A stretch of 33,608 nt of DNA from an uncultured Desulfuromonadales bacterium (GTDB taxonomy: Bacteria; Desulfobacterota; Desulfuromonadia; Geobacterales; CAIOGM01). How positions within the stretch are numbered: position 1 is the stretch's first letter; each line of letters starts with the position of its first letter. Below, in pieces: positions 1 through 33,608 of this stretch. Under the pieces are notes generated by a model. That model was not told the origin of the DNA. It saw nothing but the letters and a program-made list of their open reading frames with translations, and did not search any database. A program made the translations under genes and the position numbers. The stretch is from positions 1 through 33,608 of the forward strand of contig CAIYUY010000177.1 of NCBI GenBank assembly GCA_903929485.1. The letters run 5' to 3'.

Positions 1-1005
1 CAGCACAGTCTATTGCCTATGGCAGCATTGCTACTCAGCCGACAGCGCCAACCTTGACCGGCAACACCTTCGCTGGATGGTACACCGATGTCGCCCTAAC
101 CACGGTATTCGGCTTTACCACACCGATCACCGCCAACACCAACATTTACGCAAAGTGGACAATCAATAGCTACACCGTCACCTTCATCAGCAGCGGCGGC
201 TCCGCAGTGGCCAGTCAGACGGTCAGCTACAATAACAGCGCTACCCTGCCGACAATGCCAACGAAGACCGGATACACTTTTACCGGCTGGTACTCTGATG
301 CTGTCCTGACCACAGTATTCAGCTTCACCACGGCAATCACAGCCAACACCACTCTTTATGCCAAGTGGACAATTAACAGCTACACTGTCACCTTCAACAG
401 TAACGGCGGGTCCGCATTTGCAGCTCAGTCTATTGTCTACGGTGGCATTGCCACCCAGCCGACAGCGCCAACCTTGACCGGCAACACTTTCGCTGGATGG
501 TACACCGATGTCGTTCTAACCACGGTGTTTAGCTTCGCCACACCGATCACAGCCAACACCATCCTCTACGCAAAGTGGACTGCCAACAGCTACACCGTCA
601 CCTTCAACAGCAACGGCGGCTCCGCAGTCGCAGCGCAATCTGTTGTCTATGGCAGCATCGCTACCGTACCGATAGCCCCGACCATAACTGGTTACACCTT
701 CAACGGCTGGTCCTCTGATGCTGCCCTCTCCACGGAGTTCAGCTTCGCCACACCGATAACAGCCAATACCACCGTCTATGCCAAATGGACGATCAACAGC
801 TACAGCGTCATCTTCAACAGCAACGGCGGTTCCGCAGTCGCAGCTCAGTCTATTATCTACAGTGGCATTGCCACCCAGCCGACAGCGCCAACCTTGACCG
901 GCAACACCTTCGCTGGATGGTACTCCGATGCCGTTCTGACCACGGTGTTTAGCTTCGCCACACCGACCACAGCCAACACCACCCTCTACGCCAAGTGGAC
1001 GATGA
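1..1005 (+). repeat. Coding tandem repeat, 210-nt period
   Basis: The codons for AKWT recur at about 151, 361, 571, 781 and 991, an exact 210-nt spacing (70 residues). The copies are very similar at DNA level: one stretch encoding PTLTGNTFAGWY appears almost unchanged at 50-80, 470-500 and 890-920. That points to recent amplification or gene conversion, so copy number may vary between strains. The array continues left of the window. Confidence 0.9.
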
Positions 1006-2834
1006 ACGCTAACACAGGCTTTTTCTCGGCGACCGGCAACATGATTACAACTCGTGCTTACCACACGGTAACCGTGCTTTCTAACGGCAACGTCTTGATA
1101 GCCGGAGGAAATGGCCAAATATCTAGCGCCGAGTTGTACGATCCAAAAACCGGCGTATTCACCGCTACCGGCAGTATGACCACAGGACGTTCAGGTCATA
1201 CTGCAACCAAACTTCTCAATGGCAAGGTGCTTATTACTGGCGGGATTGACGTCAGCGGTTTGTCTGCGTCCAGCGCCGAATTGTACGATCCAATAACGGG
1301 CACATTCACCGCTACCGTCAACATGAACACGGCACGAGAATATCACTCAGCAATCATGCTTCTTAACGGCAAGGTGCTTATCACAGGCGGAATTAGCGAC
1401 AATGGCCCGTCTAGCTCCAGTGCCGAACTGTACGACCCGGCAACCGGTAAATTTACCGCAACAGGCAGTATGGTCAGTGCAACCAATGGTCATACGTCAA
1501 CGATGCTCGCCAACGGCATGATACTTATAATCAACGGATCTAACCCCGAGTTGTACAATCCGGAAACAGGCACGTTCATTCAGACCGGCAACACAATCAC
1601 TAATCGTAGTATTCCAACCGTGACCTTGCTCTCCAGTGGTAAGGTACTTATCACTGGCGGCGCTCAATACAAAGTCGGAATTTTGGCCAGTACAGAATTG
1701 TACGACCCGATCACCGATTCGTTCACCGCCACAGGTAGCATGGCCGCAGCTCGCTGGTATCACTCTGCAACCATGCTTCCCGACGGGAAGGTGCTTATTG
1801 CAGGTGGTGTTAACGATAATGGTTATGTGCCCATCGCGGAGTTATATGACCCATCTACGGGCAAGTTCACCACCACCGCCAGCATGGTCATAACACGTGC
1901 AATGTCTCAGTCAGCGCCCATGCTCACAAACGGTAAAATCCTTATCGCAGGTGGTCAAAACAGCAACGGTGACTTGGCTAGCGCCGAGCTGTACGATCAG
2001 GCAATCGGAGCCCCGGTCGCAAACGTAGCACCAGTATCTTGGGATTTCGGTAGTATTGCCACAGGGACGATATCCTCCCCGGCAACGATTACCGTCACCA
2101 ATAACGGTTCGGTAGACATTGTGATCAGTGCGGCTGCTGTCAGTGGCAACTTTAACATGGGGGGAGGTAGCTGTGGAACACTCCCAAAGGTACTTCCCCC
2201 GGCTGGAAGCTGCACCGTGACCGCCACTTTTTCTCCATTTTCATTAGGAGCTTACAGTTCCAACTTAGTAATCGCATCCAACGACCCCGCTACGCCTAAT
2301 GCCGTTGTCGCCTTGAGCGGCACAGGCATTGAAATTCATCATACCCTGACTTTAACTATGGAAGGTAATGGCTCAGTTAACAGCAATCCATCGGGATTCA
2401 CCTGCAGTAGAGGTAGTTGCACTTCAAGCTATCTTGCCGGCACCAAGCTCACTCTCATGACCACGCCGAGCGCACCGGCAAATCTCGGTGCCTGGAATGG
2501 CGACTGTGCTGGTAATACCGACTGTCAGCTTGTCATGGACGCCGACAAAAATGTAACCGTGACCTTTATCACTGTCCCCATGGTTAAAGTAGGCCCTCTG
2601 CGATACCTTCTCTTGCAATCCGCGTATGACAGTGCCAGTACCACAAACAGTGCGACCATTGAACTTCAGGAAGGATTTCTTGCCGGGGCGTTTACTGCTG
2701 GTAGAGCGATCACTGTGTCGATAATCGGCGGTTACAGGGCTGATGTCCTGCCGGCAGACACCGCGACCGATGTACATGGTCCGGTAGTAATCAGGGCTGG
2801 TACTGTCATAATGGAGGGGGTTTCAATTCATTGA
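1..2834 (+). CDS. Repeat-built surface or secreted protein (InlB-type repeats, kelch repeats, Ig-like domain), 5' partial
   Basis: The frame is open from base 3, so the N-terminus lies outside the window; the TTG at 54 is only an internal codon. Domains in order: about five Listeria/Bacteroides (InlB-type) repeats of 70 residues ending in YAKWT (to about nt 1010); roughly seven kelch-like repeats with the pattern SAELYDPxTGxF, TGSM, R..H and GKVLIxGG (about 1020-2010); an ASPM/HYDIN-like Ig domain with WDFGSIATG and TVTNNGS (2030-2330); a cysteine-containing bacterial repeat with AWNGDCAG (2340-2570); and a C-terminal region ending in short beta-type repeats (RAGTVIMEGV). The stop fits a natural end for this architecture. 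The family suggests an extracellular adhesin or beta-propeller protein, but the ligand is unknown. It is probably cargo of the element integrated at the tRNA-Ala site. Confidence 0.85.
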   Translation, partial: AQSIAYGSIATQPTAPTLTGNTFAGWYTDVALTTVFGFTTPITANTNIYAKWTINSYTVTFISSGGSAVASQTVSYNNSATLPTMPTKTGYTFTGWYSDAVLTTVFSFTTAITANTTLYAKWTINSYTVTFNSNGGSAFAAQSIVYGGIATQPTAPTLTGNTFAGWYTDVVLTTVFSFATPITANTILYAKWTANSYTVTFNSNGGSAVAAQSVVYGSIATVPIAPTITGYTFNGWSSDAALSTEFSFATPITANTTVYAKWTINSYSVIFNSNGGSAVAAQSIIYSGIATQPTAPTLTGNTFAGWYSDAVLTTVFSFATPTTANTTLYAKWTMNANTGFFSATGNMITTRAYHTVTVLSNGNVLIAGGNGQISSAELYDPKTGVFTATGSMTTGRSGHTATKLLNGKVLITGGIDVSGLSASSAELYDPITGTFTATVNMNTAREYHSAIMLLNGKVLITGGISDNGPSSSSAELYDPATGKFTATGSMVSATNGHTSTMLANGMILIINGSNPELYNPETGTFIQTGNTITNRSIPTVTLLSSGKVLITGGAQYKVGILASTELYDPITDSFTATGSMAAARWYHSATMLPDGKVLIAGGVNDNGYVPIAELYDPSTGKFTTTASMVITRAMSQSAPMLTNGKILIAGGQNSNGDLASAELYDQAIGAPVANVAPVSWDFGSIATGTISSPATITVTNNGSVDIVISAAAVSGNFNMGGGSCGTLPKVLPPAGSCTVTATFSPFSLGAYSSNLVIASNDPATPNAVVALSGTGIEIHHTLTLTMEGNGSVNSNPSGFTCSRGSCTSSYLAGTKLTLMTTPSAPANLGAWNGDCAGNTDCQLVMDADKNVTVTFITVPMVKVGPLRYLLLQSAYDSASTTNSATIELQEGFLAGAFTAGRAITVSIIGGYRADVLPADTATDVHGPVVIRAGTVIMEGVSIH

Positions 2835-2919
2835 CAGTGGAAATAGCTCAAATCACGTTGGCTTCAATCATGACTGTATCGGTTGCAAATGTAAAATTTA
2901 TCAAAAAAGGATCAGCCAG

Positions 2920-3645
2920 ATGAAATACATACTTATGACTATTTTGGTTCTGCTGTCGGCATTAATTTTTGGTTGCGGCCCTGCCCACGTGAGTGGAAAG
3001 GCCGGCAACGGAATGGCGATGGCCACTGCCAGGGTTGGTGTGATCTCCCTGGATATGATGATATTAAATCGTAACTCAAAAAAAATGACTGCGGAAGTTC
3101 TTCCTCAATTTCAAGCGATGGCCCAAGAAAAAATGGCCGAAGAGTTTACCCAGGCGTTGACGAGTAATAATATAAAGGCAAAAAAAATCCAGGTGACCGG
3201 AAGCCCATCTGAAGTATTATTAGCATTGGTGGAAAAATTCACACAAACACCAAGGACGGGGCCAGGAGGGTATTACCACTCACTGAATGATGATTCGTTG
3301 GGCGATACAGCTGTAGTATTGGATAAACTGCAAATTGATTATTTAGTAATTATTAGTGGTGCTGCCACTGTTTCTGAAAAATCAGCAATGTCTGGCTTTG
3401 CGAATGCGGGGGCCACAATAGGTCTGTCTTTGGCGCTTGGTAGTGTTATCCACGTCAGCAGTCCCGGATATTCTACTTGGTATGAGGTGACGGTAGTATC
3501 TCCTAACGGAGTGATGTATAACAATCATTGGTACTATCTATATAAAACTATGACTATCCATCAATGCGGAGATATTTCAAATCCCGAACATCGTAAGCAA
3601 ATGCACGAGGAAGTTTTGTCAAAACTTCTTGATCAGTTTAGTTGA
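2920..3645 (+). CDS. Putative lipoprotein of unknown function
   Basis: A 241-residue protein starting MKYILMTILVLLSALIFGC, a lipoprotein signal with lipobox IFGC (Cys19). An AAGG Shine-Dalgarno at 2907-2910 sits nine bases before the ATG. The body is mixed alpha/beta, with a glycine/alanine-rich hydrophobic stretch (AGATIGLSLALGS) near residue 170. I do not recognise the family. The general pattern, a lipoprotein with a helix then YLVIISG-like strands, recalls envelope lipoproteins of the DUF799/CsgG type, but this is only an impression. It follows the repeat-rich surface protein by 85 bases in the same direction and may be co-transcribed with it. AT content is higher than in the biosynthetic cluster downstream, consistent with an acquired element. 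Confidence 0.75.
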   Translation: MKYILMTILVLLSALIFGCGPAHVSGKAGNGMAMATARVGVISLDMMILNRNSKKMTAEVLPQFQAMAQEKMAEEFTQALTSNNIKAKKIQVTGSPSEVLLALVEKFTQTPRTGPGGYYHSLNDDSLGDTAVVLDKLQIDYLVIISGAATVSEKSAMSGFANAGATIGLSLALGSVIHVSSPGYSTWYEVTVVSPNGVMYNNHWYYLYKTMTIHQCGDISNPEHRKQMHEEVLSKLLDQFS

Positions 3646-3906
3646 CTGAATTTTAGAGCTTAATACTGAGGCTGGCTAGAAAAAAGATGGGAATTAAGTG
3701 ATCTGGCTGCGGGGGTACAAGCTCGTGGCTGTCCTTCTGTGGGGGGGCGTTGCATCAAGGGGGGTATGCTCGCAAGCCCCGTGGCGGTCCTGCTGGTCTA
3801 TCTAAACATTCTTTTTCCATAGTCTCTGTTGCGGTCGTGAAGGGTGTCGTCGCCGGACCTTACCCCTGTCGGTTCTCTTCTTGGGTCGTCGTATTTATGC
3901 ATCATT

Positions 3907-5154
3907 TTAGCCCTTGGCCTCGGATTTTGATGTCTTATAGAGAATCCGTAAAAGTTCTTCTTCCCACCGTTTCAGTGAGGTTTCTTTCTCATCGTCGTAT
4001 TCATACATGTTATATATACCGTCAAGTTCTTCCTTTAGGTGATTCACGATACGTTCACGCCATTCCTCGGGGACTTTGAGTCGTGCCATGTTGGTAACGG
4101 CGGTTCGCCGCAGGTCGTGGGGAGTGAACTTGGCGATGGAAAATTTTTTTAATTTGAAATTTTTTCTGACAGCACTCCCCATGGCTGATTCCAGTATCGG
4201 TTTTTCCTTTTTCTTATGTGGACAGGGGAAGAGCCATGTTTTCGGCGTGGTCTCGCCGGTTTTGGGATCTATTAACTCAAGGGGACCTATGAGTTCCAGG
4301 GCGAGAGTCGTTAAGTAAACCCGGTGCGCTTTTTCGTTCTTGGCTTTTTCCTTCGGGATCGTCCACCAGTTGTCAGTTATTTCCTGAGCGTGCATGCTAA
4401 TCACTTCACCTGCCCTCTGGGCGGTTATGAGTGTCAGTTTGAGGGCTCGCCTGATCTCATCCGACATGATTGCATCATCGAGCTCTTTCCAGAACAGCTT
4501 GATTTCTTTTACCGTCAGAGCCCGGTCTTTTTCGTTTTTCGGCGCTGGACGTTTGACCCCAAGAAATGGAGTTGAATCAAGCATCCCCTGATCAATAGCC
4601 CAGTTATACATTGCACGGGTTGATTCCAAAACATTTTGCGCCTGGCCGGGACTTCCGCGATCGACAATTTTCTGTAAGAGCTTCGTAGCTTCGAGTTTTT
4701 TGATCTCGCCTGCCGGGCGTTGTCCCCAGGCAGGGACGACGTCCTTAGCCAGTGTCAGTTCGTCCTTGTGCCAACTTTTCTTCCGGGGCTTGGCGTACTT
4801 TTCGATATAGAGGTCAATCAGCTCCTTTACTGTCAGAGCATTACGCTGTTTCGCCTCTATTTCCATGGCACTTACACGGGCGGCATCTGCCGCGACCTCA
4901 ATGGGGTCAAAGCTGTTTTTTCTCAGTTTGTAGGCATCGCCGTATTTTTGCCGGGCATCGGCTAGGTTAGTATGAGGGTAGCTTCCCAGGTTGAGAAAAC
5001 GAAGTTTATCCTTAATACGATATTTGTAGAAAAAGATCTTGCTGCCACCGGCACGCACCCGGATACCGAACCCATGCCCCTCCAGGATGTCCCGATCCTT
5101 GCCTTCTTGTGGCTCGAGATTTTTAATAAACATGTTTGTAAACTTGCTTCCCAT
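3907..5154 (-). CDS. Tyrosine recombinase (P4-type integrase with DUF4102 arm-binding domain)
   Basis: A 415-residue site-specific recombinase that inserts and excises DNA at a tRNA gene. Residues 1-90 match the N-terminal arm-binding DUF4102 fold (GFGIRVRAGGSKIFFYKYR, LGSYPHTNLADAR). A core-binding SAM-like domain follows at about 108-200. The catalytic domain carries Arg247 (AQRAGEV), H346-x-x-R349 (PHDLRR), His372 (NHLK) and the nucleophile Tyr381 (GIYNMYEY), so the active site looks complete and the length is normal for the family. The gene is read away from the tRNA-Ala fragment, which begins 178 bases upstream of its start codon. That is the usual place for an integrase next to its attachment site. 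The Shine-Dalgarno is weak (GGGGTGAAGAG). Confidence 0.95.
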   Translation of the reverse strand: MGSKFTNMFIKNLEPQEGKDRDILEGHGFGIRVRAGGSKIFFYKYRIKDKLRFLNLGSYPHTNLADARQKYGDAYKLRKNSFDPIEVAADAARVSAMEIEAKQRNALTVKELIDLYIEKYAKPRKKSWHKDELTLAKDVVPAWGQRPAGEIKKLEATKLLQKIVDRGSPGQAQNVLESTRAMYNWAIDQGMLDSTPFLGVKRPAPKNEKDRALTVKEIKLFWKELDDAIMSDEIRRALKLTLITAQRAGEVISMHAQEITDNWWTIPKEKAKNEKAHRVYLTTLALELIGPLELIDPKTGETTPKTWLFPCPHKKKEKPILESAMGSAVRKNFKLKKFSIAKFTPHDLRRTAVTNMARLKVPEEWRERIVNHLKEELDGIYNMYEYDDEKETSLKRWEEELLRILYKTSKSEAKG

Positions 5155-5163
5155 CTCTTCACC

Positions 5164-5187
5164 CCGTGATACTTTCCGTGATACTTT
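5164..5187. repeat. Tandem 12-bp repeat between integrase and attachment site
   Basis: The unit CCGTGATACTTT occurs twice in direct succession (5164-5175 and 5176-5187), and its first seven bases recur at 5230-5236. Short direct repeats between an integrase gene and its att core are typical places for arm-type integrase or excisionase binding. They also overlap the integrase promoter region, so they could serve autoregulation. Function is inferred from position only. Confidence 0.4.
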
Positions 5188-5331
5188 TTTGCTGGCTGCA
5201 CGAAAAATATCATGACATTTCCTGACACACCGTGATCTACATGGTATTGCAAAACATATTGATAGTAAAGGGAAATTTTATTTATTTTGAACCTTGATGA
5301 CACATTATGAAACCACCTGAATTGTTAAAAT

Positions 5332-5383
5332 GCATGCGTTCGCAACGCATAGGCCAGCGGTTCGATCCCGCTCAGCTCCACCA
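5332..5383 (+). other. attR-like site: 3' fragment of tRNA-Ala(CGC)
   Basis: This is the 3' part of a tRNA gene: anticodon stem ATGCG/CGCAT (5334-5338 with 5346-5350), 7-base loop TTCGCAA with anticodon CGC at 5341-5343, variable loop AGGCC, perfect T-stem AGCGG/CCGCT around TTCGATC, acceptor strand CAGCTCC (5373-5379), discriminator A and encoded CCA (5381-5383). No D-arm or 5' acceptor strand (expected GGAGCTG) precedes it; the sequence upstream is unrelated and AT-rich. A 3' tRNA fragment next to an integrase is the classic footprint of integration into a tRNA 3' end. It places the element to the left, with the intact tRNA at its far end. Confidence 0.88.
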
Positions 5384-5392
5384 AATAAAACA

Positions 5393-5424
5393 GGCACTTA
5401 CGTTAAAACGTGGGTGCCTTTTTT
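5393..5424 (+). terminator. Rho-independent terminator, probably of the original tRNA-Ala gene
   Basis: An 11-bp stem with two G-T pairs (5393-5403 with 5408-5418) and a TAAA loop is followed by six T (5419-5424). It lies 9 bases after the tRNA CCA. In a tRNA-targeted integration the 3' flank is the original chromosome, so this is probably the native terminator of the tRNA. Confidence 0.85.
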
Positions 5425-5697
5425 GTGGTTTTTCGGAAATAGGTAACGGTTGAGGGGAAACGGTATAAAAAAAGCCGGTTCCCCTGGTGTCCGGCCCCTG
5501 TCCTCCTACTCGGTGGGGGTGGGATGAGACGCCCCCGCATTTGTGTGCTATCCCGTCACTGTCGCCGCGACAATTTTACAGAAGTCTGTTTGCCGGTCGT
5601 GCCGTGTCGCCGGTCCGGTTGCTTCCTGAACCTGAACCGCCCAATCCTTCCTTCTCCCATCATGGGAGGGCAATACAACCATTTTAGCGAGGTTCTT

Positions 5698-6024
5698 ATG
5701 AAATTCATTCCGGTACTGCTTCTCCTGTTTCTTGCCGCTTGCGCTCCTCGTCACAACACGTCGGACTTGTCAGCCGGGATGACGAAGCAAGAGGTAATCT
5801 CCATGCTCGGCAAGCCAGTGAGCGGTACGATGGCCAACGGTAACCAGCAGCTTGTTTTCTTTGTCCATGACCACGCATACGGCAGGGATGAAAACTACTA
5901 CTCGGCCACGTTCAAAAATGACCGTCTGGAAGGCATCACTCTTTTGCCAGAGGATCAGCAAGATCAGGGTGGTCCAATCGACCGGCTAAACCGCCTACGG
6001 CTAAATATCCACACCACAAATTGA
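5698..6024 (+). CDS. Small BamE/SmpA-like lipoprotein
   Basis: A 108-residue protein. The start at 5698 follows GCGAGG at 5687-5692 and gives MKFIPVLLLLFLAACAP, a clean lipoprotein signal with lipobox LAAC (Cys15). Longer readings starting near 5524 lack the signal at the N-terminus and are unlikely. The mature part begins DLSAGMTKQEVISMLGKP, the hallmark helix of the BamE/SmpA/OmlA fold, followed by strands (QQLVFFVHD, YYSATFKNDRLEGI). BamE-fold lipoproteins are anchored in the outer membrane, and some take part in beta-barrel assembly. This copy stands alone, away from any bam gene, so a stand-alone BamE-fold lipoprotein is a safer call than bamE. It is the first gene outside the integrated element. 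Confidence 0.8.
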   Translation: MKFIPVLLLLFLAACAPRHNTSDLSAGMTKQEVISMLGKPVSGTMANGNQQLVFFVHDHAYGRDENYYSATFKNDRLEGITLLPEDQQDQGGPIDRLNRLRLNIHTTN

Positions 6025-6079
6025 CATTGACGAATATATTTAGTGTGGGGCTATGGGGGCAGGACTTGAGAACTTGATT

Positions 6080-6245
6080 CTCATAATTTCCATACCCTTG
6101 CTCAAAACCGACCCGATAGCGCTCTCTCCTGATGCCAAAACAGCCTGTTTTCCAAAACTTCTGCATGCAGAAGTTTTGCTTCAACCTGCTGAATTATAAC
6201 GAAACAGCTTTGCTCATGAATCGAAAAACAGGAATTTTCATTTCG
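6080..6245 (+). repeat. Interspersed palindromic repeat, copy 1
   Basis: First of three copies of a repeat shared with 7071-7320 and 8137-8448. The core has a perfect 26-bp palindrome (6153-6178) centred on GCATGC, with arms reading CAAAACTTCT. It is followed by GCTTCAACCTGCTGAA, then GAAACAGCTTTGCTCATGA and a conserved AT-rich block ending TTTCGAAAAG at 6245 or just after. Upstream, CCCGATAGCGC and a TAATTTCCATA block are shared with copy 3. I see no coding sequence in it. The palindrome would fold in RNA or extrude in DNA. It resembles a REP/MITE-type element rather than a known family. Confidence 0.8.
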
Positions 6246-6336
6246 AAAAGTTGTAGGGTGTGCACAGTATAACCCCGTGATCACCCCACGATTGCCGACC
6301 TGGATAAAAAACAATGGAGAGGACGACACCTATAGT

Positions 6337-6423
6337 CTGTCATTCTGAGCGGAGCGAAGAATCTGCTTCTTGTTTTTATGGCAGTCAAATCCAAGCAGAT
6401 CTTCGCGTTGCTCAGGATGACAG
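6337..6423. repeat. Long imperfect inverted repeat (MITE-like)
   Basis: A left arm of about 32 bases at 6337-6368, beginning CTGTCATTCTGAGCGGAGCG, pairs with a right arm at 6393-6423 that ends TTGCTCAGGATGACAG, around a 24-base loop. Sequences of this CATTCTGAGC...GAAGAATCT type are, as far as I know, common intergenic repeats in deltaproteobacteria. It lies between palindromic repeat copy 1 and the Xre-family gene and contains no gene. Transcribed, it would form a strong hairpin. Confidence 0.75.
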
Positions 6424-6447
6424 TAAACCTTGCAGGGAAAACGAGGG

Positions 6448-6765
6448 TCAAGCCGCCCGGTGGAGCACGTTCATAACTGTTTCCGGCTCTCGGTCGAAGA
6501 TGGTGAGTAATGCCGCCGCCGCGCCTGTCGGTTGCCGCCGGTGCTGCTCCCAATTTTGAACGGTCTTCACCTTGACGCCGATCATCTGAGCAAACGCCGA
6601 TTGTGACAGGCCGGTTTTCTCTCGTACCGTCTTCACGTCCGGTGCCGCTACGGTAAAAACCCTGGAAGGTTCCGCTTCACCTTTGGCTATGGCAACCGCT
6701 TCATTCATACTCTGCATGAGGTCTGCAAACAGTTCTTTATCCATGTCGTTCAATTGATGCGCCAT
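6448..6765 (-). CDS. Xre-family HTH protein, antitoxin-like (NadS/HigA type)
   Basis: A 105-residue protein with an N-terminal acidic helix (DMDKELFADLMQSMNEAVAIAKGE) and a C-terminal helix-turn-helix at about 45-95 (TVREKTGLSQSAFAQMIGVKVKTVQNWEQHRRQPTG, in shorter reading SQSAFAQMIGV then VKTVQNWEQ). This layout, dimer helix then Xre HTH, is that of NadS/HigA-like antitoxins that repress their own operon. The start at 6765 has an AAGGAT Shine-Dalgarno about 8 bases upstream. No intact RelE/HigB-type toxin precedes it on the minus strand. Only a short frame ending LLNDPDFKDIRQWRIN overlaps its start by about 16 bases, which could be the tail of a lost partner. I read it as an orphan antitoxin-like regulator. 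Confidence 0.75.
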   Translation of the reverse strand: MAHQLNDMDKELFADLMQSMNEAVAIAKGEAEPSRVFTVAAPDVKTVREKTGLSQSAFAQMIGVKVKTVQNWEQHRRQPTGAAAALLTIFDREPETVMNVLHRAA

Positions 6766-7070
6766 TGCCGGATATCCTTAAAATCAGGGTCGTTCAAAAG
6801 TTCCAGGCCCGGTTCGTATGGAAGAAAGGAAGGGGTGAAACGGGAGAGGGTGAGTATTGATCACCGGATACAAGAAGAGGGGCACTGTGCAGGATTCGAT
6901 CCGGGTAATGCCGTCTCGCCCTGCTTTGAAGCACTGTCCCTCGTTGCAAAGCGGTCCCCGTGGGAATCATCCTGCGGGGGCCGTTCGTTTTTCTACCGTT
7001 GCCGGTTGCGGCTCTGTGGTCATCGTTGCTGGTGAGAAGATAAGACAGGGTGGCTATGGGGTCAGATAAC
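6766..7070. other. Intergenic stretch without a recognisable gene
   Basis: Apart from a possible remnant frame on the minus strand ending at about 6750 (residues EPGLELLNDPDFKDIRQ), I see no gene, RNA or terminator here. Open frames in this stretch show no domain and look like chance readings. Confidence 0.5.
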
Positions 7071-7320
7071 ATCTCTCCTGGTGCCGAAACAGCCGATTTC
7101 CAAAACTTTCGCATGCAGAAGTTTTGCTTCAACCTGCTGAAATATAACGAAACAGCTTCGTTCATGAGTCGAAAAACAGGAATTTTCATTTCGAAAAGTC
7201 GGCGAGATCGTGGCGGACCGTCTCATCAAAACCACCCATTTTCGCTCTGTTGCCGGTGTAGTTCGTCCAGGATGAATACCTGCCCCCTGGGTCTGCTCTT
7301 TACCAGTCCACTGTATCGAA
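7071..7320 (+). repeat. Interspersed palindromic repeat, copy 2 (long form)
   Basis: It shares TCTCTCCTG.TGCC with copy 1, then the palindrome region (7101-7126, two mismatched positions in the left arm), GCTTCAACCTGCTGAA and the ATGAGTCGAAAAACAGGAAT block. Unlike copy 1 it continues for about 130 bases with a segment also found in copy 3 (7228-7320 versus 8351-8447), including CCCCCTGGGTCTGCTCTTTA. Read on the minus strand that segment encodes RYSGLVKSRPRG...WF-stop in both copies with conservative changes, so it may carry the tail of a lost gene. It ends 20 bases before the higA-like gene. Confidence 0.8.
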
Positions 7321-7340
7321 TACCCTTACCGTAGCCTCCT

Positions 7341-7673
7341 TTACGAAGCGACAACCACCCTTAGCCCGGCGTGTTGCCTAGTCCTTGCCTTGGCCTTCAC
7401 CACAATCTGAACATCTTTCCCCAGGAGATTGAGGAAGTGAATCAACCGCTCCAGGGAGAATCCGGCCAACTTCCCCCGAACCAGCGCCGAAACCTTCGGC
7501 TGATCTATCCCCAGAATATCCGCAGTCTGTACCTGAGTCAGAAGACGCTCTCCGGTAATGGTGATGATCTGCCTGGCAAGCTCGGACTTGGCTAACAACT
7601 CTTCGGCGTCAGGGAGTCCCAAGTCGGCAAAGACATTGCTGCTACCATGGAATACTTCGTGCTTTTCGTTCAT
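7341..7673 (-). CDS. HigA-like antitoxin, Xre-family HTH
   Basis: A 110-residue protein from an ATG at 7673. A GTG at 7682 is possible, but it lies inside the Shine-Dalgarno AAGAGGTG that serves the ATG. An acidic N-terminal segment (NVFADLGLPDAEELLAKSELARQI) is followed by an HTH at about 45-85 (LLTQVQTADILGIDQPKVSALVRGKLAGFSL, i.e. TQVQTADILGI then PKVSALVRG). This is the HTH type paired with Gp49-like/HigB toxins. It lies directly downstream of the toxin gene with a 5-base gap, the toxin-first order typical of higBA. It should neutralise the toxin and repress the operon. The basic C-terminus (KARTRQHAGLRVVV) could contact DNA or the toxin. Confidence 0.85.
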   Translation of the reverse strand: MNEKHEVFHGSSNVFADLGLPDAEELLAKSELARQIITITGERLLTQVQTADILGIDQPKVSALVRGKLAGFSLERLIHFLNLLGKDVQIVVKAKARTRQHAGLRVVVAS

Positions 7674-7678
7674 GGTTG

Positions 7679-8029
7679 TCACCTCTTGGCGCTATGGTGT
7701 AGTTCTTCGGCTATCTTGAGCCGTGACCTGATGAGTTCAATGTCTTTGGCTGGGGTCGCTATTCCGCGCTTCGATTTCTTTTGGAAAACGTGGAGCACGT
7801 ACAGGGAGTCAGCAAATCGCACTGTATAGACCGCCCGAAAGGTATCGCCATCCTGATCTTCCACCACTTCCAGAACCCCAGCGCCGTGAAAGCCGCTCAA
7901 CGGTTTGGCGTCCGTATGCTTTCCCCCGCACTGGGCCAGATAGATGGCAAAACCGAAACAGCGCCGTACCTCCTCCGGGAGTTCGCAGAGGTCCCGGTAA
8001 CTACTCCCTATCCAGTCAACTCTTTTCAT
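7679..8029 (-). CDS. HigB-like toxin, phage Gp49-like/RelE superfamily
   Basis: A 116-residue protein matching the Gp49-like (HigB) family: MKRVDWIGSSYRDLCELPEEVRR, then AIYLAQCGGKHTDAKPLSGF, GAGVLEVVEDQDGDTFRAVYTVRF and the core strand LYVLHVFQKKSKRGIATP. These are the conserved blocks of ribosome-dependent mRNA interferases (E-D-x-DG-T-R-x-Y and F-x-KKS). Length and motifs look complete. GAGGTT lies just before the start. It is followed 5 bases later by the HigA-like antitoxin, and the pair is bracketed by palindromic repeat copies 2 and 3. By family it should cleave translated mRNA when the antitoxin is degraded. Confidence 0.88.
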   Translation of the reverse strand: MKRVDWIGSSYRDLCELPEEVRRCFGFAIYLAQCGGKHTDAKPLSGFHGAGVLEVVEDQDGDTFRAVYTVRFADSLYVLHVFQKKSKRGIATPAKDIELIRSRLKIAEELHHSAKR

Positions 8030-8044
8030 TCTAACCTCATGCAG

Positions 8045-8072
8045 ATTATGCTAGAAATAGCCTACGAGTCAA
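8045..8072 (-). promoter_or_regulatory. Candidate sigma-70 promoter for the higBA-like operon
   Basis: On the minus strand TTGACT (8072-8067) and CATAAT (8050-8045) are separated by 16 bases, each five of six to consensus. The predicted start falls about ten bases before the toxin ATG, which leaves a very short leader containing GAGGTT. That tightness is the main doubt. Confidence 0.4.
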
Positions 8073-8136
8073 GATGATTTAAGCCGCTTTTCCTTTCCTC
8101 GCCGAAGGGGCCATGGAGTCAATAATTGAAAAAATT

Positions 8137-8448
8137 TTAATTTCCATAGTTTCCGCACCCTTGATCAACTTCTCACGCCCGGCCCGATAGCGCCATCCCA
8201 TGGGGCTAAAAACAGCCCATTTTGCAAAACTTCTGCATGCTGAAGTTTTGCTCCAACCTGCAGGAATAGAAAGAAACAGCTTCGCTCATGAGTCGAAAAA
8301 CAGGAATTTTCATTTCGAAAAGTCAGCGATATGGCGGCATACCGTCAACTCAAAACCACCCAATCTCGCTCTGTTGTCGGTGTGGTTCGTCCAAGATGAG
8401 CACCTTCCCCCTGGGTCTGCTCTTTACCGGTCCACTGTATCGGTATCA
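8137..8448 (+). repeat. Interspersed palindromic repeat, copy 3 (long form)
   Basis: The longest copy. Its upstream part (TAATTTCCATA, CACCCTTG, CCCGATAGCGC) matches copy 1. The palindrome at 8225-8250 has one mismatch. The GAAACAGCTTCGCTCATGAG and ATTTTCATTTCGAAAAG blocks match both copies, and the tail to 8448 matches copy 2. It lies upstream of the higBA-like pair, so that pair sits between two direct copies about 1.1 kb apart. Confidence 0.8.
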
Positions 8449-8527
8449 ATTCGTTGAGAACGGGTTCTTCCCGGGCTCCTCACATCGGTTTTGAAATCGG
8501 CCGGCGCCGGCTGGCGTGTAACGGGGA

Positions 8528-8690
8528 TCATTTGAGCCAACCTTTCTTCTTACAAATTGCCCGCCAGCGGAACAGAAACGAATCCTTGGGGTTCAGTATC
8601 GTGAGGGTTGTCTTGCCGAGCAGATTTTCGTCAATGATTGTTTTGGAGTAATCCCGGAGGGTTGCGTCGGGAGATGATGCGTGAGAACCA
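8528..8690 (-). pseudogene. Possible 3' gene fragment of unknown family
   Basis: A minus-strand frame of about 50 codons reads TLRDYSKTIIDENLLGKTT, TILNPKDSFLFRWRAICKKK and ends GWLK-stop at 8528. Its amino-acid make-up looks like a real protein C-terminus, but there is no start codon or Shine-Dalgarno and it opens after a stop. I do not recognise the family. It may be the remnant of a larger gene lost by deletion. Confidence 0.3.
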
Positions 8691-8900
8691 GGCTAAACTC
8701 GTGAAGCATCATCGTTCTGCCGGTATGGATGCTGAACTTGCCGAAACGGAATCCCAGGGAACGAAGCGTATTCTCGCGAGTAGATGTCAATGGAGGCAAG
8801 AGCATACCTTGAATTGGATTGTTGAGAAAATAAGCTGATTCTATTAGTAATTTTTATCATATCTCGGTGTGACAATCCATGAGAAACCTGATTTTTATGG

Positions 8901-9275
8901 TTGCGAAACCGCTACCTGGTTGAAACAGTTCTGTTGGCAACCAGGCTTGTGAATCGGCAAAATCTCGGAGTCCCCCGGATCTTTCGTGCACTGCTGGAAG
9001 AGGGGAAAGAACCGCCAACTTTCGATGAGATTGGTCAGACGGTACGGGTGACTTTTCCGGGGCAGAAGGTTGATAATGCGTTCAGGGCGTTGATTAATAC
9101 CCTGGTCCGTATCCTTTCTCTGCTCAAAGATCGTCCGCTCCGGAACGCCGATATCAGGAACTTTACTGATTTGGGACGTCAACAAGCATATCGTATTATG
9201 AAAGAACTGGAAAATGACGGACTTATTTGCCAGGCTGGACATGGGCAAAGCGCCTGTTGGCATATGAAGCATTAA
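8901..9275 (+). pseudogene. 3' remnant of an AlbA_2/RecG-like ATP-binding regulator
   Basis: The 124 codons read RNRYLVETVLLATRLVNRQN, then LGVPRIFRALLEEGKEPPTF and VRVTFPGQ. That is the hallmark C-terminal part of Schlafen/AlbA_2-domain proteins with a GHKL-like ATP-binding C-terminal domain, and a winged-helix tail follows (LGRQQAYRIMKELENDGLI). The whole N-terminal AlbA_2 domain is missing: full-length relatives usually exceed 400 residues, and only a TTG at 8901 could start translation. No Shine-Dalgarno is visible. I read it as a 5'-truncated remnant, although the winged-helix tail might still fold. Confidence 0.6.
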
Positions 9276-9280
9276 TCGAA

Positions 9281-9320
9281 CAAACAATGATGCAAAGGCT
9301 CTGGTTTGCATCATTGTTTG
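9281..9320. repeat. Perfect 16-bp inverted repeat after the AlbA_2-like remnant
   Basis: CAAACAATGATGCAAA (9281-9296) and its exact complement (9305-9320) flank an 8-base loop. TTTGCATCATTG is then repeated directly. There is no T-run, so it is not a typical terminator. It could be an operator or a small repeat element. Confidence 0.6.
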
Positions 9321-9414
9321 CATCATTGTCGCATACCCGTCAATTATCGAATGAATTGACCGACAATTGACGGAATTGAAATCCTATGTGTCAATTAACC
9401 CTTGATAACGCTTG

Positions 9415-9687
9415 TTATGGTTTCGTCACCAATCCCGTCAGAGTCTTTACCATATCGGCGTTCTGCTGGTTCACACGGGCAAGTTCGGCGTTGAGATCTG
9501 CCGCTCTTTTTTCGAGTTCGACAGTGCGGGCCTTGGCCGTCGCAACTCGCTCTGTTAATTCCACCACTTTCGTACGCAGAATGCCTGCTTCATTCCCGGA
9601 TGCTTGAGTCGCCGCTTCCAGGATGTCCGCTTTCCCCTGTTGTAACAGTTCCAATTTTGCTTTCCATGGGTAGGATAGTTGCTTCAC
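9415..9687 (-). CDS. Small coiled-coil protein of unknown function, possibly 5'-truncated
   Basis: A 90-residue reading from a GTG at 9687. Residues about 37-85 are a heptad-rich coiled coil (LRTKVVELTERVATAKARTVELEKRAADLNAELARV, in part VVELTERVATAKA and LEKRAADLNAELA). The frame stays open and protein-like upstream to a TAG near 9759 (FLEALRKELLAAIQANNRVK). The true start may therefore be farther upstream at a non-ATG codon, or the N-terminus has been lost. No convincing Shine-Dalgarno supports the GTG. There are no membrane segments. It lies between a decayed remnant and a pRiA4b ORF-3-like gene on the same strand. I cannot assign a function. Confidence 0.5.
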   Translation of the reverse strand: MKQLSYPWKAKLELLQQGKADILEAATQASGNEAGILRTKVVELTERVATAKARTVELEKRAADLNAELARVNQQNADMVKTLTGLVTKP

Positions 9688-9785
9688 CTTAACCCGGTTG
9701 TTTGCCTGTATGGCCGCCAGCAGTTCCTTGCGCAGCGCCTCCAGAAATGTGGAAAACTACTTCTCAACGCAGAGAGGCTAAGCGC

Positions 9786-10412
9786 CTATCCCTGACTGAA
9801 TGCGATCTCGAACCGCTCCCGAGGGTTTTCGAACAGAACTCTGTTCGGATTGAACGCTTCCGGGTCAAACGGCCCTCCCTTCATGGAATCAGCCCACTCC
9901 TTCATCTCTTCATATTCCGCATTTCCGGGGTCAGATAAAACTTCCAACAGATTTTCATACCCCCAGGGACCGCCACAATCTTCCGGAGGGCTGTTTCTTT
10001 TTCCTCCGATACAACGCGGATATGTTACCCCCTCCTCGGCGGGGAGAACTTTTTCCAGCTTTATCGTATGTTGCCAGTCGTCCCCGAAATCGTAGACGTA
10101 CAAAAAGGACGGTTCCGTGATGCTGAGAAACTTGGAGAGTTTATGTTTCCATCCGGGGAGAACTTTATGGTCCTCCATGAAATCGGCCATCATGTCGTCA
10201 TCGGTGGGAATACCGACAAATACCTTTGTGCCGTTCAGATCTTTGATCTGGAATTCGTGCAGGTGATAATCCTGCCATCCCATGACGTCCTGAATGGCGA
10301 CATGCAGATCCCAGAAGGTATAACTGCTGGGGACCTGTATCTTGCGCCAGATAGGGGGTTTGGTCTCTTTAAGGGTGATTTTGAATTGATAGAGCTGCTT
10401 CTTGGGGACCAT
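9786..10412 (-). CDS. Plasmid pRiA4b ORF-3-like protein
   Basis: A 208-residue protein with the hallmark pattern of the pRiA4b ORF-3 family: YQFKITLKETKPPIWRKIQV near the N-terminus, TFWDLHVAIQDVMGWQDYHLHEF, then YVYDFGDDWQHTIKLEKVLP and YPRCIGGKRNSPPEDCGGPW with GYENLLEVL. It is full length for the family. The biochemical role is not established; members occur on plasmids, in IS-associated regions and in chromosomal islands. The start at 10412 gives MVPKKQLYQF and is preceded by an AGGTGACC-type Shine-Dalgarno on the minus strand. It stands alone, with about 300 bases to the next gene upstream (divergent). Confidence 0.9.
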   Translation of the reverse strand: MVPKKQLYQFKITLKETKPPIWRKIQVPSSYTFWDLHVAIQDVMGWQDYHLHEFQIKDLNGTKVFVGIPTDDDMMADFMEDHKVLPGWKHKLSKFLSITEPSFLYVYDFGDDWQHTIKLEKVLPAEEGVTYPRCIGGKRNSPPEDCGGPWGYENLLEVLSDPGNAEYEEMKEWADSMKGGPFDPEAFNPNRVLFENPRERFEIAFSQG

Positions 10413-10661
10413 GGGTCACCTCGTAAAGGATGGATAACTCTTTCTTCTTTATGGTTTGGGGCAATTCCTGGAATAGTATACAAAACCTGATCCACTGTCC
10501 ACCCGCTTTTCGGCGGCATGGTGGGGTGAATTGATGGACCCCTCAAAAATATCTCTTCTTTTTTTCAATATTCCCGTGTATAAGTAATGAGTTAAACTAC
10601 AGGTTGCTCCGGTTGCACTGAACCTTTCGTAACTTTTCCCGTAAACGAGGGACAAAAGTTC

Positions 10662-10688
10662 TCAAGTTTACCCTGTATCTGTCGATAC
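10662..10688 (+). promoter_or_regulatory. Sigma-28 (FliA)-type promoter
   Basis: TCAAGTTT (10662-10669), exactly 11 bases, then GTCGATAC (10681-10688). The sigma-28 consensus is TAAAGTTT-N11-GCCGATAA, with TCAAG common in other proteobacteria. Spacing is ideal and 12 of 16 positions agree with the main consensus. It ends 21 bases before the ATG at 10710. The rest of 10413-10661 shows nothing I can name. Confidence 0.6.
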
Positions 10689-10709
10689 CTCTTCCATAAG
10701 GGGAATTTT

Positions 10710-10973
10710 ATGTCGTCAGGCATCACCGCTATCTCGTCACGAGCTCTTGCCGCGTATAATCAGGTGGCGAATGTCAACCCGTCCACCCCCGTCGCTTCCG
10801 GAAGCAGCATGCCGGAAAACAAAGGTCCGGGGATGCCGAGGCTTTCGGATACGGTGGAGTTATCGGACAGGGCGTATGATCTGCTCCTGACCCCCGGTAA
10901 CTACAGGCCCAATGTAAAGGCTGCTCCCCTGGAGGCGCAAATGACTAAAACTATTTTAAATTTAAGCGTTTGA
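10710..10973 (+). CDS. Small hypothetical protein, likely flagellar or motility regulon
   Basis: An 87-residue protein with start ATG at 10710 after AAGGGGA. The N-terminus is small and polar (SSGITAISSRALAAYNQVAN), the middle is proline/serine-rich and disordered, and a conserved-looking segment LSDTVELSDRAYDLLLTPG lies at about 45-65. The V-x-LSDRA-x-x-L pattern recalls segments of FlgM and some flagellar-associated proteins, but the protein is not recognisably FlgM. There is no signal peptide or membrane segment. The sigma-28-type promoter 21 bases upstream is the stronger evidence for expression with late flagellar genes. No other flagellar gene lies in the window. Confidence 0.65.
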   Translation: MSSGITAISSRALAAYNQVANVNPSTPVASGSSMPENKGPGMPRLSDTVELSDRAYDLLLTPGNYRPNVKAAPLEAQMTKTILNLSV

Positions 10974-11033
10974 TGTCGAGTGTACTCCTGCCGCCCCTAC
11001 CTCGCGTTGCAATCTCCCTAAAGGTGTCCTCGA

Positions 11034-11756
11034 ATGAATAAATTTTTTGGCCTCACCGTAGCCTCTCTTGGTCTGTTTTCTTTTGTTGGCGTCGTCTGCG
11101 CCACGGATTTACTCTCAGCCCATGCGCCTGCCGTTACTCCCGGACCTGTTTCACCCCAGGCGACGATTCGTGCTCCGCTTACCGCCCCTCTTCCCGCACG
11201 GAACCTTCCCCCGGTGAGTTCTCCGGCGCCCGGCACGGTTCTTCCCGCGGTGAGCGCGCCTCTTGCGCCTGTTCTCCCTGACGTGAAGAAAGAAGCACCC
11301 AAGCATGTCAAGAGTAAAGCTAAAATCAGGAAGAAGGCAAAGGTCCATGAGCTGAAAAAAAAGGTGAAATCCGGCAAAGGTTCCAAGGGCGCTCAATCAA
11401 GGAAGACGCAAAAGAGCAAGAAGTCACCCAAGGTAAAAAAAGCAGACAAGCAGAAAGAGGTCAAGAAAGCGCATAACGTCGATAAAAAAAAGAAGGTCGG
11501 AGCGTCGGCAACAGCAGGTAAGACCAAAAAAACCGGTAAAGCCAGGAACGTCGCCAAGAGCAATAAAATCGGGAAAGCAGGCAAGGGGAAGAAAGTCGCC
11601 AAGGGAGCCAAAGTCAAGACGGCCGGCAAAGTCAAGAAGATACATAAAACCGCCAACGTCGTGAAAGTGGATAAAGCCAAACAACCCAAAGAACAACCCG
11701 AGGCGAAAAACGAGCCTGCTCCGTCCCCCCCTTCCGCCACTTCCGTGGGCAATTAG
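11034..11756 (+). CDS. Secreted lysine-rich histone-H1-like protein
   Basis: A 240-residue protein preceded by AAAGGTG. Residues 1-23 form a signal peptide (LTVASLGLFSFVGVVCATD). Residues 30-85 are proline/alanine-rich, and residues 86-225 consist of short degenerate lysine/alanine repeats (KKAKVHELKKKVK, KAGKGKKVAKGAKV) like the C-terminal tail of histone H1 or Hc1-type proteins. A short acidic/proline tail closes it. Without the signal peptide one would call it a nucleoid protein; with it, export to the periplasm or beyond is expected, where such a tail could bind anionic polymers such as LPS, heme-stack linkers or extracellular DNA. That role is inference. A strong terminator follows 24 bases after the stop. 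Confidence 0.7.
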   Translation: MNKFFGLTVASLGLFSFVGVVCATDLLSAHAPAVTPGPVSPQATIRAPLTAPLPARNLPPVSSPAPGTVLPAVSAPLAPVLPDVKKEAPKHVKSKAKIRKKAKVHELKKKVKSGKGSKGAQSRKTQKSKKSPKVKKADKQKEVKKAHNVDKKKKVGASATAGKTKKTGKARNVAKSNKIGKAGKGKKVAKGAKVKTAGKVKKIHKTANVVKVDKAKQPKEQPEAKNEPAPSPPSATSVGN

Positions 11757-11779
11757 CTCTAAAACCTGTCGGTCAACGA

Positions 11780-11812
11780 GAAAAGCCGCATTCGCAAGAG
11801 TGCGGCTTTTCC
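11780..11812 (+). terminator. Rho-independent terminator after the lysine-rich protein gene
   Basis: An 11-bp stem GAAAAGCCGCA/TGCGGCTTTTC with a 10-base loop (11791-11800) and T-rich 3' arm. It is nearly symmetrical and could stop transcription from both strands. Confidence 0.8.
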
Positions 11813-12155
11813 TTGTCCGCGTCGCCGTATTCCCTTGTTTGTCCTCCACGAAAACGTATTTGCCGCGAACGGCATGGACGGACGCATAAGGAGATCGTCG
11901 TGCCCTGCCGTTCCACCACGGAAGTTGATAAACCTACCGTTTTCGGTACGTTATCCCTATGCCGCGTGGGAACGCAATGATAGATAACTACCTGAAATCG
12001 TGTTGAAATTAGCGAAAAACTTGACGATTGAGCGCTCTGCTTGCTGCTGCTGTGGATAAAGCTGTTGAAAACTTCCGGATAAGCTGTTTAAGTCGTTAGC
12101 GGGTGGTTCTTGATAGTTGTTTGCCCTGTGTCCGGGCATTGGGCTCGTGGGATGG
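11813..12155. other. Intergenic stretch, no gene seen
   Basis: It lies between two terminators. Short frames on both strands show no domain, signal or Shine-Dalgarno. No repeat of the families seen elsewhere in the window is present. Confidence 0.6.
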
Positions 12156-12190
12156 AATAAAAAAGAGGCGCGAAAGATTCGCGCCTCTTT
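12156..12190 (-). terminator. Rho-independent terminator of the lipoprotein operon
   Basis: A perfect 13-bp stem (12162-12174 with 12178-12190) with a 3-base loop. On the minus strand it is followed by a T-run complementary to the A at 12159-12164. It lies 28 bases after the stop of the DUF799-like gene. Confidence 0.85.
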
Positions 12191-12217
12191 GGGCAAGGAT
12201 GGTTGCTTTTACTGGTC

Positions 12218-12868
12218 TCACTGCTGTTGTTCGGTCACATAGGGACCCAACGGAATTCCCCTTCCGGGATACTGCGTTAATGCCTGGCTGTTGGCTTGTC
12301 GCGCCAGCGGGATGTAATTGGGCGCGGCCTTGGTCACCGCCGCCTGGACCGCCATGACCACCAGGCTGGCAAGAGGGTTTCCTCCCCCTCCGCTATTGGG
12401 CTGGTAGACCATCGTCTCCCGGTTCTCCCAGATGACGTCTCCCGTCTTGCCGTCCCGTATCTGGTAATGGAGTCCCACCGTCACCTTGGTGGAGAGAACC
12501 TGGTATTGGGCGTCCCACCGCTCGATGCTGATATACAGTACGGAATCGGCGCCGAAAAGGCTTGCCAGTTTCTGGGTCGGCGCGGCATGGACCATGGACG
12601 AGTCCGACAGGCCGTCATCTTCAAGCACCCGTTTCACGAGATTGATGGGGAAGACATAATAGCCCCGTTCCGCCAGGGGGATGGTGATGGTGGCCAGCAT
12701 ATAGTCGGCGGCGGTGACATCCACGCTTTTATTCACCACCGGGACGATGAGTATTGAGCGGGGCGCCGCGGCCAGGAACTTCTCCTGCTTGCTCAGTTCC
12801 TGGTGGATACAGCCGGTCAGTGACAGTGCTGCCACGAAGAGTACGATTTTCCGGGATATCCGGTTCAT
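12218..12868 (-). CDS. DUF799/GNA1162-family outer-membrane lipoprotein
   Basis: A 216-residue lipoprotein: signal IVLFVAALSLTGC (Cys20), then the GNA1162/DUF799 pattern PRSILIVPVVNKSVDVTAADYML, ITIPLAERGYYVFPINLVKRVLED, a SLFGADSVLYISIERWDAQY block and IWENRETMVYQ. The fold resembles other TolB/ABC-like N-terminal domains in lipoproteins. Members are found with CsgG and DUF4810 proteins, exactly as here, and may form an envelope assembly whose substrate is unknown. The start overlaps the stop of the DUF4810 gene by 4 bases (translational coupling). It is the last gene of the operon and is followed by a strong terminator. Confidence 0.88.
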   Translation of the reverse strand: MNRISRKIVLFVAALSLTGCIHQELSKQEKFLAAAPRSILIVPVVNKSVDVTAADYMLATITIPLAERGYYVFPINLVKRVLEDDGLSDSSMVHAAPTQKLASLFGADSVLYISIERWDAQYQVLSTKVTVGLHYQIRDGKTGDVIWENRETMVYQPNSGGGGNPLASLVVMAVQAAVTKAAPNYIPLARQANSQALTQYPGRGIPLGPYVTEQQQ

Positions 12869-13290
12869 TGTTTCACCTCTACGGGTGCGGCTTCGCTACC
12901 CTTGAGATCGCTATCACCCTGTTTGGTCTGATCCGCCGGTTTTTTCTTCCGGTTCTGGGCTATGGCGGTTACCTTGGTCATGAAGAACTTGGCTTCGGGC
13001 CACTTGTCGGATTCCTTCTTGAAATAGACGATGGCATCGCTGATCTTCCCCTGCTCGTACAGGGCGTAGCCGTATTCGGCATAGATCCCGGGTGGAATTT
13101 TCCCCGATGCGTCCCCTTCGTCCACCACCTCTTTCAATGCCTCTACAAATTTTTCATACTGGGCGGGCTCTTTATAGTGTTCATAGAGCACGTTATCGTA
13201 AGCGTTCCAGGAGTAGCGGGTTTTCGGTCCGCACCCTGTCATGGTCAGTAGGATGATGCAAAATATGAGTTGTTTTAATTCGGCAGTCAT
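12865..13290 (-). CDS. DUF4810-family lipoprotein
   Basis: A 141-residue lipoprotein with signal IFCIILLTMTGC (Cys20) followed by the family signature YSWNAYDNVLYEHYK. A TPR-like helical part comes next (YAEYGYALYEQGKISDAIVYF and KKESDKWPEAKFFM), then a charged, disordered C-terminus. The start at 13290 has an AAGGGA element upstream. It is third in a four-gene operon between the PEGA-like lipoprotein (10-base gap) and the DUF799 protein (4-base overlap). The likely role is an accessory subunit of the CsgG-type outer-membrane complex. Confidence 0.88.
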   Translation of the reverse strand: MTAELKQLIFCIILLTMTGCGPKTRYSWNAYDNVLYEHYKEPAQYEKFVEALKEVVDEGDASGKIPPGIYAEYGYALYEQGKISDAIVYFKKESDKWPEAKFFMTKVTAIAQNRKKKPADQTKQGDSDLKGSEAAPVEVKQ

Positions 13291-13300
13291 GGGCTATCCC

Positions 13301-13597
13301 TTATTTTACTGAGATGGTTTTGAGGGAACTCTCCACAAACACCCGTTGTTCGTAGATCACCGCCCCGTTGAAAATAATCCGCAGGTTGTGACTCCCCGAC
13401 AGGACGTTGAGGATCTTCGGCTCTCCGTTGTATTCGGCAGCCCTCCCCATGTTCAAGCCGTCCACGTAGATGAATGCACCTTCCGGAGCGCCTTTGAAGG
13501 CGAGAGCCGGTCGGTCGTCCACGGTGCTGACCGTTGTTACAGGGAGCGCGCAGGAGGAGAGGATGACAAGTATTAGTCCCATGAACGCATTTTTCAT
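13301..13597 (-). CDS. Small PEGA-like lipoprotein in the CsgG operon
   Basis: A 98-residue protein: signal MGLILVILSSCALP with lipobox LSSC, then a single beta-sandwich of PEGA type (ALAFKGAPEGAFIYVDGLNM and LNVLSGSHNLRIIFNGAVIYEQ). PEGA-like domains are surface or periplasmic binding modules. The start overlaps the stop of the CsgG-family gene (TCAT, 13594-13597) and has GAGGAG eight bases upstream. It is not part of the usual CsgG-DUF4810-DUF799 trio, so it may be a lineage-specific fourth subunit. Confidence 0.75.
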   Translation of the reverse strand: MKNAFMGLILVILSSCALPVTTVSTVDDRPALAFKGAPEGAFIYVDGLNMGRAAEYNGEPKILNVLSGSHNLRIIFNGAVIYEQRVFVESSLKTISVK

Positions 13598-14556
13598 TGT
13601 TTGATCTCCTCTACGAACAGATTGGCGGCGGTGGGATCAACTGTCCCCGTAACGACATCGCAGGCCGACCCTTCATCGTTCTCCGAGTCGCCGAAGAAGG
13701 ATACTACTTTGATGGTGGCCACCTGTTTGGCAGGGAGGCTGATCTCCATTCCGGTCTGTTTGCTCTTGATCATTTGCCCCGGAGCCATGACCCGCAGGGT
13801 GTCGCCGATTTTGAGCCCCTGACGAGCACCACCGCTGATGAACAGCTGAGTACCCTTTGCCTCAAGGATGTCGGTGCGCCATGGGCGCTCAGCCAGGGTG
13901 GAGACCAGCTTGTCTATCACGTCGCTGATGGCGGCGCCGATGGCTCGATCATTCAGGGTCGCGTCATATTCCGCCCGGCTCCCGTATCCCGCTATTTCTC
14001 CGGATTCGGTGTTGGCCTCCCCCGTCCCTGAAGCGGAGAAGAAGGCCTGTCCCGTCTTTATATCCACCAGCCGGATATCGACTTTGGCGCGGGCGGTCTG
14101 CACCTTGGTGGAACTCATGAACCCTGACTTGCCGCCAATGGAGCGGCCGAATTCAGTTACGGAACCGATGATGGCGGTGTCGACCCCCACAAGGGTTCCG
14201 CCGCCGGCGATGGTCTGCTCCTGTTGGACCTTCTTCATGTCAATCCGTTCGAACACCTGGAAATTACCGGATTTTATCAGGCGGCTTGCGAGCATGTCCG
14301 ACGCCTGCTTCCCCAGGCGATCGAAATCCTGGTCGGACATGAGCGCCTTGCCGTAATTTGTTTCATTGGTGAATCTGACGATGGCGACCTTGCGCTTGTA
14401 CCGTTTGGCCACCGGCATCTGGGCTCCTTTCTGCGCCTGGAGCTGCTCCGCCTGGGAAACCGGCGCTTCCGTGGCTTCCATCTTCGGCGCCGTCGTGGCG
14501 CACCCCGATGCCAGGAGGAGCACCAGGATGGGTGGAACGGACAGATACTGTTTCAT
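13594..14556 (-). CDS. CsgG/HfaB-family outer-membrane lipoprotein
   Basis: A 320-residue protein. The start at 14556 (MKQYLSVPPILVLLLASGC) is fixed by a near-perfect AAGGAGG eight bases upstream; the frame is open farther but that part lacks a signal. Lipobox LASGC is followed by the CsgG core: KRKVAIVRFTNETNYGKALM, a LGKQASDMLASRLIKSGNFQVFER block, GVDTAIIGSVTEFGR, VDIRLVDIKTGQAFFSASGTGEA and AIGAAISDVIDKLVSTLAERPW. The C-terminal extra domain (ISGGARQGLKIGDTLRVM) is FlgT-C or SH3-like. CsgG relatives form oligomeric outer-membrane channels or rings. First gene of the operon, with its own promoter. Confidence 0.92.
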   Translation of the reverse strand: MKQYLSVPPILVLLLASGCATTAPKMEATEAPVSQAEQLQAQKGAQMPVAKRYKRKVAIVRFTNETNYGKALMSDQDFDRLGKQASDMLASRLIKSGNFQVFERIDMKKVQQEQTIAGGGTLVGVDTAIIGSVTEFGRSIGGKSGFMSSTKVQTARAKVDIRLVDIKTGQAFFSASGTGEANTESGEIAGYGSRAEYDATLNDRAIGAAISDVIDKLVSTLAERPWRTDILEAKGTQLFISGGARQGLKIGDTLRVMAPGQMIKSKQTGMEISLPAKQVATIKVVSFFGDSENDEGSACDVVTGTVDPTAANLFVEEIKQ

Positions 14557-14644
14557 ACCGACCTCCTTTTTTTGTTGTTGGAAATGTAGCCGAAGGGTGT
14601 TGAGTTTGTACGTCGTCGGTGGCTCTCCCATGACGAATGTATTT

Positions 14645-14674
14645 AGTATACGTTTGATAATGAGCGTGGCGCAA
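14645..14674 (-). promoter_or_regulatory. Candidate sigma-70 promoter of the CsgG lipoprotein operon
   Basis: On the minus strand TTGCGC (14674-14669) and TATACT (14650-14645) are spaced by 18 bases, about 80 bases before the CsgG-family start. The rest of the divergent region (14675-14838) is AT-rich. It contains TTGACA at 14772-14777 on the plus strand, a possible -35 for the biosynthetic cluster, but no good -10 at the right distance. Confidence 0.45.
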
Positions 14675-14838
14675 CTGTTTTAATGTTAAACGTAGTTAAT
14701 TGCTAGCCTTTATTTTAATTATTGCATTTAGTTGCCTGTTAATGTTTCTTGTCCGTCTGCTATCAAATGAATTGACATGACACATTCAAATAATGTAAGT
14801 AATTAGTTTAGTTTACGGATTTTTCGGAACTGACGACC

Positions 14839-15693
14839 ATGGAAAACGGACTGACTATCGATGTGGAAGAGTGGTATCATCTCTGCGGCTCAGATCCCCT
14901 GCCGGAGCCGGAGGGGCGAGATCGTAGGGTAATGGAAAACACCAGTGCAATTCTGGCGCTTCTTCATGATTTTAGTGTTACTGCTACTTTTTTCATTCTC
15001 GGCAGCGTGGCGCAAGCGGAGCCCACCCTGGCGCCGCTCATCGCCGGGGGAGGGCATGAAATCGCCTCCCATGGGTGGTCTCACGAGCTGGTGACGAAGC
15101 TGGCGCCTGAAGAGTTCCGGGAGGAACTGCGGCGCACCGCCGATCTCCTTGAACAGCAGACAGGGAGACGCCCCTTGGGGTACCGTGCTCCCCAGTGGTC
15201 ACTGGGGCCTTTGACCCCCTGGGCCTTCAAGATTCTTCGGGAAGAGGGGTATCGTTACGATTCTAGTCTCACTCCGCTTCCGTTTGTGGGTGATCGGCGC
15301 GGACCACGAATTCCTCACCTGATCGCCGGCGGGCTGCTGGAATTTCCACCGCTGGTTACGCCGTTTCCCGGTATCAATCTTCCCACCGGCGGCGGTTGGG
15401 GGTTTCGGTTCTTTCCACGTTCCTTTATAACAGGGAGCATCGGGAGGTTGAACGACCGCGGTTCTCCGGCGGTCCTTTATCTTCACCCCCGTGAGATGGA
15501 ACCTGACGGCCCCCGGGTGAGGCTCTCCCCCTTTCGGGAGTTCGTGGTTTACGGCCCCCGTCGTTCGGTGGCGGATCGGCTGAGGCCGCTTTTGTCACGT
15601 TACCGGTTTACCTCTTTGGAGCGTCTGGCTGACCAGTGGGATACTGCATCATCATTCCGGCATACAATGCCGCCTCGACCCTTCCCGCCGTAG
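14839..15693 (+). CDS. Polysaccharide deacetylase (NodB-type, CE4)
   Basis: A 284-residue cytoplasmic NodB-fold protein, first gene of the biosynthetic cluster. Motif 1 TIDVEEWYH has Asp8 in the metal/catalytic position, like the TVDVEDYF form in exopolysaccharide-associated deacetylases. Motif 2 HEIASHGWSH gives metal ligands His78 and His82. GYRAPQWS supplies the motif 3 Arg, and YLHPRE near residue 215 is the final His motif. All catalytic motifs are present. It removes an acyl group, usually N-acetyl, from a sugar; no signal peptide, so it acts inside the cell on a nucleotide- or lipid-linked sugar. Its 3' end overlaps the glycosyltransferase start by 58 bases. Together they could make and trim a sugar head group. 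Confidence 0.9.
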   Translation: MENGLTIDVEEWYHLCGSDPLPEPEGRDRRVMENTSAILALLHDFSVTATFFILGSVAQAEPTLAPLIAGGGHEIASHGWSHELVTKLAPEEFREELRRTADLLEQQTGRRPLGYRAPQWSLGPLTPWAFKILREEGYRYDSSLTPLPFVGDRRGPRIPHLIAGGLLEFPPLVTPFPGINLPTGGGWGFRFFPRSFITGSIGRLNDRGSPAVLYLHPREMEPDGPRVRLSPFREFVVYGPRRSVADRLRPLLSRYRFTSLERLADQWDTASSFRHTMPPRPFPP

Positions 15694-16298
15694 CGATTGA
15701 GGCGCTTCTTTCCGGGGCGCCGCTGCTGGTAGTGGATGATGGCTCAACGGATCTCACCGCCAGGTCGGTGGAGGGGCTTCCGCTGAACCTGATCCGTCTT
15801 GACCGGAATCGGGGGAAAGGGGCCGCGTTGAAGTGCGGCTTTGACTGGATGTTCCTGCACGGATTCACCGGTGCGGTTACCCTGGACGCCGACGGTCAGC
15901 ACGATCCCACGGCCATCGGGCTCTTGGCCGCGGCCGCACAGCGGGACGGCGTGGACATCCTCATCGCTTCCCGCTCGGTTCAGTTTGACCGGATGGCGGG
16001 GCTCCGGAGCTGGTGGAACCGGTTCGGCGCATGGTGCATGAAGAAAAAGACCGGGTTCCATATCACCGACAGCCAGTCGGGATTCCGTTATTACTCGTCG
16101 CGGCTGCTCAGGACTCTGGAACTTGACGCCGTCGGGTATAATCTTGAGATGGAAATACTTATGAAGGCTTGGCGCGGCGGCTTTCGTATCGCCTCCTTGC
16201 CGGTGGCGGCCAGGGTTGCCGATGGCAGGGGAACCAGCCATTTCCGGCCGGTCCGGGACACTTGGAATATCTGCATGACTTTTCTTCGGTACTATTGA
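15636..16298 (+). CDS. Family 2 glycosyltransferase (dolichyl-phosphate-mannose-synthase-like)
   Basis: A 220-residue GT-A enzyme from a GTG at 15636, inside the deacetylase gene; the second residue leads straight into the first strand (YCIIIPAYNA), so a later start would damage the fold. Key motifs: VVDDGSTD (34-39), RNRGKGAALKCGF, and the metal-binding TLDADGQHD (Asp84-x-Asp86), then DSQSGFRYYS and YNLEMEILMKA. These fit DPM1/DPG-type enzymes that transfer one sugar from a nucleotide donor to a lipid phosphate or lipid acceptor. There are no transmembrane helices. Aryl polyene clusters also carry a GT2. With the deacetylase it suggests a glycosylated lipid product. The acceptor is unknown. 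Confidence 0.88.
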   Translation: MGYCIIIPAYNAASTLPAVAIEALLSGAPLLVVDDGSTDLTARSVEGLPLNLIRLDRNRGKGAALKCGFDWMFLHGFTGAVTLDADGQHDPTAIGLLAAAAQRDGVDILIASRSVQFDRMAGLRSWWNRFGAWCMKKKTGFHITDSQSGFRYYSSRLLRTLELDAVGYNLEMEILMKAWRGGFRIASLPVAARVADGRGTSHFRPVRDTWNICMTFLRYY

Positions 16299-16465
16299 GA
16301 GTGTGACCCCATGCTGCAACAATTGACTTTTTTACTTTGTTTGAGAGTGTGATCCCATGCTGCAACAATTGACCTTTTTTACCTTGTTTGAGAGTGTGAC
16401 CCCATGCTGCAACAGTTGACTTTTTTTACCTTGTTTGAGAGTGTGACCCAATGTTGAAAAGTTTG
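16295..16465 (+). repeat. Tandem 46-47-bp repeat in the leader of the SPASM radical SAM gene
   Basis: Three full units (16295-16340, 16341-16387, 16388-16434) begin TTGAGAGTGTGACCCCATGC and differ at only a few bases. A partial fourth unit starts at 16435 and runs into the SPASM radical SAM gene, whose ATG at 16451 is in the same place as the ATG within each repeat. Each unit therefore carries a start codon opening a mini-frame (MLQQLTF...). Confidence 0.92.
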
Positions 16466-17809
16466 AAAAACTATTCCACGGAAAAGATCGTATCCCTTCT
16501 CCTGTCGTTGGCGGGCTCCTGCTCCACTGAAAATCTTGCCCGGATGACCCATCTCATGGAGCTGATCCCCCGGAAGGAGTCTTATAAGGAAAAGATCCGG
16601 TGGATCAGGCGACTTATTCTGGAAAACCACCCTTCCATCGAATTCCCGCGGCGGATTCTCCGGGATGTGCATCCCAACCAACGGGACAAATGGATTACTA
16701 ACCTGACGGTGAACCACCTCCTCTCCGGAACCAACAAGCGGAAAGCCTGGGAGGAGCGGGAGGGGTACTATCCCCCTTCCACCGTGGTCATCAGCCTGAC
16801 CATGAAGTGTAATCTTTCCTGCTACGGCTGCTACGCCGGTGACTATGAGAAGGAGTTGGAGCTGACCAATGACGAGGTGGATTCCATCCTCACCCAGATG
16901 AAGGAGATGGGGGTCTACTTTGCGGTCATTTCCGGCGGCGAACCGTTTTTCAAGAAGGATCTCTTCGATATTTTCCGAAAACATTCAGACATGGCCTTTT
17001 TGGTCTTCACCCATGGCGGGCTCATCGACGAGCAGGTGGTGGAACAGCTGAAAGAAGTGGGCAATGTCATGCCGGCTTTTTCCCTGGAAGGGTACGAAGC
17101 GGAAACCGACGAGCGCCGCGGGGCAGGGCATTTTAACAAGGTGATGCGGGCCATGGATCTTCTTCGGGAGGCGCGGCTCACCTTCTGCGGCTCCTTTACC
17201 CAGACCAGCCGGAACAACCATATCATCACCGACGGCCGGTACATGGATTTTCTTCTGGAGAAAGGGGTTTATGCTCTCTGGCTCTTTACCTATGTGCCGG
17301 TGGGACGGGAGCCTGATCCGGAGCTGATGGCGACTCCGGAACAGCGGGATCTGCTCCGTTCCCGGATTGCTGAATTTCGCGCCAGTAAGCCGATGCTCTT
17401 CGTGGATTTCTGGAATGACGGCCCTCTCATCAGTGGTTGCATCGCCGGTGGGCGCAAATATTTTCACATTAATGCCAATGGCGACATCGAGCCCTGCGTT
17501 TTTTGTCATATGGCGGTGGACAACATTCGCCGGACATCCCTCAGGGAGGCGCTTCGCTCACCCCTGTTCACCAGAATTCGAGAAAAACAGGGGGAGGAGG
17601 AGAATCTCCTCCGCCCCTGCATGCTCCTGGATCATCCGGAAAACGGTCGGGAGTTTCTTGCCATGGATGGGGTTTACCCCACTCACGGCGGGGCCGACGC
17701 CATCTTTACGGAGCTGGCGCCGCGAATGGATGAATATGCCCGGCGTTATGGCGAGATTGCCGATCAGGTTTGGGAAGAGGGGGCGGGCAGGGGCGTCCCG
17801 CGCTCATGA
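16451..17809 (+). CDS. Radical SAM/SPASM-domain protein
   Basis: A 452-residue enzyme. The radical SAM cluster motif CNLSCYGCYAG (Cys120, Cys124, Cys127) is followed by SGGEPFFKKDL (161-171), which binds SAM. The C-terminal SPASM part includes GCIAGGRKYFHINANGDIEPC, then CVFCHM and RPCMLLDHPE, enough cysteines for an auxiliary iron-sulfur cluster. The first 110 residues are helical and have no obvious domain. SPASM enzymes modify peptides, sugars or lipids, and here the lipid-assembly neighbours suggest a small molecule or acyl chain. The start at 16451 sits inside a partial fourth copy of the upstream tandem repeat and lacks a strong Shine-Dalgarno. Its stop overlaps the acyltransferase start (ATGA). 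Confidence 0.9.
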   Translation: MLKSLKNYSTEKIVSLLLSLAGSCSTENLARMTHLMELIPRKESYKEKIRWIRRLILENHPSIEFPRRILRDVHPNQRDKWITNLTVNHLLSGTNKRKAWEEREGYYPPSTVVISLTMKCNLSCYGCYAGDYEKELELTNDEVDSILTQMKEMGVYFAVISGGEPFFKKDLFDIFRKHSDMAFLVFTHGGLIDEQVVEQLKEVGNVMPAFSLEGYEAETDERRGAGHFNKVMRAMDLLREARLTFCGSFTQTSRNNHIITDGRYMDFLLEKGVYALWLFTYVPVGREPDPELMATPEQRDLLRSRIAEFRASKPMLFVDFWNDGPLISGCIAGGRKYFHINANGDIEPCVFCHMAVDNIRRTSLREALRSPLFTRIREKQGEEENLLRPCMLLDHPENGREFLAMDGVYPTHGGADAIFTELAPRMDEYARRYGEIADQVWEEGAGRGVPRS

Positions 17810-18681
17810 CCCTTTACAGCGGTCTGAGCCTTTTTCTGATCAACCTGTTCACCCATCTGGTACCCCGTCGGCTCTTTCCCCTTTTCGCCCTCTTGACCGG
17901 CTGGTTGGTGTACCTCTTCGTCCCCCTGCAGCGGCGCGGGATGCGGGAGAACCTCCGGATCGTTACCGGGCGCAAGTCAGTGGAGTGGCTGGTTCTGTGC
18001 GCTTTTTATAAGTACTCCCGTAACTGGACCGACGTCATGTTGATGATCCGGTTGCGGGGAGAGCGGCTCTTTCGCCTTATCGGCCATCGCTCCAGCAGCC
18101 GGCCATTGGACCATGCCTTGGCCGCCGGCGCCGGGGCCATTCTGGTTTCGCCGCACCTGGGTAACTGGGAACTGGGGGGGGTGGGGCTGGCGGAAATGGG
18201 GTACAAACTTAATGTCATGACCTTTCGGGAGCCCGATGAGGCGGTGAACGATCTGCGGGAAAAGTTTCGTTGTGAGCGGGGAATCGGCATCATCTATGTG
18301 GACCGCAACGACAGTTCTCCCCTGGCGATTATCGAGGCGGTAAATGCCCTGCGACGCAACGAAATTGTGGTTCTCCTGGGAGAGCGGGATGGTTCATCGC
18401 ATACCCTGCTCCTGGACTTCTTCGGACGTTCCACGGAGATCCCGGTGGGCGCCGCCTACCTGGCTTTGACCAGCGGCGCGCCGGTGATACCGGTCTTTGT
18501 CCCGCTGGAAGGGGGTAGTTACTCCACCTACATGGAGGAGCCGATCTATTTTGCGGGAAAACATGGAGAACATGCCGCGGTCATCCGGGAGGGGACCCAG
18601 CGACTGCTCCGGGTCTTTGAACAGTACATCCGGCGCTACCCTGACCAGTGGTACAATTTTTTTCCCTACTGGCGTAACTAA
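17806..18681 (+). CDS. Lipid A biosynthesis-type lysophospholipid acyltransferase (LpxL/HtrB family)
   Basis: A 291-residue enzyme; the ATG at 17806 overlaps the SPASM gene stop (ATGA), better than the GTG-type reading 36 bases upstream. The N-terminus is a hydrophobic membrane anchor (LFLINLFTHLVPRRLFPLFALLTGWLVYLF, shorter LFALLTGWLVYLF). Catalytic HLGNWE gives the H-x4-E dyad (His117, Glu122). IYVDRND and VVLLGERDG, then GAPVIPVF and WYNFFPYW match the family. Such enzymes transfer an acyl chain from ACP to a sugar or glycerolipid acceptor at the inner face of the inner membrane. The ACP gene follows 22 bases later, so the ACP-bound chain is the likely donor. Aryl polyene clusters have a homologous step. 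Confidence 0.92.
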   Translation: MTLYSGLSLFLINLFTHLVPRRLFPLFALLTGWLVYLFVPLQRRGMRENLRIVTGRKSVEWLVLCAFYKYSRNWTDVMLMIRLRGERLFRLIGHRSSSRPLDHALAAGAGAILVSPHLGNWELGGVGLAEMGYKLNVMTFREPDEAVNDLREKFRCERGIGIIYVDRNDSSPLAIIEAVNALRRNEIVVLLGERDGSSHTLLLDFFGRSTEIPVGAAYLALTSGAPVIPVFVPLEGGSYSTYMEEPIYFAGKHGEHAAVIREGTQRLLRVFEQYIRRYPDQWYNFFPYWRN

Positions 18682-18703
18682 CGTTTATTCAAAAGGAACC
18701 AGC

Positions 18704-18961
18704 ATGTCCGAGGAACTCATAGAACCGGTGAAGCAACTCATTATCGACGCCCTTCGCATCGAGGGGATGACCTCGTCCGACATCGAGACCGACGCCCCGC
18801 TCTTCGGGGAGGGACTGGGTCTCGACTCCATCGATGCCCTGCAACTGGTCGTGGCCATGGAAAAAGAGTACGGAGTGGTGGTTCCCGATGCCGCCACCGG
18901 CGCCAAGGTCTTCCAGTCTGTCCGGAGCATGGCCGCGCATATTGCGGAACATGGGAAATGA
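18704..18961 (+). CDS. Acyl carrier protein
   Basis: An 85-residue ACP with start ATG at 18704 after AAAAGGAA at 18691-18698. The phosphopantetheine attachment site is LGLDSIDAL with Ser42. It has the usual acidic four-helix pattern, with EKEYGVVVPD in helix 3/4. It is the only ACP in the cluster; typical aryl polyene systems carry two. It should hold the growing chain for the ketosynthase, FabG, dehydratase and thioesterase encoded downstream, and hand it to the acyltransferase upstream. Its stop overlaps the following radical SAM start by 4 bases, so the two are translationally coupled. Confidence 0.95.
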   Translation: MSEELIEPVKQLIIDALRIEGMTSSDIETDAPLFGEGLGLDSIDALQLVVAMEKEYGVVVPDAATGAKVFQSVRSMAAHIAEHGK

Positions 18962-20247
18962 AAATCCTCTTTGTCTCCCCCGGTTGGCCCAAAGGGCGGC
19001 TTTGGGGAGAACTTGGGTTCAAATTTCCCTCCCTCTCTTTGGCGGCTCTTGCGGCGGTGACTCCCGACAACTTTCAGATTGCCCTTTGTGACGAAAACAT
19101 TGAACGGTTGGATCCGGGAGTGGCTGTGGATCTGGTGGCTATCACCGCCATGACCCCCCAGGCGCCGCGAGCCTATGCCATTGCCGATCTCTTCCGGGCC
19201 AAGGGAATTCCCGTGGTGATGGGTGGGTTTCATGCCAGCGTCCTTCCGGAAGAGGCCCTGGAACATGTGGATTCGGTGGTGGTGGGGGAGGGGGAGGCTG
19301 TCTGGCCCCGACTGCTGGACGATTTCCAAAACGGTTCGATGGCGCCGCTCTACAGTGCCCAGCGTCTCGTTGCCATGGCCGACATCCCCACTGCGCGCCG
19401 CGCCCTGTTCGCGGGGAAGAGGTACCTGCTTACCAATACTCTCCAGACCACCCGCGGTTGCCCCTTTGAGTGTGAATTCTGTTCGGTCACCTCCTTTTAT
19501 GGCCGAAACTACCGGACCCGGCCGGTGGCGAATGTCCTGGCCGAACTGACGGAGCTTCGGAAAAAGAATTCCTTCGCCTTTTTCGTGGATGACAATCTGG
19601 TGGCCAATCGGTCCTATGCCCTGGAACTCTTCACCGGGATGAAGGGGATGGGATTCAAATGGCTTTCCCACGCCCCCATCGACTTCGGCCGCGACCCGGA
19701 ACTCCTCCGTGCCGCCGGGGAGTCCGGTTGCATCGGTCTGTTCGTCGGTTTCGAGTCACTGAATCAGGAAACGCTGGCGGCCATGGGAAAGGTGACCAAC
19801 CGGGCTACCTCCTACCTGAATGACGCCAAGGCTTTTCGTGATCACGGCATCGGCATCCTCGGTTCTTTTGTCCTTGGCTCCGATGGAGACAGTCCCGATA
19901 TTTTTCCCCGGATTCTCGCTTTTTGCGAGGAGGCGCGGCTGGAGTCGGCCATCTTCCCGATCCTGACCCCCTATCCGGGGACCGAGGTGCGCCGGAGGCT
20001 GGAGCTGGAGGGGAGGATCGTCTCCAATGCCTGGGAAGATTACGACATGGGGCATGTCACCTTTCTCCCCAGGGGGATGACCGCCGGGGAGCTACAGGAA
20101 GGTCATGATTTTCTCAATCGCTCCTTTTACTCTCTTGGTTCCATGTATCGCCGGATTTTTAAGGCCCATCGGTCGGTGCAGGTCTTTGCCCCCATGAACT
20201 TCGGTTTTCGCAGCGCCATTGGGCGTTGTGCAAAGGTTTGTTTATGA
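18958..20247 (+). CDS. B12-binding-type radical SAM enzyme A
   Basis: A 429-residue enzyme with an N-terminal Rossmann-like B12-binding-type domain (ILFVSPGWP, VAITAMTPQAPRAYAIADLF, VVMGGFHASVLPEEAL, VVVGEGE), then a radical SAM core with RGCPFECEFC (Cys168, Cys172, Cys175), FFVDDNL, GCIGLFVGFESLN and FPILTPYPGTE. There is no DxHxxG motif in the N-terminal domain, so cobalamin would bind base-off without that His, as in BchE/HpnJ-type relatives. It overlaps the ACP stop (ATGA) and the next acyltransferase. It is a close paralogue of enzyme C at the cluster's end: both have MGGxHxSVLPEEAL and GITAM/AITAM blocks. Expected chemistry is methylation or a C-C/cyclising rearrangement; the substrate is unknown, perhaps an acyl-ACP. 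Confidence 0.9.
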   Translation: MKILFVSPGWPKGRLWGELGFKFPSLSLAALAAVTPDNFQIALCDENIERLDPGVAVDLVAITAMTPQAPRAYAIADLFRAKGIPVVMGGFHASVLPEEALEHVDSVVVGEGEAVWPRLLDDFQNGSMAPLYSAQRLVAMADIPTARRALFAGKRYLLTNTLQTTRGCPFECEFCSVTSFYGRNYRTRPVANVLAELTELRKKNSFAFFVDDNLVANRSYALELFTGMKGMGFKWLSHAPIDFGRDPELLRAAGESGCIGLFVGFESLNQETLAAMGKVTNRATSYLNDAKAFRDHGIGILGSFVLGSDGDSPDIFPRILAFCEEARLESAIFPILTPYPGTEVRRRLELEGRIVSNAWEDYDMGHVTFLPRGMTAGELQEGHDFLNRSFYSLGSMYRRIFKAHRSVQVFAPMNFGFRSAIGRCAKVCL

Positions 20248-21089
20248 ACTGTTTCATGTTTCCCGGACAACCGCTTTCCCGCTCACCGCGACTCCCCCAG
20301 GACGACGGTTGGCGACAGATTGCGGAACTCTGCCGGCGGCACGCACTGTTCGATCCCGACTCTTGGCAGTGGTTCGCCGTGGATGGCACGGAGAACGTGG
20401 CGCTTCAGGTTTACGGCGTGGCCATGAGCCTCCATGGGGCGCGTCTCCTGAAGAAGAGGGGGGTGAAGCCGGGAATCGTCGCCGAGCATAGCATGGGGAT
20501 CTACCCGGCCATGGCTCTCTGCGGTTCCCTGCCGGAAGAGGCGGTACTGGAGATTACCAGCAGGGGGGGGCGAGCCATGGCGACCATGGGGAAGTCGAGG
20601 CAATACGCTCTGGGTTGCGTGGTGGGGTTGACGCTGGAGCCATTGCTCGCCTTGGCGAAAAACCACGGGGTTTATCTGGCCAACCGGAACACAGATCGTC
20701 ATTTTCTTCTTGCCGGGGAAGAGCTTCCCATGGAAGCCGCCATGGCGGAGGCTCTGTTTGCCGGCGCTTTTTCCTCCGGAACTTTTCCCTGCGATGCTCC
20801 GCTCCATACTCCCCTGATGGCGGAGGTGGAGCAAAAACTGAGGACGGTTTTTGCCGACTACCGCTACCGAGATCCGGTTGCTCCGCTCATGAACCATATA
20901 GATCAGACGTATCTTACCGGTTGCGACCTGGGAGAATTTCTTTACCGGGAACTTCTCCTCCCCGTGCAGTGGGAACGGACCTACCGGGCTCTTTTGGACG
21001 CGGGCGCCACCAATTTTTGCGAAGTGAGCGGTAAAGAGTCGCTAAAAAAATACAATCGCTGGATTGACAGCCAGTTGCAGGGGAATTGA
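20244..21089 (+). CDS. FabD-like acyltransferase (malonyl-CoA:ACP transacylase fold)
   Basis: A 281-residue protein. The ATG at 20244 overlaps the radical SAM stop (ATGA); a TTG at 20226 is less likely. It has the FabD start pattern FMFPGQ, the nucleophile elbow EHSMG (Ser83; usual FabD is GHSLGE) and the second catalytic His in CDAPLHTPLM (His188). Catalytic Ser and His are therefore kept, but the elbow Gly is Glu and the rest is divergent. The Arg that binds malonyl carboxylate is not certain: SRGGRAM lies at about the right place. It may load malonyl or another acyl starter onto the ACP. Nothing in the cluster resembles an AMP ligase, so this gene may be the only loading enzyme. Confidence 0.8.
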   Translation: MNCFMFPGQPLSRSPRLPQDDGWRQIAELCRRHALFDPDSWQWFAVDGTENVALQVYGVAMSLHGARLLKKRGVKPGIVAEHSMGIYPAMALCGSLPEEAVLEITSRGGRAMATMGKSRQYALGCVVGLTLEPLLALAKNHGVYLANRNTDRHFLLAGEELPMEAAMAEALFAGAFSSGTFPCDAPLHTPLMAEVEQKLRTVFADYRYRDPVAPLMNHIDQTYLTGCDLGEFLYRELLLPVQWERTYRALLDAGATNFCEVSGKESLKKYNRWIDSQLQGN

Positions 21090-21095
21090 CGCGCC

Positions 21096-21518
21096 ATGAC
21101 TTGGTTTGAAACTTCTCTTACGGTTCGCTTCAACGAGGTGGATGCCTATCAGGTGGCTTGGCACGGGCATTATGTGGCCTGGATGGAGGTGGGACGTAAC
21201 GCTCTGGCCGGACGATTCCAGCTTAACGCCCAACAGATCGGTGATGCCGGCTATCGGGCGCCGGTGGTAAACCTTGAGCTGAAGTACAAACGGCCGGCCA
21301 GATTCAACGAGGTGTTGGTCATTGGAACGACTGTTCGCCGCAATGAAACCGCTACCCTGGAGTTCCTCACCAGGATTACCGGCGCCGATGGCTTGATCAT
21401 CGCCAGCGGTCGTACCGTCCATGTTCTCACCGATGAACAGGGGACCCTCCTCTACCGGCTCCCCCCTACCATCGCCGGGCGTCTGGAGCGGATGTTTGCC
21501 TCACTGGAGGGAGAATGA
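21096..21518 (+). CDS. 4-Hydroxybenzoyl-CoA-type hotdog thioesterase
   Basis: A 140-residue hotdog-fold protein. The catalytic motif VRFNEVDAYQVAWHGHYVAW matches V-R-x-x-D-x-D-x-x-x-x-x-x-N/H-Y, with Asp16 in the position of the 4-HBA-CoA thioesterase nucleophile/base. A QIGDAGYRAPVVNLELKY segment follows, as in YbgC/FcbC-like enzymes. Start ATG at 21096 is 6 bases after the previous stop, without a strong Shine-Dalgarno, so translation may be reinitiated. It probably hydrolyses or edits an acyl-ACP or acyl-CoA; aryl polyene clusters contain a similar thioesterase. The last bases overlap the next radical SAM start (ATGA). Confidence 0.9.
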   Translation: MTWFETSLTVRFNEVDAYQVAWHGHYVAWMEVGRNALAGRFQLNAQQIGDAGYRAPVVNLELKYKRPARFNEVLVIGTTVRRNETATLEFLTRITGADGLIIASGRTVHVLTDEQGTLLYRLPPTIAGRLERMFASLEGE

Positions 21519-22900
21519 GACTCCTCCTGGTTTCGGCCAACCGGGAACGGTCACCCTACCCGGTTTTCCCCATCGGTCTGGCCTATCTGGCCGGCCCCCT
21601 GGTTCGTGCCGGGCATCACCTGGAGCTTGTGGATCTCTGCTTCTCTCCGGAGCCGTTGCGGGATTTGGCCGATGCCGTGACCCGTTGTTCTCCCGACGCC
21701 ATCCTCATCTCCTTGCGCAACGTGGATAACGTTACCTGGCCCGGTTCTCGTTCCTACCTGGAAGGAATCCGGGAGGCCGTGGCCGTCTGCGGAGGGGGTG
21801 CGCCGATCATCCTGGGGGGCTCCGGCTTCTCTCTCATGCCGGCAGAGCTGCTGGAGTTCCTGGGTGGGGATATGGGCATCGTGGGTGAGGGTGAAGAGAT
21901 CATCATCCCGCTCCTTGAGATCCTTGAACAGGGGGGGACCCCTGTCGGGCTTCCCGGCGTGCTGGTGAGAGGGAATATCTCCTGGCTGCCACCGGTCCCG
22001 GTGACGGCGATCGGAGCCCCGGACAGGACGCTTTTTCCCCTTGGACGCTACTGCCGCGAGGGGGGGATGGCCAACCTGCAGACCAAGCGGGGATGCCCCT
22101 TCGGCTGTATCTACTGCACCTATCCCCTCCTGGAAGGGACCCGGATCAGGCTCCGACCCGTGAACCAGGTCATGGCCGAGATTAATGGGTTAGTGAATTT
22201 TCACGGCGTGGAGTACCTCTACTTCGTGGATGATATCTTCAACTTTCCCCCTGAATACGCGTTGGAGCTCTGTCAGGCCATGAGCAGGGGAGGGGTAAAG
22301 GTCAACTGGTCCGCCTTCATCAACCCCCAGTTCGTCACTCCCCAGCTCATGGATGCCATGGTGGCGGCCGGCTGCGACGCGGTGGAGTATGGCACCGATT
22401 CCGGGTCACCGGCCATGCTCCGCTCCCTGGCCAAATCGTTCACCGTGGCGCAGATCCGAAGCGCCTCCGCGCTCTGCCGTGAACGGGCTCTTGATTTTGC
22501 CCACTACATCCTTTTCGGCGGGCCGGGTGAGTCGGTGGCGACCATTGACGAGACCTTTGCTCTCATGGACGAGGTCGACCCTACGGCGGTCATCGCCATG
22601 ACCGGAATCCGGATCTTCCCCGGCACCCCTCTTCAGGGTCAGGCTATCAGGGACGGGATAATCACCGCTGAGAGTTCGCTTCTGGAGCCGACCTTCTACA
22701 TCTCACCCTTACTGGGGGATTCATTGGCCGACCTGGTGACTGAGCGGGCGCTGCTCCGGCGCAACTGGGTGGCGCCGGGGCTGGAGATCAACATGAGCGA
22801 CCCCATGCTGGAGGCGCTCCGGACCTTTGCCGTGCGAGGTCCCCTCTGGAAACTGATGAAGCGGCTGGGACGAAGCAGGGTACGGCCAATGACCGGATAA
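21515..22900 (+). CDS. B12-binding-type radical SAM enzyme B
   Basis: A 461-residue enzyme. N-terminal B12-type domain: LLLVSANRERSPYPVFPIGLAYLA, then SPDAILISLRN, PIILGGSGFSLMPAEL and GIVGEGEE. Radical SAM motif RGCPFGCIYCTYP (Cys194, Cys198, Cys201), then LYFVDDIFNFPP, GCDAVEYGTDSGS, HYILFGGPGES and FPGTPL. It resembles the radical SAM enzymes that occur with lipid-assembly genes and is less like enzymes A and C than they are like each other. The start overlaps the thioesterase stop. Downstream, a 190-base gap holding an inverted-repeat element separates it from FabG. Substrate unknown; possibly acts on the ACP-bound chain. Confidence 0.9.
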   Translation: MRLLLVSANRERSPYPVFPIGLAYLAGPLVRAGHHLELVDLCFSPEPLRDLADAVTRCSPDAILISLRNVDNVTWPGSRSYLEGIREAVAVCGGGAPIILGGSGFSLMPAELLEFLGGDMGIVGEGEEIIIPLLEILEQGGTPVGLPGVLVRGNISWLPPVPVTAIGAPDRTLFPLGRYCREGGMANLQTKRGCPFGCIYCTYPLLEGTRIRLRPVNQVMAEINGLVNFHGVEYLYFVDDIFNFPPEYALELCQAMSRGGVKVNWSAFINPQFVTPQLMDAMVAAGCDAVEYGTDSGSPAMLRSLAKSFTVAQIRSASALCRERALDFAHYILFGGPGESVATIDETFALMDEVDPTAVIAMTGIRIFPGTPLQGQAIRDGIITAESSLLEPTFYISPLLGDSLADLVTERALLRRNWVAPGLEINMSDPMLEALRTFAVRGPLWKLMKRLGRSRVRPMTG

Positions 22901-22921
22901 TACAATTTATTTCAAAAACAT

Positions 22922-23059
22922 TTATCCACGAAGGGCACGAAGTTTCACGAAAAAAATCAAAGAGTCATTCGCACGAAACAGTAAACCGAACAAGTGGTTG
23001 ATTTGACTAATACATCTGTAACGGTTTCCTTGGTCTATCTTCGTGCCCTTCGTGGATAA
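22922..23059. repeat. MITE-like element with 21-bp perfect terminal inverted repeats
   Basis: TTATCCACGAAGGGCACGAA at 22922-22941 (21-bp arm to 22942) and its exact complement at 23039-23059 bracket 96 bases with no gene. CACGAAGGGCACGAAG-type repeats are frequent between genes in this lineage, as far as I know. It sits in the middle of the biosynthetic operon and would form a long RNA hairpin before the FabG start. Confidence 0.85.
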
Positions 23060-23087
23060 CAGCTTTTTTTGGATTATCGAGGTGCAC

Positions 23088-23828
23088 ATGGAGTTTGCAG
23101 ACAAGATCGTCGTCGTCACCGGCGGGACCCGCGGCATCGGACGGGCCGTTTCCCTGCACTTCGCTCGTGAGGGAGCAAAAGTTTTTGCCGCTTATCGTCA
23201 TAATGCCGAGGCTGCAAAATCCCTGGAAGATGAAGCCGTCGGGCTTCCCGGCATGGTTACCACCTTTCGGGCTGACGTGGGGAGCTCGCAAGGGGCTATC
23301 GCCCTCATTGATGCGGCGGCGCGCGAGACGGGGGGGATCGATATCCTGGTAAACAACGCCGGAATCATCCGGGACTGTTATCTGGCCATGATGTCCGATG
23401 ACGATTGGGACAGGGTGATCAAAAATAATCTCGATCCCCTGTTCCACTGCTGCAAATGGGGAGTGAGGAAGATGATCGGCGGAAAAGGGGGCGCCATCGT
23501 CAACCTCTCCTCTGTTTCCGCCCTCACCGGCGCCGCCGGTCAGACCAACTACGCAGCCAGCAAGGGGGGGATCATCAGCTTCACCAAGTCCCTGGCCCGT
23601 GAGGTCGGTCCCCTGGGGATCAGGGTCAACGCCGTGGCTCCCGGTCTCATCCGGACGGAGATGGTTGCCGGAATGAAGCCCGACCAGGTGAAAAAGATCA
23701 TTGCCGGGAGCAGTATCGGTCGGCTTGGCGCACCGGAGGAGGTGGCCCAGGCGGTGGCTTTCCTTGCTTCCCCCCGGGCATCCTATATCAACGGCCACTG
23801 TCTCGTGGTGGACGGCGGTATCGTCTGA
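23088..23828 (+). CDS. 3-Oxoacyl-ACP reductase (FabG/SDR)
   Basis: A 246-residue short-chain dehydrogenase. The start at 23088 follows GAGGTG; a farther-upstream start lies in the repeat element. NADPH-binding TGGTRGIG (11-18), NNAG (89-92), catalytic Ser142, Tyr155 and Lys159 (TNYAASKGG) are present, and PGLIRTEM and the C-terminal INGHCLVVDGG tail are of FabG type. It reduces the beta-ketoacyl-ACP made by the ketosynthase pair, before dehydration by the FabZ-like enzyme at 26163. It is the counterpart of the ketoreductase in aryl polyene clusters. Confidence 0.93.
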   Translation: MEFADKIVVVTGGTRGIGRAVSLHFAREGAKVFAAYRHNAEAAKSLEDEAVGLPGMVTTFRADVGSSQGAIALIDAAARETGGIDILVNNAGIIRDCYLAMMSDDDWDRVIKNNLDPLFHCCKWGVRKMIGGKGGAIVNLSSVSALTGAAGQTNYAASKGGIISFTKSLAREVGPLGIRVNAVAPGLIRTEMVAGMKPDQVKKIIAGSSIGRLGAPEEVAQAVAFLASPRASYINGHCLVVDGGIV

Positions 23829-23920
23829 TTATTCAAAAATTGTTTGTCTCCGGACGCCATAACGGGTAGGATATTTATCTCCATGGCGCTTGACTCTTTA
23901 TTCTTTATCTCAGGATCCTC

Positions 23921-25126
23921 ATGTTTGAATCATCCATCGCCATAACCGGAATCGGTGTCTTTTGCGCCGCGGGGCATGATGTTGCCACGTTCACCGCGGC
24001 CCTGCGCCGGGGGGAGAGCGGCATCGGTCCGGTGGAGCTTTTCGACGTAGCCGGATTCCCTTCCCATATCGGGGCGGAGATTCGCGGGTATGACCCGCGA
24101 CACCGTTTTGACCGGAGAGAGGCGGCCCGATTCTCCCGGGCGGATCAGTTCGCCGTCATTGCGGCCCAGGAAGCCCTGAACCGATCCGGTGCTCTGGCCT
24201 GGTATGATTCCTTTGACCTGGGGGTCTCCGTGGGGTCCGGCGCCGCCGGAATGCTTCACGGGGAACAATGGTTCAAGGGGGTGCTGGAAGGGAACCGGAA
24301 AGATCCGGCGCTCCTCGCGGGACTCCTGCCCGATCGGACCGCCACGGTGCTGGCCAATCGCTTTAACCTGGCGGGGTACCAGGGGAGTATCACCACGGCC
24401 TGTTCATCATCGGCCACGGCCATCGGCTGGGGAGCCGACCTTGTGGCCACGGGGAGGCTCAAGGCGGCCCTCTGCGGGGGGACAGACGCTCTTTCCCTTC
24501 TCACCTATGCCGGCTTCAACTCTCTCAGGGTGGTGGATCCCAACCCTTGCGCCCCCTTCAGCCTGGGGCGGGCAGGGATTTCCCTGGGCGAAGGCGCCGC
24601 CTTCCTGGTTTTGGAGCGGGAAGATGAGGCCCGGCGGCGCGGAGCAACAATCCTGGGGAGGGTGCGGGGATATGCCATGACCGGCGAAGGGTATCACATG
24701 ACCGCGCCGGAGCCTACCGGTTCCGAAGCGGCCCGGGTGATGAACTCCGCTCTGGAGCATGCCGGCCTCTCCGGCGACAGCGTGGGGTGGGTTAACGCTC
24801 ACGGCACCGGCACACCTCTCAACGACGCCGTGGAGACCAAGGGGATGAAACTCGTATTCGGCCGGAGGGCCCCGGTGGTGCCGCTGGTTTCCACCAAGGG
24901 GCTTACCGGGCACTGTCTGGGGGCTGCGGGAGCCATTGAAGCCTTGGCTACCATCATCGCTCTTGACGGCGGGTTTATCCCGCGGACGCTCCACTTCCGG
25001 GGAGCCGATCCTGACTGCGACCTGGAATACTGCCATGGCGGGCTCCGGGAGTCGGCAGCGGTCATCGCCCTCTCCAACTCCTTTGCCTTCGGCGGCAATA
25101 TTACTACCCTGGTGCTGGGAATATGA
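23921..25126 (+). CDS. Beta-ketoacyl-ACP synthase (FabF/KAS II type), catalytic subunit
   Basis: A 401-residue thiolase-fold enzyme with a complete triad: Cys161 in TACSSS, His294 in NAHGTGTP, His331 in KGLTGHCLGAAG with Lys326. AAFLVLERE and SNSFAFGGNI at the C-terminus are of KS type. It should condense malonyl-ACP with the growing chain. The stop overlaps the start of the degenerate ketosynthase (ATGA), the tight arrangement expected for a KS/chain-length-factor heterodimer. The spacer before it (23829-23920) has nothing I can name. The overall role matches the elongating KS of aryl polyene clusters. Confidence 0.95.
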   Translation: MFESSIAITGIGVFCAAGHDVATFTAALRRGESGIGPVELFDVAGFPSHIGAEIRGYDPRHRFDRREAARFSRADQFAVIAAQEALNRSGALAWYDSFDLGVSVGSGAAGMLHGEQWFKGVLEGNRKDPALLAGLLPDRTATVLANRFNLAGYQGSITTACSSSATAIGWGADLVATGRLKAALCGGTDALSLLTYAGFNSLRVVDPNPCAPFSLGRAGISLGEGAAFLVLEREDEARRRGATILGRVRGYAMTGEGYHMTAPEPTGSEAARVMNSALEHAGLSGDSVGWVNAHGTGTPLNDAVETKGMKLVFGRRAPVVPLVSTKGLTGHCLGAAGAIEALATIIALDGGFIPRTLHFRGADPDCDLEYCHGGLRESAAVIALSNSFAFGGNITTLVLGI

Positions 25127-26166
25127 GTCATTTTTCTCCCGTCATAACCGGCGTTGGCGCGGTCTCCGCCGCGGGGGTGGGGATCGAACTCCTCATGGCG
25201 GTCATACGGAGCGGTCGGCCCTGTTTTCAACCGGTTCCCCCTGAAGCGCTGGGGAGAGCGGGGGAGGAGTGGGCTCCCGCTTCGGCTTTTCGGGTTGCCG
25301 ATTTCATGCCGCCGCTGAAGGCGCGCAAATTCGATCGCTGCAGTCAGTTCGCCATCGTGGCGGCAGGGATGGCGCTGAAGGACGCCGGTATCACGCTGGA
25401 GGAGATGGACCCGACTCGTATCGGGATCGTTATGGGGTGTGGTTTCGGCGGGGTCACCAACTCCGCGGAGTTCCTGAAAGGGTACTTTTCCCAGGGCGCC
25501 GACGGTCTTATCCCCATGCTCTTCCCCAATACCGTCCCCAACGCCGCTGCCGGCAACAGTTCCATCGAATACCGGCTCAAGGGGCCCAATGTTACCATGG
25601 TGCAGCGGTTCTGTTCCGCCGAGTCGGCCCTTCTCCTGGCCCAGCGTTTCCTGGAGGAAGAGCGGGCGGATATCATGCTCGTGGGGGGGGTAGACGAGAT
25701 CATGCCGGTCATCCTGAAAGGGTTTCGCGCCCTGGGTCAACTCCGCCCGGGCGGTTCGGGTCGGGGATTCGGCGAGGGGGCCGGCATTCTGATCCTGGAG
25801 CGGGCGGATCATGCCCTCCGTCGCGGCGCCCGACTTCGGGGACGGCTTTGCGGGATCCGGACGCTGGGCCTTCTCCCCAGGGGACGGGAACAGGAGGGGC
25901 TTGCCCGACTCCTCTCCGGCTTTCCTCAACCGGAGCTCCTTTCCCTCTCCGGGGTCGCCGCGGGTTGCAAGGAATTGGCCGGACTCTTTCCCGGCGTCCC
26001 CCGTCTGGAGACCGGAGCGCTCCTGGGACGATCCCTTGCCATGGGAGGGATTGCCATGACGGCGCAGCTTTTGACCCTCGCTCCCGGGGCCACCGGCCTT
26101 CACCTGGCTGCCTCTCCGGAGGGACCGTGGTTTGCCGTCGGCTTCCAGGGAGCAGATGCTCCGTGA
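25123..26166 (+). CDS. Degenerate ketosynthase, chain-length-factor-like
   Basis: A 347-residue thiolase-fold protein, about 50 residues shorter than the preceding KS. The N-terminal half is well conserved (VITGVGAVSAAG, IVMGCGFGG, FPNTVPNAAAG). At the nucleophile position the sequence is VQRFCSAE: after aligning the GP block, Phe163 takes the place of the catalytic Cys, and the only Cys (164) is one residue later. The second half lacks HGTGTP and the K-x-x-x-GH motif. It is therefore probably not an independent condensing enzyme. The partner KS ends 4 bases into it, so a KS-CLF heterodimer that sets chain length, as in ApeO/ApeC or type II PKS, is the natural reading. Confidence 0.85.
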   Translation: MSHFSPVITGVGAVSAAGVGIELLMAVIRSGRPCFQPVPPEALGRAGEEWAPASAFRVADFMPPLKARKFDRCSQFAIVAAGMALKDAGITLEEMDPTRIGIVMGCGFGGVTNSAEFLKGYFSQGADGLIPMLFPNTVPNAAAGNSSIEYRLKGPNVTMVQRFCSAESALLLAQRFLEEERADIMLVGGVDEIMPVILKGFRALGQLRPGGSGRGFGEGAGILILERADHALRRGARLRGRLCGIRTLGLLPRGREQEGLARLLSGFPQPELLSLSGVAAGCKELAGLFPGVPRLETGALLGRSLAMGGIAMTAQLLTLAPGATGLHLAASPEGPWFAVGFQGADAP

Positions 26167-26540
26167 TTGACCCCGCCCGCCGACTCCCCCACCGCAACCC
26201 CTTCCTTTTTCTGGACCGTGTCACCCGGCTGGAACCGGGGGTGAGCGCCCAGGCAATCGCCCTGACCACCCATCTCCCCGCCTCCTCTCCGCTGCTCCTG
26301 GTGGAGGCCATGGCTCAGTTGGCCGGGGTCGTCGCCATTGAACGGGAAGGAGAGATCGGCTCCCTGGCGGCAATAGAGCGGGCGGAATTTCTGAAACCGG
26401 TGTCAGCGGGGGATTGCCTGACCATCGCCGTCCGGATAGTCAAGAGGTTCGGCCGTCTCATCCTCTGTGAAGGAGAGATCACCGTGGGGGGGGAAACAGT
26501 GGCCACGGCCACCCTCACCCTGGGGGTAGGGGCGCCATGA
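26163..26540 (+). CDS. FabZ/ApeI-like 3-hydroxyacyl-ACP dehydratase
   Basis: A 125-residue hotdog dehydratase from a GTG at 26163 that overlaps the previous stop (GTGA). The catalytic His10 is in LPHRNPFLFLDRV, matching FabZ H-R-x-P-F-L-x-x-D-R, and the acid Glu48 is in LLVEAMAQLAG. It is short, without the usual C-terminal extension, like ApeI of aryl polyene clusters. It removes water from the 3-hydroxyacyl-ACP. With no enoyl reductase in the window, the chain would keep its double bonds, as in a polyene. The last 4 bases overlap the LolA-like gene. Confidence 0.88.
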   Translation: MIDPARRLPHRNPFLFLDRVTRLEPGVSAQAIALTTHLPASSPLLLVEAMAQLAGVVAIEREGEIGSLAAIERAEFLKPVSAGDCLTIAVRIVKRFGRLILCEGEITVGGETVATATLTLGVGAP

Positions 26541-27184
26541 ATCGAAACAAGTTTTTCTCCGTCTCTTTGTCTCTCCGTGGTTCGGTTGTCGTTTTGCTGT
26601 TCTTTTCTCTTTTCGGTATCGCAACCATCGCCGCCGCCGACCCGCTCTCCCCCCTGGAGGGGCTGGAACTGCTTCGCCGGGGGTTCGCGGGGATGACCGA
26701 CTTTACCGCTGATATTACTCAGGAGAAAGAGCTGTCACTCCTGAAGAAGAAGCTGACCTCCACCGGTCGGGTCCGGTTTCGGCGTCCGGGAACCTTCTTC
26801 ATGGAGATTTCCCCACCCTACCCCAGCCGGCTCCTCCTGGAAAACAGCGACCTGACGGTCTTCTACCCCGCACAGAAGAGCCACCAGAAGATCCCGCTCC
26901 CCGCCGAGGAAGGGCTTGGAAAATGGTTTACCTATCTGGACAAACCTATCACCGCCCTCCCCCAGGGGGTGCTGATGCAGGCCGAGCGCCAAGGTGAGAA
27001 CTGCACCCTCAAGATTCAGCCCCAGGGGAAGCAGGGGGTCCGGGAACTGACCCTTTTTTTTCGGGACGATGGCCGGATCAGGAAAATCGTTATTGAAGAA
27101 CAGAACGGCGACCGGAACAGCATCACCTTCCGGACCATGAAGAAAAATGTGGGGCTCACGGAGAAGGAGTTCCGCCTGGAATGA
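26537..27184 (+). CDS. LolA-like outer-membrane lipoprotein carrier
   Basis: A 215-residue protein with an N-terminal signal (SVVVLLFFSLFGIATIAAADP) cleaved near residue 34. The LolA-type beta-barrel pattern follows: GMTDFTADITQEKELSLLKK, GRVRFRRPGTFFMEI, SRLLLENSDLTVFYP and LTLFFRDDGRIRKIVI. LolA-like proteins are soluble periplasmic carriers of lipids or lipoproteins; the copies in aryl polyene clusters are thought to carry the product across the periplasm. It is coupled to both neighbours by ATGA overlaps, directly before the MMPL exporter, which supports that role. Confidence 0.85.
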   Translation: MNRNKFFSVSLSLRGSVVVLLFFSLFGIATIAAADPLSPLEGLELLRRGFAGMTDFTADITQEKELSLLKKKLTSTGRVRFRRPGTFFMEISPPYPSRLLLENSDLTVFYPAQKSHQKIPLPAEEGLGKWFTYLDKPITALPQGVLMQAERQGENCTLKIQPQGKQGVRELTLFFRDDGRIRKIVIEEQNGDRNSITFRTMKKNVGLTEKEFRLE

Positions 27185-29769
27185 TGCAACGCCTCTTTGC
27201 CCTCCTCAACAGCGCCGTTACCCTCCACCTTGCCTGGATTTGGCGGATTTCCGTCCGTTTTCCTCGCATGGTCCTCCTGGGGACATTACTCCTCCTCTTC
27301 CCGGCCCTCTGGAGCGTGTCCACCACCCGTTTCGAATTCGACATCTTCCGGCTCTTTCCCGCGGAAAAGGGGGCGCTTCGGCTCTTTCTGGACTCCCTGG
27401 AGTGGACGGGAAGCGGTCAGGAGGCGTTTTTTGTTCTGGAAGGGGAGAAGAAGGAGTTGGTCCCGGCGGCGACGGAATTTGCCGGGAAGCTCTCCGCTCT
27501 CAAGGTGGACGGGAGACCGGCCTTTAAAAAAGTGACCTGGCGGACGGTGGATCCGGCAGAGGCGCAATCTTTCGCCGCCTTCGTCGGCTATGCGGTGACC
27601 CGGCCCGAACTCTTCCTTACTCCGGGGGATCTGGCGGCGCTGAAGGAGCGGTTCACTCCACAGGGGATGGACGAGGCGCTTGGGCGAGCTACTACCGAAC
27701 TTGCGGGCCAAGGGGGGATGATGTCACGGGAGCTCATCGCGCGAGATCCCCTGGGGCTCCGTGAGCTGATCCTCCCCCGGCTTCGCCAGGGAAGCCGGAC
27801 CCTGGATCTGGATAGTTCCTCTCCCTATTTTCTTTCCCGGGACGGCCGGGTCCTGGTTATTATCGCCGAACCGGCGCGACCGGTGCAAGAGATGGCCTTT
27901 GCCCGCAAGCTGGTGGCGGCTATCAACCAGGCCCGGTCCGGCTCCCCGGTGCATATCTCCTGCGCCGGAGCCCATCTGAGCGCGGTTATTGACGAGGCGA
28001 GCATGAAGGGGAATATCGTCTCCTGCATCGTCTCGTCTCTGATTGTGGTCCTGGGGATATTCTATTTCACCTATCGGCGGCTCCTCCCCACGCTTCTTAT
28101 TCCGGTAATCATCTTCTGTGGCGCCTTTCTGGCCCTGGGGACGGCGGGGCTCTTTCTCTCCTCAATCCATATCATCTCCTTCGCCTTCACCGCTCTCATC
28201 ATCGGTCTCGGCACCGATTATTCCATTCATATTTACGACCGGTTCTATTGTGAGCGGGCGGCAGGGGCCGATGCCCGGGAGGCGCTCCGGCTGGCCATCA
28301 CCCATACCGGTCACGGAGTCTTCACCGCCGCCGTCACCACGGCCGTGCCGTTTCTGGCCCTCACCATTTCTCATGTCAGGGCGCTCTTTGAACTGGGGCT
28401 TCTCGTGGGAGTGGGGGTGCTCTTTTCCCTGTACGCCACCTATTTTTTCCTGCCGCCGCTCCTCATCTTCATCGAGAGGCGATTTCCCCTGGCGGTTTAT
28501 CGACCTCTCCCCACCTTCGGATTGGGCCGGCTCTGGGATGGTTGTACCCGGTTTCGACGGGGGATCACCGTGGGAACCATCCTGCTGGTTCTGCTTCTTC
28601 TGGCGGCGGCGACCCGGCTGGGGTTCGAGGGGGATCTGAAAAAACTCCAGCCGCGGGAGTCGGAGGCGATGCTGACCCAGGAGAAGATTGAGCGGCACCT
28701 GAATCTGAGTCCCAAGTCGCTCATGGTGGCCGTGGAGGGGACCGATCTTGACGAGGTTCTGAACAGGGGAGCCAAGGCCGATCTCCTGGCTGAGCGGTAT
28801 CGGCGGCGGGGGGAACTGGTCGCCTGGTCGTCCCTGGGGCAGATTATCAATGGTCCCCAGCGGCAGCGGGAGATGACGACTCAACTGGCGACGCTCCTGG
28901 GAGGAAGCGATCCGTCGGGGAAACTTCATCTTGCCCTGGAGCGGAACGGGTTCGATCCTCTCCCCTTTGCACCGGCGTTGGCAGGGATCGCCGCATTTGC
29001 CGATTCTCGAATCAACGGGGCGGAAGAGGCGGTGAAGAGGCTCTCCGCTTCGCCGTTGAAGGGGGTGGTGGAGCGGCACCTGGTCAAGCATGATGGTGTC
29101 TGGCGGCTCCTCAGTCACCTTGCCTACCGGGGAGAGGAGTTTCATCGGGACCGGTTCCTGGGGGAGTTGGCGGTTGAGGTTCCCGGAGCGAGGGTAACCG
29201 GTATCGACCTGGTGGGGGAACAGCTCGCCTTGTCGGTGCGGCAAAGTTTCGGCTGGAGTTTCCTCCTGGGGGGAATCCTCGTCATGCTCCTCCTCATGTC
29301 CCATTTCGGGTCAGGGGGAGGGATCCTTGCCTCACTCTTTCCGGTCTTTGCCGGAGGAATCGCCATGCTGGGACTCATGGTCCTCACCGGGATGAAAATC
29401 AACTTTATGAATTCCATGGTTGTCGTCACCATTTTAGGGATGGGAAGCGACTACGGGCTCCACATCTTTCACCGGGCCGGCTCCATTGGGCCGAAACAGC
29501 GTGAGAATTTCATCCAGGCAGGGCGGTCCGTGTTCCTCTCGGCTCTCACCACGGTTGCCGGCTTCGGTTCCCTGGCCTTTACCGATTACGGCGCCATGTC
29601 TTCCATCGGCTGGGCCACCAACTACGGCGTCATCGCCACAGCTCTCTTTTCCCTGGCATCCTTGCCGGCGCTGCTGGCGTTGCGTGGCTCATCGCGCAAG
29701 CCGGACAAGCCGGAACCAAACAGGAAAGTCTTAAGCCGGACAAGCGAGAACCAAATAGGACGCGGATAA
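27181..29769 (+). CDS. MMPL/RND-family lipid exporter
   Basis: An 862-residue inner-membrane protein. TM1 is near residue 30-48, followed by a periplasmic domain of about 220 residues, five TM helices at about 280-440, TM7 near 465, a second periplasmic domain, and five TM helices at 690-840. The two MMPL/RND signature TM motifs are GLGTDYSIH (from 342, Asp346) and GMGSDYGLH (from 753, Asp757), the expected proton-relay positions. MMPL proteins of this HpnN-like class export lipids. The start overlaps the LolA-like gene, so carrier and pump are probably made together. Aryl polyene clusters have the same pair. Confidence 0.92.
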   Translation: MMQRLFALLNSAVTLHLAWIWRISVRFPRMVLLGTLLLLFPALWSVSTTRFEFDIFRLFPAEKGALRLFLDSLEWTGSGQEAFFVLEGEKKELVPAATEFAGKLSALKVDGRPAFKKVTWRTVDPAEAQSFAAFVGYAVTRPELFLTPGDLAALKERFTPQGMDEALGRATTELAGQGGMMSRELIARDPLGLRELILPRLRQGSRTLDLDSSSPYFLSRDGRVLVIIAEPARPVQEMAFARKLVAAINQARSGSPVHISCAGAHLSAVIDEASMKGNIVSCIVSSLIVVLGIFYFTYRRLLPTLLIPVIIFCGAFLALGTAGLFLSSIHIISFAFTALIIGLGTDYSIHIYDRFYCERAAGADAREALRLAITHTGHGVFTAAVTTAVPFLALTISHVRALFELGLLVGVGVLFSLYATYFFLPPLLIFIERRFPLAVYRPLPTFGLGRLWDGCTRFRRGITVGTILLVLLLLAAATRLGFEGDLKKLQPRESEAMLTQEKIERHLNLSPKSLMVAVEGTDLDEVLNRGAKADLLAERYRRRGELVAWSSLGQIINGPQRQREMTTQLATLLGGSDPSGKLHLALERNGFDPLPFAPALAGIAAFADSRINGAEEAVKRLSASPLKGVVERHLVKHDGVWRLLSHLAYRGEEFHRDRFLGELAVEVPGARVTGIDLVGEQLALSVRQSFGWSFLLGGILVMLLLMSHFGSGGGILASLFPVFAGGIAMLGLMVLTGMKINFMNSMVVVTILGMGSDYGLHIFHRAGSIGPKQRENFIQAGRSVFLSALTTVAGFGSLAFTDYGAMSSIGWATNYGVIATALFSLASLPALLALRGSSRKPDKPEPNRKVLSRTSENQIGRG

Positions 29770-29924
29770 ACGCGGATCTAAAACATAAAAACCTAACCAA
29801 TGCGATTCTTTGCTGCTTCTCTACCGGGATTCAAAAGAAAAGCCTTTGATAATTGTCGTTAAAAAATAACAAGCAATAGAGCGGCCTGAGAGTGAATAGA
29901 GAGGTTGATCCGCGTCTATCCGCG
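29761..29924. repeat. Inverted-repeat element before the last radical SAM gene
   Basis: CGCGGATAAACGCGGATC (29761-29778) and GATCCGCGTCTATCCGCG (29907-29924) are inverted with one mismatch and partly extended by CGCGT. The left arm overlaps the 3' end of the MMPL gene. The 128 bases between are AT-rich and show no gene. It is a second intra-operon repeat, different from the one at 22922. Confidence 0.8.
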
Positions 29925-30005
29925 TTAATCCGCGTGCAATGGTTTTTAATTTTCAAGTTTGCTCCGTTTTTGCCGATTGAAGTTGCAAGAGACTGAAGAG
30001 GATTC

Positions 30006-31340
30006 ATGAAAAAAAGAGTCGCTCCCCGTCTTCTTCTCGTCTATCCGGCGACCCATAAACTTGGATGGGTGAGGCGGTTCCAGCTCCCCTCCCACTCGCT
30101 CCAGCAGGTGGCCGCCGTCGTTCCTCCTTCCTGGGAGGTGACCCTGGTGGATGAGGTGCATGAGGATATCCCCTGGGACCAATCCTATGATCTGGTGGGG
30201 ATCACCGCCATGTCCCATCAGGCGCCCCGGGCCTACGAGATAGCCGATCGGTTTCGCGCCCTTGGAATTCCGGTGGTCATGGGGGGGATTCACCCGTCGG
30301 TTCTTCCCGAGGAGGCTCTGCTTCATGCTCATGGGGTGGTGGTGGGTGAAGCGGAGCCGGTCATGGCGCGGCTTCTGGACGATTGCCTGAACGGACGGCT
30401 GGAACCGGTTTACCGCTCCTTCCCCTCTGACGATAATCTTCTCACGGTCCCTTGGCCCCGCCGGGAACTCCTGGCCGGGAAACGGTATCTCACCACCCAG
30501 ACGATACAGGCCAGCCGGGGGTGTCCCTACGATTGTCCCTTCTGTACGGTTACCCCCTATTTTGGCCGGAGTTTCCGTTATCGGGATCCTGACGACATTC
30601 TGGCGGAACTTCGCTCCTTCAGCGGCCGGCTCACGATCTTTCTTGATGATAACATTCTGGGGGACCCGGAACGGGCCCGGCCGATCCTCAAGGGGATGGT
30701 GGGGATGGGGCTCAAGTGGGGGGGGCAGGCAAACCTCAGGTTTGCCGAAGATCCGGAATTGGTCCGACTGGTGGCCGCCTCGGGGTGTATCGGCATCTTC
30801 GTGGGGATCGAGAGCGCTTCCGGCAGTTACGCCAAGCTCCCCAAAAACAGCGGCGGTTCCTCACCTGTAGATCTGATCCGGCGGGTGCGGGATGCGGGGA
30901 TCGTCCTGGAAGCGTCTTTCATCTTCGGTTTTGACGACCATGATGAAAGTGTCTTTGATCGGACCTTGCGCTTTTTGGACGACTCCTCTCCCGGGGTCGC
31001 CACCTTCAACGTCCTCACTCCCTATCCCGGCACGGCGCTTTACCGGCAGTTTCAAGAGGAGGGACGGATACTCCACAAGGATTGGAGCCGTTACGATCAC
31101 TCCCAGGTGGTCTTTCGCCCCAAGCTCATGACCCCCCAACGGCTTTACCGGGGATGGCTGGAGGTGCGACGGGAGGTGTACCGCTGGCCGGCCATCTTCT
31201 CCCGCGTCCTTTCCTCTCCACGGGGGCGGTTTACCACCCTGGCCTATAATCTGCTGCGGCGTGGGGGAAATCTATCCGCCGCCGACCTGGCCCTGCTGGC
31301 GGCTCATGACCTGTCCCGATCCGGTTCAGGGGGGGGGTGA
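30006..31340 (+). CDS. B12-binding-type radical SAM enzyme C
   Basis: A 444-residue enzyme. N-terminal B12-type domain: LLLVYPATHKLGWVRRFQLP, DLVGITAMSHQAPRAYEIAD, VVMGGIHPSVLPEEALLH, VVVGEAEP. Radical SAM motif RGCPYDCPFC (Cys173, Cys177, Cys180), then IFLDDNILG, GCIGIFVGIESAS, ASFIFGFDDHDE, LTPYPGTALYRQF. It is a clear paralogue of enzyme A (18958-20247) along its length, so the two may act in sequence on related substrates or one may be a duplicate with a new role. Its last codons are glycine/serine-rich (SRSGSGGG). The stop overlaps a decayed ABC ATPase start (ATGA), suggesting the operon once continued into transport genes. Confidence 0.9.
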   Translation: MKKRVAPRLLLVYPATHKLGWVRRFQLPSHSLQQVAAVVPPSWEVTLVDEVHEDIPWDQSYDLVGITAMSHQAPRAYEIADRFRALGIPVVMGGIHPSVLPEEALLHAHGVVVGEAEPVMARLLDDCLNGRLEPVYRSFPSDDNLLTVPWPRRELLAGKRYLTTQTIQASRGCPYDCPFCTVTPYFGRSFRYRDPDDILAELRSFSGRLTIFLDDNILGDPERARPILKGMVGMGLKWGGQANLRFAEDPELVRLVAASGCIGIFVGIESASGSYAKLPKNSGGSSPVDLIRRVRDAGIVLEASFIFGFDDHDESVFDRTLRFLDDSSPGVATFNVLTPYPGTALYRQFQEEGRILHKDWSRYDHSQVVFRPKLMTPQRLYRGWLEVRREVYRWPAIFSRVLSSPRGRFTTLAYNLLRRGGNLSAADLALLAAHDLSRSGSGGG

Positions 31341-31533
31341 TGAGTACCAGCGCCATCCCCGGAATCATCAGGGTAAATTTGTTTTCCGGCAATCACTATG
31401 CGCTCCGGGCAGATAGAGTTTTTTTGTCATCCGCAATCCAGCCAATGAGTTTTGGACGGTGGGGGATGTGAGCTTCAAGCTGAAGCGGGGGGAGAGTATG
31501 GGCCTTTATGTCTGCAAATTTCAGCCGTGTTGA
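31340..31533 (+). pseudogene. Remnant of a Wzt-like polysaccharide ABC-transporter ATPase
   Basis: The ATG at 31340 overlaps the radical SAM stop. The start (MSTSAIPGIIRVNLFSG) resembles N-termini of Wzt-type ATPases. After seven T at about 31419-31426 the coding sense moves to another frame, where NEFWTVGDVSFKLKRGESMG is clear ATPase sequence before Walker A, then it breaks off with a stop at 31531. One base lost in the T-run plus deletion of everything from Walker A onward would explain this. Confidence 0.65.
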
Positions 31534-31584
31534 CGTTCTTGCGTATACATGATACTTATGGTTCAAAGTTCTTATGAATATAAT

Positions 31585-31720
31585 TGATGCAGTCGCGAAA
31601 AGTCCGTTCAGAGTCTTTGCGAGGAACGAAGTGACGAAGCAATCTGTTTTTATTTCAGCATGTTGCCAGTTTCTAGATTGCTTCGCTTCGCTCGCAATGA
31701 CAGAATTTGCGAGTGCATCA
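31585..31720. mobile_element. 136-bp MITE, copy 1
   Basis: Terminal inverted repeats TGATGCAGTCGCGAAA and (complement of the right end) TGATGCACTCGCAAA. The flanks carry TAAT at 31581-31584 and 31721-31724, a 4-bp target site duplication. An internal inverted repeat (CGAAGCAATCT / AGATTGCTTCG) is present and there is no coding capacity. It differs from copy 2 (32654-32789) at a single base, so both moved recently. The stretch 31725-31835 has nothing else but repeated CCCCCAGGCACA. Confidence 0.9.
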
Positions 31721-31835
31721 TAATTAGTTCAAGTCGTAGTCCCAAAAATAACGAGTACCACGTAAGTTCAAGTTATCAAGTCCTGCCCCCAGGCACACTG
31801 ACCCCCAGGCACATAACAACGAACTCGGTTAAACC

Positions 31836-32165
31836 ATGGAATTACAAGAGCTGAGGCAAAAAATTATTTCGCTACTCGCTCCACTAAGTCCGGACAAAGT
31901 TATCCTGTTCGGTAGTTATGCGTGGGGCAATCCCACCGTTGATAGCGATATTGATCTATACATAGTTACCCGGGACACGATGATGCCGATTACTTATCGT
32001 GAGAGCAGTGAGTTGCATCTTCGGTATGCGAGGGCTATGTCGGAGTTGGTTTGTTCGATTCCTGTGGACCTGATTGTTCATACTCGCCCCATGCACGCTA
32101 AATTTCTTGAGATCGACAGCATGTTCAGCAGAAAGATATTCCATTCAGGGATATCACTCGTATGA
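31836..32165 (+). CDS. MNT-domain nucleotidyltransferase antitoxin (MntA-like)
   Basis: A 109-residue minimal nucleotidyltransferase. The signature GSYAWGNPTVDSDIDLYIV contains GS (26-27) and the metal-binding Asp38/Asp40. Motif 3 lies near PVDLIVH. The reading is typical of MntA partners of HEPN toxins, which inactivate the toxin by AMPylation in the characterised HepT-MntA pair. It overlaps the HEPN gene by 4 bases (ATGA), the normal order for this family. It is flanked by two MITE copies and decayed ABC-transporter fragments. Confidence 0.9.
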   Translation: MELQELRQKIISLLAPLSPDKVILFGSYAWGNPTVDSDIDLYIVTRDTMMPITYRESSELHLRYARAMSELVCSIPVDLIVHTRPMHAKFLEIDSMFSRKIFHSGISLV

Positions 32166-32530
32166 GACACGCGACTGCGGAATGGCTTAAAGCTGGGGCG
32201 CTCGATCTGAGAACCATGGAGAAGCTTCTCGGAGACGAACATCTCACTTGCATAGTTGCTTTTCACGCGCAGCAGTTAGCTGAAAAAACATTCAAGGCGC
32301 TTTTCGAAGAGCAATGTCTCGATATTCCTAAAATTCACTCCCTAGTCACTCTCTGGAGGCGAGTTGTCCCCAGTTGGCCTGAATTCGAGAAGGTGGATGA
32401 AGATATCTTGTGCAGACTTGATCTTCTGTACATAGATGCACGTTATCCAGGCAACTTGGGGTTATTGCCGGATGGTGCTCCACGGGAAGAGGACGCCAGA
32501 AACTTTTACATATTTTCTCTTGAATTATAA
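32162..32530 (+). CDS. HEPN-domain toxin partner, probably truncated at the 3' end
   Basis: A 122-residue HEPN-fold protein: LKAGALDLRTMEKLLGD, the hallmark FHAQQLAEKTFKALFEE, KIHSLVTLWRR and LYIDARYPGNLG. Classic HEPN RNases have R-x4-6-H; here Arg is kept in DARYPG but no His follows within that distance, so RNase activity is uncertain. The TAA at 32528 cuts the last helix: the same frame continues with ELAQKLLSAIEH and stops 18 codons later, the sequence one expects of a HEPN C-terminal helix. A single-base nonsense change is likely. It pairs with the MNT gene upstream. Confidence 0.85.
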   Translation: MRHATAEWLKAGALDLRTMEKLLGDEHLTCIVAFHAQQLAEKTFKALFEEQCLDIPKIHSLVTLWRRVVPSWPEFEKVDEDILCRLDLLYIDARYPGNLGLLPDGAPREEDARNFYIFSLEL

Positions 32531-32601
32531 GAACTTGCACAAAAGCTGCTGTCAGCGATAGAACACCTAACCCCTAAAACATAAAACCTAAAACTGACCC
32601 T

Positions 32602-32703
32602 ATGTCTGAAACCCTGATAAAAGTTGAAGGTGTCTCCAAGATCTTTTCACCATTGATGCAGTCGCGAAAAGTCCGTTCAGAGTCTTTGCGAGGAACGAAG
32701 TGA
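32602..32703 (+). pseudogene. 5' remnant of an ABC-transporter ATPase, cut by MITE copy 2
   Basis: The ATG at 32602 starts MSETLIKVEGVSKIF, a typical N-terminus of polysaccharide-export ABC ATPases. After residue 16-17 the frame enters the MITE at 32654 and ends at a stop in it. Only the first 50 bases are gene sequence. The rest of the gene is not found on the far side of the MITE, so a deletion accompanied or followed the insertion. Confidence 0.7.
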
Positions 32704-32789
32704 CGAAGCAATCTGTTTTTATTTCAGCATGTTGCCAGTTTCTAGATTGCTTCGCTTCGCTCGCAATGACAGAATTTGCGAGGGCATCA
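32654..32789. mobile_element. 136-bp MITE, copy 2
   Basis: It matches copy 1 (31585-31720) at 135 of 136 positions (T/G at base 129). The target site duplication is CCAT (32650-32653 and 32790-32793). It inserted between or within two ABC-transporter ATPase remnants. It has no transposase, so mobility would need one encoded elsewhere in the genome. Confidence 0.9.
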
Positions 32790-32809
32790 CCATTCACCAT
32801 TCACGTCTT

Positions 32810-32958
32810 ATGTCGATATAATAGTTGAAAACCTCTGGAAAGAGTACCGTCTCGGTGTCGTCAGTCACGTCTCCATGAAGAAAGAGCTGGAGAGTTGGTG
32901 GGCGCGGATGCGGGGCAAGGAAGAGCCTCAGCACCTCGGATGTATAGTGCCGACTTAG
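32810..32958 (+). pseudogene. N-terminal remnant of a second ABC-transporter ATPase
   Basis: From 32821 the frame reads IVENLWKEYRLGVVSH, then KKELESWWARMRGKEEP, a common Wzt/O-antigen-export ATPase start that precedes Walker A. The ATG at 32810 is one base out of frame and runs into TAA within four codons, so the start is frameshifted. Sequence homology ends after GKEEP, and the core ATPase domain is missing. Confidence 0.65.
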
Positions 32959-33000
32959 CATCTTGGAAACCTCGCAACCTTCATAATAGTAGAGGAAACA

Positions 33001-33608
33001 ATGACTAAACGACTTGTTAGATTTGACTGGGCAATGAAAAAACTTTTGCGCAACAAGGCTAACTTTTCAATACTGGAAGGGTTTTTCTCGGAATTACTCC
33101 TGCGTAATATAACTATTCAGAACCTCCTTGAAAGTGAAAGTAACAAACAGCCTGATGACGACAAATTTAACAGGGTTGACCTGTTGGCGTTGGCGGAAGA
33201 TGGCGAACTGTTGCTGATTGAGCTTCAGGTTGAAGGCCAGTTTGATTATTTTTGCCGGATGCTTTTCGGCACAAGCAAACTGATAACGGATTACATGGTC
33301 TCCGGAACGAAATACCTTGAAGTACGCAAGGTAATATCTATTAATATTGTCTATTTTGATCTTGGTCAGGGCGTTGACTATATCTATAAGGGGCAGACTG
33401 AATTTAAAGGCATGCATAAGCATGATCTCTTAAAGCTTTCGGTGCTGCAACAGAAGAATATTCCGAAGCTTCAGCACGTTGCAGAAATTTTTCCCGAATA
33501 TTATATTTTGAAGGTCAATGATTTTGATGATCATGCGGTTGATACGCTTGATGAGTGGATCTACGTTCTTAAAAACTCTGAAGTACCTGAGGGTTTCAGC
33601 GCCAAGGG
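33001..33608 (+). CDS. Rpn-family recombination-promoting nuclease/putative transposase (3' partial)
   Basis: Start ATG at 33001 after AGAGGAAAC. At least 202 codons are open to the window edge. The N-terminus (RLVRFDWAMKKLLRNKANFSI, shorter FDWAMKKLL, then ILEGFFSELL) and the nuclease core NRVDLLALAEDGELLLIELQVE are characteristic of the PD-(D/E)XK nuclease/transposase family (PF12784-type), with a D-x(n)-E-x-Q active site in the ExQ form. FDYFCRMLFGTSKLI and later INIVYFDLGQG blocks also fit. These proteins promote RecA-independent recombination and are often multicopy. The gene lies just after the decayed ABC-transporter locus. The C-terminus is not visible. Confidence 0.85.
   Translation, partial: MTKRLVRFDWAMKKLLRNKANFSILEGFFSELLLRNITIQNLLESESNKQPDDDKFNRVDLLALAEDGELLLIELQVEGQFDYFCRMLFGTSKLITDYMVSGTKYLEVRKVISINIVYFDLGQGVDYIYKGQTEFKGMHKHDLLKLSVLQQKNIPKLQHVAEIFPEYYILKVNDFDDHAVDTLDEWIYVLKNSEVPEGFSAK

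Follow-up and report, generated by a model that had tools for sequence, protein, structure and literature searches.

The junction between a glycosyltransferase gene and a radical SAM/SPASM gene in the window (the whole 33,608-nucleotide stretch of DNA that was analyzed, from an uncultured Desulfuromonadales bacterium) is occupied by a tandem array of units of about 47 bp. Each unit copies the gene-gene junction, with the upstream stop codon. The array is no proven regulatory switch; it most likely stems from an accidental duplication that was tolerated and that shifted the SPASM start away from the glycosyltransferase.

The array was recovered by TRF at 16295-16453 (period 47, 3.4 copies, 93% matches, score 276), and an ungapped repeat finder gave unit spacings of 46, 47 and 47 bp along the same interval. 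In the array region, lagged identical runs reached 28 nt, compared with at most 11 in 40 Markov resamples; head-to-tail copies so far over chance are those of a tandem repeat array (minisatellite). The SD and the ATG are intact in all four units, each ATG lying 3' of TTGAGAGTGTGA(C/T)CC(C/A) (Table 1), and the units are distinguished from each other by substitutions. The initial annotation had described a tandem 47-bp array with an ATG in the same context in every unit. The array is real, but its first spacing is 46 bp and unit 2 departs from the shared context, reading GTGTGATCCC. An assembly artefact is unlikely since the units differ by substitutions; one draft genome stands behind the sequence. 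The unit was found at a single locus in the 5.36 Mb genome searched, and no further copy of the array spacer was found in this genome.

Table 1. Features of the glycosyltransferase/SPASM junction, in window coordinates.
Feature	Position	Strand	Details
GT2 glycosyltransferase	15636..16298	+	Pfam PF00535, 3.5e-18
Repeat unit 1 (46 nt)	16295..16340	+	ancestral stop/SD/ATG junction; matches the empty site over SD and start region
Repeat unit 2 (47 nt)	16341..16387	+	SD, ATG 16357; TRF, ungapped finder, resampling
Repeat unit 3 (47 nt)	16388..16434	+	SD, ATG 16404; TRF, ungapped finder, resampling
Partial fourth unit, with the true start ATG 16451 and its SD	16435..16465	+	start position conserved in relatives
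Mini-ORF 1	unit 1 onward	+	ATG 16311, 13 codons, stop 16350-16352
Mini-ORF 2	unit 2 onward	+	ATG 16357, 20 codons, stop 16417-16419
Mini-ORF 3	unit 3 onward	+	ATG 16404, 17 codons, stop 16455-16457
Radical SAM/SPASM protein, 452 aa	16451..17809	+	Pfam PF04055 2.7e-18, PF13186 2e-8

The stop codon of the glycosyltransferase gene (TGA, 16296-16298) falls within repeat unit 1, and the C-terminus of its product, NICMTFLRYY*, is the same in the closest relative (L036) and in a congener (L037). On the other side of the array, the start of the SPASM gene at 16451 is backed by relatives, which read MLQSLKNYSTEK... where the window reads MLKSLKNYSTEK...; orthologues of the SPASM protein within the order are 69-93% identical. 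Genes for an acyltransferase, B12 radical SAM proteins, a FabD-like and a FabF-like protein and a thioesterase are located 3' of the SPASM gene, and the product of 21515-22897 scores above the cutoff for the ladderane-type lipid radical SAM family TIGR04072. At 14839-31340 the window holds a ladderane-type lipid cluster of a Geobacter relative, with FabF, FabZ-like, FabD-like, MMPL and LolA genes near 21515-22897. A surface-type protein is encoded at 54-2834; it carries five Listeria-Bacteroides repeats (a 210 bp repeat at the DNA level) and, after them, Kelch repeats.

Comparison with relatives gives the state of the junction before the array. Two congeners (L037 and L038) keep a compact empty junction, in which the glycosyltransferase stop, the SD and the SPASM start lie within 2-14 nt; the sequence is TATTGAGAGTGTGACCCCCTATGCTGCAAAGC in L037 (stop-to-start gap of 14 nt) and CTGAGAGTGTGACCATGCTGCAA in L038 (2 nt). 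The same gap is 2-55 nt in 25 relatives, against 152 nt in the window and 145 nt in L036. Unit 1 matches the congener empty site over GAGAGTGTGACC..ATGCTGCAA, and the units are thus copies of the ancestral start region with its stop codon. The proposal in the initial annotation that the units are copies of the translation-start region of the SPASM gene is borne out here, as the empty site of the two congeners matches unit 1. The ancestral ATGCTGCAA is better kept in units 1-3 than at the true start, which now reads ATGTTGAAA. All congeners examined have a single SPASM start, and the array was not found in 140 other genomes of the order, where the sole matches were a short SD/start stretch in two congeners. 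The match in one genome (G002) extends into the array spacer (CAATTGACCTTTTTTACCTTGT), which weakly hints that the spacer may descend, with decay, from a copy of the last codons of the glycosyltransferase gene; the best pair between the spacer and the glycosyltransferase 3' end had a p of 0.005-0.04, uncorrected.

We consider it probable that the array arose by a lineage-specific tandem duplication of about 47 bp at the glycosyltransferase/SPASM junction, mostly neutral and surviving at a gene boundary. The stop codon, the SD, the ATG and the first codons would have been duplicated in tandem, and the repeat would later have grown to three extra copies, the first copy retaining the end of the upstream gene and the last copy the start of the downstream gene. 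Such a duplication would have survived because neither protein is altered when the duplicated segment runs from a stop across the following start; being invisible to both, duplications of this kind should persist where one gene meets the next and resemble copied start regions. The anatomy of the array could be accounted for in this way without a dedicated function. The SPASM start would no longer be coupled directly to glycosyltransferase termination and would instead be initiated independently, with the mini-ORFs helping or not; perhaps the three mini-ORFs partly stand in for the lost coupling. We infer a neutral origin for the most part, together with loss of direct coupling. The conservation of SD and ATG from unit to unit could be explained by selection, but also by the youth of the array.

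The same junction was split a second time, in the closest relative. In L036 a MITE (L036:5862-5990) is inserted in the same SD of the SPASM gene, with GAGAGTGT on each side. This copy and others in its genome (G003) are about 125 bp long, with the family consensus ends GTAACTACTCAGG and CCTGAGTAGTTAC; 54 matches were found in this sister genome and two in the window's own genome, and most copies examined are flanked by duplications of 6-10 bp (about 8 bp). The MITE and the array are alike in occupying one junction and in leaving GAGAGTGT, the SD stretch, at either side, and an SD remains before the SPASM ATG after both events. One junction was thus split by two independent events; the MITE insertion shows that tight spacing can be lost at this spot. 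The MITE is mobile, with terminal inverted repeats and its 54 matches, whereas the array has neither; a mobile element or dispersed repeat was rejected as the source of the array, which has no inverted ends and whose unit and spacer occur nowhere else in the genome.

Other arrays of similar period were sought with TRF in a 1.18 Mb sample of the window's own genome (L104-L203, roughly one fifth of the draft genome). This sample contains 36 strong arrays with periods of 20-120, 10 of them at 46-48. When periods of 37-57 are considered, 10 of 16 arrays have a period of 46-48 (P about 1e-5). An independent count of exact runs in the own-genome sample placed 7 of 12 at 46-48 (P about 5e-4), and the same count on 1.03 Mb from relatives placed none there. 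By eye, the unit sequences of the 46-48 bp arrays are unalike. Two of them copy translation starts. The start of rnc (RNase III) is duplicated as 47 bp x2 on the minus strand (L130:10759-10851, own genome C23), in identical copies with a single extra base between them, and a gpsA junction carries stop, SD and ATG within a 48 bp unit repeated x2.9, also on the minus strand (L122:4373-4512, own genome C19). Congeners match both the rnc and gpsA loci as a single copy where the flanks align, as judged from match coordinates only. A further 48 bp array is located directly before pilM, and in a congener an mlaD-like start bears one of 49 bp. TTGACA was found inside three 46-48 bp arrays (L155, L165 and L186); one of the three precedes a tRNA-like gene. 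This genome often makes or keeps tandem duplications of about 47 bp, and the starts of rnc and gpsA bear them too. We regard as tentative, and on balance unlikely, the broader reading that a duplication process determined by size and not by sequence operates genome-wide at about 47 bp, creating start relays that alter the coupling of neighbours at operon junctions.

A functional reading of the array, on balance unlikely, is that ribosomes leaving the glycosyltransferase gene reinitiate at mini-ORFs 1, 2 and 3 in turn, which would maintain coupling of the two genes over 152 nt. From the glycosyltransferase stop it is 12 nt to the start of mini-ORF 1, whose own stop ends 4 nt before the second ATG; mini-ORF 2 ends 13 nt past the third, and mini-ORF 3 ends 4 nt past the true start codon, within ATGTTGA. 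Coupling by termination-reinitiation goes with stop/start overlap or a separation within about 20-40 nt; the junction as a whole lies beyond this, and such distances are found only link by link, via the mini-ORFs. In tested E. coli pairs reinitiation was nearly abolished at 38 nt (PMC10666635), so coupling across 152 nt is likely looser, and direct coupling would be expected to fail unless a relay operates. There is also a precedent in the natural small ORF of the mgtC-mgtB gap, which promotes mgtB translation (PMC8092293). The positions of the mini-ORF stops are, however, a mechanical result of unit length and TGA content, and the SD is modest (-6.6 kcal/mol duplex). Local accessibility is similar at all four starts and does not discriminate among them.

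The initial annotation suggested that mini-frames in the copies could act as ribosome decoys and that copy number may vary by slippage and tune expression; the extra ATGs would then lower SPASM output. We find this doubtful, although the tandem units are near-identical and each has an SD and an ATG. With mini-ORFs ending at or near the next ATG, a relay fits no worse than a decoy. Engineered tandem RBS-start units in Bacillus likewise place SD and start in tandem before a gene, and their output varies with unit number (PMC9723656). Those units raise output, and they are synthetic, each start giving a longer protein form at an effective SD spacing of 15-21 nt, whereas the units described here are natural, out of frame and spaced 46-47 nt. 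Slippage would, moreover, be slowed by the substitutions between units.

A promoter or protein-binding sites within the repeats seem improbable. Units 1 and 2 have promoter-like 9/12 matches, TTGAC is present in every unit and other 47 bp arrays of the genome duplicate TTGACA-bearing regions, but the -10 is poor (AACAAT) and unit 3 loses the promoter match. A structured RNA leader or riboswitch was rejected on the lack of an Rfam match and on a leader fold weaker than that of shuffles (z +1.08), and a phage origin on the lack of a match among phage records.

Among known repeats, MIRUs form one sequence family scattered over a genome and carry short ORFs that overlap the flanking stop and start. 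The mini-ORFs of the array similarly overlap or abut the flanking stop and start. The nearest natural case is the MIRU array of the mycobacterial senX3-regX3 intergenic region, for which an effect on translation of the downstream gene has been proposed (PMC7884335); like the array, it has units some tens of bp long, repeated in tandem between two operon genes of the same orientation. Unlike this dispersed family, with homologous units at many loci, each array here is a copy of the junction at which it lies, and the unit of the SPASM array occurs at one locus. In Beggiatoaceae, heptamer repeats (TAACTGA) upstream of start codons are comparable as direct repeats right before start codons across a genome (PMC4679880), but their motif is fixed, 7 bp long and not SD-like, whereas the units of the array are long and contain SD and start. 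The array is a local tandem repeat; its novelty is that several arrays of this genome, with almost the same period, each copy the gene start at which they lie. We found no description of this in the open-access text covered by a limited search.

As the empty-site comparisons show, a tight operon junction can be split by a duplication or by a MITE with neither protein harmed. The SPASM, gpsA and rnc arrays form a natural test set for whether serial start sites act as a relay, act as decoys or are inert. The excess of arrays at 46-48 bp, if true genome-wide, would indicate a duplication mechanism with a preferred length.
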